Shown: in pieces, positions 1 to 46,870 of the stretch
Layout of the letters: the number at the start of each line of letters is the position of its first letter
Position numbering within the stretch: the stretch's first letter is position 1
Assembly: GCA_903869075.1 (NCBI GenBank)
Contig: CAIPXZ010000493.1
Location: 1 to 46,870, forward strand
Reading direction: 5' to 3'
DNA from: an uncultured Myxococcales bacterium
GTDB taxonomy: Bacteria > Myxococcota_A > UBA9042
DNA length: 46,870 nt
Notes under the pieces: model-generated
Database searches by the model: none
Told to the model about the DNA's origin: nothing
The model's input: the letters and a program-made list of their open reading frames with translations, nothing else
Position numbers and translations under genes: made by a program

Positions 1-275
1 AGGTACGCCGGCGCGATGAACGCCGCGACCGCCTGCAGCACGCCGGTCTCGGCGTCGCCCTCGACCGGCACCGGCTCGTCGTCTTCGACGTCCACCGCGT
101 ACGGGATGCGCCCTGGAAGCACGAATAAATCCGAGCCCTTGGGCAGCTGAATCAGCTCATCAGGCTCCGGCTGCCGCCAGCAATCGCCGTCCCACGCCAG
201 CATCGCCAGCGTCGGATGGTCAAAAATCCGCCCGTCAGCGGCGGCGACAACAGCGCGGGGGTACGAATCAGCCAT
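1..275 (-). CDS. N-terminal fragment of a probable radical SAM family protein (cut by window edge)
   Basis: Reading the minus strand from ATG at 275 gives 91 residues with no stop before the window edge. The peptide starts MADSYPRAVVAAADGRIFDH and contains the blocks ELIQLPKGSDLFVLPGR and AVAAFIAPAYL. This N-terminal pattern (a short beta-rich leader, then LPxGSxLFxLPGR, then an AAFxAPA segment) resembles what I recall at the start of a family of radical SAM proteins in deltaproteobacteria. The catalytic CxxxCxxC is not in the window, so the assignment is from memory of the leader only. It is transcribed divergently from the membrane protein at 365. A TACAAT hexamer (complement of 306-311) could be its -10 box, without a clear -35. 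Confidence 0.5.
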   Translation of the reverse strand, partial: MADSYPRAVVAAADGRIFDHPTLAMLAWDGDCWRQPEPDELIQLPKGSDLFVLPGRIPYAVDVEDDEPVPVEGDAETGVLQAVAAFIAPAY

Positions 276-364
276 CTGCCATCCTTGGGTCGAAAACCGC
301 CGCGGATTGTACACGAGCCACGCGCTGCGGGTATCCTGTCCGCCGCAACGGTCGCCCGCACCGC

Positions 365-2305
365 ATGAATCCGATGACGTCGCCTTCCTCGCCGCCAGCC
401 ACCTCCCGCCACGAACCGCTGCTGCTGGCGCTCGCCGTGGCGCTGACGGTGCTCGGCGTGGCGCCGATCTGGCTTGTCGACCTGCTGCCGCTCGTCGACA
501 TGGCGGCGCACCTGCACCTCATGACGGTGATGCACGATCTGCCGCACTCGCCGCTGATTCAGCATCATTATCAGGAAGTTCACGCGCTGGTGCCGTACCT
601 CAGCTACTACAAGGCAGTCGACTGGCTGGCGTACCTGATGTCGGTCGAGCAGGCCAATCGCGTGGTCCTGACGCTGACGGTCGCGGCGATGCCGTGGTCG
701 GCGTACGTCTATCTGCGCACGGTGGGGCATAGCCCGTGGCTGATGCTCGGCGTGCTGCCGTGGCTGCTACACTGCGATTTTTTCATGGGTTTTTTCAGCT
801 ACCTGCTGTCGATCCCGGTGTTCATCCTCATCCTCGCGGCGCACCTGCGCTGGCTCCAGGCGCCGACGCGGCGCCGCGGCTTGCTGCTGGCGGGGCTGCT
901 CGGGCTGCTGGCGGTGACGCACTATTTGCTGTGGGCGGTCGCGCTGGTGCTGCTGCCGACGATCGCCCTGGCGTTCGGCAGCCGTCAGGGCTGGCGGCGC
1001 GCGATCTGGTGGCCGCTGCGCGACGCGCTGATGCTGCTGCCGTCGCTCGGCCTGCTGCTGCCGTGGTTCCTGCGCTATTTCGTCTTCGCCGACGGTGTGA
1101 AGACGTCTGACGCGGCCATCCACCGGGTCGGCGGCACGTTCTGGCAGCGGCTGTCGGCGGTGTACCTCGGCGAGCACATCGGGCCGCTGGCGAACCTGCG
1201 GCAAATTCCAGACGTGATGTTCGACGCCGTCTACCGCGCCGACGCGCCCATGTCCCTGCGCGAGCGTCCGGGCGAGCTCGTGACCGGGTTGTGGCTGGCG
1301 GCGCTCGTGCTGTGGCTGATCGGCAGCGCGCGAACGCCGCGGCAGGCAAGTCCGCACGGGCCGCGGCCGCGCAACGGCGTGTCGGGCAGCGCGTACGCCG
1401 CGTGGGTCGTGGCGATCCTGGCGCTCGAGTATTTCCTGATGCCGCGCAACCTCACGCGGCCGATCGCGCTGTACGGCGTCAACTTCCGCCTGGTGGAAGT
1501 GGCGATGGTGCTGCTCGTCTGCGCGCTGCCGCTCGATCCGCGGCGGCCGCCGCTGACAACACGCGGGCGCGTGTGGCTGGGCGGTGTGCTGCTGTTGGCG
1601 TGTGCGATCGTGCTGCCCATCACGGTACTGCGCGAATTCCGCGCCGATCGCGCGCTGATGGGCGACATCCGTCAGGCCTACGATCACATCCCGCCTGGTC
1701 AGCGCGTGCTGACCCTGCGCGGCCGCCGGCCGAGCCGCTGGTTCCTTTTCAACGTCGGCGAGTATTACGCCGTATTTCGCCACGGTTACGTGCCGTATTC
1801 GTTCGCGGACACGAGCTCCAAGCCCGTGGTCCTCAACCGCGACACGGCGTTGCCGGCGCCGCCCGCTGTGGACCTGGAGTTCTTCAGCTGGCAGCGCCAC
1901 GGCCGGTACTACGACTACATCGTGCGGTTTGACGAGCCCGACTTGCTGCACCCGTGGACGCCGACGATGCCAGACCTGCCGGTTGTCTGGCGCGGCAAAG
2001 GCTGGACGGTGTGGCGCAACCCGCAGCGTGAAGCCTGGCCGCCGCCGAGCGATGCGACGTATGCAGCGCAGGCGCTGGCAGCCTTGCCCCAGGCCGTCGC
2101 GGCGGAGATGGCGGGTGCGGCGCTGACGCTGGCGGGGCTGCCGGGGCACTGCGCGACGCCCGCCCAACGCATGCTCGTGGCGGCGACCGAGCCGCTGCCG
2201 CTGCCGTGGCCCAAGCCGGTCGTCTGGGTCACGCCGCCGCAGGCGGGCGCGTGGATTCCGCGGCTGCTCGGACGGCCCGTGACCGTGCCGCCGTCACGGC
2301 CGTGA
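365..2305 (+). CDS. Polytopic membrane protein, GT-C glycosyltransferase-like
   Basis: This 646-residue protein has about ten hydrophobic helices between residues 19 and 420, followed by a soluble C-terminal region of roughly 200 residues. The first helix is followed by a loop with VDLLPLVDMAAHLH, an acidic/His-containing motif resembling the first periplasmic loop of GT-C-type membrane glycosyltransferases (compare PLxDLPxHL in related uncharacterised proteins). No specific family can be named. The start at 365 is taken because the ATG is the first one in frame; the Met three codons later would serve equally. It is divergent from the gene at 1-275 and separated from the Rrf2 regulator by 75 nt that carry a strong -35 box, so it is probably its own transcription unit. 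Function unknown; a lipid-linked sugar transferase is a guess. Confidence 0.75.
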   Translation: MNPMTSPSSPPATSRHEPLLLALAVALTVLGVAPIWLVDLLPLVDMAAHLHLMTVMHDLPHSPLIQHHYQEVHALVPYLSYYKAVDWLAYLMSVEQANRVVLTLTVAAMPWSAYVYLRTVGHSPWLMLGVLPWLLHCDFFMGFFSYLLSIPVFILILAAHLRWLQAPTRRRGLLLAGLLGLLAVTHYLLWAVALVLLPTIALAFGSRQGWRRAIWWPLRDALMLLPSLGLLLPWFLRYFVFADGVKTSDAAIHRVGGTFWQRLSAVYLGEHIGPLANLRQIPDVMFDAVYRADAPMSLRERPGELVTGLWLAALVLWLIGSARTPRQASPHGPRPRNGVSGSAYAAWVVAILALEYFLMPRNLTRPIALYGVNFRLVEVAMVLLVCALPLDPRRPPLTTRGRVWLGGVLLLACAIVLPITVLREFRADRALMGDIRQAYDHIPPGQRVLTLRGRRPSRWFLFNVGEYYAVFRHGYVPYSFADTSSKPVVLNRDTALPAPPAVDLEFFSWQRHGRYYDYIVRFDEPDLLHPWTPTMPDLPVVWRGKGWTVWRNPQREAWPPPSDATYAAQALAALPQAVAAEMAGAALTLAGLPGHCATPAQRMLVAATEPLPLPWPKPVVWVTPPQAGAWIPRLLGRPVTVPPSRP

Positions 2306-2308
2306 CAG

Positions 2309-2337
2309 TTGACAGCGGCCGACCGAGGGTGCAAGCT
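2309..2337 (+). promoter_or_regulatory. Candidate sigma-70 type promoter of the Rrf2 regulator gene
   Basis: A perfect -35 hexamer TTGACA (2309-2314) is followed after 17 nt by CAAGCT (2332-2337), a weak -10. The predicted transcription start falls at about 2344, the left edge of the palindrome at 2345-2361. Strong -35 with weak -10 is typical of regulated promoters. Read by eye only. Confidence 0.4.
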
Positions 2338-2344
2338 GTTAAAA

Positions 2345-2361
2345 CCTACTACGCCGGTAGG
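2345..2361. promoter_or_regulatory. Candidate Rrf2 operator, CCTA-N9-TAGG, upstream of the regulator
   Basis: The palindrome CCTA ctacgccgg TAGG lies between the promoter and the ATG at 2381. The same half-sites with the same 9-nt spacer recur at 2948-2964 before the porin gene. This position would let the regulator repress its own transcription. That the Rrf2 protein binds here is inferred from the shared motif and location. Confidence 0.5.
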
Positions 2362-2380
2362 GATTTGACTGGGGAACGCC

Positions 2381-2887
2381 ATGCTGCCGATGAAGTCGCG
2401 TTACGCCCTGAAAGCTTTGGTGTTTTTGGCGCGCCATCAAGCTGACGGCCCGGTGCCGGTCGCCGGCATTGCCAACGCCGAAGCCATCCCGACAAAGTTT
2501 CTGGAAGCGATCCTGCTGGAACTGCGCAACGCCGGCATCCTGACGAGCCGTCGCGGGCCAACCGGCGGCTACCAGCTGCGCGTCGAGCCCAAGACCGTGT
2601 TCCTCGGCGACGTCATTCGCAACTTGTCCGGGCCGATGGCGCCGCTGCCCTGCCTGTCCAAGTCCGCGTACCACCGCTGCGCCGAGTGCGTGGACGAGGC
2701 GACGTGCGCGGTGCGGCTGCTGATGGCGGATGTCCACGCCGCGACGCTGCGCATTGTCGACGGTACGACGCTGGCTGAGCTCGTCGCGCGGGTGGACGCG
2801 GCGGCGACTGGCGGCGCGGAAGGTCAGTCGCAGCGCTGTCGACCGGCGGAAGGCCCGGCGAACAACGACTTTGATTTCATCGATTAG
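2381..2887 (+). CDS. Rrf2-family transcriptional regulator with four Cys, possibly Fe-S binding
   Basis: This 168-residue protein has the Rrf2 winged-helix N-terminus (MLPMKSRYALKALVFLARH, recognition region to about residue 85, with the wing motif RRGPTGGYQL at 58-66). The effector region carries Cys91, Cys100, Cys103 and Cys109, in a spacing resembling Fe-S-binding Rrf2 members such as IscR and NsrR, although the exact spacing differs. The tail after residue 145 is low-complexity and ends acidic. ATG 2381 is chosen with GGGGAA just upstream; Met at 2390 is an alternative. It sits directly before an OprP-type porin and cysTWA, so a CysR/CymR-like role in sulfur supply is a reasonable inference. 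A palindrome in its own leader suggests autoregulation. Confidence 0.93.
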   Translation: MLPMKSRYALKALVFLARHQADGPVPVAGIANAEAIPTKFLEAILLELRNAGILTSRRGPTGGYQLRVEPKTVFLGDVIRNLSGPMAPLPCLSKSAYHRCAECVDEATCAVRLLMADVHAATLRIVDGTTLAELVARVDAAATGGAEGQSQRCRPAEGPANNDFDFID

Positions 2888-2947
2888 CCGAAGCTGACAC
2901 TGTCGCTTCCCTCCCCGCCGCACGAGCGTCGGCGATCCGTCAATAAC

Positions 2948-2964
2948 CCTAGTTTTATGATAGG
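2948..2964. promoter_or_regulatory. Candidate Rrf2 operator, CCTA-N9-TAGG, before the porin gene
   Basis: CCTA gttttatga TAGG repeats the half-sites and spacer length of 2345-2361. A -10-like TATGAT (2956-2961) lies inside it and the porin ribosome binding site AGGAG (2962-2966) overlaps its right half, so occupancy would block transcription or translation initiation. Function is inferred. Confidence 0.5.
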
Positions 2965-2974
2965 AGTTACAACC

Positions 2975-4405
2975 ATGCTTCGTATTTTGATCCCGGCGCT
3001 GGCCAGCCTGCTCCTGACGACCGCTGCGTCGGCCCAAACGCTTGACGCGACCGCGCCGCTGCCTGAGGCGGGGACGTTGGCGTCGCTCCCGGCGGCGGAA
3101 ACGCCGGCGAGCCTTGAGCAGCGCGTAGCCGTGTTGGACCAAAAAGTCCGGGTGCTCGAGGCGCGTGCCGACGTCGCGCAGGAGGTCGCCAACGCGCGCA
3201 ATGGCGCAGGCACTGCCGACGGTGACGACCTCGTCCTGCGCTCCAAGAGCGGCGATTTGTCCTTGCAATTCAATGGTATCTTGCAGGCCGACGGTCGCCT
3301 GTTCCTGAACGACGATGCCCGCAAGCTGACGGACACGTTCACAACGCGGGTGATTCGGCCGGTCTTCTCCGGCGCGTTCGGCAAGCTGCTGCGCTGGCAG
3401 TTCACGCCCGACTTTGCCGGTGGCGTCGTCACGATTCAGGATGCGTGGGTCGACCTTGTGCTGGGCGATCACGTCACGGTGCGCGTGGGCAAGATGACGG
3501 TGCCGTTCGGCCTGGAGCGCTGGCAGGGCACTGCGGCGCTGCGCTTCATCGAGCGCGCCTACCCAACGCAGTTGTCGCCCAACCGCGACGTCGGCATTCT
3601 GATCTTTGGCGACCTGCTGCAAAAGCGCATCGGCTGGTCGCTCGGCGCCTATGACGGCGGCATCGACAACAGCCTGACCGACACGGACAACAACGACTCA
3701 AAGGACGTCGTCGGTCGGATTTTTGCCCAGCCTTTCGCGACGTTGGAGAACCCGTGGCTGAGTTCGCTGCTGATCGGCGGCGCGTTCAGCTGGGGCGAGC
3801 AGAACGGCACGGACAGCACGCCGAACACGCCGAGCTGGAAGACGCCGGGCCAGAACACGTTCTACACCTTCCGCAATGCCGAAAAGGGCACGGACGCCAA
3901 AGGCAACGCGATCACGCTCGCCAACCCGGTCGCCAACGGCGCGCGCCTGCGCTGGACCGCGCACGCGTGGTGGACCGGCGGTCCGCTGGCGTTCCTCGGC
4001 GAGTACACGGCCGTCACCGAAGCCGTCTCCCGCAGCGGCGTCAGCGGCGACTGGAAGTCCAGCGCCTGGCAGGGCGCGCTCACCTACGTCATTGGCGGCC
4101 GCCCGCACTTTTCAGGCACCACGGTGACGACGCCGTTCCGGCTCGGCGGCGACGGCTGGGGCGCGTTTGAGCTCGCCGCCCGCGCTTCATCGATCGCTAC
4201 AGATTCAGCCAGTTACGCCACCTGGGCCGACCCGTCCAAGTCCGCGCGGCAGGCCACCAGCTTCACCGGCGGCGTGCGCTGGCACCTCTCGACGCACTAC
4301 CGCATCTTCCTCGACTACGAGCACACGATCTTCTCGGGCGGCGCGGCCAGCGGCGATCTTGTCACCGAACACGCGGTGCTCGGCCGCGTTCAGCTTGCGT
4401 ATTAG
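2975..4405 (+). CDS. OprO/OprP-type anion porin, outer membrane
   Basis: The 476-residue product has a Sec signal peptide (residues 1-20, cleavage after ASA), a short periplasmic coiled coil at about 45-75 (heptads around SLEQRVAVLDQKVRVLEAR), and a beta-barrel typical of the phosphate-selective porin O/P family, including LRWQFTPDF and VGKMTVPFGLERW. It ends in an aromatic residue (VQLAY), as outer-membrane barrels do. ATG 2975 is preferred over in-frame ATG 2957 because AGGAG lies at 2962-2966 with 8-nt spacing and the signal peptide then starts properly. Family members pass phosphate or polyphosphate. Here, between an Rrf2 regulator and sulfate transport genes, sulfate is the more likely substrate by context. 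Confidence 0.9.
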   Translation: MLRILIPALASLLLTTAASAQTLDATAPLPEAGTLASLPAAETPASLEQRVAVLDQKVRVLEARADVAQEVANARNGAGTADGDDLVLRSKSGDLSLQFNGILQADGRLFLNDDARKLTDTFTTRVIRPVFSGAFGKLLRWQFTPDFAGGVVTIQDAWVDLVLGDHVTVRVGKMTVPFGLERWQGTAALRFIERAYPTQLSPNRDVGILIFGDLLQKRIGWSLGAYDGGIDNSLTDTDNNDSKDVVGRIFAQPFATLENPWLSSLLIGGAFSWGEQNGTDSTPNTPSWKTPGQNTFYTFRNAEKGTDAKGNAITLANPVANGARLRWTAHAWWTGGPLAFLGEYTAVTEAVSRSGVSGDWKSSAWQGALTYVIGGRPHFSGTTVTTPFRLGGDGWGAFELAARASSIATDSASYATWADPSKSARQATSFTGGVRWHLSTHYRIFLDYEHTIFSGGAASGDLVTEHAVLGRVQLAY

Positions 4406-4432
4406 TCGATTCTCACAGGTCTTTTCGACTTC

Positions 4433-4451
4433 GCCCGCGACGGCGGCGGGC
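4433..4451 (+). terminator. Hairpin after porin gene, possible terminator
   Basis: GCCCGC (4433-4438) and GCGGGC (4446-4451) form a 6-bp stem with a 7-nt loop, starting 28 nt after the porin stop. It is followed by AATTTG, not a proper U-tract, so termination strength is doubtful. Confidence 0.3.
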
Positions 4452-4455
4452 AATT

Positions 4456-4464
4456 TGCTACTAT
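4456..4464 (+). promoter_or_regulatory. Candidate extended -10 promoter of the cysTWA operon
   Basis: TGC followed by TACTAT (4459-4464) fits an extended -10 element (TGN plus a 4/6 match). No -35 is seen. It lies about 95 nt before cysT, and no CCTA-N9-TAGG palindrome is present in this gap. Confidence 0.35.
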
Positions 4465-4563
4465 GCCGATTGACTTAAGCGGTGCGCCTTTGAAGCTTCC
4501 TGTTGTCAACAACCCGCCCGCGCTTCCACAAAACGCACGTCGCTGGCCGTGGGAGGCCGCTGC

Positions 4564-5400
4564 ATGACGTTTTCCCGCACCAAGCGCGCGCCGGCGGCGA
4601 TGCCTGGGCTGGGTCTGTCGCTCGGCATCACGCTGACGTGGCTGAGCCTCATCGCGCTGATCCCGCTCGCGGCGCTGGTCGTGCGCGCTGGCAGCCTGGG
4701 CTGGCAGGGCTGGCTGAATGCCGTCTCGGGCGAACGCGTCTGGCTGTCGCTGCGGCTGAGCTTTGGCGCGTCGCTGATCGCCGCGGCGCTCGACACGGCG
4801 GCGGGGTTGCTCATCGCCTGGGTGCTGTGCCGGAACAAGGTCCCGTTCAAGGCGTTCTGGGACGTGCTCGTCGACTTGCCGTTTGCCCTGCCGACCGCCG
4901 TCGCCGGCATCGCACTCACTGCGCTGTGGGTGCCGGACGGCTGGCTGGGTCAGCTCGTCGCGCCGTTTGGCTGGCGGATCGCGTTCGCTGAGCCTGGCGT
5001 CGTCGTCGCGCTGACGTTCATCGGGCTGCCGTTCGTGGTGCGGACGATCCAGCCGGTGTTGCAGAGCGCGGAAAAGGAGCTGGAGGAGGCCGCGGAGTCG
5101 CTGGGTGCGAGTCCGGCGCAGATCATCTGGCGCGTCGTGCTGCCGAGCCTGCGTCCGGCGCTGTTGACCGGCTTCGCGCTCGCGTTCGCGCGCGCGGTTG
5201 GCGAGTACGGCTCGGTCATCTTCATCTGCGGCAACATCCCGATGAAGACCGAAATCACGCCGCTGCTGATCGTCGCGCGGCTGGAGCAGTACGACTACGC
5301 GGGTGCGACGGCGCTGGCGACCATCATGCTCGGGTTTTCAGCGCTGATCCTCGCGGCGCTGCAATTCCTGCAAAAGGGCCGGCGCACGGCGTTACGCTGA
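4564..5400 (+). CDS. cysT: Sulfate/thiosulfate ABC transporter permease CysT
   Basis: This 278-residue inner-membrane permease has six predicted helices and the binding-protein-dependent transport loop EAAESLGASPAQIIWRVVLP (EAA motif), which docks on the ATPase CysA. The tail segment around GEYGSVIFICGNIPMKTEI is characteristic of the CysT (CysU) subgroup rather than molybdate or phosphate permeases. ATG 4564 is chosen because GGGAGG (4551-4556) stands 8 nt upstream; an in-frame GTG at 4549 overlaps that site. It is followed after 12 nt by cysW and then by cysA. No sulfate-binding protein gene is next to it. Confidence 0.95.
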   Translation: MTFSRTKRAPAAMPGLGLSLGITLTWLSLIALIPLAALVVRAGSLGWQGWLNAVSGERVWLSLRLSFGASLIAAALDTAAGLLIAWVLCRNKVPFKAFWDVLVDLPFALPTAVAGIALTALWVPDGWLGQLVAPFGWRIAFAEPGVVVALTFIGLPFVVRTIQPVLQSAEKELEEAAESLGASPAQIIWRVVLPSLRPALLTGFALAFARAVGEYGSVIFICGNIPMKTEITPLLIVARLEQYDYAGATALATIMLGFSALILAALQFLQKGRRTALR

Positions 5401-5412
5401 TCGGGAGCGTCC

Positions 5413-6201
5413 ATGATTCGGATTGTATTGACATTTCTGGCGATGGCGTGGTTGAGCGTGATGGTGCTCGCGCCGGTGGTGATCGTCCTCTTCGCCGGGC
5501 TGAGCGCAGGCGTGGGTGCTTGGTGGTCGGCGATTAACGACGAAGAAACGCGCACTTCCGTGGCACTGTCGCTGAAGATCGCGGCGATCGTCGTGCCGTG
5601 CAACGCCGTGTTTGGCATCGCCGCGGCGTGGGCATTGGCGCGTTTCCGCTTTCCCGGCCGCGCGCTGCTGCTGGCGCTGCTGGACCTGCCGCTGTCGGTG
5701 TCGCCGGTGGTGTCCGGTCTCGTCTTCGTGCTGCTGTTTGGCGCCCAGGGCTGGTTCGGCGCATGGCTGCAAGCACATGATATTCAGATAATTTTCGCCA
5801 TTCCGGGCATCGTGCTCGCCACGGCGTTCGTGACACTGCCGATGGTCGCGCGCGAGCTGTTGCCGCTGCTGGAATCGCAGGGCGAGGACGCGGAGCTCGC
5901 GGCGCGCACGCTCGGCGCGTCCGGCTGGCAGACCTTCTGGCTCGTGTCGTTCCCGCGGATGCGCGGCGCGTTGGCCTACGGCGTGCTGCTGTGCACGGCG
6001 CGGGCGCTGGGCGAATTCGGCGCAGTTTCAGTGGTTTCTGGACACATCCGCGGCCAAACAGACACGCTGCCGCTGCACGTCGAGATCTTGCACAACGAAT
6101 ATCATTTCCAAGCCGCTTTCGCGGCGGCGTCGTTGCTGCTGCTTGTCGGCGTGGCGACGTTGCTGTTGCGGCGGCTGCAGACCCCGGAATCGGCGCACTG
6201 A
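5413..6201 (+). CDS. cysW: Sulfate/thiosulfate ABC transporter permease CysW
   Basis: The 262-residue protein is the second permease of the sulfate importer. It has about six hydrophobic helices and the EAA-like cytoplasmic loop LAARTLGASGWQTFWLVSFP. The C-terminal sequence SGHIRGQTDTLPLHVEIL, followed by NEYHF, is diagnostic for CysW. It is spaced 12 nt after cysT and 12 nt before cysA, indicating one transcript and a 1:1 heterodimer in the inner membrane. Confidence 0.95.
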   Translation: MIRIVLTFLAMAWLSVMVLAPVVIVLFAGLSAGVGAWWSAINDEETRTSVALSLKIAAIVVPCNAVFGIAAAWALARFRFPGRALLLALLDLPLSVSPVVSGLVFVLLFGAQGWFGAWLQAHDIQIIFAIPGIVLATAFVTLPMVARELLPLLESQGEDAELAARTLGASGWQTFWLVSFPRMRGALAYGVLLCTARALGEFGAVSVVSGHIRGQTDTLPLHVEILHNEYHFQAAFAAASLLLLVGVATLLLRRLQTPESAH

Positions 6202-6213
6202 ACGGAGTCAAGC

Positions 6214-7176
6214 ATGTCGATCGAAATCCTTGGGATTAGCAAAACATTCAGTGACTTCAAGGCATTGGACGACGTGACGCTGACAATTGGCGACGGCGAG
6301 CTGCTGGCGCTGCTGGGGCCGTCGGGCTCGGGCAAGACGACGCTGCTCCGCGTGCTGGCTGGCCTGGAGCTGCCCGACGTCGGGAGCGTCCAGGAAAATG
6401 GCCAGGACCTGACGTCGCTCGGCGCGCGCGACCGCAACGTTGGCCTGGTGTTCCAGCATTTCGCGCTGTTCCCGCATCTAGATGTCTTTGAAAACATTGC
6501 CTTTTCTCTGCGCGTGCGCAAGCGCCCGGCGGCCGAGGTCCAAGCGCGGGTGACCGAACTGCTGCATTTGGTGCAGCTCGAAGGGCTGGCGCACCGGCGG
6601 CCGGCGGAGCTCTCGGGCGGCCAGCGTCAACGCGTGGCGCTGGCGCGGGCGCTGGCGGCGCGGCCGCGCGTGCTGCTGCTGGACGAGCCATTCTCAGCGC
6701 TGGACGCGAAAGTCCGTCACGAGCTGCGCGGCTGGCTGCGGCGGCTGCACGAAGAGCTCGGGACCACAACGGTTTTTGTTACCCATGACCAGGACGAAGC
6801 GTTCGAGCTGGCGGATCGCGTCGCGGTCTTTCACCGCGGACGAATCGAGCAAATCGGCACGCCGGATGAGATCTACGACGAGCCGAAGAGCCCGTTTGTG
6901 CTGGATTTTCTCGGCCATGTGCAGTGGCTGGACGGGCTTGCGGCGACGCCGATCGCCGTGCGCCACCGTGACGTGACGCTGCACGCCACGGGCGACGCCG
7001 GTTGGGCGGCGCGGATCGTGCGCATCCACCGCACCGGGCCGCGCGTTCGTGTCGACCTGCAACTGGCGACCGGGCAGGCGCTCATCGCGGCGCTCGAACC
7101 GCCAGCGGCGCAGGCGCTGACCGTCGGGCAAAGCCTGCGGGCCGTGGCAGAGCGGCAGTACGCGTTCGCCGGTTGA
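6214..7176 (+). CDS. cysA: Sulfate/thiosulfate ABC transporter ATPase CysA
   Basis: The 320-residue ATPase has Walker [10 protein letters not shown] (about residues 35-43), Q-loop region [10 protein letters not shown], signature [14 protein letters not shown] (about 133 onward), Walker [12 protein letters not shown] and the switch His in [11 protein letters not shown]-terminal TOBE-like region after about residue 240 is typical of sulfate/spermidine/maltose importer ATPases. The start at 6214 follows GGAGTC. It closes the cysT-cysW-cysA operon; together they import sulfate or thiosulfate at the cost of ATP. The length is slightly shorter than many CysA proteins (about 340-360). Confidence 0.95.
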
Positions 7177-7540
7177 CCTCTCGGTGCTGGAAATGCGCAG
7201 AGTTCCGGCTTCGCCGGGGCCCTCCGCCCCGAAAAACTGGCCCACCCCGCCGAGGCGCCGGTGTCACCCGGACGCACGTCCACATGCGGTCCCGCAGCTT
7301 GCGCTGCGCCCGCCCCACCTTCGGCTGCCCGTTGGGAGTCCTTGATCCCCGTGGCAGCCCGGCAATGGTACTTGTGGGCAATCCGCTCCGCCAGGCGCGC
7401 GCCTGACTTCCCGAAGAGCACCGCGCCCGACACGCGCGACAAAACTGTATTCGCGCGTTGCCAACTTTTGCCGCGGCCAAAACGTCCCTTGGCGCCAAAA
7501 AAGTTGCGCGCGGCGGACACCGCGTACTGCGCCGAGCACC
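7177..7540. other. 364-nt gene-free stretch with GC hairpins between cysA and ftsY
   Basis: No reading frame here has convincing protein character on either strand. Two adjacent hairpins stand at 7205-7217 (CCGGC TTC GCCGG) and 7216-7230 (GGGGC CCTCC GCCCC), just after cysA. Neither is followed by a U-tract. The rest is GC-rich with several short complementary blocks. I could not match it to RNase P, tmRNA, SRP RNA, 6S RNA or a riboswitch by eye. It could be a decayed gene or an unrecognised structured RNA. Confidence 0.4.
7205..7230. repeat. Tandem GC-rich hairpins after cysA
   Basis: Stem CCGGC/GCCGG with loop TTC (7205-7217) is abutted by GGGGC/GCCCC with loop CCTCC (7216-7230), sharing two bases. 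The position is 28 nt after the cysA stop, suggesting mRNA 3' end stabilisation or weak termination. There is no U-tract. Confidence 0.35.
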
Positions 7541-7569
7541 TTGAATCCGCGCGGCAACCCGACTACGTT
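7541..7569 (+). promoter_or_regulatory. Candidate promoter of ftsY
   Basis: TTGAAT (7541-7546), a 17-nt spacer, then TACGTT (7564-7569). The expected start at about 7576 gives a leader of about 19 nt containing GGAG (7585-7588) before ATG 7595. The same layout recurs before several other genes in the window. Confidence 0.5.
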
Positions 7570-7594
7570 GTCGCCCCCCACGCTTGGAGCGATC

Positions 7595-8881
7595 ATGCCG
7601 CCGTTTGTGCCCCCCACTTTCCAGCCGCTCTTCGCCGCGACCGCGCCGGTTGGTGATGCCAACGGTCTGGTCATCGCCGGCATCGTCCTCGCTGTTGCGG
7701 CAGTCGCGGCGTTCCTGCTGCTGCGCAAGCCCGCGGCGCGCCTGCCCAAAGCCGACGACAAGCGCCTCCAGCCGCAGTCTGAGGCGCCGCCGAGCGACCG
7801 CCACGATCGCAGCGGTGCCAAAGCGACGTTGCGCATCGGCGCCGATGGCAAAGCGCGCAAGCTGACGGCCGATGAGCTGATCCAGGAAGCCGCCGAGAAC
7901 GCGCTGGCGGAAGCGGCGGCGGCGGCTGAGGCGGTCGGCGTGCGCAAGTCGCACAAGGACGGCGAGCGGGCGTTCCTGCAGACCGGACTGGACAAGACGC
8001 GGTCGGAAGGCTTCATCGCCCGGCTCGGCAAGCTGTTTGCCGCCAAGCAGATCGACGAAGCGGTGCTGGCCGAGGTCGAAGAAGTGTTGTATCGCGCGGA
8101 CTTGGGCGTCAAGGCGACGCAGGCGCTGCTGGCGACGATCCGCGAGGCGTCGTCGCGCAAGGAGCTGAGCGACGCCGCGCACGTGTGGCAGGCGCTGCGC
8201 CAGCGCTCGCTCGAGACGCTGCTGGCGGCGGGCACGGAGCCGATGAAGCTGCGCGTGGCAGGCGGCCCGGCGGTGCTGATGGTCGTGGGCGTGAATGGCT
8301 CGGGCAAGACGACGACGATTGGCAAGCTGGCGCACCGCTACGCCGGTGAGGGCCGAAAAGTGCTTGTGGCAGCCGGGGATACATTCCGCGCCGCGGCGGT
8401 GGATCAGCTGGAGGTCTGGTGCAACCGCGCCGGCGTGCCGATCCACCGCGGCAAGGAAAATCAGGACCCGGCCAGCGTCTGTTTTGCGGCGATCGAGCGC
8501 GGTAAGGCGGAGGGCTTTGACCTGGTGATCGTCGACACCGCTGGCCGCCTGCACACGAACGCCGGGCTGATGGCCGAGCTGCAAAAATGCGCCCGCGTTG
8601 CCGACAAGGCCATGCCCGGCGCGCCGCACGAGGTGCTGCTGGTGCTGGACGCGACGATGGGCCAGAACGCGGTCAAGCAAGCCGAGCAGTTCCGCGAGAG
8701 CGTACCGGTGACGGCGATCGCGCTGACCAAGCTGGACGGCACGGCTAAAGGCGGCGTGGTGCTGGCGATCGCGGAGACGCTGAAGATTCCCGTGCAGCTG
8801 GTCGGCGTGGGTGAGAAGATGCAGGATCTGCGGGATTTTGACGCGGAGCTGTTCGTGGAGACGCTGTTTGCGGGGCATTGA
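7595..8881 (+). CDS. ftsY: Signal recognition particle receptor FtsY
   Basis: The 428-residue GTPase docks SRP-ribosome complexes at the inner membrane. It starts with a single membrane helix (about 23-43) as in deltaproteobacterial FtsY, followed by a charged linker, the four-helix N domain (about 130-215) and the G domain. G-domain motifs are G1 GVNGSGKTTT (about 232-241), the TFRAAAVDQL block, G3 DTAGR and G4 TKLDGTAKGG, then the GVGEKMQDL closing motif. ATG 7595 is preferred to the in-frame TTG at 7541, because that TTG is part of the -35 box and GGAG lies 6 nt before 7595. The lipoprotein gene follows after 18 nt. Confidence 0.96.
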   Translation: MPPFVPPTFQPLFAATAPVGDANGLVIAGIVLAVAAVAAFLLLRKPAARLPKADDKRLQPQSEAPPSDRHDRSGAKATLRIGADGKARKLTADELIQEAAENALAEAAAAAEAVGVRKSHKDGERAFLQTGLDKTRSEGFIARLGKLFAAKQIDEAVLAEVEEVLYRADLGVKATQALLATIREASSRKELSDAAHVWQALRQRSLETLLAAGTEPMKLRVAGGPAVLMVVGVNGSGKTTTIGKLAHRYAGEGRKVLVAAGDTFRAAAVDQLEVWCNRAGVPIHRGKENQDPASVCFAAIERGKAEGFDLVIVDTAGRLHTNAGLMAELQKCARVADKAMPGAPHEVLLVLDATMGQNAVKQAEQFRESVPVTAIALTKLDGTAKGGVVLAIAETLKIPVQLVGVGEKMQDLRDFDAELFVETLFAGH

Positions 8882-8899
8882 CGGCGAACTGGAGTGGGC

Positions 8900-10837
8900 A
8901 TGAACCGGCTGGCGCTTGCGATTTTGGTGGTTTGTGCGGCTTGTGGGCAGTCGGTCGCCACCACGACGCCAGATGACGCCGCCGTGGTGGATGCAGCCGA
9001 CAGTGGAGGCTCGGATGAAGTTGCCGGCACGGACTCCATTTCGGCTGTGGCTGACCTGCCGTTCTTGCCGGCCGTGCGAATCGGCGGCAAATGGCACGGC
9101 GCAGGCCGGGACGGCCCCTGCGTGAGCGGCAAAGGCTGGCTGGATGGAGTTCTGGCTTGCCCCGACGGCCTCGGGGACTTCGTCGTCCTGGGGCGCAAGT
9201 CCGGCGAGCAAGGTGTCATCGTAGAGTCTTGGATGCAGTTGAGCCAACCCGTAACAGTCACCGTCCAGGTGCTTGCCGTGGAAGCGGAGGTCCCACTTCC
9301 GGGCGCCACGGCATGGATTTCCAATGGTTTTCAGTCCTGGTCCCAGTCTGGAGCGCTCGCGCTGGGTCCCGAGCCGTCTGAAGCCGACACAGAAGCGGCG
9401 TTGGCGGCCTTTGGCGACGCTGAGACGATTCGCGATGGTGCGGCGCTGTCTTGGTGGTACACGGCGGTCGGCGGCGGCGGCCAGACGTTGGTCGCCGGCG
9501 TGACCGCCCTGCAAGAGCACAAGTCGTGGGCGCAAGTGTGGCAGAACCCCGGCGAAAAAGACCGAATCCACTTGCGGTTGGCCAGCGGCGGGATGGCGGC
9601 CTTCAAGCCCGACCACGTCGGGACTGTGTACAGCGAGCAATGGACTGTCCAACTCGCCCTGACCGAAGCGGGCGCTCTTCAGGATTTCGCCGCCGCCCTC
9701 AAGCCCGCCCGCGCAGCGCCCCCGCCCATGCTCGGCTGGAACTCCTGGTACGAATTCTGGGACGCCACCGACGAAAAAAACCTCCGCGCCAACTTCGGCC
9801 TCGCCCAGACCGCGCTCGCGTCCGTGACCGCGCCCGCGGGCGACTGGCTTGTGCTCGACGACGCCTGGGAAACCGCGTGGGGCGACTGGACGCCGAACAG
9901 CAAATTCCCCAGCGGCATCGATGGCTTGGCCAAGGATGTCAAGGCCCAGGGCTGGCACTTTGGCGTGTGGCTGGCGCCGTTCCTTGTGTCGTCGAGCCTG
10001 CCGCTTGTGACGCAGCATCCGGACTGGTTTTTGCCCGGCGTCAGCTATTTGCACTTGAAAAACGGCGACATGAAGATTTTGGACGTCACCAATCCGGAGG
10101 CCGCGATGCACCTCAAAGGCGTCATCGAGCAGTTGGCGACCTGGGGCTGCGAGATTCTCAAAATCGACTTTCTTTTCGCCGGCTTGTACGAGGCGCCGCG
10201 GTTTGACGGCAAGTCGACGCCGGTGCAGTCCTACCGCGCGGCGCTGCAAATCATCCGCGACGTCGCGGACAAGCACGGGATGCGTCTGGTCGCCGTCGGC
10301 GCGCCGCCGGTGCCGACGCTGGAATACGCCGATGGCTGGCGCTCGGGCAATGACATCGCGGTGGAGAATTTTGGCGCGGTGTGGGCGTTTTTGCCAAACG
10401 AATTACGGTCTTTCGCCGCGCGCATCCCGTACTGCCAGGTCATCGCGTGCGACGTCGATCCGCCGATCCTGCGCGCGCCGCTGCCGGCCAACGAGGTCGA
10501 TTTTGGCCTGTGGACGGTGGCTTTTGCCGCGGGCGGCTTCTTCCTGAGCGACGATCTGCAAAAACTGCCGGCGGATCGCCTGGCGGCGGGGCTGACGGCG
10601 ACGCGCGTGAACCTCGCGCTGGGCGGCAAGCTGTCGCTGCCGACGTCGATTTTTCCCGACAACCCGCCGGCGACGCTGGCGAGTGCGATCTTCGATCAGA
10701 TCTCGCTGACCACCAACCAGATTGTGCCGCAAATCTGGAACACGCCGGACGGTCAGCGGGTTCTGATGAATGCCAGCGACGTCACGGCGACGATCGACGG
10801 CAAAATCGTGCCGCCGCACGCCGCGCTCGCGCAGTAG
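8900..10837 (+). CDS. GH36-type alpha-galactosidase-like lipoprotein
   Basis: The 645-residue product begins with a lipoprotein-like signal (LAILVVCAACG, lipobox Cys at about 16) and a Ser/Asp-rich linker, then an N-terminal beta-sandwich and a (beta/alpha)8 barrel of glycoside hydrolase clan D. Barrel motifs are GWNSWYEFW (from 279), VLDDAW (from 318) and the nucleophile motif EILKIDFLF with Asp423. RSGND supplies the probable acid/base Asp485. Both catalytic carboxylates therefore appear present. By family it would release alpha-linked galactose or a related sugar from oligosaccharides at the cell surface. The substrate cannot be read from sequence. ATG 8900 has GGAG at 8891-8894; an in-frame GTG at 8894 is less likely. 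It is probably co-transcribed with ftsY. Confidence 0.85.
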   Translation: MNRLALAILVVCAACGQSVATTTPDDAAVVDAADSGGSDEVAGTDSISAVADLPFLPAVRIGGKWHGAGRDGPCVSGKGWLDGVLACPDGLGDFVVLGRKSGEQGVIVESWMQLSQPVTVTVQVLAVEAEVPLPGATAWISNGFQSWSQSGALALGPEPSEADTEAALAAFGDAETIRDGAALSWWYTAVGGGGQTLVAGVTALQEHKSWAQVWQNPGEKDRIHLRLASGGMAAFKPDHVGTVYSEQWTVQLALTEAGALQDFAAALKPARAAPPPMLGWNSWYEFWDATDEKNLRANFGLAQTALASVTAPAGDWLVLDDAWETAWGDWTPNSKFPSGIDGLAKDVKAQGWHFGVWLAPFLVSSSLPLVTQHPDWFLPGVSYLHLKNGDMKILDVTNPEAAMHLKGVIEQLATWGCEILKIDFLFAGLYEAPRFDGKSTPVQSYRAALQIIRDVADKHGMRLVAVGAPPVPTLEYADGWRSGNDIAVENFGAVWAFLPNELRSFAARIPYCQVIACDVDPPILRAPLPANEVDFGLWTVAFAAGGFFLSDDLQKLPADRLAAGLTATRVNLALGGKLSLPTSIFPDNPPATLASAIFDQISLTTNQIVPQIWNTPDGQRVLMNASDVTATIDGKIVPPHAALAQ

Positions 10838-10876
10838 CGCCTTTGACATTTGGCCGTTGTGACCGAAAGTACCGCC

Positions 10877-12841
10877 ATGAATTTTCGCGCGACAACCACG
10901 ACCCTCCTGCTGCTGGCGAGCCTCGCGCTGGCGCTGCCGGCACACGCCAAGAACCCGCGGTGGGGCAAGGTGACGCACGCGGCGATCCAGGGCGTGGAGT
11001 CGTCGCGCCAGCCGGAAGCGGAGCAAAATCAGCCGGTTTCGCTGCCGCTGGCGGCGACGATCGAGGTGATGACCGGCTGCACCAAGGCGACCGTGGCCTT
11101 TCGCAATGCCAGCAAGACGACGCTGATGCTGCGGGTCGGCGAGGCGGCGGCGGTGGCGATCCAGCCGGCGCAGACGCTGCGGATCTGCGCGCAGGAGAAC
11201 GTTGTCGAGTGGCAGGTCACCGCGCCGCGCGGCTGGCAATATGGCGGGCGGATGGACGTGGCCGGCGTGAAACTGCGTGAAGAGACGTTGGTTTCGCCCG
11301 GTGGCACGCTCGTGCTCGTCAACGCCACGGGTGAGACGCAGAAGATGATGCTGGACGGCCACCCGGCGGGCAAGCTGGAGCCGGGCAAGCAGAAATCGCT
11401 GGGACCGCTGCTGGCTGGCGAGCACCATGTGCTGGCGCGCGGCCGGGTCAGCCAGCTTGTCGACGCCAAGCGCGTGCGGCTGGAAGCGGGCGAGACGCGG
11501 ACGGTGACCTGGCAGCCGCCGCCGACGTGGACGCAAATCCGCAATTATGAGAAGGAGTTGGCGCACGTCGTCGTCGATGGCGTTGGCTTTGGCGATGTGC
11601 CGGCGGGCGGCGAAATTCGCGTGCTGGGTCTGGGCGGTGGCAAGCATCAGGCGCTGCTGACCTTTGCGCCGTCGGGCAAGATCAAGAAGCTTGTCGTCGT
11701 GGCGTCGCCGGCGGGGCAGCCCGCGGGCAAGTCGCCGGAGATCGAGGTGACGGTCGTGAACCAGACCGGCGAGCTGCTGGACATCCCGCCGGGGCTGCGC
11801 GAGTGGGGCACCGTGATGGACGTGCTCGGCCTTGTGCAGACGCGGGTGCCGCGCAAAACCTTTGGTGCAACGCTGGTTGGCCGCGATTCGGGGCTGAAGT
11901 ACCGCCAGGATTTCCACGCCAAGACCGATCCCGACGCCATCGTCTGGCGGATCACGCGGCCGCGCGGGCTGCTGCGGGTCAAGAACGCCACGGGGATGCC
12001 GATCGTCGTGTCGCTGCCGGAAGACCAGACCGCGGCGGTCGGCGTCGGCCAGATCGTCGCGCGCAAGATTCCCGCCGGGCGGCTGTCGATCCTCGCCAAG
12101 GCGGTGGGCAATGACCGCGTGTGGAAGCGCGGGATGACGCTCAAGGTCGGCCGCGAGCTCATGTGGCAGGTCAAGTCCAAGCTGACGGCGATTATCGCCA
12201 CGTCGGCGTATGCGGAGCCGCTGCTCGTGCGCCTGGACGGCGTGGGGCGCGTCAAGCTGCTGCCGGGCAAGTCGGTGCGGATGAACGCGCGGCCGGGCTC
12301 GCATCGCCTGGAGGCGCGCGCGGCGCGCTCGGGGACGCAGTCGATCATCGACTTGGACATCGCCGACGGCGACCGGCGCGTTGTGACAATCAAGCCGCCG
12401 ACCGGCTCGCTGAAGCTGACGGCCGGCGAACGACCGGTGACGGTGCGCGTGCGCGGCGTGGAAGTGGCGGAGGCGCCGGCGGGTGAGGCCGTGGTGGTGC
12501 CGGTGACCGCCGGGCAGGTGCAAGCCGAGGTTCGCGACGACCAGAGCCGCAACGTCAATTTTGTCGGTCTGGTGGCGCCGACGCAGCAGGTCGAGCTGAA
12601 GCTGCCGGCGAGCGACCGCGCGGCGCTGGAGATCGGCTGGCAGGGCAAGACCGCGGCGGAAGTGGCGGTGGATGGTGGCCCGGCGACGACGCTGCAGCCC
12701 GGCGCGACGCTGCGGCTGGACGGCGTCAAGCGCGGCGCGCACCTGGTGGCGATCGCCTCGGCGGGCATCTCATGGCGGCGCTGGATGCAGATCGACAGCC
12801 GGCAGGCCGTCGCGCGGTTTGTGCTCAAGCCCAGTGAATAG
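10877..12841 (+). CDS. Secreted protein built of PEGA-like beta-sandwich repeats
   Basis: The 654-residue protein has a signal peptide (about 1-24, ending ALPAHA). The mature part is a chain of small beta-rich units with recurring patterns such as VNATGE, VNQTGE and VKNATGM, followed by a hydrophobic strand, a turn DGxxxGxLxPG and a closing strand. This resembles PEGA domains common in surface proteins of Myxococcota and related bacteria. No catalytic motif is seen. ATG 10877 gives the clean signal peptide; an upstream in-frame start at 10850 would spoil it. The gap to the GH36 gene is 39 nt, so they may share a transcript. The role is unknown; envelope or extracellular structural binding is a guess. 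Confidence 0.75.
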   Translation: MNFRATTTTLLLLASLALALPAHAKNPRWGKVTHAAIQGVESSRQPEAEQNQPVSLPLAATIEVMTGCTKATVAFRNASKTTLMLRVGEAAAVAIQPAQTLRICAQENVVEWQVTAPRGWQYGGRMDVAGVKLREETLVSPGGTLVLVNATGETQKMMLDGHPAGKLEPGKQKSLGPLLAGEHHVLARGRVSQLVDAKRVRLEAGETRTVTWQPPPTWTQIRNYEKELAHVVVDGVGFGDVPAGGEIRVLGLGGGKHQALLTFAPSGKIKKLVVVASPAGQPAGKSPEIEVTVVNQTGELLDIPPGLREWGTVMDVLGLVQTRVPRKTFGATLVGRDSGLKYRQDFHAKTDPDAIVWRITRPRGLLRVKNATGMPIVVSLPEDQTAAVGVGQIVARKIPAGRLSILAKAVGNDRVWKRGMTLKVGRELMWQVKSKLTAIIATSAYAEPLLVRLDGVGRVKLLPGKSVRMNARPGSHRLEARAARSGTQSIIDLDIADGDRRVVTIKPPTGSLKLTAGERPVTVRVRGVEVAEAPAGEAVVVPVTAGQVQAEVRDDQSRNVNFVGLVAPTQQVELKLPASDRAALEIGWQGKTAAEVAVDGGPATTLQPGATLRLDGVKRGAHLVAIASAGISWRRWMQIDSRQAVARFVLKPSE

Positions 12842-12859
12842 CTTTGTGGAATCGCGGTC

Positions 12860-13657
12860 TTAGTTGCCGGTAAACTTGGCGGGGCGCTTCTGCAGGAACG
12901 CCGCCATGCCCTCTTTCTGGTCCTGGCTGCGGAACAGCTGGCCAAACGCCGCCGCTTCCTTGCGCAGGCCGTCGGCCAGCGGCACATCCCAGCCGGCGTC
13001 CACGACCTTGCGCGCCGCCGTCAGCGCCACTGGACCGCGCGACGCGATGCGCTGCGCCACTTCCAGCGCCACCGCCTGCAACTGCTCCGGCTCGACAAGC
13101 TGCGTCACAAGGCCCAGCCGCAGCGCTTCCTCGGCGCCGTGGACATCGCCCGTCAGGATCCAGCGCAGCGCGTTGTGGCGGCCGATGAGCCGCGCCAGCC
13201 GCTGCGTACCGCCAAAGCCGGGAATCACGCCGAGCGTCACTTCCGGCAGGCCGAATTTCGCCTTTGTCGAGGCGATCGCAAAATCGCACGCCAGCACGAG
13301 CTCACAGCCGCCGCCGAGCGCGAAGCCGTTCACGGCCGCGATCACCGGCTTGCCCAACGACGCGATGTGATTGAGGATATGCTGGCCGGCGAGGGCAAAA
13401 TGCTGCGCCGTCGCCGCGTCGTAGTCGGCCATCTCGGCGATGTCGGCGCCGGCGACGAACGCCTTCTCGCCCGCGCCCGTGAGCACGACCGCGCGCACAG
13501 CGTCGTCGCCGGCAAGTTCACGCAGGCGCTCGCCCAACCGCTGCAGCAGCGGCTGGTTGAGCGCGTTCAAGGCTTTGGGCCGATTCAGCGTCAGGAGGGC
13601 GACGGCGCCCTCATCACGCCGCAAGACCAGTTCGTCTGCGACCGCGTTCGGTTCCAT
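12860..13657 (-). CDS. Enoyl-CoA hydratase/isomerase (crotonase) family protein
   Basis: The 265-residue protein is a classic crotonase. The oxyanion-hole regions are AFVAGADIAEM (about 67-76) and NGFALGGGCEL (110-120). The two catalytic glutamates are Glu119 (GGGCE) and Glu139 (GLPEVTLGVIPG). Such enzymes hydrate trans-2-enoyl-CoA to 3-hydroxyacyl-CoA in beta-oxidation or butanoate metabolism; sequence alone does not fix chain length. GAGGTAG lies before ATG 13657. It converges with the gene ending at 12841 and lies 58 nt downstream of the four-Cys protein gene on the same strand, with a GC hairpin between. Confidence 0.95.
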   Translation of the reverse strand: MEPNAVADELVLRRDEGAVALLTLNRPKALNALNQPLLQRLGERLRELAGDDAVRAVVLTGAGEKAFVAGADIAEMADYDAATAQHFALAGQHILNHIASLGKPVIAAVNGFALGGGCELVLACDFAIASTKAKFGLPEVTLGVIPGFGGTQRLARLIGRHNALRWILTGDVHGAEEALRLGLVTQLVEPEQLQAVALEVAQRIASRGPVALTAARKVVDAGWDVPLADGLRKEAAAFGQLFRSQDQKEGMAAFLQKRPAKFTGN

Positions 13658-13695
13658 CGGCTACCTCGAAAATGGCAGATGTGCTGGATCCAGGA

Positions 13696-13712
13696 GCGGG
13701 GCCGCGCCCCGC
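13696..13712 (-). terminator. GC hairpin just after the four-Cys protein gene
   Basis: GCGGGGC and GCCCCGC form a perfect 7-bp stem with a CGC loop, 3 nt beyond the stop codon of the minus-strand gene at 13716-13982. No U-tract follows, so it may only attenuate transcription into the crotonase gene or protect the mRNA end. Confidence 0.4.
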
Positions 13713-13715
13713 GAC

Positions 13716-13982
13716 CTACTTGCCGCCGCGCTTCGACGCCTTCAGCGGGTTGACCGACTTCGACTCTTTGACCTTCTCGATCTTGGCGTGCGTCGCGAAA
13801 TTGCACATGCCAGCCGACCACTTGGCCGTGGGATTGGCGTAGCTGTTGCAAAAGCCCACGCCGTCGTTCGCGCGGACATGGGCGCAGCCGTTGCACTGCG
13901 CGACGATCGGCGCAAAGCCGAATTTCGTGAAGCGCGCGAGGGTGGCCGCATCGGCGGCGGGGGCGTTGAGAGCGTCGGACAT
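13716..13982 (-). CDS. Small four-cysteine protein, probably metal binding
   Basis: The 88-residue protein has Cys30-x2-Cys33, Cys45 and Cys60 within QCNGCAHVRANDGVGFCNSY and KWSAGMCNFATHAK. The KWxxGxCxxATH ending resembles small conserved deltaproteobacterial proteins whose function I do not know. Four Cys in this layout suggest zinc or an Fe-S cluster. The basic tail (KASKRGGK) is short. ATG 13982 is chosen because AGGA stands 8 nt before it and a TTGACA-N17-TATCTT promoter lies upstream; a longer frame starting further upstream would run through the promoter. Confidence 0.75.
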   Translation of the reverse strand: MSDALNAPAADAATLARFTKFGFAPIVAQCNGCAHVRANDGVGFCNSYANPTAKWSAGMCNFATHAKIEKVKESKSVNPLKASKRGGK

Positions 13983-14025
13983 GGTAGGAATCCTGATGCG
14001 GTCGAGCCGCGCAAAAGCGGCGAAG

Positions 14026-14054
14026 AAGATACGGGCACTGCGCGAATCTGTCAA
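14026..14054 (-). promoter_or_regulatory. Promoter of the four-Cys protein gene
   Basis: On the minus strand TTGACA (14054-14049), a 17-nt spacer and TATCTT (14031-14026) make the best sigma-70 match seen in the window. The leader to ATG 13982 would be about 37 nt. Confidence 0.6.
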
Positions 14055-14067
14055 TCAGAAGTGGCAG

Positions 14068-14841
14068 TCAGGCGTCCGCCGGTCCGTCCAGCCGGAACGA
14101 CGGGATCTGCACAGCGCGCGGATCCAGCCGCGGCGGGTTCGGCGCGTGCGGCCGCTGGATGCGCACGCACAAGGTCGTCGGCAGCACTTCCAGCGCCATG
14201 TTGACGATCGCCGGCTCGTTGTCGATCAGACCGACGATCGGCCCGTTCTTGGCCAATTCCGCCAGTGCCTCGCGCTTGAACGCGACGTCGTCGTGGTGAA
14301 AATCCGGCTTGAGCACGACCTGCGACTGCGGGCACATCAGCGGAAAGCCATGCGCATCCAGGCTTTGCAGCACGCCGTGCATCATCCCCGGGCGGTCACG
14401 ACCGGTCAGGTAGACAACGCCCAGCCCGGCGTCGACAAGCCGGTGTGCCAGTTCCGCCGCGCCCGGCTCGACGTGATCGAGCGGCTGGAACGAGTTGGTG
14501 AAGAACCGCTCGCGCCAGTAGCGCGAAAACTGCTCGCCCAGCCCCGGATGCGGCAGCCCCAGCGCGTCGATAGCCTGCGACGGCGTGTAGTGCAGATCGT
14601 CCACCGACAGCCCGCGCACCGCGTGCAGCAGCTCCGGCAGCGCCGTGCGGTGGCTCATGGCAAAGCCGTGCAAAATCGCCAGCGTACGCGGGCGGTTGTC
14701 AAACAGCGTGCCGTCCATGTCCAGGGCGACCCAGGCGCGCCGGCTGTGGTTCTGCGCGGACTGCACTGTCGCGTCGGCCAGCAGGCGGGCGAGCACTTGG
14801 CGTGCGGAAAATGTGGGCACATGCGGGGCGCGATCAAGCAT
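14068..14841 (-). CDS. HAD-superfamily phosphatase
   Basis: The 257-residue protein has motif I DMDGTLFDN (nucleophile Asp41, acid/base Asp43), motif II YLTGRD (Thr146), a probable motif III Lys189 and motif IV GLIDNEP with Asp207. It therefore should be a Mg2+-dependent phosphohydrolase. The cap inserted between motifs I and II (about 50-140) is alpha-helical. The substrate is not predictable. No signal peptide is seen, so it is likely cytoplasmic. It begins 30 nt after the stop of the upstream Cys-rich lipoprotein gene with GGAG before the ATG, suggesting a two-gene operon. Confidence 0.88.
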   Translation of the reverse strand: MLDRAPHVPTFSARQVLARLLADATVQSAQNHSRRAWVALDMDGTLFDNRPRTLAILHGFAMSHRTALPELLHAVRGLSVDDLHYTPSQAIDALGLPHPGLGEQFSRYWRERFFTNSFQPLDHVEPGAAELAHRLVDAGLGVVYLTGRDRPGMMHGVLQSLDAHGFPLMCPQSQVVLKPDFHHDDVAFKREALAELAKNGPIVGLIDNEPAIVNMALEVLPTTLCVRIQRPHAPNPPRLDPRAVQIPSFRLDGPADA

Positions 14842-14871
14842 CAGTCACTCCAGAAACCGTTGGCAAAGGGC

Positions 14872-15948
14872 CTATTTGGACTTGCACAAGCCGTCCACAC
14901 AGACCTCGGACGTCGCGCACGGGTTGCCCAGGCAGGCCTTGTAGCCTTGGCATTTCCACGAAAGCGGCGGGGCGCAAATCATGTCACTCGTTGCGGACGG
15001 CACGCAGAACGTACCGGGCGCGCACTCTTTGGTCTCGTTGGCTTTGACGCAGGGCGTTGGCTCGGCGCAAAACGTCTGGCCCTGACTTGTGCGGCAGCGG
15101 CTGGATGCGCACTGCCAGTCGGCGCTGCACGGGTCGCAATAGCCGCGGTTGGCCTTGGCGCAGGTCTGCACGTAAGTACTCGGTTTTTTGGGATCGGCGT
15201 CCGGCACCAAGCGGCTGCACACGCCCTTGGGCGAGCAGGCAAAGCCGCTGGCGCAGTCGCCGTCCTTGCTGCAGCTCTGGAAGCAGGCGCGCTCGCCCGT
15301 GTCGGGCGATGTCGTGCACTGCGTACCGGCTTTGCAGTCGGTCTGGGCTTGGCACGGCGCGCAGGCTTCGCCGCCGCCGGCACAAGCGCCGTAGTCGGGC
15401 CGGCAGGCAAAATCGTCAATGGCGCTGCCGTATTGCTCGCACGAGTAGCCGGGCTGGCAGGACTTGTCGCCAAACGCGCATGCCAGCGAGCAGAACGACT
15501 TGCCGTCCTTGCCTGGGACGCACAGCGGCGTGTTGGTGCCGCAGTCGCTGTCGTTGACGCAAGGGTCGCACAGGCCGGCGGGCGTGCAGGCCATCTGCTT
15601 GCCGACGATGTGGCAGTAGCCGCCGGTCGGGCAATCGCTTGTGGTTGTGCAGGCTTGCGTGCAGATGCCGTCGCCGGTGGCGGCGTTTGTCTCGATGCAC
15701 TTCAAGCTGCCCGGGCAGTCCGTCGTCGTCGCGCACGGCCGCCCGAGGTTGGTGGTCGCTTGGCTGGCGTCCGTGGCGCTGTCGGCGCTGCTGAGGATGT
15801 CGCCGTCGGTGTTGCCGCCGATCCCGTCGTTGTCCTGGCCGGTGGCGGTGTCGGCGCTGCTGCTGTCCTCGCCGCACGCCGCAAGCACGAGGGCGAGCGC
15901 GACGGGCGCGAGCCACCACCTGGGAATTGCGTTGCGAGACCGGATCAT
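14872..15948 (-). CDS. Cys-rich repeat lipoprotein
   Basis: The 358-residue product has a lipoprotein signal peptide ending VLAACGED (lipid-anchored Cys25), then a Ser/Thr/Asp-rich linker (about 26-65). The rest is a run of short disulfide-rich repeats of the type CxxxxDCPxGxxC and CxxxxxCxxGxxC, similar to the Dickkopf-like Cys repeats common in lipoproteins of Myxococcota and Bradymonadales. About thirty Cys are present. It is likely an outer-membrane or surface-exposed protein that needs periplasmic disulfide formation. Function unknown; adhesion or binding is a guess. A TTGCGG-N17-TACCCT promoter lies upstream, and the HAD gene follows on the same strand. Confidence 0.85.
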   Translation of the reverse strand: MIRSRNAIPRWWLAPVALALVLAACGEDSSSADTATGQDNDGIGGNTDGDILSSADSATDASQATTNLGRPCATTTDCPGSLKCIETNAATGDGICTQACTTTSDCPTGGYCHIVGKQMACTPAGLCDPCVNDSDCGTNTPLCVPGKDGKSFCSLACAFGDKSCQPGYSCEQYGSAIDDFACRPDYGACAGGGEACAPCQAQTDCKAGTQCTTSPDTGERACFQSCSKDGDCASGFACSPKGVCSRLVPDADPKKPSTYVQTCAKANRGYCDPCSADWQCASSRCRTSQGQTFCAEPTPCVKANETKECAPGTFCVPSATSDMICAPPLSWKCQGYKACLGNPCATSEVCVDGLCKSK

Positions 15949-15978
15949 CGTGCGCCTGCGGCCACAGAGCCGGCACGG

Positions 15979-16007
15979 AGGGTAGCGTCTCAGTCCGCGG
16001 CCCGCAA
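15979..16007 (-). promoter_or_regulatory. Candidate promoter of the Cys-rich lipoprotein gene
   Basis: Minus strand TTGCGG (16007-16002), 17-nt spacer, TACCCT (15984-15979). The expected leader before ATG 15948 is about 24 nt. It lies back to back with the GST-gene promoter at 16052-16080. Confidence 0.45.
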
Positions 16008-16051
16008 CGGTTGCGCGACGGAATCTGCCGCATGCGGGGCCGCGCGCCCCC

Positions 16052-16080
16052 TTGGCCGACCGCCAGCGTTGGACTACGCT
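16052..16080 (+). promoter_or_regulatory. Candidate promoter of the GST-like gene, leaderless
   Basis: TTGGCC (16052-16057), 17-nt spacer, TACGCT (16075-16080). A start 7 nt downstream would coincide with the ATG at 16088, implying an mRNA without a leader; no ribosome binding site is visible there. Confidence 0.45.
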
Positions 16081-16087
16081 GCGGCGG

Positions 16088-16690
16088 ATGCCGAGCCTGT
16101 ACCATTTTCAGGACTGCCCGTTCTGCCTGCGCGTGCGCATCTACTTGGCCGAGCGCGCGCTGCCGTACACGTCCGTGCGCTGTGATCGCGCCGCGCTGCC
16201 GCCTGAACTGCCGGCGCTGCACCCGCTGGGCCGGCTGCCGGTGTGGCTGGATGACGCTGGTCGGCCGATTTTTGGCGCGCTGACGATCATCGGCTATCTG
16301 GCGGCGACGGTGCCGGGCGACACACTGTGGCCGACGACGCCGCTGGCTCAGGCGCGGCTGCAGATGGCCGAAGAGCTCGTGACGACGGGGCTTTTGCAGC
16401 CGATGATGCGGCTGTCCGAGCTGCAGGCGCCGCCGCCAGAGCTGTGGGACATCGCGGCGCAAAAGCGCGAAATGGCGGTGGTGCGGCGCACCCTGGCGGC
16501 GTTTGCCGACATCTTGGGGGAGCGGCCGTGGCTGTTGGGCGATCGCCTGACGGTGGCCGATTTGCTGCTGGCGCAGCCGTTGACAATCCTCGAGCGGTTC
16601 GGGTTGGATCTCACCAGCGCGCCCGGTTTGCAGGATCTGGCGCAGCGCTTGGCGCAGCGACCGTCCGTCGTCGCGGCGCGCGCCGCCTAG
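16088..16690 (+). CDS. Glutathione S-transferase-like protein with CPFC motif
   Basis: The 200-residue protein has an N-terminal thioredoxin-like domain with Cys10-Pro-Phe-Cys13 (FQDCPFCLRVRIYL), a cis-Pro region at LGRLPVWLDD, and an all-helical C-terminal domain with the GST signature LLGDRLTVADLLLAQ. The two-Cys active site is closer to glutaredoxin 2 and omega/beta-type GSTs than to Ser or Tyr GSTs, so thiol-disulfide exchange or deglutathionylation is likely. ATG 16088 is chosen over an in-frame start at 16052, because that one is the -35 box and the fold begins at MPSLYHF. The PEGA protein gene follows after 15 nt. Confidence 0.88.
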   Translation: MPSLYHFQDCPFCLRVRIYLAERALPYTSVRCDRAALPPELPALHPLGRLPVWLDDAGRPIFGALTIIGYLAATVPGDTLWPTTPLAQARLQMAEELVTTGLLQPMMRLSELQAPPPELWDIAAQKREMAVVRRTLAAFADILGERPWLLGDRLTVADLLLAQPLTILERFGLDLTSAPGLQDLAQRLAQRPSVVAARAA

Positions 16691-16705
16691 GTTCTGGAGG
16701 CTCCC

Positions 16706-17578
16706 ATGTCCCATCGTCTGCTGCTTTTCGTCCTGCTGTTGTCCGTCCACGCCGTGCCGGCGCTGGCCAAGGTGGCGCCCATCAAGCACAAGCTGCCGGA
16801 GCCGCCGGCGGCGACGGTGCCGCAGCCGGCGGCCGTGGCGCTGCCGGCGCCGGTGACGGTCGAGGCGCCGCTGGCGCCGGGTGCGCTGATCCTCGTCGTG
16901 GATGCCGATTCCGATGAGGTCGTCGTCGGCGGCCAGGCGGCGTCGGTGAAGAAAGGCGACAACCGGCTGGGGCTGCCGGCGGGTCCGGTGGCGTACAGCG
17001 TCAAATTTGCCAACGGGCTGCTTGTCAAAGGCGAGGCCAAAGTGCCGGCGGGCGGGGAAGTGCGCGCCGAGGCGTGGTCAGCCGGCAAGCTGCTGCTGCA
17101 TCTGGGCGAGGGCGCCAAGGTCGAGATCGACGGCGCGGCGGTGCCGGTGGTCGCCGGGCAGGTGCTGCAGGACGTCGGCATCGGCGCGCACACGGTTGTG
17201 GTGACGCAGCCGGGCTACATCGGGCGCAAGGCGTCGGTGGATGTGACTGGCGGGCATACCACTGAAATTACTGCAAATCTGCAGAAGTTCGACGTGCCGG
17301 TGGACAACGCGCTCGCGTGGGTCGGCATCGTCGGCGGCGGCGTGTTCGTGGTGACCGCGCTCATCATCGACGCCACAACGGACTACAACAAGGTCGGCGG
17401 CGACGCGACGCGCTGGAGCTTGCTGGGCGTCGGCACCGCCGGCTTTGTCGCCGGCACGCTGCTGCTCAAGCACACCATGGACGCCGTCGGCACCCCGCCG
17501 ACGCAAGAGGGCACCTTCGAGGTCAAGGTCTCGCGCTGGGGTAACGGCGCGATGGCTGCGGTCGGCTGGCGGTTTTGA
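16706..17578 (+). CDS. Secreted PEGA-type protein with C-terminal membrane helices
   Basis: The 290-residue protein has a signal peptide (about 1-21, ending PALA), a Pro/Ala/Val-rich linker to about 50, one or two PEGA-like beta units (for example VEIDGAAVPVVAG and IGAHTVVVTQPGY with GRKASVDV) and two hydrophobic helices at about 203-222 and 238-254. Its C-terminus WGNGAMAAVGWRF ends in Phe. A ribosome binding site CTGGAGG precedes the ATG. The stop overlaps the start of the phosphatase gene (TGATG), so the two are translationally coupled. Envelope attachment is likely; molecular role unknown. Confidence 0.75.
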   Translation: MSHRLLLFVLLLSVHAVPALAKVAPIKHKLPEPPAATVPQPAAVALPAPVTVEAPLAPGALILVVDADSDEVVVGGQAASVKKGDNRLGLPAGPVAYSVKFANGLLVKGEAKVPAGGEVRAEAWSAGKLLLHLGEGAKVEIDGAAVPVVAGQVLQDVGIGAHTVVVTQPGYIGRKASVDVTGGHTTEITANLQKFDVPVDNALAWVGIVGGGVFVVTALIIDATTDYNKVGGDATRWSLLGVGTAGFVAGTLLLKHTMDAVGTPPTQEGTFEVKVSRWGNGAMAAVGWRF

Positions 17579-18036
17579 TGGCTTTTGCGATTGATGAAGT
17601 GGCGGACGGCTTGTGGGTCGGACCGGTGCCGGATTCGCCGGAGCGCATCGCTTTGCTGCGCCAAAAAGGCGTTACCGGGCTTGTCAGCGTGCAGACCGAC
17701 CGCGACCTGCAAGCCGTGGGCGTGCCCTGGCCGCTGCTGTGGAAGTTCTTGATGGCGCAGGGGATTGCCGCACATCGTCACCCGATCGTCGATTTTGACG
17801 AGACCGCGCTCGTGCGCGGCTTGACGGCGGCGGTGCTGGCGGTGGAGGAAATGCGATCTGGCAATCGGATCACGTACTTGCACTGCACGGCCGGCGTCAA
17901 TCGCTCGCCGACGGTGGCGATTGCCTGGCTTGTGCGCCACCAGGGGCTCGACCTCGAGACCGCATGGACGCAGGTCACGGAGCGGCGGCCGTCGGCGCCG
18001 CACCGCGCGGCGCTGGAGCGTTGGCTGAAAGGCTAG
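17578..18036 (+). CDS. Dual-specificity protein phosphatase
   Basis: The 152-residue protein has the Cys-dependent phosphatase loop HCTAGVNRS (His102, nucleophile Cys103, Arg109) and a candidate general acid in the IVDFDET loop (Asp72 or Asp74). The size fits a minimal dual-specificity phosphatase, acting on phospho-Tyr/Ser/Thr or other phosphoesters. No membrane segment is present. ATG 17578 overlaps the preceding stop codon in TGATG. The neighbouring radical SAM gene has its own candidate promoter, so a joint function is not certain. Confidence 0.9.
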   Translation: MAFAIDEVADGLWVGPVPDSPERIALLRQKGVTGLVSVQTDRDLQAVGVPWPLLWKFLMAQGIAAHRHPIVDFDETALVRGLTAAVLAVEEMRSGNRITYLHCTAGVNRSPTVAIAWLVRHQGLDLETAWTQVTERRPSAPHRAALERWLKG

Positions 18037-18074
18037 GTTCTACGCCGGGTTGGCCCGTAGCCGCGATTCGGTCG

Positions 18075-18102
18075 TTGCCGTCGGACGCGGCGCGTGTATG
18101 CT
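18075..18102 (+). promoter_or_regulatory. Candidate promoter of the radical SAM gene
   Basis: TTGCCG (18075-18080), 16-nt spacer, TATGCT (18097-18102). It would give a leader of about 26 nt before ATG 18135. Confidence 0.4.
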
Positions 18103-18134
18103 CCAAGGGCGAACGTTGCGCGCGGAAAAGGGTC

Positions 18135-19820
18135 ATGGCCGAGCCGAACCTGCAAGTTGAAGTCCAGCTCGGCCACCTGTGCAACAACCGCTGCGTATTT
18201 TGCGTCAGCGGCCAGCTGAGCGAGCAAAAACGCGCGCCGCAGCTGCCGGCGGAGCCGATTCGCAAGCAGATCGCCGAGGCGCGCCGCTCGGGCGCGACCA
18301 AGATGACGTTCCTCGGCGGCGAACCGACGATGCAGCGCTCGTTTTTTGACCTGCTGGCGTTCGCCGTGGAGCTGGATTTCCAGGAAATCGTCATCTTCAC
18401 CAACGGCACGATGACGCCGCGCGAGTCGTTCCGCAAACGCGCGCTGGACATCCTCGCTGGCCTCGGCGAGGACATGCGGCAGCGGGTGATCTGGCGTTTT
18501 TCGCTGCAGGGCGGCACCGAACTCGAACACGACGCGACGACGATGAACCCCGGCGCGTGGGCGCGGATCGTCAAGAGCATGGACGAGCTGCTGGGCACCG
18601 GCGCGCGGCTGACGGGCAACATGTGCGTCGTCGAGTCGAACTGGCGGTCGATCGCCAGTCTGGCCGACATGGCCGAGAAATACGGCTTTGAGAACCTGCA
18701 CTTGGACATGATTCGCCCGCGCGATTCCGGCGATCGCACCGACGCGCATCTGCGCTCGATCATGGCGCGCTACACCGACATGGCGCCGAAATTCGCCGAG
18801 CTGCTGGCGCGCTGCGACGCGAAGCTTGGCGTGGATTTTGACTTGAATTTCGGCAATGTACCGTACTGCACGGCGCCGGCCATCAGCCACCGCATCCACC
18901 ACGACGGCGAGCTGACCGTCACCGTCGCCGCCGACGGCGAGGGCGGCACGCAGCTGGGCTTCAACAAATACGAGGACAAGCGCTCGGACAAGCACAAGCC
19001 GCTGGGCTGCGAGCGCTGCGTCTTCAACAGCACCTGCTCCGGCGTCTTTGACAAGTACCGGGAATTCTACGGCGACGCTGAGTTCCAGCCGATCAGCGTT
19101 GACGAGCTGTGGCGCCGCGACGTCGCAGGCCATCATTTCATGCTGCTGGCGCGGCCGGCGATTGAGGCGCTCGCGCGCGCCGGCGCTTGGCGGATCACGC
19201 GGACCAACGACACGACGGTCGAGATCGAAGTTGCGGTGCCGGTCAACGAGGCGCAGCCGGACGGCACGCACTGGCGGCTGAGCCTGCGGCGCCCCGGGCG
19301 GCGTGGCGCGCGCGCGGGCTGGTACACGGTGGCGAGCGATCGCCTGGAAGTTGCGTTTTTTGAGCAGCACCACCCGGCCGCCGACTCGCTGCCGCGGCTG
19401 AATGACGCGCTGCAGCGGCTCGCCGCGGCGTTGGGCACGCACCTGGCGCTCATCACCGCCGATGCGCTGGGCGCGGCGTGGCAGCAGCAACAGCAGCGGC
19501 TGGCGGTGGATCGGCAGCGGTCGACGCAGCAGTGGCGGCAGCTGGCGGGGCTTGTCGACCGCCTGCGCACGGAGCCGCTGGCCAACCTCAAGCCGGGCGC
19601 TGTGCGCAAGCACGCGGCGGACGTGGCGGTCGAGCTGGATTTCGCCGGTCCAGAAGGCCGCCTGACGCTGACCGTGCACGCGGCGGAGACGAGCGACGGG
19701 CGTTTTGTCCCGCGTTTTCAGCACATTGCGCACGGCCTCAGCGAGCCGACGGTCGCCCAGTTCAGCCAGGCGCTGGGACGGCGGCTGCGTGGCCAGAGCG
19801 CGATCAGCCCGCCGGCATAA
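18135..19820 (+). CDS. Radical SAM enzyme with twitch/SPASM-like auxiliary cluster and C-terminal extension
   Basis: The 561-residue protein has the radical SAM motif CNNRCVFC (Cys16, Cys20, Cys23) and the SAM-binding GGEPT (61-65). After the barrel, Cys245 and the set Cys292-x2-Cys295-x5-Cys301 (GCERCVFNSTCSG, then YxxxYG) look like a twitch or SPASM domain holding one auxiliary 4Fe-4S cluster. The last roughly 220 residues have no Cys motif and no family I recognise. Family members modify peptides, proteins or small molecules by radical chemistry. ATG 18135 is chosen because the protein then starts shortly before the CxxxCxxC as usual; longer frames upstream run into the phosphatase gene. 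A 39-residue ORF follows. Confidence 0.88.
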   Translation: MAEPNLQVEVQLGHLCNNRCVFCVSGQLSEQKRAPQLPAEPIRKQIAEARRSGATKMTFLGGEPTMQRSFFDLLAFAVELDFQEIVIFTNGTMTPRESFRKRALDILAGLGEDMRQRVIWRFSLQGGTELEHDATTMNPGAWARIVKSMDELLGTGARLTGNMCVVESNWRSIASLADMAEKYGFENLHLDMIRPRDSGDRTDAHLRSIMARYTDMAPKFAELLARCDAKLGVDFDLNFGNVPYCTAPAISHRIHHDGELTVTVAADGEGGTQLGFNKYEDKRSDKHKPLGCERCVFNSTCSGVFDKYREFYGDAEFQPISVDELWRRDVAGHHFMLLARPAIEALARAGAWRITRTNDTTVEIEVAVPVNEAQPDGTHWRLSLRRPGRRGARAGWYTVASDRLEVAFFEQHHPAADSLPRLNDALQRLAAALGTHLALITADALGAAWQQQQQRLAVDRQRSTQQWRQLAGLVDRLRTEPLANLKPGAVRKHAADVAVELDFAGPEGRLTLTVHAAETSDGRFVPRFQHIAHGLSEPTVAQFSQALGRRLRGQSAISPPA

Positions 19821-19923
19821 AATCGCCGGAAATTTTCAGCACTTCGCCAAAAAGCGATCCAATTTCTTGCGGTTACGCGAAGCGATCGTACCTTCGCCCC
19901 CGGGTCGAATCCGGAGGTGTCAG

Positions 19924-20043
19924 ATGGGCAGCGCGGTCTTGGTGGGAACGATTGCAAGTGGTGTGGGTCTGGCGGTTTTGACGGCGCGCGTGAGCTTGGC
20001 GGCGCTTGTCAACGCGATGCCGCAGCGGGCCAAAAAAAGCTAG
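19924..20043 (+). CDS. 39-residue membrane-type small protein
   Basis: ATG 19924 is preceded by GGAGGTGTCAG, one of the best ribosome binding sites in the window. The peptide begins MGSAVLVGTIASGVGLAVLT, has one hydrophobic segment and ends in basic residues (PQRAKKS), fitting a small inner-membrane protein with a cytosolic basic tail. It lies 103 nt after the radical SAM gene. It has none of the Cys, Ser or Thr richness expected of a typical RiPP core. Unrecognised; could be a real small protein or chance. Confidence 0.55.
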   Translation: MGSAVLVGTIASGVGLAVLTARVSLAALVNAMPQRAKKS

Positions 20044-20076
20044 AATTGTCGGGCGCGGATCGTTTGTACATACCTG

Positions 20077-20472
20077 ATGTTTGTAGCATTTTGGATCGCG
20101 CTGCCGGCGGTGGCTGATCCGCAGACGCGCGCCGGACTCCTGGCGCAGCTGCGCGCCCTGGACGCGGTGCAGGATGCCCTGCTTGCGCGGCTGCGCTTGC
20201 TGGCCGAGAGCGCATGGGAACAGGCCTTTTTGGCTGAATTGGCGTGGGATGCCGGCGGCCCGGATGCGCTTGGCGCCGGACCAACCGCGCCGGCGACGGA
20301 CGTGTCGGCGGTGATGCCGCGCGGTACGCTCGGCCACTTGCAGCTCACGTCCGCCAAGCGCCTTCCGGCGACGCTTGTGCGGTGCGTCGTTGATCACGCG
20401 AAAAAGATTCAGATTCGGGGTGTTGTGGATTGTCGGGAGAGGGAGACTCGCCTCCACACCATCCAGTACTAG
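20077..20472 (+). CDS. Hypothetical protein, 131 residues
   Basis: The frame shows the strong G/C preference at third codon positions seen in neighbouring genes, over about the first 100 codons. The product has a hydrophobic start (MFVAFWIALPAVADPQT, a possible signal peptide), then a helical Ala/Leu/Arg segment (about 18-65) with coiled-coil character. No clear ribosome binding site precedes ATG 20077, and the last 25 residues look less gene-like. It converges with the pyr operon. No family recognised. Confidence 0.45.
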   Translation: MFVAFWIALPAVADPQTRAGLLAQLRALDAVQDALLARLRLLAESAWEQAFLAELAWDAGGPDALGAGPTAPATDVSAVMPRGTLGHLQLTSAKRLPATLVRCVVDHAKKIQIRGVVDCRERETRLHTIQY

Positions 20473-20526
20473 GCCGGAGCCCGCCCTCGGAGGGTGGCGG
20501 AGGCGGTGGTGTTCGCGTCCCGCCGA

Positions 20527-20550
20527 TTTTTGCCGCGGCACCGCGAAAAA
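20527..20550. terminator. Palindromic hairpin between convergent genes
   Basis: The sequence reads TTTTTGCCGCGGCACCGCGAAAAA. CGCGG pairs with CCGCG and the flanking T5 with A5, leaving a two-base bulge. It lies 17 nt beyond the stop of the dihydroorotase-like gene (20567) and after the ORF ending at 20472, so it may end transcripts from both sides. No free U-tract remains after the stem. Confidence 0.45.
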
Positions 20551-20566
20551 TGTCACACAGTTCCGC

Positions 20567-21844
20567 TCACGCCCGCCACACGACCTTGCCGCGAAACAGC
20601 GTCAGCACCGTGCGGCCCGTCAGCGGCTGGTCCCACAAAATCGTGTTGCGGCTCTTGGACTTGTTCGATTTCGCGTCCAGTGTCCACGGCGCCTGCAGGT
20701 CAATCAGCGTCAGGTCCGCGACCGCGCCCGCGACGACGCGCGTCACCGGCATCTGCAGCACCCGCCGCGGGCCCTTGGTCAGCGCATTGAGGGCCACCGC
20801 CAGCGGCAGCTCGCCCGCGCGCACGCACGCCAGCACCTGCGCGAGCGTCGTCTGGATGGCGATCGCGCCCGGCGCCGCGTAGTCGAACTCCAGCGCCTTG
20901 CCAGCGATGTTCACCGGCATGTGGTCACTGCAGATCGCGTCAATCGTGCCGTCCGCCAGCCCCGCCAGCAGCGCCTGGCGATCGACCTCGGTCCGCAACG
21001 GCGCGACAAGCTTGAGGTTCACGTCGTAGTCGACCATCGCCGCGTCCGTCAGCGTCAGGTGCCACGGCGTCACGCTCGCCGTCACGCGGATGCCTTCGGC
21101 CTTGGCGGCGCGGATCAGCGCAACCGACTTGGCCGTCGTCACGCGGGCAAAATGCAGACGAGAATTCGCCAGTTGCGCGACAGCGATGTCACGCGCCACG
21201 ATCACGTGCTCCGCCGCCGCCGGGATGCCGCGCATGCCCAGCCGCGTCGACCACGGACCCTCGTGGATCGCGCCCGTGCCGGCGAGGTCCGGATCGATGG
21301 CGTGCGTGAAGATCGGCCGGTCAAAGCCGCGCGCGTACTCCAAGGCGCGGCGCAGCAGCCGCGGCGAGGTCATCGGCCGGTCGCCGTCGCCAAAGCACAC
21401 AGCGCCCGCCTCGCTCATCTCGCCCATCGGCGCCAGTGTCTCGCCCTTCAGCCGGTGGCTCAGCGCGCCCTGCGGCAGCACATCGCAGCGGCCGTATTCG
21501 CGGGCGCGGCGCAGGATCAGCTCGGTCACGGCGTGGTCGTCATTGCCCGGCGTCGTGTCTGGATTGACGACAACCGCCGTAAATCCGCCGGCATTCGCCG
21601 CATCGGACAGCGACACGAGGTCTTCCTCGTGCTCATCGCCCGGCTCGCGCGCGCAGGCGCGCAGGTCGACAAAGCCGGGCGCCAGCACAAGCCCGGTGCC
21701 GGCGACCACCTCCGCGTCGTCCGCCGCAAGTCCTTGCCCCACCGCGACAATGCGCCCGCGCGCCACCAGCACGTCGCTCGGCGCCGCAACGCCCTCGCCG
21801 TCAAACACCTGCACCTGACGCAGCAGCAGCGGTTGTTGAGCCAT
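20567..21844 (-). CDS. pyrC: Dihydroorotase-like protein (PyrC family), probably non-catalytic
   Basis: The 425-residue protein has the amidohydrolase fold of type I dihydroorotase, which closes carbamoyl-aspartate to dihydroorotate. However, the metal-binding HxH after the first strand (usually GFxDxHxHxRxPG) reads GFVDLRACAREPG, with Arg62 and Cys64 in place of both His. The usual HVST His is also changed (HFARVTT). FGDGDRPM, THAIDPDL and SDHMP are kept in part. This matches the inactive PyrC' partners that support PyrB in Pseudomonas-type aspartate transcarbamoylase complexes. It is 12 nt downstream of pyrB. An active dihydroorotase should exist elsewhere. The symbol follows the family, not proven activity. 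Confidence 0.88.
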   Translation of the reverse strand: MAQQPLLLRQVQVFDGEGVAAPSDVLVARGRIVAVGQGLAADDAEVVAGTGLVLAPGFVDLRACAREPGDEHEEDLVSLSDAANAGGFTAVVVNPDTTPGNDDHAVTELILRRAREYGRCDVLPQGALSHRLKGETLAPMGEMSEAGAVCFGDGDRPMTSPRLLRRALEYARGFDRPIFTHAIDPDLAGTGAIHEGPWSTRLGMRGIPAAAEHVIVARDIAVAQLANSRLHFARVTTAKSVALIRAAKAEGIRVTASVTPWHLTLTDAAMVDYDVNLKLVAPLRTEVDRQALLAGLADGTIDAICSDHMPVNIAGKALEFDYAAPGAIAIQTTLAQVLACVRAGELPLAVALNALTKGPRRVLQMPVTRVVAGAVADLTLIDLQAPWTLDAKSNKSKSRNTILWDQPLTGRTVLTLFRGKVVWRA

Positions 21845-21856
21845 CGTCGCCTCCCT

Positions 21857-22852
21857 TTAGCCCTGCGGCTCCAGCCCGCGGCTCGCCGCCACGAGGTAGA
21901 GCACCGCCATCCGCACCGCCACGCCGTTTTCGACCTGCTGCAGGATCACCGACTGGTCGCCGTCCGCCACCTCCGGCGCGATCTCCACGCCGCGGTTCAT
22001 CGGTCCCGGGTGCATCACAAGCGCGCCGGGCTTCGCCAGCCGCAGCCGCCGCTCGTCCAGGCCAAAGAAGCGGTGGTATTCATGGCTGGATGGAATCAGG
22101 TCATTTCCCTGTCGTTCCCGCTGGATACGCAGCATCATGATCGCGTCCGCGCCTTCCATCGCCGGCTCGACGCGCGGCCACGCCGTGCAGCCCAGCTGCT
22201 CGATCGCCGGCGGCAGCATCGTCGCCGGTCCGGCCACATGCACGTCCGCGCCGAGCTTTTGCAGGCCGAAAATGTTCGACCGCGCCACCCGCGAGTGCGC
22301 GATATCGCCGACGATCGCTACCTTTTTGCCGCGTAGATCGCCCAGCCGCTCGCGCAGCGTGAAGATGTCCAGCAGGCCTTGCGTCGGGTGCTCGTGGCTG
22401 CCATCGCCCGCGTTGACGATGCCGCAGTTCACCGTTCGCGCCAGCAGCGCCGGCGCCCCCGAACAGCTGTGGCGGATGATCACGATGTCCGGGCCCATCG
22501 CCTCCAGGTTGCGCGCGGTGTCGATCAGCGTCTCGCCCTTGGCCAGCGACGACGACGACGCGGTGAAGCTCATCGTGTCGGCGCTCAAGCGCTTGGCCGC
22601 CAGCTCAAAGCTCATGCGCGTTCGCGTTGAATTCTCGACGAAAAACGTCAGCACCGTCACGCCGCGCAGCGTCGGCAGCTTCTTGATGCGCCGGCTGTTC
22701 ACCGCCTTCATCTGCGCGGCGAGGTCGAGGATTTGCACGATCTGCTCGGCGCTCAGGTGCTCCAGCCCCAGCAGGTGGCGCAGCGGCTCCTGCGGTGCTT
22801 GCGGCAAACTGTCGGTGCCCGGCGTCTGACCTGGTTCAACCTGCGGCTGCAT
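21857..22852 (-). CDS. pyrB: Aspartate carbamoyltransferase catalytic subunit PyrB
   Basis: The 331-residue enzyme transfers carbamoyl from carbamoyl phosphate to aspartate, the first committed step of pyrimidine synthesis. Carbamoyl-phosphate motif STRTR is at 75-79 (FVENSTRTRMSFE), followed by SSLAKGET, HPTQ, the aspartate-site MLRIQRER and HPGPMNRGVEI. The N-terminal 22 residues before the fold are a Pro/Gln-rich extension as in Pseudomonas-type PyrB, where such a tail binds nucleotides. Together with the adjacent degenerate PyrC, a class A-like dodecameric complex is plausible. It follows pyrR by 15 nt. Confidence 0.96.
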   Translation of the reverse strand: MQPQVEPGQTPGTDSLPQAPQEPLRHLLGLEHLSAEQIVQILDLAAQMKAVNSRRIKKLPTLRGVTVLTFFVENSTRTRMSFELAAKRLSADTMSFTASSSSLAKGETLIDTARNLEAMGPDIVIIRHSCSGAPALLARTVNCGIVNAGDGSHEHPTQGLLDIFTLRERLGDLRGKKVAIVGDIAHSRVARSNIFGLQKLGADVHVAGPATMLPPAIEQLGCTAWPRVEPAMEGADAIMMLRIQRERQGNDLIPSSHEYHRFFGLDERRLRLAKPGALVMHPGPMNRGVEIAPEVADGDQSVILQQVENGVAVRMAVLYLVAASRGLEPQG

Positions 22853-22867
22853 CGCGACCTCGTGGCA

Positions 22868-23467
22868 TCAAGGGTTTTTCGGGCGGACAATCACGCTCTG
22901 CAGGCGGTTTTGGCCGTCCACGCACAGCTCAGCCGACGCGTTGCGCGCCACCTCCAGCCGCTGGCCGACAAGATCCGCGGCGATCGGCAGCTCCCGGCCG
23001 CCGCGATCCGCCATCACGACAAGCCGCACCGCTTCGGGCCGGCCAAAGTCCATCAGCACGTTCAGCGCCGCGCGGATCGTCCGGCCGGTGTACAGCACGT
23101 CGTCCACAAGCAGCACGCGCTGGCCGTTCACGTCGCCAGGCAGCCGCGTCACGCCTTCCACCGCGCGTGGGCCCTTCAACCATGTGTCGTCGCGGTACAG
23201 CGTCACGTCGATCGCGCCGAGCTGCGGCGTCCAGCCAAAATCGCGGGCGATGACTTCCGCCAGCTCGCGCGCCACCGCCACGCCGCCGCGCTGGATGCCG
23301 CACAGCCACGGCCGCGGCCGCTCTGCCGGCGCCAGCTCGACGTCGCGCGGCCACGCCATCGCTTGGATGTCCTTGGCCATCTGCGCCAGCACCGCGTCGA
23401 TCGCCGCGCGGTCCAGCAGCACCCGCGCGTCGGCGGGCAGGTCCTGCGGGCTCAGAAGGTGTCGCAT
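22868..23467 (-). CDS. pyrR: PyrR, pyrimidine attenuation regulator / uracil phosphoribosyltransferase
   Basis: The 199-residue protein has the phosphoribosyltransferase PRPP loop VLLVDDVLYTGRTIRAAL (118-135) and PyrR-typical blocks IQRGGVAVA, IDVTLYRDD and VMADRGGRELPI. PyrR proteins convert uracil plus PRPP to UMP and, in many bacteria, bind pyr mRNA to control attenuation. No obvious PyrR-binding leader was found upstream, so the regulatory role is unproven here. ATG 23467 lies inside the end of lepB (16-nt overlap), with GGAGG 3 nt before it. Confidence 0.94.
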   Translation of the reverse strand: MRHLLSPQDLPADARVLLDRAAIDAVLAQMAKDIQAMAWPRDVELAPAERPRPWLCGIQRGGVAVARELAEVIARDFGWTPQLGAIDVTLYRDDTWLKGPRAVEGVTRLPGDVNGQRVLLVDDVLYTGRTIRAALNVLMDFGRPEAVRLVVMADRGGRELPIAADLVGQRLEVARNASAELCVDGQNRLQSVIVRPKNP

Positions 23468-24573
23468 GTGCCTCCGGGGGCGCTCTCGTGGACGAGGCTG
23501 AACATGCGGCTCAGGTCGGGCGCGCACAGCCATTCGCAGGTCTGGTCGCGGGTGGCAAACCACAGCACGCCGGCTTTGCCCTTGATTGTGTCCAGCGGAA
23601 TCAGGCCAAAAAACCGGCTGTCCTGCGAGTTGTCGCGGTTGTCGCCCATGCCGAGCACGAAGCCTTCGGGCACGACGAAGTCCGGAAAATTCTTGTTGGC
23701 CGGAAGCGAATACACCGCCGCGTTCTCCTCCGCGCCCGGCGGCACCGTCGCCGTCGGCCAATCCGGTCGGCCATTGGCGAACGGCTCGTCCGGCCGCGCG
23801 ATGTGGTGCTGCGTCGTGTAGACAACGCCGTCCAGGCACTCCCGCGCCATCACGCAGCGCGCGCCCGAGCCTTCCTGACCGCAGTCCGCGCTCTCGCCGA
23901 TGACCTTGCGCGGAATTGGCTTGCCGTTGATCTGCAAGACATTGTTGACCAAGCGGATGCGGTCGCCCGGTACGCCAATGACGCGCTTGATCAAGTCCTT
24001 GTCCTCGGAGCCGGAGCCGTCCTTGTACGGGTACTCAAAGACGATGATCTCGCCGCGGTGCGGCTGGCGCAGCGTCAGAAATTTCAGGCGCGTGAACGGG
24101 ATCTTCAGGCCGTACAGGAACTTGTTGACGAACAGGTGGTCGTGGATCTGCAGCGTCGGGATCATCGAGCCCGTCGGGATTTTGAACGCCTCGAACACGA
24201 AAATGCGGATCAGCAGCGTCAGCACGACCGCCCAGACGATCGAGTCAAAGTACTCGCGTGACGCGGACTTGCGCCACTTGCCGAGGTGCAACGTCAGGTT
24301 CTGGTCCAGCGGCTCCGCCGCCTCCAGCAGCGCGTGCAGGTCCTTGGACTTGGCCTTCAACAGGTCGTGCAGCGTCTGCCACTGCCCTTCGAGCAGCTGC
24401 GCGACGTCGTCCGGCAGCGCCTTACGGTACTTGCGCAGCAGCCGCCCGCCGGACTCATCCAGGTACGTGCACCGCTCGCGCAGCTCACTCTGGAAGTGCT
24501 TCAACTTCTTGGGATCTGTCGGGATCGGCGGCGAGGGCGCGGTCGTTCCAGTAGGGGCGCGGGGCTGCGACAT
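23452..24573 (-). CDS. lepB: Signal peptidase I (LepB) with N-terminal extension
   Basis: The 373-residue inner-membrane serine protease removes signal peptides from secreted proteins. Catalytic Ser136 lies in PTGSMIPTL and the general base Lys196 in DLIKRVIGVPGD; GMGDNRDNSQDSRFFG is the family's late box. A single membrane helix (about 110-128) precedes the Ser. The first 108 residues are a charged, helical, partly coiled-coil extension not found in E. coli LepB. ATG 24573 is chosen because GAGGA stands 4 nt before it and a promoter lies just upstream. It leads the lepB-pyrR-pyrB-pyrC-like operon. Confidence 0.95.
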   Translation of the reverse strand: MSQPRAPTGTTAPSPPIPTDPKKLKHFQSELRERCTYLDESGGRLLRKYRKALPDDVAQLLEGQWQTLHDLLKAKSKDLHALLEAAEPLDQNLTLHLGKWRKSASREYFDSIVWAVVLTLLIRIFVFEAFKIPTGSMIPTLQIHDHLFVNKFLYGLKIPFTRLKFLTLRQPHRGEIIVFEYPYKDGSGSEDKDLIKRVIGVPGDRIRLVNNVLQINGKPIPRKVIGESADCGQEGSGARCVMARECLDGVVYTTQHHIARPDEPFANGRPDWPTATVPPGAEENAAVYSLPANKNFPDFVVPEGFVLGMGDNRDNSQDSRFFGLIPLDTIKGKAGVLWFATRDQTCEWLCAPDLSRMFSLVHESAPGGTCDTF

Positions 24574-24601
24574 CGATTCCTCAGGCGGCCGTGGCGCGCG
24601 G

Positions 24602-24630
24602 AGCGTAGCCGTCCGCATGGGCACTTGCAA
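24602..24630 (-). promoter_or_regulatory. Promoter of the lepB-pyrRBC operon
   Basis: Minus strand TTGCAA (24630-24625), 17-nt spacer, TACGCT (24607-24602), giving a leader of about 22 nt to lepB. A pyrimidine attenuator would have to lie inside lepB or further downstream, as this leader is too short for one. Confidence 0.5.
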
Positions 24631-24659
24631 CAACGCAGGCGCCAGCGCCATTCCCCGCC

Positions 24660-24688
24660 TTGACATGGCGCGCCCGCCAAGCCATACC
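24660..24688 (+). promoter_or_regulatory. Possible promoter of zapA
   Basis: A perfect TTGACA (24660-24665) is followed after 17 nt by CATACC, a weak -10. The start would fall at about the AGGAG of zapA, leaving a leader of only about 11 nt. Confidence 0.3.
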
Positions 24689-24705
24689 GGTCGCAGGAGT
24701 TGACC

Positions 24706-25005
24706 ATGAGCAAAGCCGTCAAAGTCACGTTGCAGGGCAAGACTTTCACGCTGCAAACCGATGAAGATGAGTCGCACATCCTGGCGTCCGCGGCGCTTGT
24801 GAATGACCGCATCGACGCGTTGCGCAAGAAAGCCGCGCTGCCTGAGGGCACGCTGGCGATGCTGGTGGGCATGGAACTGGCCGGCGAACTGCTCAAGGCC
24901 CAGGGCACGGGCGAACGCTTTGCGCCGCTCAAGCTGCGGGCGGAGCGGTTGCGGGATCGCCTGAAGTCGTCACTGGCCTCGCGCGGGGCGGGCCATGGCG
25001 GCTGA
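24706..25005 (+). CDS. zapA: Cell division protein ZapA
   Basis: The 99-residue protein fits ZapA, which binds and bundles FtsZ at the division site. It has the N-terminal beta-strand domain (VKVTLQGKTFTLQT, then DESHILASAALVNDRID) and a long C-terminal helix that forms the tetrameric coiled coil. ATG 24706 is chosen with AGGAG 6 nt upstream; a TTG at 24700 is possible but poorly placed. Its 3' end overlaps the cyclo-ligase gene by 11 nt, the gene pair in which many Proteobacteria keep 6S RNA, but here there is no room for one. Confidence 0.85.
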   Translation: MSKAVKVTLQGKTFTLQTDEDESHILASAALVNDRIDALRKKAALPEGTLAMLVGMELAGELLKAQGTGERFAPLKLRAERLRDRLKSSLASRGAGHGG

Positions 25006-25624
25006 TCGCGACCTGAGCGGGCTGCCCCACGCGTTGGAACAGGCTGTGCCGGAGCCGCCGCAGGACAAGCGCGCCTGGCGGGCGTGGGCCGATGGCGTGC
25101 AGCGCGCGCGGCCGGCGCCGCTGCGCAAACAGCACGCTCAGGCGTTGGTGACGCATGTGACCCAGCTGGTGCAGCGCTTGGGCGCGCAGGTCGTCGGCTT
25201 GTACAGCCCGCTGGGCGCCGAGGTCGAGACGCGCGATTTGGCCAACGCGCTGCTCGTGCAGGGCGTGCAGCTGGCGTACCCGCGGGTGCAGCCGGACGGC
25301 GCGGCGCTGGATTTTGTGCTGGCTACGGGACCGGCGGCGCTGCAGCCGCGGCCGCGCAGCCGGATGCTCGACCCGGTGGGTCCGGCGATCGCGCCAAATA
25401 CCTTGGATTTGCTGGTGATTCCCGCGCAGGCGGTGCGCCCCGACGGCACGCGCTTGGGCCGTGGCGGCGGCTATTTTGACCGCTATCTGCCGCAGCTGCG
25501 CGCGGACGCGGTGACGGTCGCTGTGTGCCCGGCGGCGTGTGTCGTCGCGTGGCAGCCGCTGGAAGCGCATGACCGGGCGCTGGCGCTCGTTTGCACAGAA
25601 GCCGGCCTCGCCGTGCTGGGTTAG
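24995..25624 (+). CDS. 5-formyltetrahydrofolate cyclo-ligase
   Basis: The 209-residue enzyme converts 5-formyl-THF to 5,10-methenyl-THF with ATP. Recognisable blocks are the N-terminal basic RARPAPLRKQ, GLYSPLGAEVET, LAYPRV, and the signature VIPAQAVRPDGTRLGRGGGY followed by FDRYL. The start ATG at 24995 lies within zapA, so the two are translationally coupled. The gene is known as ygfA, fau or fthC in other bacteria. The N-terminal 25 residues are longer than usual. Confidence 0.93.
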   Translation: MAADRDLSGLPHALEQAVPEPPQDKRAWRAWADGVQRARPAPLRKQHAQALVTHVTQLVQRLGAQVVGLYSPLGAEVETRDLANALLVQGVQLAYPRVQPDGAALDFVLATGPAALQPRPRSRMLDPVGPAIAPNTLDLLVIPAQAVRPDGTRLGRGGGYFDRYLPQLRADAVTVAVCPAACVVAWQPLEAHDRALALVCTEAGLAVLG

Positions 25625-25627
25625 GGC

Positions 25628-26095
25628 ATGGCGCAAGTGCAGTCGGCGGCGAGCCAACACAAGCGGCAGTTCATCCTGTTTTGCATCGTCGGTGCGACCG
25701 GTGTCCTTGTAAACATGGCGGTTTTTGCCGCGGTGCTGTGGGCGCTGCCCAAGGACGCGCTTGGCGCGGCGACGACGCACGTCGCGGCGGTCGCCGGCTG
25801 GATCGTCTCGGTGACGACCAACTTCATCCTGAACGATCGCCTGACTTTCGCCGATCATGACTTCCACCACGTCGGCATCCAGCGGCTGTGGCGCTACTAT
25901 CTGGGCGCGCTGAGCGGTCTCGGGCTGCAGCTGGGCATCCTGACGCTGGCGCTGCACTGGCTGCCGGTGGAAGCGCCGCTGCCGGCGTGGAACGCGCTGC
26001 GCAAGCTCGCCGGCAACTTGACGGGCATCGGCGTCGGCACGATCGCGAACTACGTGGTGGCGCGGTTCTGGGTGTTCCGCAAGCGGGCGGACTAG
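25628..26095 (+). CDS. GtrA-like membrane protein
   Basis: The 155-residue protein has four hydrophobic helices and GtrA family features: FCIVGATGVLVNMAVFAAVL near the start, NFILNDRLTF in the middle and NYVVARFWVFRKR at the end. GtrA-type proteins are thought to flip polyprenyl-linked sugars or take part in surface polysaccharide synthesis. It begins 3 nt after the cyclo-ligase stop, so it is in the zapA operon although unrelated in function. No glycosyltransferase partner is adjacent. Confidence 0.88.
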   Translation: MAQVQSAASQHKRQFILFCIVGATGVLVNMAVFAAVLWALPKDALGAATTHVAAVAGWIVSVTTNFILNDRLTFADHDFHHVGIQRLWRYYLGALSGLGLQLGILTLALHWLPVEAPLPAWNALRKLAGNLTGIGVGTIANYVVARFWVFRKRAD

Positions 26096-26118
26096 GGCGC
26101 TCAGGGCGGCGCGACAGC

Positions 26119-27000
26119 TCAGGTGTTCAATAAGTTTTCGACATCCTTGAGCATTTGTCGCGCCCAGACCACCGCCGGCGGCGGCGTGTCCGGCGTCCCG
26201 CTCGCGACGATTCCCGCGCGCACCCGCACCGCGCGGCCATCCGCCAGCGGCGCCAGCGCCAGCGCCTCGTGTACACGCTGGCTCGCGACCTCGCCGCCGG
26301 GACCATCGGTGTGCGTCAGTACCGCGTGCAAGTGCTTGGATTTCAAGCGAAAAACCACATCGGTCTGCCGCAGCGCGCCCTGCACGCGCTCGCCCAGTTC
26401 GCGCAGTACGGCCGCATCCACGTGCGCCGCGCTGAACACGCCGCCGACCTCGACCTCCGGCCGCAGCCCCAGCAGCGTCGTCTGAATGCCATAGCGCTGG
26501 CCGCTGCGCAGCTCAATCGGTAGCAGGAATTCGAATTGCCTCAGGCCAAACAGCCCGGTCTCCACGTCGCGTAAGGACTGGTCGCCGGTCTCGCCCAGCG
26601 CCGCGGCCAGCGCCCGCTCCAGCGTCTTGCGGGACGTGTCGTCCTCCAGCACCACAAGCGCTGCAGCCGCGCCCAGACCTTCCATCCGCCGCAGCCGCGC
26701 GCGCACATCGGTCGCCACGCCTGCCAGCGTCAGGCGCATCGCCTCGTCCAGGTCGAGCACGGTATCTGGGTCGTCCATCGCCACGGCGAACGTGCCCGCC
26801 AGCCGCGACGCCTCGTCCGGCGGCAGGACTTCGCCAAAAAACGCTTTGCCGCGTGCATCCTTGGACACCGCGCGGGCCAGCGCCGCCAGCACCGGGCCGT
26901 GGGCAATCACCGTGCCTTCCTGGTCCAGCAGCCATGCGCCCGGCCACTGGCTCACCAGCCGCACCGCCTCGCTCTGTTGCACCGCTTCCGCCTGACTCAT
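26119..27000 (-). CDS. PAS-like plus degenerate GGDEF protein
   Basis: The 293-residue protein has an N-terminal PAS-like segment (about 15-120) and a C-terminal GGDEF-like fold (about 144-292): DVETGLFGLRQFEFLLPIEL, RYGIQTTLLGLRPE and RVHEALALAPLADG follow the diguanylate cyclase pattern. At the catalytic turn, where GGDEF should stand, the sequence reads RLKSKHLHAVL. The metal and substrate residues are therefore lost and it should not make c-di-GMP. It may be a scaffold or sensor. ATG 27000 is preferred because GGAGGTGG stands just upstream; Met at 27024 would put that site inside the gene. It is divergent from the rhodanese gene. Confidence 0.7.
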   Translation of the reverse strand: MSQAEAVQQSEAVRLVSQWPGAWLLDQEGTVIAHGPVLAALARAVSKDARGKAFFGEVLPPDEASRLAGTFAVAMDDPDTVLDLDEAMRLTLAGVATDVRARLRRMEGLGAAAALVVLEDDTSRKTLERALAAALGETGDQSLRDVETGLFGLRQFEFLLPIELRSGQRYGIQTTLLGLRPEVEVGGVFSAAHVDAAVLRELGERVQGALRQTDVVFRLKSKHLHAVLTHTDGPGGEVASQRVHEALALAPLADGRAVRVRAGIVASGTPDTPPPAVVWARQMLKDVENLLNT

Positions 27001-27028
27001 GCACACCACCTCCGCGTCGACCATAGCA

Positions 27029-27057
27029 TTGCCGTCCCGCGCTGGGCAGTCCAGAAT
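27029..27057 (+). promoter_or_regulatory. Candidate promoter of the rhodanese gene
   Basis: TTGCCG (27029-27034), 17-nt spacer, CAGAAT (27052-27057). The leader to ATG 27076 would be about 12 nt and includes GGAGGTGA. Confidence 0.4.
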
Positions 27058-27075
27058 TGGCAGCGGAGGTGACCC

Positions 27076-27447
27076 ATGGCCCATTCCCCTGAATTCGAAG
27101 CGCTGTGCGCGGCCGCGCGCGCCCACATCCGCGAGACCACCGTCGCCGAGGTCCACGGTCGCCAGCAGATCGGCGCGCCGTTCGTGCTTGTGGACGTCCG
27201 CGAGGACAACGAGTGGCAAAAATCCCATATTTCCGGGGCGATCCACCTCGGCCGCGGCATCATCGAGCGCGATATTGTCGACGCTATCCCGGCGAAGGAC
27301 ACCGAGATCGTGCTGTACTGCGGCGGCGGCTTTCGCTCGGCTTTGTCAGCGGAAAACCTGCAGAAAATGGGCTACAGCAATGTCTTGTCGCTTGCGGGTG
27401 GCTGGAAAGCGTGGACCGCGGCGGGCTTGCCGACGACGGTGCCGTAG
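27076..27447 (+). CDS. Rhodanese-domain sulfurtransferase
   Basis: This single-domain rhodanese of 123 residues has the CH2A-like motif VLVDVREDNEW, HISGAIHLGRG, and the active-site loop CGGGFRS with Cys82, then GGWKAW near the end. Such proteins carry persulfide sulfur from thiosulfate or other donors to acceptors. No signal peptide is seen, so it is cytosolic. GGAGGTGA precedes the ATG at good distance. It converges with hflX, leaving only 3 nt between stop codons. Confidence 0.93.
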   Translation: MAHSPEFEALCAAARAHIRETTVAEVHGRQQIGAPFVLVDVREDNEWQKSHISGAIHLGRGIIERDIVDAIPAKDTEIVLYCGGGFRSALSAENLQKMGYSNVLSLAGGWKAWTAAGLPTTVP

Positions 27448-27450
27448 CCG

Positions 27451-29151
27451 TCAATCGCCGTGTGGCGTCCATTCCTCAGGCGGATCAGGCACTTGTGGTG
27501 GACGCTGCCGCGCCACATGCACCGCCGCCTCCACGGTCGCCATCAGCTCCGACAGGCCGGCGCGGGTCAGGCTGGACGTCAGCAGCGCCCGGCGCTGCGC
27601 CGTCACTTCGCGCACCGTCGGCGGATCATCGATGGCGTCGCACTTGTTCAGCACCACGAGCCGCGGCTTGTCGGCCATGTCGTTGTCGGCCAAAATCTTT
27701 TCCACGGCGCGCAGTTGCGCTTCCAGCTGCGGGTGGCTGGCGTCGCAGACAATCAGCAGCAGGTCGGCGTTCTGCGCCTCTTCCAGCGTCGCCTCGAACG
27801 CGCCGAGCAGCTCCTTCGGCAAATCGCGAATGAAACCAACGGTATCGGTCAGCACCACGCTGGTGCCTTCGGGCATCCGCACGCGCCGCGACGTTGGGTC
27901 CAGCGTCGCGAACAGCAGGTTCTCGGTGTACGCGTCCGATTTCGCCAAGGCATTCAACAAGCTGGACTTGCCGACGTTCGTATAGCCGACGAACGCCGCG
28001 CTCGGCGTCTCCGCCAGCGTCCGCCCCTTGCGCCGTGTCGACCGGCCCTTGCGCAGCTTCTTCAACTGCTCCTCGATGCGGTGCACCCGCTCGCGCGCCC
28101 GCCGCCGATCGACCTCCAGCTTGGTCTCGCCGGGACCGATCGCGCCGATGCCGCCCGTCAGCCGCGACAGCGCGTTGTCGCGATCGCCCAGCCGCGGCAG
28201 GGAGTACCGCAGCTGCGCCAGCTCCACCTGCAGCTTGCCGTCCGCCGACTTCGCCCGCCCGGCAAAAATGTCGAGAATCAGCTGCGTGCGGTCCAGCACC
28301 TTCGAGTCCGCCTGGGTCGAGATCGCCTTGGCCTGCGACGGGCTCAGCTCGCGGTCAAAAATCAGCAGCGTGGCGTCGGTCTGCATCGCCTTTAGCTTGA
28401 TTTCACTGATCTTTCCCGCGCCCAGCAGCGTCCGTGCGTCCACCTCGCGCTTGCGCTGGATCACGCGCCCGACCACCTGGACGCGCGCGGTCCGCGCCAG
28501 CTCTTCCAGCTCGTTCAGGCTGTCCTCGGCGTCGGTCAGCGACTCCGGACCGACGTGGATCAGCAGCGCCGTCTCCCGCGCATTGACGACGCGCCCCGCC
28601 GGTCGCGTCCGCGCCAGCTGTTCGTCCAGCGACTTCAGCAACGCCTGCACGTCCAGGTCTTCCGGCGGCCAGCGCATCGGCGGCAGCAGCGTCACCGGGC
28701 GCACGGACTTGTGATCCGCCGCCAGAGAATCCGCCGCCAAATGGCCAACATACGCCAGGTCCGGCACGCCGCGACGGTGGGTAATCGCGCACACGAGGTC
28801 CAGACCCAGCCGCGCCAGGTCGGTCTGGTCGTCCTCGGACAGCGGCTCGTTCTTCAGGTGGACGTGGACAAGCCGCAGCCCGCGCAGCCGGCCGCTCTCC
28901 GCGCCCCAGCGGCCGAGATCCGGCAGCAGCAGCTCGTGGTCATCGCCGCACAGCACGTGGCTGACGTCGCCGCGACGGTCAATCAAAACGCCAACTTGTC
29001 GGCCGATGCGCACCGCCAAGCCGACCATCCGCTGCACAAGCGCGTCGGACGCCAGCTCGCGCGCCTCCGAGGTGTGGTGGTAGAGGCGCTCCAGCCCGGC
29101 ACGCTCAATCGCGCCCAAACCGCTCAGATTTCCATGGATTTTTTGTGACAA
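27451..29151 (-). CDS. hflX: GTPase HflX with N-terminal extension
   Basis: The 566-residue protein is a ribosome-associated GTPase that rescues stalled ribosomes under stress. The HflX domain (about 190-380) has ELARTARVQVVG and GAGKISEIK, then a linker helix and the G domain: G1 GYTNVGKSS (389-397), G3 DTVGF (436-440), G4 NKCD (502-505). The first 185 residues are an extra domain seen in deltaproteobacterial HflX, containing VGVLIDRRGDVSHVLCGD. The start appears to be TTG 29151 (MSQKIHGNLSGL), because KIHGN fits the start of relatives; no strong ribosome binding site is visible. Typical HflX is about 430 residues. Confidence 0.94.
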   Translation of the reverse strand: MSQKIHGNLSGLGAIERAGLERLYHHTSEARELASDALVQRMVGLAVRIGRQVGVLIDRRGDVSHVLCGDDHELLLPDLGRWGAESGRLRGLRLVHVHLKNEPLSEDDQTDLARLGLDLVCAITHRRGVPDLAYVGHLAADSLAADHKSVRPVTLLPPMRWPPEDLDVQALLKSLDEQLARTRPAGRVVNARETALLIHVGPESLTDAEDSLNELEELARTARVQVVGRVIQRKREVDARTLLGAGKISEIKLKAMQTDATLLIFDRELSPSQAKAISTQADSKVLDRTQLILDIFAGRAKSADGKLQVELAQLRYSLPRLGDRDNALSRLTGGIGAIGPGETKLEVDRRRARERVHRIEEQLKKLRKGRSTRRKGRTLAETPSAAFVGYTNVGKSSLLNALAKSDAYTENLLFATLDPTSRRVRMPEGTSVVLTDTVGFIRDLPKELLGAFEATLEEAQNADLLLIVCDASHPQLEAQLRAVEKILADNDMADKPRLVVLNKCDAIDDPPTVREVTAQRRALLTSSLTRAGLSELMATVEAAVHVARQRPPQVPDPPEEWTPHGD

Positions 29152-29167
29152 AGGCGGGCAACTCGCT

Positions 29168-29183
29168 CAGCTCACCGGAGCTG
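29168..29183 (-). terminator. Hairpin between the spike gene and hflX
   Basis: CAGCTC and GAGCTG form a perfect 6-bp stem with a 4-nt loop in the 45-nt gap, 13 nt past the stop of the minus-strand spike gene. No U-tract follows, so termination is uncertain. Confidence 0.3.
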
Positions 29184-29196
29184 GTACCAAGGTAGG

Positions 29197-29991
29197 TCAG
29201 TTCAGGTTGATCGTCGCGCCTTTGAGCGTCATCGTCGAGGACGACTTCACGTCCATCGTCGAGCCCGCCTTGATTTCGGTCGCCGCGCCCGACTCTTGTT
29301 TGATGGACGCCGAAGCCTTCACCACCAAATCCTTGCAGTCCAGCGTCAGCGTCTTCTCGGTTTTGATGAGCATATCGCCGGTCTTGCACTCGATCGTGAT
29401 CTTCTTGGCCTTGGTATCGATGAGCACATAGTGCTCCTGCGTGTGGTCGTAAATCTCAATCTGGTCGACGTCGCTCGACTGGTCCAGGCAGATCCAGTGG
29501 CCGTCGCGCTGCTTCGGATCCTTTTCAGTGTCCGCCGGCTGCACTTTGGTCTGCAAAATCACCCGCTCGGTCTTGTCGCCCTTCTTGTCGACGAACTGCA
29601 GCATGTGTCCGGAACGACTGCGGATATCGCGAAAATCGTTCTTGCCGCTCTGGCTCTCGTTCGTGTGCGTCGGCAGGTCCACGCCGTTCCACAGCGAGCC
29701 GATGACGAACGGCCGGCGGACGTCGCCGTGCTCGAACGCCACGAGCACTTCGTCATCGACTTCCGGCAGCCAGAACGCGCCGCGCTGCTTGCCGGCCATG
29801 AACGAGGTGAGGCGGCACCAGGTCGAGCGGAAGTCCTCGGCGTCGGCGCTGTCCGTGTATTGGCCAGCCTCGCTGACCCACGGGTATTTCACCTTGATGC
29901 GGTAGTGCTTGTCCGGGTCCTTGTTGTCGACGACGATGCCGACGACGACGCCTTGGACTTTGAACGGTTCGCGTTTGGCGCGGTCGAGCAT
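29197..29991 (-). CDS. Orphan gp5/VgrG-like spike protein (phage baseplate assembly protein V type)
   Basis: The 264-residue protein starts with the gp5 OB-fold (about 8-102): VGIVVDNKDPDKHYRIKVKYP, then FWLPEVDDEVLVAFEHGD and RRPFVIGSLWNG, all classic for phage base V. From about 125 it continues into short beta-strand repeats ending GATINLN, the triple-stranded needle of VgrG proteins. The gp27-like N-terminal half of a full VgrG (about 600 residues) is missing. No sheath, tube or other injection-machine gene is nearby. It could be a spike for a type VI or contractile system encoded elsewhere. ATG 29991 has GGAGG 7 nt upstream and a promoter behind it. Confidence 0.85.
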   Translation of the reverse strand: MLDRAKREPFKVQGVVVGIVVDNKDPDKHYRIKVKYPWVSEAGQYTDSADAEDFRSTWCRLTSFMAGKQRGAFWLPEVDDEVLVAFEHGDVRRPFVIGSLWNGVDLPTHTNESQSGKNDFRDIRSRSGHMLQFVDKKGDKTERVILQTKVQPADTEKDPKQRDGHWICLDQSSDVDQIEIYDHTQEHYVLIDTKAKKITIECKTGDMLIKTEKTLTLDCKDLVVKASASIKQESGAATEIKAGSTMDVKSSSTMTLKGATINLN

Positions 29992-30010
29992 GCGGCAGCC
30001 TCCGCCCGCA

Positions 30011-30039
30011 AGCGTACGCGCGCGCACGGGTGCGGGCAA
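30011..30039 (-). promoter_or_regulatory. Candidate promoter of the spike gene
   Basis: Minus strand TTGCCC (30039-30034), 17-nt spacer, TACGCT (30016-30011), with a short leader to ATG 29991. It makes the spike a separate unit from the PsiF gene upstream. Confidence 0.45.
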
Positions 30040-30076
30040 GGCGCGGGCGCTGCGGGCGGGGTCGCCGCGCCTCAGG

Positions 30077-30412
30077 CTACTTCATGTTCGCCGGGCCCTT
30101 GGCTTTGAGGCACTCGGACAGGAACTTCTTGTACTCATCGCCCTTTTTGCCCTTGCCGGCCGCCGCGCACGCCTTCATCGCGTCCTTGGGCGCCAGCGGA
30201 CCGGCCGCCGGAGCCGGAGCCGCCGCCGGAGCCGCGCTGCCGGCCTTCAGACACTCGGACATGAACTTCTTGCGGTCGTCGCCCTTCAGCGCCTTGTCGG
30301 TGGCTTCCTTGTTGCAGGTCTTCATCTTGTCCTGCTGGGCGTTCGCGGCGAACGCGGACGTGGCAGAGAGGGCGAAGGCGGCGGCGATGACGGTGGCGAA
30401 AATCTTCTTCAT
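30077..30412 (-). CDS. PsiF-repeat periplasmic protein
   Basis: The 111-residue protein has a signal peptide (MKKIFATVIAAAFALSATSA, cleavage after AFA at about 22) and two copies of the PsiF repeat: CNKEATDKALKGDDRKKFMS with ECLKA, and CAAAGKGKKGDEYKKFLSEC, joined by an Ala/Pro linker. Each repeat has a Cys pair that may form a disulfide. E. coli PsiF is induced by phosphate starvation but its function is unknown. ATG 30412 has GGAG 8 nt upstream; the longer frame to 30490 would bury the signal peptide. Confidence 0.88.
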   Translation of the reverse strand: MKKIFATVIAAAFALSATSAFAANAQQDKMKTCNKEATDKALKGDDRKKFMSECLKAGSAAPAAAPAPAAGPLAPKDAMKACAAAGKGKKGDEYKKFLSECLKAKGPANMK

Positions 30413-30551
30413 GGCAATGCTCCAGCGATAACGGCAAATAGGTCCTGCGGGCGATCGCGCTGCGACGTGCGGCGCGGTCCGTTTCGGCAACGCAAGCGTA
30501 GCGGATTTGATTCAGGCGTCCATCGTCAGGCCCCGATCCAAGCCCGCAGCC

Positions 30552-30580
30552 TTGACGCGCCGCCCTCACTGCGCTATCTC
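30552..30580 (+). promoter_or_regulatory. Possible promoter of the nuo cluster
   Basis: TTGACG (30552-30557), 17-nt spacer, TATCTC (30575-30580), in the 202-nt gap between psiF-like gene and nuoA. The -10 is weak. No other element was recognised in this gap. Confidence 0.35.
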
Positions 30581-30614
30581 CGCGGCGGCCTTTGGCAGGC
30601 CGTCCCGGGGCACC

Positions 30615-30998
30615 ATGCTCGCCAGTCAATACGGTTACATCTCCATCCTCGTCATGCTGGCGCTCGTCGCCGTGATGGGCGTGGGAATTCTCGTTATCAA
30701 TCGCTTGGTTGGTCCGCGCCGCACGTCGGCCGTCAAGCAGGCGCCGTTTGAGTGCGGCTCGGACCCGATCGGCGACAGCCGCCACCGGTTCAGCGTCAAA
30801 TTTTACCTGATCGCCATCTTTTTCATCGTGTTCGACATCGAGTCGGTGTTCATGTACCCATGGGCGTCGCTGTTTCGCGAGATGGTCGCTGAGCCGTTGA
30901 TCGGCTGGTCGACGTTTGGCGAAATGTTCGTTTTCATTGGCATTCTAGGCGCCGGCTTGGCCTATGTGTGGCGCCGCGGCGCGCTCGACTGGGAATAG
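30615..30998 (+). CDS. nuoA: NADH-quinone oxidoreductase subunit A
   Basis: The 127-residue membrane subunit has three helices and the conserved loop FECGSDPIGDSRHRFSVKFY, followed by FIVFDIESVF, both diagnostic for NuoA, part of the proton-pumping complex I. ATG 30615 is chosen because the first helix starts directly after it. In most bacteria nuoB follows; here the next gene is nuoC after 89 nt with no reading frame in between. Confidence 0.96.
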   Translation: MLASQYGYISILVMLALVAVMGVGILVINRLVGPRRTSAVKQAPFECGSDPIGDSRHRFSVKFYLIAIFFIVFDIESVFMYPWASLFREMVAEPLIGWSTFGEMFVFIGILGAGLAYVWRRGALDWE

Positions 30999-31087
30999 GC
31001 CGCGGCCCGCAGTGCGCCACAGGCCGGCAGCGACCTGGGTGCGCGTGACGTTGGCAGTCTGCGCTTTCTGGCATCGGAGTTGATGAC

Positions 31088-31654
31088 ATGTCCCAACCGC
31101 TAATCGACCTGCTGCGCAAAGCCAAGCCCCAGGCCATCCAAGGCAGCCATGTGACCGCAGGCGATCAGGTTGTCGTGGTTGTTCGCGAGCATCTGCTTGA
31201 TTTGGCGACGTTTTTGCGCGATGACCCGCGCGCTCGCTTTGACGTGCTGATCGACGTGACGGCGGTGGACTACTCGGAATTCGACCCGGCGCTGCGCCAC
31301 GCGGTGACGCCGCAGGACAAGGGCGACCCGGCGAACCTGCCGCGCTTTGAGGTCGTGTACCACCTGCTGTCGATGCCGCTGCGCCACCGGATCCGCCTGA
31401 AAGTCGTGCTGACGGAAGAGGATTTGCACGTGCCGTCGCTGACGTCGCTGTGGATCTCGGCCAACTGGGGCGAGCGGGAGGCGTGGGACATGTTCGGCGT
31501 CAAGTTTGACGGCCACCCGGACCTGCGGCGCGTGCTGATGTACGAAGAGTTCGTCGGCCACCCGCTGCGCAAGGACTTTCCCCAGCGCGGTTACCAGCCG
31601 CTGGTGCCGATGCCGAACCTGGCGGACTACGCCGACAACGAGACCTACCGCTAA
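31088..31654 (+). CDS. nuoC: NADH-quinone oxidoreductase subunit C
   Basis: The 188-residue peripheral-arm subunit has DVLIDVTAVDY, VVYHLLSMPLRHRIRLKV and the signature WGEREAWDMFGVKFDGHPDL, followed by RVLMYEEFVGHPLRKDFP. These fit the 30-kDa subunit family. It is separate from NuoD, unlike the fused NuoCD of enterobacteria. GGAGTTGATGAC precedes the ATG. It is one of six nuo genes in this cluster. Confidence 0.96.
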   Translation: MSQPLIDLLRKAKPQAIQGSHVTAGDQVVVVVREHLLDLATFLRDDPRARFDVLIDVTAVDYSEFDPALRHAVTPQDKGDPANLPRFEVVYHLLSMPLRHRIRLKVVLTEEDLHVPSLTSLWISANWGEREAWDMFGVKFDGHPDLRRVLMYEEFVGHPLRKDFPQRGYQPLVPMPNLADYADNETYR

Positions 31655-31711
31655 GAAGCCAGCCGTCGCCAGCCGGACCACCGCGCCGGCGATGAACCTG
31701 CGGAGCCACCG

Positions 31712-32947
31712 ATGACCATGACCGCCAGCCAAAAGCTCACGCAAATCCGCGCCGAACTCCGCACGGAAGAAGCGGAAATCGTCCAGGACAAGATGATCAT
31801 CAACATGGGCCCGTCGCACCCGGCGACCCATGGCACGGTCAAGTTCGTGCTGACGCTCGATGGCGAGACGGTGGACGACGTGGACATCACGATCGGCTAC
31901 CTGCACCGCGGTTTTGAGAAGATGGCGGAAGCCGGCACGTGGCAGCAGGTGCTGCCGTACACGGATCGCCTGAACTACGTGTCGCCGCTCATCAACAACG
32001 TCGGCTACGTCGGCGCGGTCGAGAAGCTGTGGGGCGTGGAAATTACGCCGCGCGCCAAGTACATCCGGATGCTCATCTCCGAGTTGAGCCGCATGACCGA
32101 CCACTTGACGTCGATCGCCGCGGGCGCCCTGGAACTTGGCGGATTTACGCCGTTTCTCTACGGCGTCGAGGCGCGCGAAGCGCTGTTTCCGCTTGTGGAA
32201 GAGCTCACCGGCGCGCGGCTGACGACGTCGTACACGCGCATCGGCGGCCTGGCCAAGGACTTGCCGGACGGCTACGAAGCGCACATGGAAACGGCGCTGG
32301 CGCACGTCGATCAGCTGATGGTCAAGGTCGATAAGCTGTTGACCAAGAACCGGATTTTTTACGACCGGATGATGCACACCGGCGTGCTCAGCCAAGAGGA
32401 CGCCATCAGCTCCGGCTGCACCGGAGTCATGCTGCGCTGCACCGGCGTCGACTGGGATCTGCGCAAACATCAGCCGTACCTGGCGTACAACGAGCTGGAT
32501 TTTGACGTGATTGTCGGTTCGCGCGGCGACAACTACGACCGTTACCTGTGCCGGCTGGAAGAGCTGGGCCAGTCGATCAAGATGATCCGCCAGATCTTCA
32601 AGCAGATGCCCGGTGGGCCGATCAACGTCGGCGATTGGCGTGTCTGCTTGCCGCCCAAGGACGCGGTTTACAACTCGATTGAGGGCATGATCGCCCACTT
32701 CAAGCTCGTGACCGAAGGCCACCAGGTGCCGCCGGGCGAGACGTATTTTGCCGTGGAAGGCGGCAACGGCGAGGTGGGCTTCCACATCGTCAGCCAGGGC
32801 AATGGCCGGCCGTACCGCGTCAAGGTGCGCCCGCCGTGCTTTTACGCCATGGGCATCCTGAAAAAGCTGATTGTCGGCCATATGTTGGCGGACATTGTCC
32901 CGACCTTTGACACGTTGAACATGATTGGCGGCGAAGTCGATCGTTAA
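31712..32947 (+). CDS. nuoD: NADH-quinone oxidoreductase subunit D
   Basis: The 411-residue subunit (49-kDa family) forms the quinone site together with NuoB. It carries NMGPSHPATHGTVKFVL, GYLHRGFEKMAE, the Tyr-bearing VLPYTDRLNYVSPL, and ISELSRMTDHL. A second ATG two codons later is an equally good start; GGAG lies upstream. NuoD needs NuoB for function, yet no nuoB is in the window. Confidence 0.97.
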   Translation: MTMTASQKLTQIRAELRTEEAEIVQDKMIINMGPSHPATHGTVKFVLTLDGETVDDVDITIGYLHRGFEKMAEAGTWQQVLPYTDRLNYVSPLINNVGYVGAVEKLWGVEITPRAKYIRMLISELSRMTDHLTSIAAGALELGGFTPFLYGVEAREALFPLVEELTGARLTTSYTRIGGLAKDLPDGYEAHMETALAHVDQLMVKVDKLLTKNRIFYDRMMHTGVLSQEDAISSGCTGVMLRCTGVDWDLRKHQPYLAYNELDFDVIVGSRGDNYDRYLCRLEELGQSIKMIRQIFKQMPGGPINVGDWRVCLPPKDAVYNSIEGMIAHFKLVTEGHQVPPGETYFAVEGGNGEVGFHIVSQGNGRPYRVKVRPPCFYAMGILKKLIVGHMLADIVPTFDTLNMIGGEVDR

Positions 32948-32977
32948 CCCGCTCCGGGTTCGTTGCGCGAGGCAGTG

Positions 32978-34660
32978 ATGGCGAAAGTAACCGTAGACGG
33001 CGTTGAAGTGGAAGTCCCGGCTGGGACTACAGTTCTGCGTGCCGCCAAGCAAGCCGGCGCCGATGTGCCGGTGTTCTGCTACCACCCGGGCCTGACGATT
33101 CCGGCGAACTGCCGGATGTGTCTGGTCGACATTGAGAAAGCGCCCAAGCCGCTGCCGGCATGCTACACAGAAGTGGCGGACGGCATGGTGGTGCGCACCA
33201 AGTCGGACAAGGTCAAGGCGACGCAGGCGGCGGTGCTGGAGTTCATCCTCCTGAACCACCCGGTCGATTGCCCGGTGTGCGACCAGGCCGGCGAGTGCGT
33301 GCTGCAGGAGCACTACATCACCTACAGCGCCAAGCCGTCGCGGCTGGACACGGACAAGGTCGGCAAGCCGAAGGCGAAGATCCTCGGGCCGACCGTGATC
33401 CTCGACGCCGAGCGCTGCATCGTCTGCACCCGCTGCGTGCGCTTTTGCGAAGAAATCAGCAAGTCCAATGAGTTGACGGTCGAGAGCCGCGGCGAGCACA
33501 GTGAGATCACCACGCCCGAAGGCGTCGAGCTCAACAACCCGTACAGCTTGAACGTCGTCGACATCTGCCCGGTCGGCGCGCTGACGTCGCGCGAATTCCG
33601 CTTCCAGAAGCGCGTGTGGTTCCTCGACATGAAGGACAGCGTGTGCACCGGCTGCGCGCGCGGCTGCTCCGTGCGCGTGGACAGCCACAAGAACAAGGTC
33701 GACCGCATCGTGCCGCGCTACAACCCGGACGTGAACAACTACTGGATGTGCGACGCCGGCCGCGCGAGCATGAACAGCCGCCGCGATAAAGCGCTGACGC
33801 TGGGCGTGGTTCCGGGTCCGAACGACACCACGCGCGAGGCGCCGGCGCTGGACGGGCTGCGGGCGATCGCCGGTTGGCTGAAGGAGTCGCACGAGGCGGT
33901 GGGCATCGCGCTGTCGGCGTCGCTGACCAACGAGGACGCCTACGCGTGGGCGCGGCTGGCCAAGGAGCTGGGGGCGAAAGTGTACCTGCTCAAGCGCGCC
34001 GGCTGGCAGGGCGATGCCATCTTGCGTCAGGCCGATCGCGACGCCAATGACGCGGGCGTGCGCGCGATCCTGACGGCGCTGACGCCGGCTTTTGGCGACG
34101 CCAAGCAGCTTGTCAAAGACGCGCCGTCGCTGGACACGCTTATCGTGCTGGACAATGAAATTGCCCCGGATTCCGCGCTTGTGGGAGCGATCGCCGACAT
34201 CGCCAACGTCGCGGTGCTGACCGATCTGGCCGGCAAGCTGTCGGACGCTGCGACCGTCGTTGTGCCGCTCACGCAGGTGCACGCGCGCGAAGGCACTGTC
34301 GTCAATTTTGCCGGCTGGGTGCAGCGGATCGCTGCGCCGCTCAAGCCGGCGGTGACGACGGTGACGCCGATTGCCGCCGCCGCCAACCTCGCGCACGCGG
34401 TGCTGGGCCACGGCGAGCACGCGCTGGCGCTGGACTTCACCGAGAAGACGCGCGCGGCGGAGCTCTTCGACCGCCTCGCCGCGGCGGTCCCGGCGTTCGC
34501 TGGGCTTTCCTACACCGAGATTGCCGACCACGGTCGCAGTTTGCCCCAAGATGGCGTCCTCGCGCCGGCGCGTTCGCACGTCAACGGCACGCCGGCCTGG
34601 GAGCCGGATCCCGTGTCGCCGACCTACCACCGCCCGTTCCACCTCCGTCGTGGCGCTTGA
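32978..34660 (+). CDS. nuoG: NADH-quinone oxidoreductase subunit G
   Basis: The 560-residue subunit carries ligands for one 2Fe-2S cluster (Cys34, 45, 48, 62), the His/Cys 4Fe-4S cluster (His94, Cys98, 101, 107), a second 4Fe-4S (Cys147, 150, 153, 197) and the N7-type cluster (Cys223, 226, 230, 258) leading into a shortened molybdopterin-oxidoreductase-like domain. It relays electrons from NADH toward quinone. It is shorter than E. coli NuoG (about 910), since most of the C-terminal domain is missing, as in other short-form NuoG. ATG 32978 is chosen; a TTG at 32963 is an unlikely alternative. Confidence 0.95.
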   Translation: MAKVTVDGVEVEVPAGTTVLRAAKQAGADVPVFCYHPGLTIPANCRMCLVDIEKAPKPLPACYTEVADGMVVRTKSDKVKATQAAVLEFILLNHPVDCPVCDQAGECVLQEHYITYSAKPSRLDTDKVGKPKAKILGPTVILDAERCIVCTRCVRFCEEISKSNELTVESRGEHSEITTPEGVELNNPYSLNVVDICPVGALTSREFRFQKRVWFLDMKDSVCTGCARGCSVRVDSHKNKVDRIVPRYNPDVNNYWMCDAGRASMNSRRDKALTLGVVPGPNDTTREAPALDGLRAIAGWLKESHEAVGIALSASLTNEDAYAWARLAKELGAKVYLLKRAGWQGDAILRQADRDANDAGVRAILTALTPAFGDAKQLVKDAPSLDTLIVLDNEIAPDSALVGAIADIANVAVLTDLAGKLSDAATVVVPLTQVHAREGTVVNFAGWVQRIAAPLKPAVTTVTPIAAAANLAHAVLGHGEHALALDFTEKTRAAELFDRLAAAVPAFAGLSYTEIADHGRSLPQDGVLAPARSHVNGTPAWEPDPVSPTYHRPFHLRRGA

Positions 34661-34678
34661 TAAGCCAAGGAATTTGCC

Positions 34679-35734
34679 ATGCACCTGGTTGACAACGTCC
34701 TCCTGAACATCGTGCTGATGACGCTCATCAAGTTCGCCGGCTTCGTGCTGGCGTTCGTCATGGGCGTCGCCACGGTGCTGACCTGGGCCGAGCGCAAGTA
34801 CTCGGCCGTGCTGCAAAATCGCATCGGTCCCAACCGCGCCAACGTCGGCAACGTCCGCGCTGGCGGTCTGCTGCACATGCTCGCCGACCCGATCAAAATG
34901 CTGACCAAGGAAGATTTTGCGCCCAACACGCCGAATCCCATCCTGTTTCGCCTGGCGCCGTTGCTGGCCTTCGTGCCGGCGCTGCTGGTTTTTGCCGTCG
35001 TGCCGTTTGGCCCGGGCGACAATTTTCAGGTCTCCAACACCAGCCTCGGCATCCTTTTCATCTTTGCGATCGGCAGCTTGAACGTCTACGGCTCGGTCAT
35101 CGGCGCGTGGGCGTCCAACAACAAGTGGTCGCTGATGGGCGGCTTGCGCATCTCGGCGCAGATGATCAGCTATGAAGTGGCGATCGGCCTGTCGCTCTGC
35201 GGCATCTTCATGATTTACGGCTCGCTGGACCTACAAGACATCGCGCGCCGCCAGGGCGAGCTGCTGCTGGGCTTCATCCCGGCGTGGGGCATCGTGCTGC
35301 AGCCCGTCGCGTTCGTGCTCTACCTCGCCTGCGCCATCGCCGAGAACAAGCGCGCGCCGTTTGACGTCGCTGAGGCTGAGTCCGAGCTGACCGCTGGCTA
35401 CTGGACCGAGTATTCCGCCATGGGTTTCGCGATGTTCGCGCTCGCCGAATTTGTCGAGGTCGTGCTCATCGGCACCGTCGGCACCACGCTCTTCCTCGGC
35501 GGCTGGACAATCCCCGGCTTGCACGGCGACGCGTGGTGGATCGTCGTGCTGGAGATCGGCGCGTTCATCTTCAAGACGCTGTTCCTCGTCTGGCTGCAGA
35601 TGACCATCCGCTGGACGCTGCCGCGGTTTCGCTATGACCAGATCATGCGCCTCGGCTGGCGGATCCTGCTGCCGGTGGCGCTGCTGAACCTGCTCGTCAC
35701 GGGCATCGTCCTCACTTTCATTGAACGCGCGTAA
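34679..35734 (+). CDS. nuoH: NADH-quinone oxidoreductase subunit H
   Basis: The 351-residue membrane subunit has eight helices and family signatures AERKYSAVLQNRIGPNRANV, LADPIKMLTKEDF, ISYEVAIGLSL and ENKRAPFDVAEAESELTAGY. It forms the quinone chamber at the joint of the membrane and peripheral arms. AAGGAA precedes the ATG; it starts 18 nt after nuoG. Confidence 0.97.
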   Translation: MHLVDNVLLNIVLMTLIKFAGFVLAFVMGVATVLTWAERKYSAVLQNRIGPNRANVGNVRAGGLLHMLADPIKMLTKEDFAPNTPNPILFRLAPLLAFVPALLVFAVVPFGPGDNFQVSNTSLGILFIFAIGSLNVYGSVIGAWASNNKWSLMGGLRISAQMISYEVAIGLSLCGIFMIYGSLDLQDIARRQGELLLGFIPAWGIVLQPVAFVLYLACAIAENKRAPFDVAEAESELTAGYWTEYSAMGFAMFALAEFVEVVLIGTVGTTLFLGGWTIPGLHGDAWWIVVLEIGAFIFKTLFLVWLQMTIRWTLPRFRYDQIMRLGWRILLPVALLNLLVTGIVLTFIERA

Positions 35735-35761
35735 CGGCACGGACTGACCGGAGAATTTCCC

Positions 35762-36319
35762 ATGGCCAAAGTCGTCAACCGCATGCACCCCGACTTCGCG
35801 ACGCAGTCGTACGTCGTGGAAGCCTTCAAGGGCGTCGCGCTCGTCACGCGGCAGTTCGCCCGCAACCTGTTCGCCAAAAAAGACATCGTGACGGTGCAGT
35901 ATCCCGAGGATCGCCGGCCGTACACGCCGCGCTTTCGCGGCAAGCACCGGCTGATGCTGCGCGACGACAAGTCCGTGCGCTGCGTGGCCTGTATGCTCTG
36001 CGCCACGGCGTGCCCGGCGAACTGCATCACGATCGTCGCCAAGGAAATCGACGATCCGACAATCGAAAAGGCGCCGGCGAGCTTCGACATCGACCTGCTC
36101 AAGTGCATCTACTGCGGCTTTTGCGAGGAAGCGTGCCCGTGCGACGCCATCCGCCTCGACTCCGGCGTGCACGCGATCCCGTCGTTCACCCGCCGCGACC
36201 AGAAAGCCGGCGTCATCAACCTGCTGTCGCTGGGCGGCGTGTCGATCGCGTCGCAGGGCGGCGAGCACCGCGCGCACTCGCATGAAGGCACCGCGCACGG
36301 TCGGTCCTCTGGGCACTAG
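35762..36319 (+). CDS. nuoI: NADH-quinone oxidoreductase subunit I
   Basis: The 185-residue ferredoxin-like subunit has two 4Fe-4S motifs: Cys74-x2-Cys77-x2-Cys80-x3-Cys84 and Cys115-x2-Cys118-x2-Cys121-x3-Cys125. These hold clusters N6a and N6b that pass electrons to NuoB. The C-terminal His/Ser-rich tail is not conserved. It is the last recognisable nuo gene here; J to N do not follow. Confidence 0.96.
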   Translation: MAKVVNRMHPDFATQSYVVEAFKGVALVTRQFARNLFAKKDIVTVQYPEDRRPYTPRFRGKHRLMLRDDKSVRCVACMLCATACPANCITIVAKEIDDPTIEKAPASFDIDLLKCIYCGFCEEACPCDAIRLDSGVHAIPSFTRRDQKAGVINLLSLGGVSIASQGGEHRAHSHEGTAHGRSSGH

Positions 36320-36354
36320 TCCCGCCGTTCCCCTTTCGGCACAAGGTCAACACC

Positions 36355-36933
36355 ATGGTGAGAGACCGCGAACCGCGTGAACCCGAGGAAGGTGGCTTCA
36401 TCCCCGAGATGATCCGCCGCACCGTCGAACGCAGCCTCAATGCCGTGCTGCACAGCGAGGACGAGCGCCGGCGGTTCTTCAGCTCGCTGCTGCCGCGCGA
36501 CTTCATGAACAACGTCGCGGCGCAGGTGGACAGCACCAAGCGCGAAGCCGTGACGATGATCGGCCGCGAGATGCAGCAGTTCTTGCAGACGCTCAACGTC
36601 GGCGAGGAAATCAAGAAGATCCTGACAAGCGTCAGCTTTGAGGTCGCGACGACGGTGCGGTTTGTGCCGAACGACGAGGGCGGGCTCAAGCCGGAGATCA
36701 AGCGCTCGAACAAGCCGCTTGTGCGCTCGACGGCGACGGCGAAGAAGCCGAAGAAAGCCGCGGCGAAGCCCCGCAAGCCCAAGGTCGCGGCGCCGGTGCC
36801 TGTTGTCGTAGCGCCGGTGGGCGCGCGACGGCGGCGCGGGCGCGTGCAGCGGGTTGTGGACGCGATCGGCGAGACCGCCGAGATGATCGTCGGCAGCCGC
36901 GACAACGATGACGACGACGACGACGACGCGTGA
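36355..36933 (+). CDS. Conserved hypothetical with basic linker and acidic tail
   Basis: The 192-residue protein has an alpha-helical N-terminal domain (about 14-115; FIPEMIRRTVERSLNAVL and the block EEIKKILTSVSFEVATTVRF) resembling a conserved protein I recall from myxobacteria. It is followed by a Lys/Ala/Pro-rich basic region (about 122-165) and a run of seven Asp before the end. The basic stretch is histone-like and could bind nucleic acid or polyphosphate; this is a guess. It starts 35 nt after nuoI and its stop overlaps the LOG gene start. Confidence 0.72.
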   Translation: MVRDREPREPEEGGFIPEMIRRTVERSLNAVLHSEDERRRFFSSLLPRDFMNNVAAQVDSTKREAVTMIGREMQQFLQTLNVGEEIKKILTSVSFEVATTVRFVPNDEGGLKPEIKRSNKPLVRSTATAKKPKKAAAKPRKPKVAAPVPVVVAPVGARRRRGRVQRVVDAIGETAEMIVGSRDNDDDDDDDA

Positions 36934-37526
36934 GCCAGCTGACCGCCATCGGCGTCTTCTGCGGCTCTTCGTCCGGCCAGGGTGACGGCTACCGCGCGAC
37001 GGCGACGGAACTCGGCGGGCTCTTGGCCGCACGCGGCTTGACCCTCGTGTATGGCGGCGCCCACGTCGGCACGATGGGCGCTGTCGCCGACGGCTGTCTC
37101 GTGGCGGGCGGCAAGGTCGTCGGCGTGATGCCGCAGCGGCTCGTTGATCGCGAAGTGGCGCATGCCGGGCTGACGGAGTTGCACGTCGTCGATTCCATGC
37201 ACACGCGCAAAGCGCTGATGGCGGAGCGCTCCGACGCGTTCATCGCCCTGCCTGGCGGCTTTGGCACGTACGACGAGCTGTTCGAGATCCTGACCTGGGC
37301 GCAGATTGGCCTGCATACCAAGCCGATCGGCTTGCTCAATGTCGGCGGCTTCTACACGCCGCTGCTGACGTTCCTGCACGGCGCCGTCGCCGCCGGCTTT
37401 GTGCAACAGCGGCACTTTGACTTGCTACATGTGGCTGAAACAGCTGCGGATTTGCTTGATCGGCTGGCGCGGGCTCAGGACGCCGCGCCGGTGCCCGGCA
37501 AGTGGACCGTGCCGACCGACGCCTGA
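36930..37526 (+). CDS. LOG-family nucleoside 5'-monophosphate phosphoribohydrolase
   Basis: The 198-residue Rossmann-fold protein has VFCGSSSG, the phosphate-binding VYGGAHVGTMG, the catalytic Arg/Glu region MHTRKALMAERSDAFIALPG and GGFGTYDE. These define the LOG (lonely guy) family, which splits the N-glycosidic bond of cytokinin riboside monophosphates or AMP-like nucleotides. The start is GTG 36930, overlapping the upstream stop codon in GTGA. It converges with the large kinase-cyclase gene, 16 nt apart. Confidence 0.93.
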   Translation: MSQLTAIGVFCGSSSGQGDGYRATATELGGLLAARGLTLVYGGAHVGTMGAVADGCLVAGGKVVGVMPQRLVDREVAHAGLTELHVVDSMHTRKALMAERSDAFIALPGGFGTYDELFEILTWAQIGLHTKPIGLLNVGGFYTPLLTFLHGAVAAGFVQQRHFDLLHVAETAADLLDRLARAQDAAPVPGKWTVPTDA

Positions 37527-37542
37527 CGCCTCGCCGTCCCGG

Positions 37543-40500
37543 CTACTTCCAAGCCAGCCGCGAGGCGCCGTCCGCGCGCGCCTGCGTGCCGCGCAACTCT
37601 GCGTCATCACAGCGCTCCACGAACAGCTGCGCCGCCGCGTCCTCCGGGCACGCCGCCAGCGCCTCCACAAACGCCACCCGCGCCTGCCCCGGTTTGCTCG
37701 CCTGCCACAGCGCCACACCGCGCTCGTACGCCGCGCGTCCCGCCAGCTTCGCCGCCCGCCGTGGCGCCAGCTCGGCGTCCAGCACTTCGTAGACGTCCGT
37801 CGGCTGCTCCTTACCGCTGGCGATCACCCGATCCAGCAGCCGCAGCTGGTAGCGCTCCGGGTCCGCCAGCCGCGCCCGCGTGTCGCCGCCGATGAGCAAG
37901 GACGCCACATAGCCCTTGCACAAGCCCTCGACGCGCGACGCGACGTTGACCGGATCGCCGATCAAGCCGCGGTCCATGCGCGAGCGCCCGCCGATGACGC
38001 CGACCATGACCGTGCCGGTGTTGATGCCGATGCCGATGCTGATCGCTGGCTCGCCCAGCTTCGCGCGCTCGGCGTTGAACCGCGCCAGCGCCTCGAACAT
38101 CGCCAGCGCCGCTTGCACCGCGTCATCCGCCTTGCCCGGAAACACCGCCATGATGCCGTCGCCGAGGAACTGCTCGACGTGGCCGTTGTGGCCGTAAATC
38201 GCCGGCTCCATCTCGGCCAGATAGCGATTCACAAAGGCGAAAGTCTCCTTCGGCCCGAGGCGCTCGGCCAGCGTCGTAAAGCCGCGGATGTCGGCAAACA
38301 GCGCCGTGACTTCCTGCTGGACGTGGTCGCCGATCGACACTTGCAGGATGCTCGTCTTGCCCAGCTGGGTCATGAATTCCTGCGGCACAAAGCGCTGAAA
38401 CGCGCGCGTCAGCCGCTTTTGGTCGTCCAGCGCCGCGTCCAGGCTCTCGTACAGCAGCGCGTTGACAAGCGACACCGCCGCCTGCGCCGCCAGCGTCTCC
38501 ACCATCTCCAGCCGCTGGGCGTTGAAAGCGCCGCTCATGTCGCGGTGCTCCAGGGTGACGATGCCGACGAGCTCACCGGCGCGGATCAGCGGCGCGGCGA
38601 GGATCGCGTTGCCGCCGCGCTGATCAAAAGCATCGGCAAAACGCGGATCTGCCCACGCCGCGTCCAGCAGCAGCGACTCGCGGGTGTGCTGCACGTACGC
38701 CGCCACCGCCGCCATCGGTCCCAGCACTTCGTCCGGATCCGCGCCCTCGCGCGACGCGCCCGTGGTCAACGACCGCACATCCAGCCCGCCGGGAATGTCC
38801 CGCGCCAGCGCCGCCACCGTCGCCTTGCCGTCGCGCACAAGCAGCAGCGCGCCGCTTGTCGCGCCAGCGGTCTGCACCGCCAGCCGCAGCAGCTGCGTCA
38901 GCAGCGCATCCACGCGAATTTCCGCGGATAGTGCGCGCGCCGCCCGGGCGATCGCCGTCGCGTCCAGCCCCGAGTTCTCCGGCGACGCCAGCGCCGGACC
39001 GCTCGCGTACGGCGCCACAAGCCCGCCCGAACCCTGCGCGCGCTGCAGCAGCGCCTCAAAGCGATCGATGCCCGCCACGACGCCGTGCTGCATCCACGTC
39101 GCCCGCGCTTCCAACAAGTACGCCGCCGCCGCGCGCCCGTGCCCCCGTCGCAGCCACGCCTGGCCAGCCAGTTCCAACGCCAGCGCCTTGTCAAAGCCAT
39201 GGTCCGCCAGCGTCGCCGACGCCACCGCCGCCTCGTAGGCCCGCGTCGCGTCCTCCCACCGACCCTGCACGTCCGCCAGTTCCGCCTTCAGCAGATCGCG
39301 CAACTGCACGTAATTCAGCGGCTTTGGCTTGAGCCACGGCCCCAGCTTGCGCAGGCCCTTTCGCGCGCGGGCGATGTGCTGGCGCGCCGCACTTGCGTGG
39401 CCCGCGTCCTGCGCTTCCCGCGCCGCCGCCACCCGCGCCAGCGCCGTGTAGCCGATGATGTTCGGCACCAGGTACGTGCCCGGCACGATGTTCACGCCTT
39501 TTTCCGCCCGCTCCAGGCTCGGCAGCGCGCGCGCCGCGTGGCCTTGCCAGATGGCCAGCTGACCCTCCAGCAGCGCAAAGCTCACGCCCGCCGACGCGTC
39601 GCCGTGGTGCGCCGCCAGCCACGCCTCCTTGACGATGAAATCGCCAGACAACACAAGCGGATCCGCGACCTTGGCGCGCAGGCAATCGACAGCCTGCAGG
39701 TAGAGCTGCGCCCACGGCACGCTGCGATCCTGGCGGAACCGCAGGCAGATGGCGAGCGCGTTCTGGCCATGGCGCTCCAGCTCATCCACGTCCACGCCGC
39801 AACACATCGCTTGCGCGACGGCGTTGGTGGCGGCCTGCGCGGCGTGCGTGACGTCGCCGCCCTCGATGCCGTGGCGCACCACGCGCGCCCACACCGCGAT
39901 GCCGGCGCGCAGCGGCTGCAGGCGGTTTTGCACAAAGCCCCAGTCCATCAGCTCGACTTTCGCCAGCATTTCCGTGGCGCCCAGCCGGGCGATGATGTCG
40001 TACGCGGCGGTCTCATACATCGCGCCGCCGGTGACGTCGCCAAAGAACGCCGCGCGCAAAAAGCCATAGCTGGCAATGGCATACGCGCCCTGCGGCGTCA
40101 CGCCGTGGCGCATCGTGCGGTCCACGAGCTCCAGCGTCCACAGCGCCGTCAGGTTCGGCTCAATCAGGTACGCGGAGATCAGCGCCTCGGCCATCAGGCT
40201 CAGCGACGCCGCCACGCGCGGATCGTCGCACACCGGCAGCTGGCCCAGGGACGCGCGCGTCGTGCCGCGCATCCGCCATAGCACCCGGCCAAACGCCAGC
40301 GCCAGATGGTGCGGCTTGGGCCGCAGCGGCGTGCCCAGCCCGAGGCGATCCAGCGCCGCGCCGCTCAGGTTCACCGCCGCCTCGTGCTCGCCGCGCGCCA
40401 GATGACCGCGAATGCGCACGCGATCCAGCGCTACCTGCGCCAGCACGTCCGGCGCCGATCGCTCGCCAGCGTGGACGTGCTCCTCGGCGCGCGTGCGGTC

Positions 40501-42930
40501 GCCCAGCACCATCGCCGACTCCGCCGCCGCCAGGTGCAGGGCAAAAGCGCTCGCGTGGTCGGGAGCGTCCGCCGGCAGCAGGGTCAGCGCCGCCTCGGCA
40601 AACGCCACCGCCGGGGCAAAAGCGCCGAGATCGCGGGCGCGCTGCGCCGCCAGCGCGAGCCGTTCCAGCGCCGCAGCGCGATCGCCCGGGGACGCCAGCT
40701 GCGCCATGCCACGCATCACCTGTTCCGCGACCAAAAACAGCCCGCGATCATGGCGTTGCGCCACGCCGGCTTGCCACATCCGCTCGGCGAACTGCAGGTG
40801 CAGCGCCACGCGCGCGTGCTCGTCCAGGCGCGCGCGCGCCGCCTCCTGCACGCGATCGTGCGGAAACCGCACCACCAGCCGCTGCGGCGTATCGGTGGCG
40901 TGCGTCGGCTCCGCGCCCAGACCGCTGGCGATTTCCCAGCCTTCGCCCACCGGCACCAGCAACCCGCGCGCGCCCAGCACCGCCGCATCGCGCACAACCG
41001 TCTGCATCGGCCGGCCAAGCGCCAGCGCCAGCAGCTCAACGTCCACTTCCTGGCCAACACACGCGACTTCTGCCAGCAGCGCCGCCGACTCCGGCGGCAG
41101 CGCGTCCAGGCGCCGCGCCAGCAGCTCGGCCACGCCATTGCGCGCGGCAATGCGGTCCACGCTGTCCAGCGACCACTGCCAATGCCCCAGCGTCTGGTCA
41201 AACGCCAGCGCGCCGGCGTCGGCCAGCGCCACCAGGATCTCGCGGATCTCAAACGGATTGCCTTCCGCCCGCTCCGTCACCCGCTCCGCCAGCGGCCGCA
41301 CCGCCGCCTCGGGCATGCCCAGCGCGTCGGACAGCATCCGCGCCACGTGCGGCGCCTGCAGCGGCGCCAGCGTAATCCGCACAGGACCGCCGTCGCTCAG
41401 GCGGTGGAACAACGTCTGCAGCGGGTGGCCGGCGGTCACCTCATTGTCGCGCCAGGCGAGGATCAGCACCGGGTTGCGCGGATCCGGCAAGCGCAAGATG
41501 GTCTCGACGAGGTCCAACGTCGCGGCGTCGGCCCACTGCATGTCGTCCAGGAACAGCAGCAGCGGTGTCTGCGGCTGGTGCAGCGCCCGTAAAAGATCTG
41601 TGATCGCCGCGAGTTGTCGCGCCTGGGTGTCCGTCGCCGACAGCGTCCGCCCGGCTTGCGCCGCCGGCAGCAGCGCCTGCAGGGCCGGCAGCAGGCCGAC
41701 GACAACGTCCGCCGCCGCGCCGATCGCCGCCGTCAGCCGCAGCCGCCACGCCTCAACTTGATTGGCACGCAGCGTCAGGATCTGGCGGATGACCGGGTCC
41801 AGCGCCACGCGCAAGGGGCCGAACGCCTCGGTGTGCAGCAGCTGGTCGAACTTGCCGGCGGCGAAAAGCCCGCCCCGCGCGCGCGCCCATGGCCGCAGCT
41901 CGTGGACAACCGAGGTCTTGCCAATGCCCGCCGGGCCCAGCACCGCCACCGACGACGCCTGCCCGGCGCAAACGCGCTCCACCGCGGCAGCCAGCGCCTG
42001 GACGTCCTCGGCGCGACCGTACAGCACCGACGGCAGCAGCAGCTGGCCCGAGCGATCGGCGCGGCCGATCTCGAACGGCGCGATCGTCCCCGTGCGCTGC
42101 AGCGCCAGCTGGCAGGTTCGCAGGTCGTTGGCCAAGCCCGCCGCCGACTGGTAGCGATCGTCCGGCGACTTTTCAAGCAGGCGATCGACGATGCGGCACA
42201 CGACCTCCGGCACGTCCCGGCGCAGCGACAGCAGCGGCGGCGGCGGATGCGCGACGATGGCGTGCACGAGCGCCAGCGGGTCCTCGTCCCACAGCGGCAT
42301 CCGCCCAGCCAGCAGCCGGTAGAGGATCGCGCCCACCGCGTACAGGTCCGCGCGCGCGTCTGCCAGCCGGTCCAGCCGCCCGGTCTGCTCCGGCGCCAGC
42401 CACGCCACCGCCGCCGGCGTGCGCCCCGTCGGCTCCGGCGACGGCAGCGGCAGCTGGGACGCGCGGGAAAAATCGATCAGCGTCACAGCGCCCGTGCCGC
42501 GCGTCAAAAGCACATGGTCCGGGTTCAGGTCCAGGTGGAAGACGCCGCGCGCATGGACGCCCTGCAGCGCCGTCACCAGGTTGACCGCCAGATCGAGAAT
42601 CCGCTGCAGGTGCCATGGCGCGCCCGCCAGCTGCGCCGCGATGCTCTCGCCGTCGATCGCATCCACGACCAGCGCCAGGCCAAGCTGCGTCGTCGCCAGC
42701 GCGTGCAGCGTCACCACACCGGGGCCTTGCGCCCGCCGCAGCATCGCGTGCTCGTGGCGCAGCCGGTGCCGCGCGCGGTTCTCGGTCACGCCCGGCGCGA
42801 TCGCTTTTTGCACGACGCGCTGCTGCGTGCCGGTCCAGGTCGCGAACTGCAGCAGGCTGCGCTGGCCGCGATGCAGCACGGCGCCGAGTTGCAGCGCGTC
42901 AGCGTCCAGGTTTTGGGTCTGCTCGGTCAT
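37543..42930 (-). CDS. Kinase-AAA-TPR-GAF-nucleotide cyclase signalling protein
   Basis: The 1795-residue protein has, in order: a protein kinase domain (about 15-275), a predicted STAND/AAA-type ATPase with Walker A GPAGIGKTS (332-340) and Walker B LLLFLDDMQWAD, a long helical TPR-like region (about 600-1300), a GAF domain (about 1335-1500), and a class III cyclase domain (about 1540-1740). The kinase has HLDLNPDH for HRDxKxxN and DFS (153-155) for DFG, so activity is doubtful. The cyclase keeps both metal Asp (1547 and 1591) and NVASR, but the purine-selecting Lys is Gln in VEQFLGDG and the partner position is Gly, so ATP or GTP use is open. The start ATG directly follows the lipoxygenase stop (TGAATG). 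Confidence 0.9.
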   Translation of the reverse strand: MTEQTQNLDADALQLGAVLHRGQRSLLQFATWTGTQQRVVQKAIAPGVTENRARHRLRHEHAMLRRAQGPGVVTLHALATTQLGLALVVDAIDGESIAAQLAGAPWHLQRILDLAVNLVTALQGVHARGVFHLDLNPDHVLLTRGTGAVTLIDFSRASQLPLPSPEPTGRTPAAVAWLAPEQTGRLDRLADARADLYAVGAILYRLLAGRMPLWDEDPLALVHAIVAHPPPPLLSLRRDVPEVVCRIVDRLLEKSPDDRYQSAAGLANDLRTCQLALQRTGTIAPFEIGRADRSGQLLLPSVLYGRAEDVQALAAAVERVCAGQASSVAVLGPAGIGKTSVVHELRPWARARGGLFAAGKFDQLLHTEAFGPLRVALDPVIRQILTLRANQVEAWRLRLTAAIGAAADVVVGLLPALQALLPAAQAGRTLSATDTQARQLAAITDLLRALHQPQTPLLLFLDDMQWADAATLDLVETILRLPDPRNPVLILAWRDNEVTAGHPLQTLFHRLSDGGPVRITLAPLQAPHVARMLSDALGMPEAAVRPLAERVTERAEGNPFEIREILVALADAGALAFDQTLGHWQWSLDSVDRIAARNGVAELLARRLDALPPESAALLAEVACVGQEVDVELLALALGRPMQTVVRDAAVLGARGLLVPVGEGWEIASGLGAEPTHATDTPQRLVVRFPHDRVQEAARARLDEHARVALHLQFAERMWQAGVAQRHDRGLFLVAEQVMRGMAQLASPGDRAAALERLALAAQRARDLGAFAPAVAFAEAALTLLPADAPDHASAFALHLAAAESAMVLGDRTRAEEHVHAGERSAPDVLAQVALDRVRIRGHLARGEHEAAVNLSGAALDRLGLGTPLRPKPHHLALAFGRVLWRMRGTTRASLGQLPVCDDPRVAASLSLMAEALISAYLIEPNLTALWTLELVDRTMRHGVTPQGAYAIASYGFLRAAFFGDVTGGAMYETAAYDIIARLGATEMLAKVELMDWGFVQNRLQPLRAGIAVWARVVRHGIEGGDVTHAAQAATNAVAQAMCCGVDVDELERHGQNALAICLRFRQDRSVPWAQLYLQAVDCLRAKVADPLVLSGDFIVKEAWLAAHHGDASAGVSFALLEGQLAIWQGHAARALPSLERAEKGVNIVPGTYLVPNIIGYTALARVAAAREAQDAGHASAARQHIARARKGLRKLGPWLKPKPLNYVQLRDLLKAELADVQGRWEDATRAYEAAVASATLADHGFDKALALELAGQAWLRRGHGRAAAAYLLEARATWMQHGVVAGIDRFEALLQRAQGSGGLVAPYASGPALASPENSGLDATAIARAARALSAEIRVDALLTQLLRLAVQTAGATSGALLLVRDGKATVAALARDIPGGLDVRSLTTGASREGADPDEVLGPMAAVAAYVQHTRESLLLDAAWADPRFADAFDQRGGNAILAAPLIRAGELVGIVTLEHRDMSGAFNAQRLEMVETLAAQAAVSLVNALLYESLDAALDDQKRLTRAFQRFVPQEFMTQLGKTSILQVSIGDHVQQEVTALFADIRGFTTLAERLGPKETFAFVNRYLAEMEPAIYGHNGHVEQFLGDGIMAVFPGKADDAVQAALAMFEALARFNAERAKLGEPAISIGIGINTGTVMVGVIGGRSRMDRGLIGDPVNVASRVEGLCKGYVASLLIGGDTRARLADPERYQLRLLDRVIASGKEQPTDVYEVLDAELAPRRAAKLAGRAAYERGVALWQASKPGQARVAFVEALAACPEDAAAQLFVERCDDAELRGTQARADGASRLAWK

Positions 42931-44676
42931 TCAGATGTCGGTCGAGCGCGAGATATTGCGCGGATCCAGATAGCGATACGGTACAGCCCGCGACAGGTTT
43001 CGCAAGGCGATAACGTCGGACAAATCGTGCATGCGCCGGCGAAAGGCTGCGACCGACTCCGCCGCCTCGCGGCACACGCTGGCCTGAAACGCGCCGCAGT
43101 CGCCGGTGTGCAGCAGCGAGCGCACCGTCGGCATGGATAGCACCCACACCATGCCCATTTGCGCCATCGCCGGCGTCTTCAGCGGCAAGCCGGCAAAGTA
43201 CGCGTCCTCGTCGATGTGCAACGCGTCCGTGAGGTCCGACGCGAAAGTGCCGGGCGTGTTGGGGATGTAGCCGTACGCGTCGTACTGGCCGTTGTTGACG
43301 GCGGCATGTTGCGGCGCGGCGCGGAAGATGAAGTCGGTCAGGACCTCAAACAGCTGCTCCGGCGAGCCGATGCGCGCGGGCAGGGCGCCGGCAACGCCGT
43401 CGATGCCCGCGTCCGGGGTGTCCGCCAGCGTCGGGCAGCTCTTCAGCCCGCCCGCCGTCGCCACTTCCTCCAGCCACGCCCGCAGCTCGTAGTCGGCGAT
43501 GACGTCGGCGCTCGTGCGGTACCACGGCGCCATCACGCCGCGGACGTAGCGGTGCAGGCCTTCGCGCACGCGCTGGGCGTCCTCGCGGTATGGATAGTCG
43601 GGAATATCCAGCATTCCACGCACTTCCAGATCGCGCTGCAGCGTGCGCTCGCGCAGATCAAACGTCCGCGCCGTCGCCCGGGCCGCTGCCATGGCGCCTA
43701 CCACGCCGCCGGGCATGCTCAAATCGATCGGCCCGCCCACCTTGAGCAGGTTGCCGCGCGCCATGCTGTCGATCGCCAGGTTGTACTCGTAGTGCTGCTC
43801 CAGCAGCTGCCGCACCGGGTGCTCCGGATACAGGTTGCGGTACATGCACAGCGCGATCGTCTCGTTGACGAGGTGCGTCTCGAACAGGTGGTAGTACGCC
43901 TCGTGCAGCTGCGCGTCCGCCGACTGCGCGTGGCCGCGGGCCAGCAGCCAGCGCCCCTGATCGCCGTTCGGCGTGGCGATCGGCGCCGTACCATCGGGCT
44001 TGCGCACCGCGATCGCCAGCGGCCGCAGCCGGTCCAGCGCGTCCAGGCCGTACAGCGCCAGCGGCGCGTACATCAGCGACCGGCCATCATTCTTCTTGTA
44101 CTGCTGCACGTCTGGATCCAGCAACACACCGTAATCCGTCAGGAATGCCCGCTTGTTGCGCACCAGATCGGCAAAATCCGGCGTGCGCGGTCCCCAGGCT
44201 TGCAGCGCCGAATTGGCGGCTTCCACAAGCGCTTGCGCCGGCATGTCGTCGCAGCGCCGCAGCGCCATCGGGTTGACGCCCGACAGCCGCTGGCGCGCGA
44301 ACTCCATGTCGTCGCGCCAGCGCACGATGGCGTCCTTGGGCCCGGCCATCAGCCGGTACAGCCGCTCGTAGCGCGTCGCCGCCGGGCCGGCAAACAGCGC
44401 CAACCGGGAGTTGATCTGCATCAGCAGCTTGCCGGTGGCAAAGCTCATCATCCGCGGCACGGGAAACGCCACTTCCTTGGGCAGCGTCGCGACGTACCCG
44501 GGCAGCGGCGGCAAGCCGTCTGTGGCCACCGCCGTCTCCAGCACAAAGCGCTCGCGTGTCGCGGCGATCGTCGCCCGCCGCGCCCGTTTGCGATCGACGG
44601 TGCAGTCCTGCGGCAGTTGGTAGAAGCTCGGCGCCACGGTCGTCGGCACGTGGTCAATCGTCTGCGGCTCCGTCAT
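42931..44676 (-). CDS. Lipoxygenase
   Basis: The 581-residue non-heme iron enzyme should insert O2 into polyunsaturated fatty acids to give hydroperoxides. Iron ligands fit the family: His263 and His268 in YYHLFETH (HxxxxH), His457 in PQHAAVNNGQY with Asn461, and the C-terminal Ile581. Further marks are FARQRLSGVNPMALRR (127-141) and YGYIPNTPG. The N-terminal PLAT lipid-binding domain is absent, giving a minimal catalytic form. Regio- and stereospecificity cannot be read reliably. ATG 44676 overlaps the stop of the catalase-like gene (TGATG), and GGGGGAG lies just before it. The kinase-cyclase follows with no gap. Confidence 0.95.
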   Translation of the reverse strand: MTEPQTIDHVPTTVAPSFYQLPQDCTVDRKRARRATIAATRERFVLETAVATDGLPPLPGYVATLPKEVAFPVPRMMSFATGKLLMQINSRLALFAGPAATRYERLYRLMAGPKDAIVRWRDDMEFARQRLSGVNPMALRRCDDMPAQALVEAANSALQAWGPRTPDFADLVRNKRAFLTDYGVLLDPDVQQYKKNDGRSLMYAPLALYGLDALDRLRPLAIAVRKPDGTAPIATPNGDQGRWLLARGHAQSADAQLHEAYYHLFETHLVNETIALCMYRNLYPEHPVRQLLEQHYEYNLAIDSMARGNLLKVGGPIDLSMPGGVVGAMAAARATARTFDLRERTLQRDLEVRGMLDIPDYPYREDAQRVREGLHRYVRGVMAPWYRTSADVIADYELRAWLEEVATAGGLKSCPTLADTPDAGIDGVAGALPARIGSPEQLFEVLTDFIFRAAPQHAAVNNGQYDAYGYIPNTPGTFASDLTDALHIDEDAYFAGLPLKTPAMAQMGMVWVLSMPTVRSLLHTGDCGAFQASVCREAAESVAAFRRRMHDLSDVIALRNLSRAVPYRYLDPRNISRSTDI

Positions 44677-46646
44677 CACTCCCCCTTCACGTTGGCGCCG
44701 AACGTCGGCAGGCCAAACTGGTGATACATCCACTTGCGCAGCCGCGCGGTGCGGGCGATGACGCGGCGTTCGCTGTCGGCGGGCGAGCGCGGATCCAGGG
44801 CATCGCGCGCCACCGGCACACCCAGACTCGGCGGATGTACAGACGGGTCAAAGTACAGCTGCTCGGCGTCGCCGTCGGACAGCGCTGTCGTGAGCACGAC
44901 GGTGCCCAGCGTGCGCCACGGGTGCGTCTGGTGCGGCCAGTCGAACATGCCGTTATACCAGGACAAATCGTCGCCGACGCCGGGCAGGTGGAACTGCGCC
45001 TGCAGCAGCATCTTGATCGGCACGTGGTCCAGCCGCTGCTTGAGTTCGCGCCGCAGATAGTCGCGCGCGCGCGTGTCGCCCGGCCGCCGCGTGCGGTCCC
45101 AGGTCACCAGATCGTCGGCCAACGTCGGCACGCCGGACTCCGGCACGTCCGGATCCGCCGGCAGCAGCCGGTAGCGCACAAGCCAGCGCTCGTCGTCGCT
45201 TGTCAGCCAATAGCGCGTCGACTGCGAGTAGAAATGCAGCAGCGCGTAGGATTCCGGCGCCAGCCGCAGCCCGGAAATGCCGCCCTCGCGGCCCTTGCGG
45301 TTCTTTTTGACAAGCGCGACGACGACCGCGTGCGGCAGGAACTTGGAGAACACGAGCAGCGCGAATTCGACGACGTTCTCGATCGGCCCGCAGGAGCCCG
45401 TGTTCATCAAAATGTCGACGAACGGCTCGTTCAGCGGGGCGATGCGCAGCGCGGCGCCGCGGACGTCCATGCCGGCGTCGTCGCCAAAGGTGACGTTGGC
45501 AAAGCGCATTGTCGTCTCGACGCGGTCGGTGCGCTCGGTGCTGGGAAAGAACCACGGATGCTCGGGGATGCCGTCCGGCGTGCGCTCGCCCGTCACCGGA
45601 TCGAGGGTGCTCGGCGCTGGCTCCCAGTGGCCCCTGGCCGCCACGCCCAGGCCGTGGGTGCCGCGGCGCTTGCCCAGCAGCACGCGAAACGCGATGATCG
45701 GCCCGGCAACGAGGTCCATGAACGTCCAGCCGTCCGGCGGATCGCCGACCTCCTCCGGCGGGGACGACCCGGCATTGCGCGCTGCGGCGGCGTTGGCCAC
45801 CAGAAAGACCGTCGGCAGCAGCGCCGTCACGACCATGACCCACTGGGCAAAAATCGCCGCATTGGACGCCACGAGCGCCGCCAGCGCGATCGCCGCGAAC
45901 GTCAGCAGGTGCACCATGCGAAAGCCGCGCCACTCGGACACGCGCGTCTCCGGGATGCCGGCGATCGCCAGCACGCCCAGGCCGAGCCACAGCGCGCCGA
46001 TGCGCTGCGTCCAGAGGATCGCCCAGTTCAGCAGCTCGCGCTTCGCCAGCACGCCGGCGCTGTCCTGGAAGCGCTCCGGCCGCGCCAGCGCCCTCCAGAC
46101 CACGTCCTCGCCCCAGTAAATCAGCACGCCGCCCATCACCACGAGCACCACAAGCTGCAGCGTCCAAATCAGCCACATCGACTGCGGTTTCGTGTCGGCG
46201 CGCCCGGACAGCTGGCGCTCGGTCGGCTCCGCCGTCGGCCAGATCCACGCAAGCAGGTTGAAGCCGCCCAGCGCGGTCGCGAGGGTCACGACCACCGAAT
46301 CGCGCACCGTCTGGCTGACGAGCACGCGATCCATACCGCGAAAATCCGCGATCTGATTGCGAAAATGATGCGCTGCGGCAAAAGCGCCAAAGCCGATCGC
46401 CAGCGCCCGGGCGATGCGTTTGCGCGCCGCCGGATCCTCGCGCATCGCCGCGTACATCGCCGCCACCATCAGACCGAGCATCGGCCCGGCGCTGTATTGC
46501 AGCGTCGAGGTCAGCGCGCTCAGCCCAGAAGTAGCGGTATTTTGCGGCGCCTGGATCCAGAACTCGGGAAACAGCAGCACCAGCACGGCCCAAGCGCCCA
46601 GCAGCGGCACATGGAGCAACCAGACGACGGTGAAGAAGCGTTGCAT
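44676..46646 (-). CDS. Membrane-anchored catalase-like protein
   Basis: The 656-residue protein has seven or eight hydrophobic helices in residues 7-288 and a C-terminal catalase-related domain (about 320-640). The distal His331 sits in RGTHGLGVAARGHWE, followed by MRFANVTFGDD, DVRGAALRIAP, FVDILMNTG and HFYSQSTRYWLT, with VRYRLLPAD. These match the small catalase-like proteins related to coral allene oxide synthase. The usual proximal Tyr, late in the domain after PLG, is not evident (PSLGVPVARDALDPRS), so heme ligation is uncertain. ATG 46646 is chosen with AAGGA just upstream; a TTG at 46664 is possible. It is coupled to the lipoxygenase gene by TGATG. Confidence 0.82.
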   Translation of the reverse strand: MQRFFTVVWLLHVPLLGAWAVLVLLFPEFWIQAPQNTATSGLSALTSTLQYSAGPMLGLMVAAMYAAMREDPAARKRIARALAIGFGAFAAAHHFRNQIADFRGMDRVLVSQTVRDSVVVTLATALGGFNLLAWIWPTAEPTERQLSGRADTKPQSMWLIWTLQLVVLVVMGGVLIYWGEDVVWRALARPERFQDSAGVLAKRELLNWAILWTQRIGALWLGLGVLAIAGIPETRVSEWRGFRMVHLLTFAAIALAALVASNAAIFAQWVMVVTALLPTVFLVANAAAARNAGSSPPEEVGDPPDGWTFMDLVAGPIIAFRVLLGKRRGTHGLGVAARGHWEPAPSTLDPVTGERTPDGIPEHPWFFPSTERTDRVETTMRFANVTFGDDAGMDVRGAALRIAPLNEPFVDILMNTGSCGPIENVVEFALLVFSKFLPHAVVVALVKKNRKGREGGISGLRLAPESYALLHFYSQSTRYWLTSDDERWLVRYRLLPADPDVPESGVPTLADDLVTWDRTRRPGDTRARDYLRRELKQRLDHVPIKMLLQAQFHLPGVGDDLSWYNGMFDWPHQTHPWRTLGTVVLTTALSDGDAEQLYFDPSVHPPSLGVPVARDALDPRSPADSERRVIARTARLRKWMYHQFGLPTFGANVKGE

Positions 46647-46727
46647 GCGGGTCCTTGGCGGCAAGAGCGACTGAACGGGAGCGGCGCGCCGGGCAGGGCT
46701 TTCCTGCGGCTGCGGCAGCTGGGGCGA

Positions 46728-46870
46728 CTAGGGCGGCGACGCCGGGGCTGGGTGCGCAGCTGCGGTCTGCACGCAGAGCGCAGCCATCAGCTCCCAGGCG
46801 ATCAACAACAGCGGAAATCCGTACGTGGCATGCAGCGCCGCGTCGGGCAGGCCGACCAGCACCGCGCCCA
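46728..46870 (-). CDS. C-terminal fragment of a membrane protein (cut by window edge)
   Basis: The last 47 residues of a minus-strand gene lie in the window. They contain a hydrophobic helix (about YGFPLLLIAWELMAALC) and a short Ala/Pro tail ending ASPP before the stop at 46728. The remainder is outside the window and the family cannot be named. It is 81 nt upstream of the catalase-like gene on the same strand and, since no promoter was seen between, may belong to the same operon. Confidence 0.5.
   Translation of the reverse strand, partial: GAVLVGLPDAALHATYGFPLLLIAWELMAALCVQTAAAHPAPASPP

Follow-up and report, generated by a model that had tools for sequence, protein, structure and literature searches.

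Can a bacterium make and sense oxidized lipid signals from a single group of adjacent genes? The question is raised by one end of contig CAIPXZ010000493.1 (assembly GCA_903869075.1) from an uncultured Myxococcales bacterium, whose entire 46,870 nucleotides constitute the window analyzed here. The original prediction, made from sequence alone, described a lipoxygenase with all expected iron ligands, whose start codon overlaps the stop codon of a gene for a membrane protein with a catalase-related domain anchored by 7–8 helices. In corals, a lipoxygenase makes a hydroperoxide that a fused catalase-related domain turns into an allene oxide, and the prediction took the bacterial pair to suggest synthesis of oxidized lipid signals from membrane polyunsaturated fatty acids. 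We find that the observation holds in full, whereas the interpretation is only partly supported: the two genes are real, the partner does belong with coral allene oxide synthase (AOS), and the pairing is conserved beyond this genome, a condition whose failure would have counted against the idea. However, the prediction overlooked a third, directly coupled signaling gene and the absence of the axial heme tyrosine from the coral-like partner, so allene oxide synthesis is not assured.

Three abutting genes on the minus strand

The locus comprises three genes with no spacer, referred to here as CAT (the catalase-related membrane protein), LOX (the lipoxygenase), and KIN (the signaling protein). 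Their coordinates, junctions, and principal residues are collected in Table 1.

Table 1. Features of the CAT–LOX–KIN locus, in window positions. G000 is the genome that contains the window and G004 a near relative with the same trio (a MAG of an uncultured Myxococcales bacterium).
Feature	Position	Strand	Description
Membrane-protein gene, 3' end	46728–46870	minus	Upstream of CAT, cut by the contig end; 261 aa in G004; continues on G000 contig C447 after a patatin-like gene
CAT	44676–46646	minus	Membrane-anchored coral-AOS-like protein, 656 aa
CAT N-terminal membrane part	45717–46646	minus	Residues 1–310, about 8 predicted helices
CAT catalase-fold domain	44679–45749	minus	Residues 300–656, coral-AOS-like
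CAT distal heme-side motif	45654–45665	minus	R328-G-T330-H331, equivalent of coral R64-A-T66-H67
CAT N415	45402–45404	minus	Equivalent of coral distal Asn137
CAT Ile630	44757–44759	minus	At the place of coral axial ligand Tyr353; ligand absent
CAT R637-K-W-M-Y641	44724–44738	minus	R637 aligns with coral R360; Y641 conserved in 6 of 7 KIN-linked CATs
CAT stop/LOX start	44674–44678	minus	TGATG, one shared base
LOX	42931–44676	minus	Lipoxygenase, 581 aa
LOX stop/KIN start	42928–42933	minus	TGAATG, start directly after stop
KIN	37543–42930	minus	Pkinase, AAA_16, (repeat region), GAF, adenylate/guanylate cyclase; 1795 aa

LOX is a lipoxygenase by Pfam (PF00305, E = 9.8e-45, 153.7 bits against a curated cut-off of 23.6), and only the lipoxygenase domain was detected. 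The five iron ligands, His263, His268, His457, Asn461, and the C-terminal Ile581, were verified in the sequence and are conserved across relatives. Neither LOX nor CAT matched any NCBIfam model.

The C-terminal half of CAT has no Pfam catalase match (PF00199) at E = 0.1, and we therefore used profile and fold searches instead. A single-sequence phmmer search matched coral AOS (1u5u) with E = 7.1e-29. A family profile built from 13 bacterial relatives matched 1u5u with E = 1.2e-109 and 369.6 bits, against E = 8.3e-11 and 44.6 bits for the best true catalase. Similarly, an AlphaFold model of the domain (pLDDT 80, pTM 0.82) had 1u5u as its best Foldseek hit, with a TM score of 0.79–0.81. Thus, in sequence and predicted fold, the domain is closest to coral AOS rather than to true catalase. 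The hydrophobic N-terminal ~300 residues were modeled as 8 helices, but with low confidence. Homologues of this part were found only in G000 and G004 among 379 genomes of the phylum (taken to be Myxococcota), and none that was meaningful among solved structures. The other KIN-linked CATs carry one hydrophobic helix in front of the distal His, so membrane anchoring is general among KIN-linked CATs and the 8-helix form, found in only two species, is a local elaboration.

The kinase domain of the window KIN has HLDLNPDH and DFS in place of the usual HxDxxxxN and DFG, unlike most relatives, and it may be a pseudokinase, while its cyclase motifs are intact. Upstream of CAT, G004 encodes a 755-aa protein with patatin-like motifs (GGGxR, GVSGGS, DGG) followed by a 261-aa membrane protein, with overlapping stop and start codons. 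Their homologues in the window's genome lie on contig C447, whose end overlaps the window end. The patatin-like protein has no Pfam or PDB match, and a lipase releasing fatty acid for LOX is an attractive guess, but no more. As for a substrate, fatty acid desaturase genes are present in the genome (7 matches), while no PfaA-type polyunsaturated fatty acid synthase scored above cut-off.

Residues at the heme pocket of CAT

Coral AOS binds heme through R64, R102, and R360, with T66, H67, and N137 on the distal side and Tyr353 as the proximal ligand (PMC5617202). In four alignment settings, all seven KIN-linked CATs keep R64, H67, R102, N137, and R360, together with Thr66 in the window copy and G004 and Ser in the other five. 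In contrast, the position of Tyr353 is occupied by Ile, Ile, Ser, Ala, Ser, Ser, and Ser; the five CATs other than those of the window and G004 have Ser or Ala there, or a gap in one setting. Six of six CATs not linked to KIN, and coral AOS, keep the tyrosine. The window copy also has Glu626 at the place of coral Arg349. The assignment of Ile630 is further supported by an ungapped profile alignment. We first considered that the RLFxY-like motif at residues 637–641 might be the catalase axial motif. This reading was set aside, although not finally, because the conserved D-x-x-S helix cap, the match to Arg360, and the four alignments place it 11 residues too far along a helix (621–644) that is continuous in the models. 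Tyr641 lies three turns away, and a relocated ligand is not excluded. Allene oxide chemistry, therefore, cannot be assumed.

Recurrence of the neighborhood and its possible meaning

A scan of a genome collection with LOX returned one near relative only, and we therefore surveyed the phylum by whole-genome searches. Among 379 genomes, 59 have LOX, and strong CAT matches occur in 14 genomes at 15 places. CAT, LOX, and KIN occur together, in several gene arrangements, in seven genomes (G000, G004, G001, G021, G327, G151, and G068). LOX lies within 6 kb of a KIN homologue in 17 of the 59 LOX-bearing genomes, against 0.47 expected for random placement, with a maximum of 4 in about 3000 placements, and chance neighborhood is rejected. 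Only seven KIN candidates were scored per genome, making KIN numbers a lower bound, some genomes are close kin (G151/G068 and G000/G004), and the placements did not model contig breaks, but we do not see how these limits could raise 0.5 to 17. In seven of the ten LOX–KIN loci without CAT (G158, G034, G118, G111, G329, G204, and G224), two or more LOX genes stand beside KIN, with the three His and the Asn kept in those that align over that stretch. Such tandem LOX genes beside a kinase/AAA/GAF/cyclase gene (loci L079, L080, L081, L083, L084, L085, and L086) are common in this phylum, so a two-enzyme-plus-KIN plan is recurrent.

Phylogenetic analysis by a quick method placed the KIN-linked LOX in separate groups: the window LOX groups with that of G273 and then near those of G327, G151, and G068, while those of G001 and G021 lie elsewhere. 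Similarly, linked KINs fall in several KIN clades mixed with unlinked ones. The coupling is therefore recurrent or anciently kept, which argues for function rather than inheritance of one block. The window CAT is a long branch, and a single clade of KIN-linked CATs is neither shown nor rejected (p = 0.18).

The reading we favor, which we regard as about as likely as not, is an oxylipin synthesis-and-signaling operon. In this view, LOX oxygenates a polyunsaturated fatty acid at the membrane to a hydroperoxide; the membrane-anchored CAT, a coral-AOS relative with unusual or missing axial heme ligation, captures the hydroperoxide and either converts it or binds it as a receptor; and KIN reads out the product or occupancy state, giving phosphorylation and/or a cyclic nucleotide, of which the cyclic nucleotide is the better bet given the altered kinase motifs. 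The analysis itself establishes the genes, their families, their abutting junctions, the recurrence of LOX with KIN and of all three genes across the phylum, and the residue pattern, whereas co-transcription, heme binding, the enzymatic activity of LOX and CAT, substrate, product, chemistry, and the step from lipid to KIN are inferred, the last from neighborhood only. No biochemical data support the model, neighborhood does not prove that KIN senses an oxylipin, and KIN-type proteins are a broad family with many members not near LOX. The missing tyrosine, the Glu at the Arg349 place, the seemingly degenerate kinase domain, and the lack of a PfaA match also weigh against it. A more specific form, possible but less likely than not, is an autocrine circuit in which LOX makes the lipid signal, a CAT that has lost its axial ligand serves as receptor or altered-chemistry enzyme, and KIN transduces the signal to a cyclic nucleotide, the same KIN type being coupled to tandem LOX pairs across the phylum.

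Two alternatives appear doubtful, and equally so. The locus may encode a plain two-enzyme pathway as in corals, in which CAT turns the hydroperoxide into an allene oxide, aldehydes, or an epoxide and KIN only regulates the operon. The strong profile match to coral AOS, the retained distal Thr-His and Asn, the CAT-before-LOX gene order, which matches the coral fusion and the G365 fusion, and the chemistry of cyanobacterial catalase-LOX fusions (PMC11719350) favor this reading, but it sits poorly with the loss of Tyr353 in all seven KIN-linked CATs and with a Phe at coral Leu150, as in coral hydroperoxide lyase (HPL) rather than AOS (PMC5617202). Conversely, CAT may no longer be an enzyme but a membrane receptor for the LOX product, or a heme-based sensor, that passes the signal to KIN, as suggested by loss of the ligand only in KIN-linked CATs while the pocket residues are kept, by the membrane anchor in all of them, and by the constant partnership with KIN. 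However, LOX–LOX–KIN loci work without CAT, the strong conservation of heme-contact residues could also mean retained catalysis, and relocation of the ligand to Tyr641, present in 6 of 7 members, is not excluded. A role in detoxification or predation, with LOX attacking foreign membranes or scavenging fatty acids, CAT removing hydroperoxides, and KIN acting as an ordinary regulator, is very unlikely. Attack on membrane lipids is discussed for bacterial LOX (PMC6612559), but this LOX has no strongly hydrophobic segment and hence no obvious export signal, true catalase function is unlikely given the coral-type Thr and missing Tyr, and the repeated coupling to KIN is left unexplained.

Bacterial lipoxygenases have been studied as enzymes, with little known of what their products do in the cell, and a statistically clear, recurrent genetic link to one type of signaling protein provides a direct, testable partner. 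A coral-AOS relative that keeps its heme pocket but not its axial tyrosine, only where the signaling partner is present, would be a natural test of what that ligand is for.

Known systems and other CAT-bearing loci

The closest known systems are the coral AOS-LOX and HPL-LOX fusion proteins (Plexaura homomalla, 1u5u/3dy5; Capnella imbricata), which have the two domains in the same order and give the best sequence and fold match. Here, by contrast, the two proteins are encoded by separate overlapping genes, no PLAT domain was found on LOX, CAT bears a membrane anchor and lacks the axial tyrosine (and, in this copy, the Arg349 equivalent), and KIN follows. Bacterial LOX with a catalase-related, hydroperoxide-converting partner is already known in Anabaena and Acaryochloris marina (PMC11719350). 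Judged from published accounts rather than from sequence comparison, those are fusions, and no membrane domain or KIN partner was found described for them. In searches of plasmids, CAT gave only a weak true-catalase hit, while LOX gave Nostoc and Acaryochloris LOX loci with no catalase or KIN neighbor annotated. The Mycobacterium avium 33-kDa catalase-related protein (3e4w) shares a small catalase fold but is much more distant (E = 3.4e-16 with the family profile).

Among myxobacteria, the tandem lipoxygenases MXAN_1744 and MXAN_1745 are active on arachidonic acid (PMC5760719), and a LOX of M. fulvus has been described (PMC6612559). The LOX–LOX–KIN loci found here resemble the tandem arrangement, in which the second enzyme is a LOX and not CAT, but we found no kinase or cyclase partner mentioned near the LOX genes in these papers. 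Likewise, literature searches, which covered open-access but not subscription papers, found none joining lipoxygenase with such a partner. The unfused membrane form, the signaling partner, and the missing tyrosine appear new.

CAT occurs in other settings within the phylum. It sits beside LOX twice in G232 and once in G297, where the weak LOX homologue (L063:6291–7820) aligns with Glu and Asp at two iron-ligand positions and may be inactive or misaligned. In G365, a myxobacterial relative, CAT is fused to a divergent LOX part in a 774-aa protein with the coral domain order (L065:5750–8074). G079 encodes an 813-aa CAT protein with Tyr353 kept and an unidentified C-terminal part of ~490 aa (L062:5585–8026), and no LOX was found in that genome. 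Lastly, a coral-AOS-like domain sits inside very large proteins with an AMP-binding domain in G105 (L066:1944–7394) and G226 (L067); the G105 protein also has an amine oxidase, a carrier domain, and an acyltransferase, suggesting a lipid-building megaenzyme.
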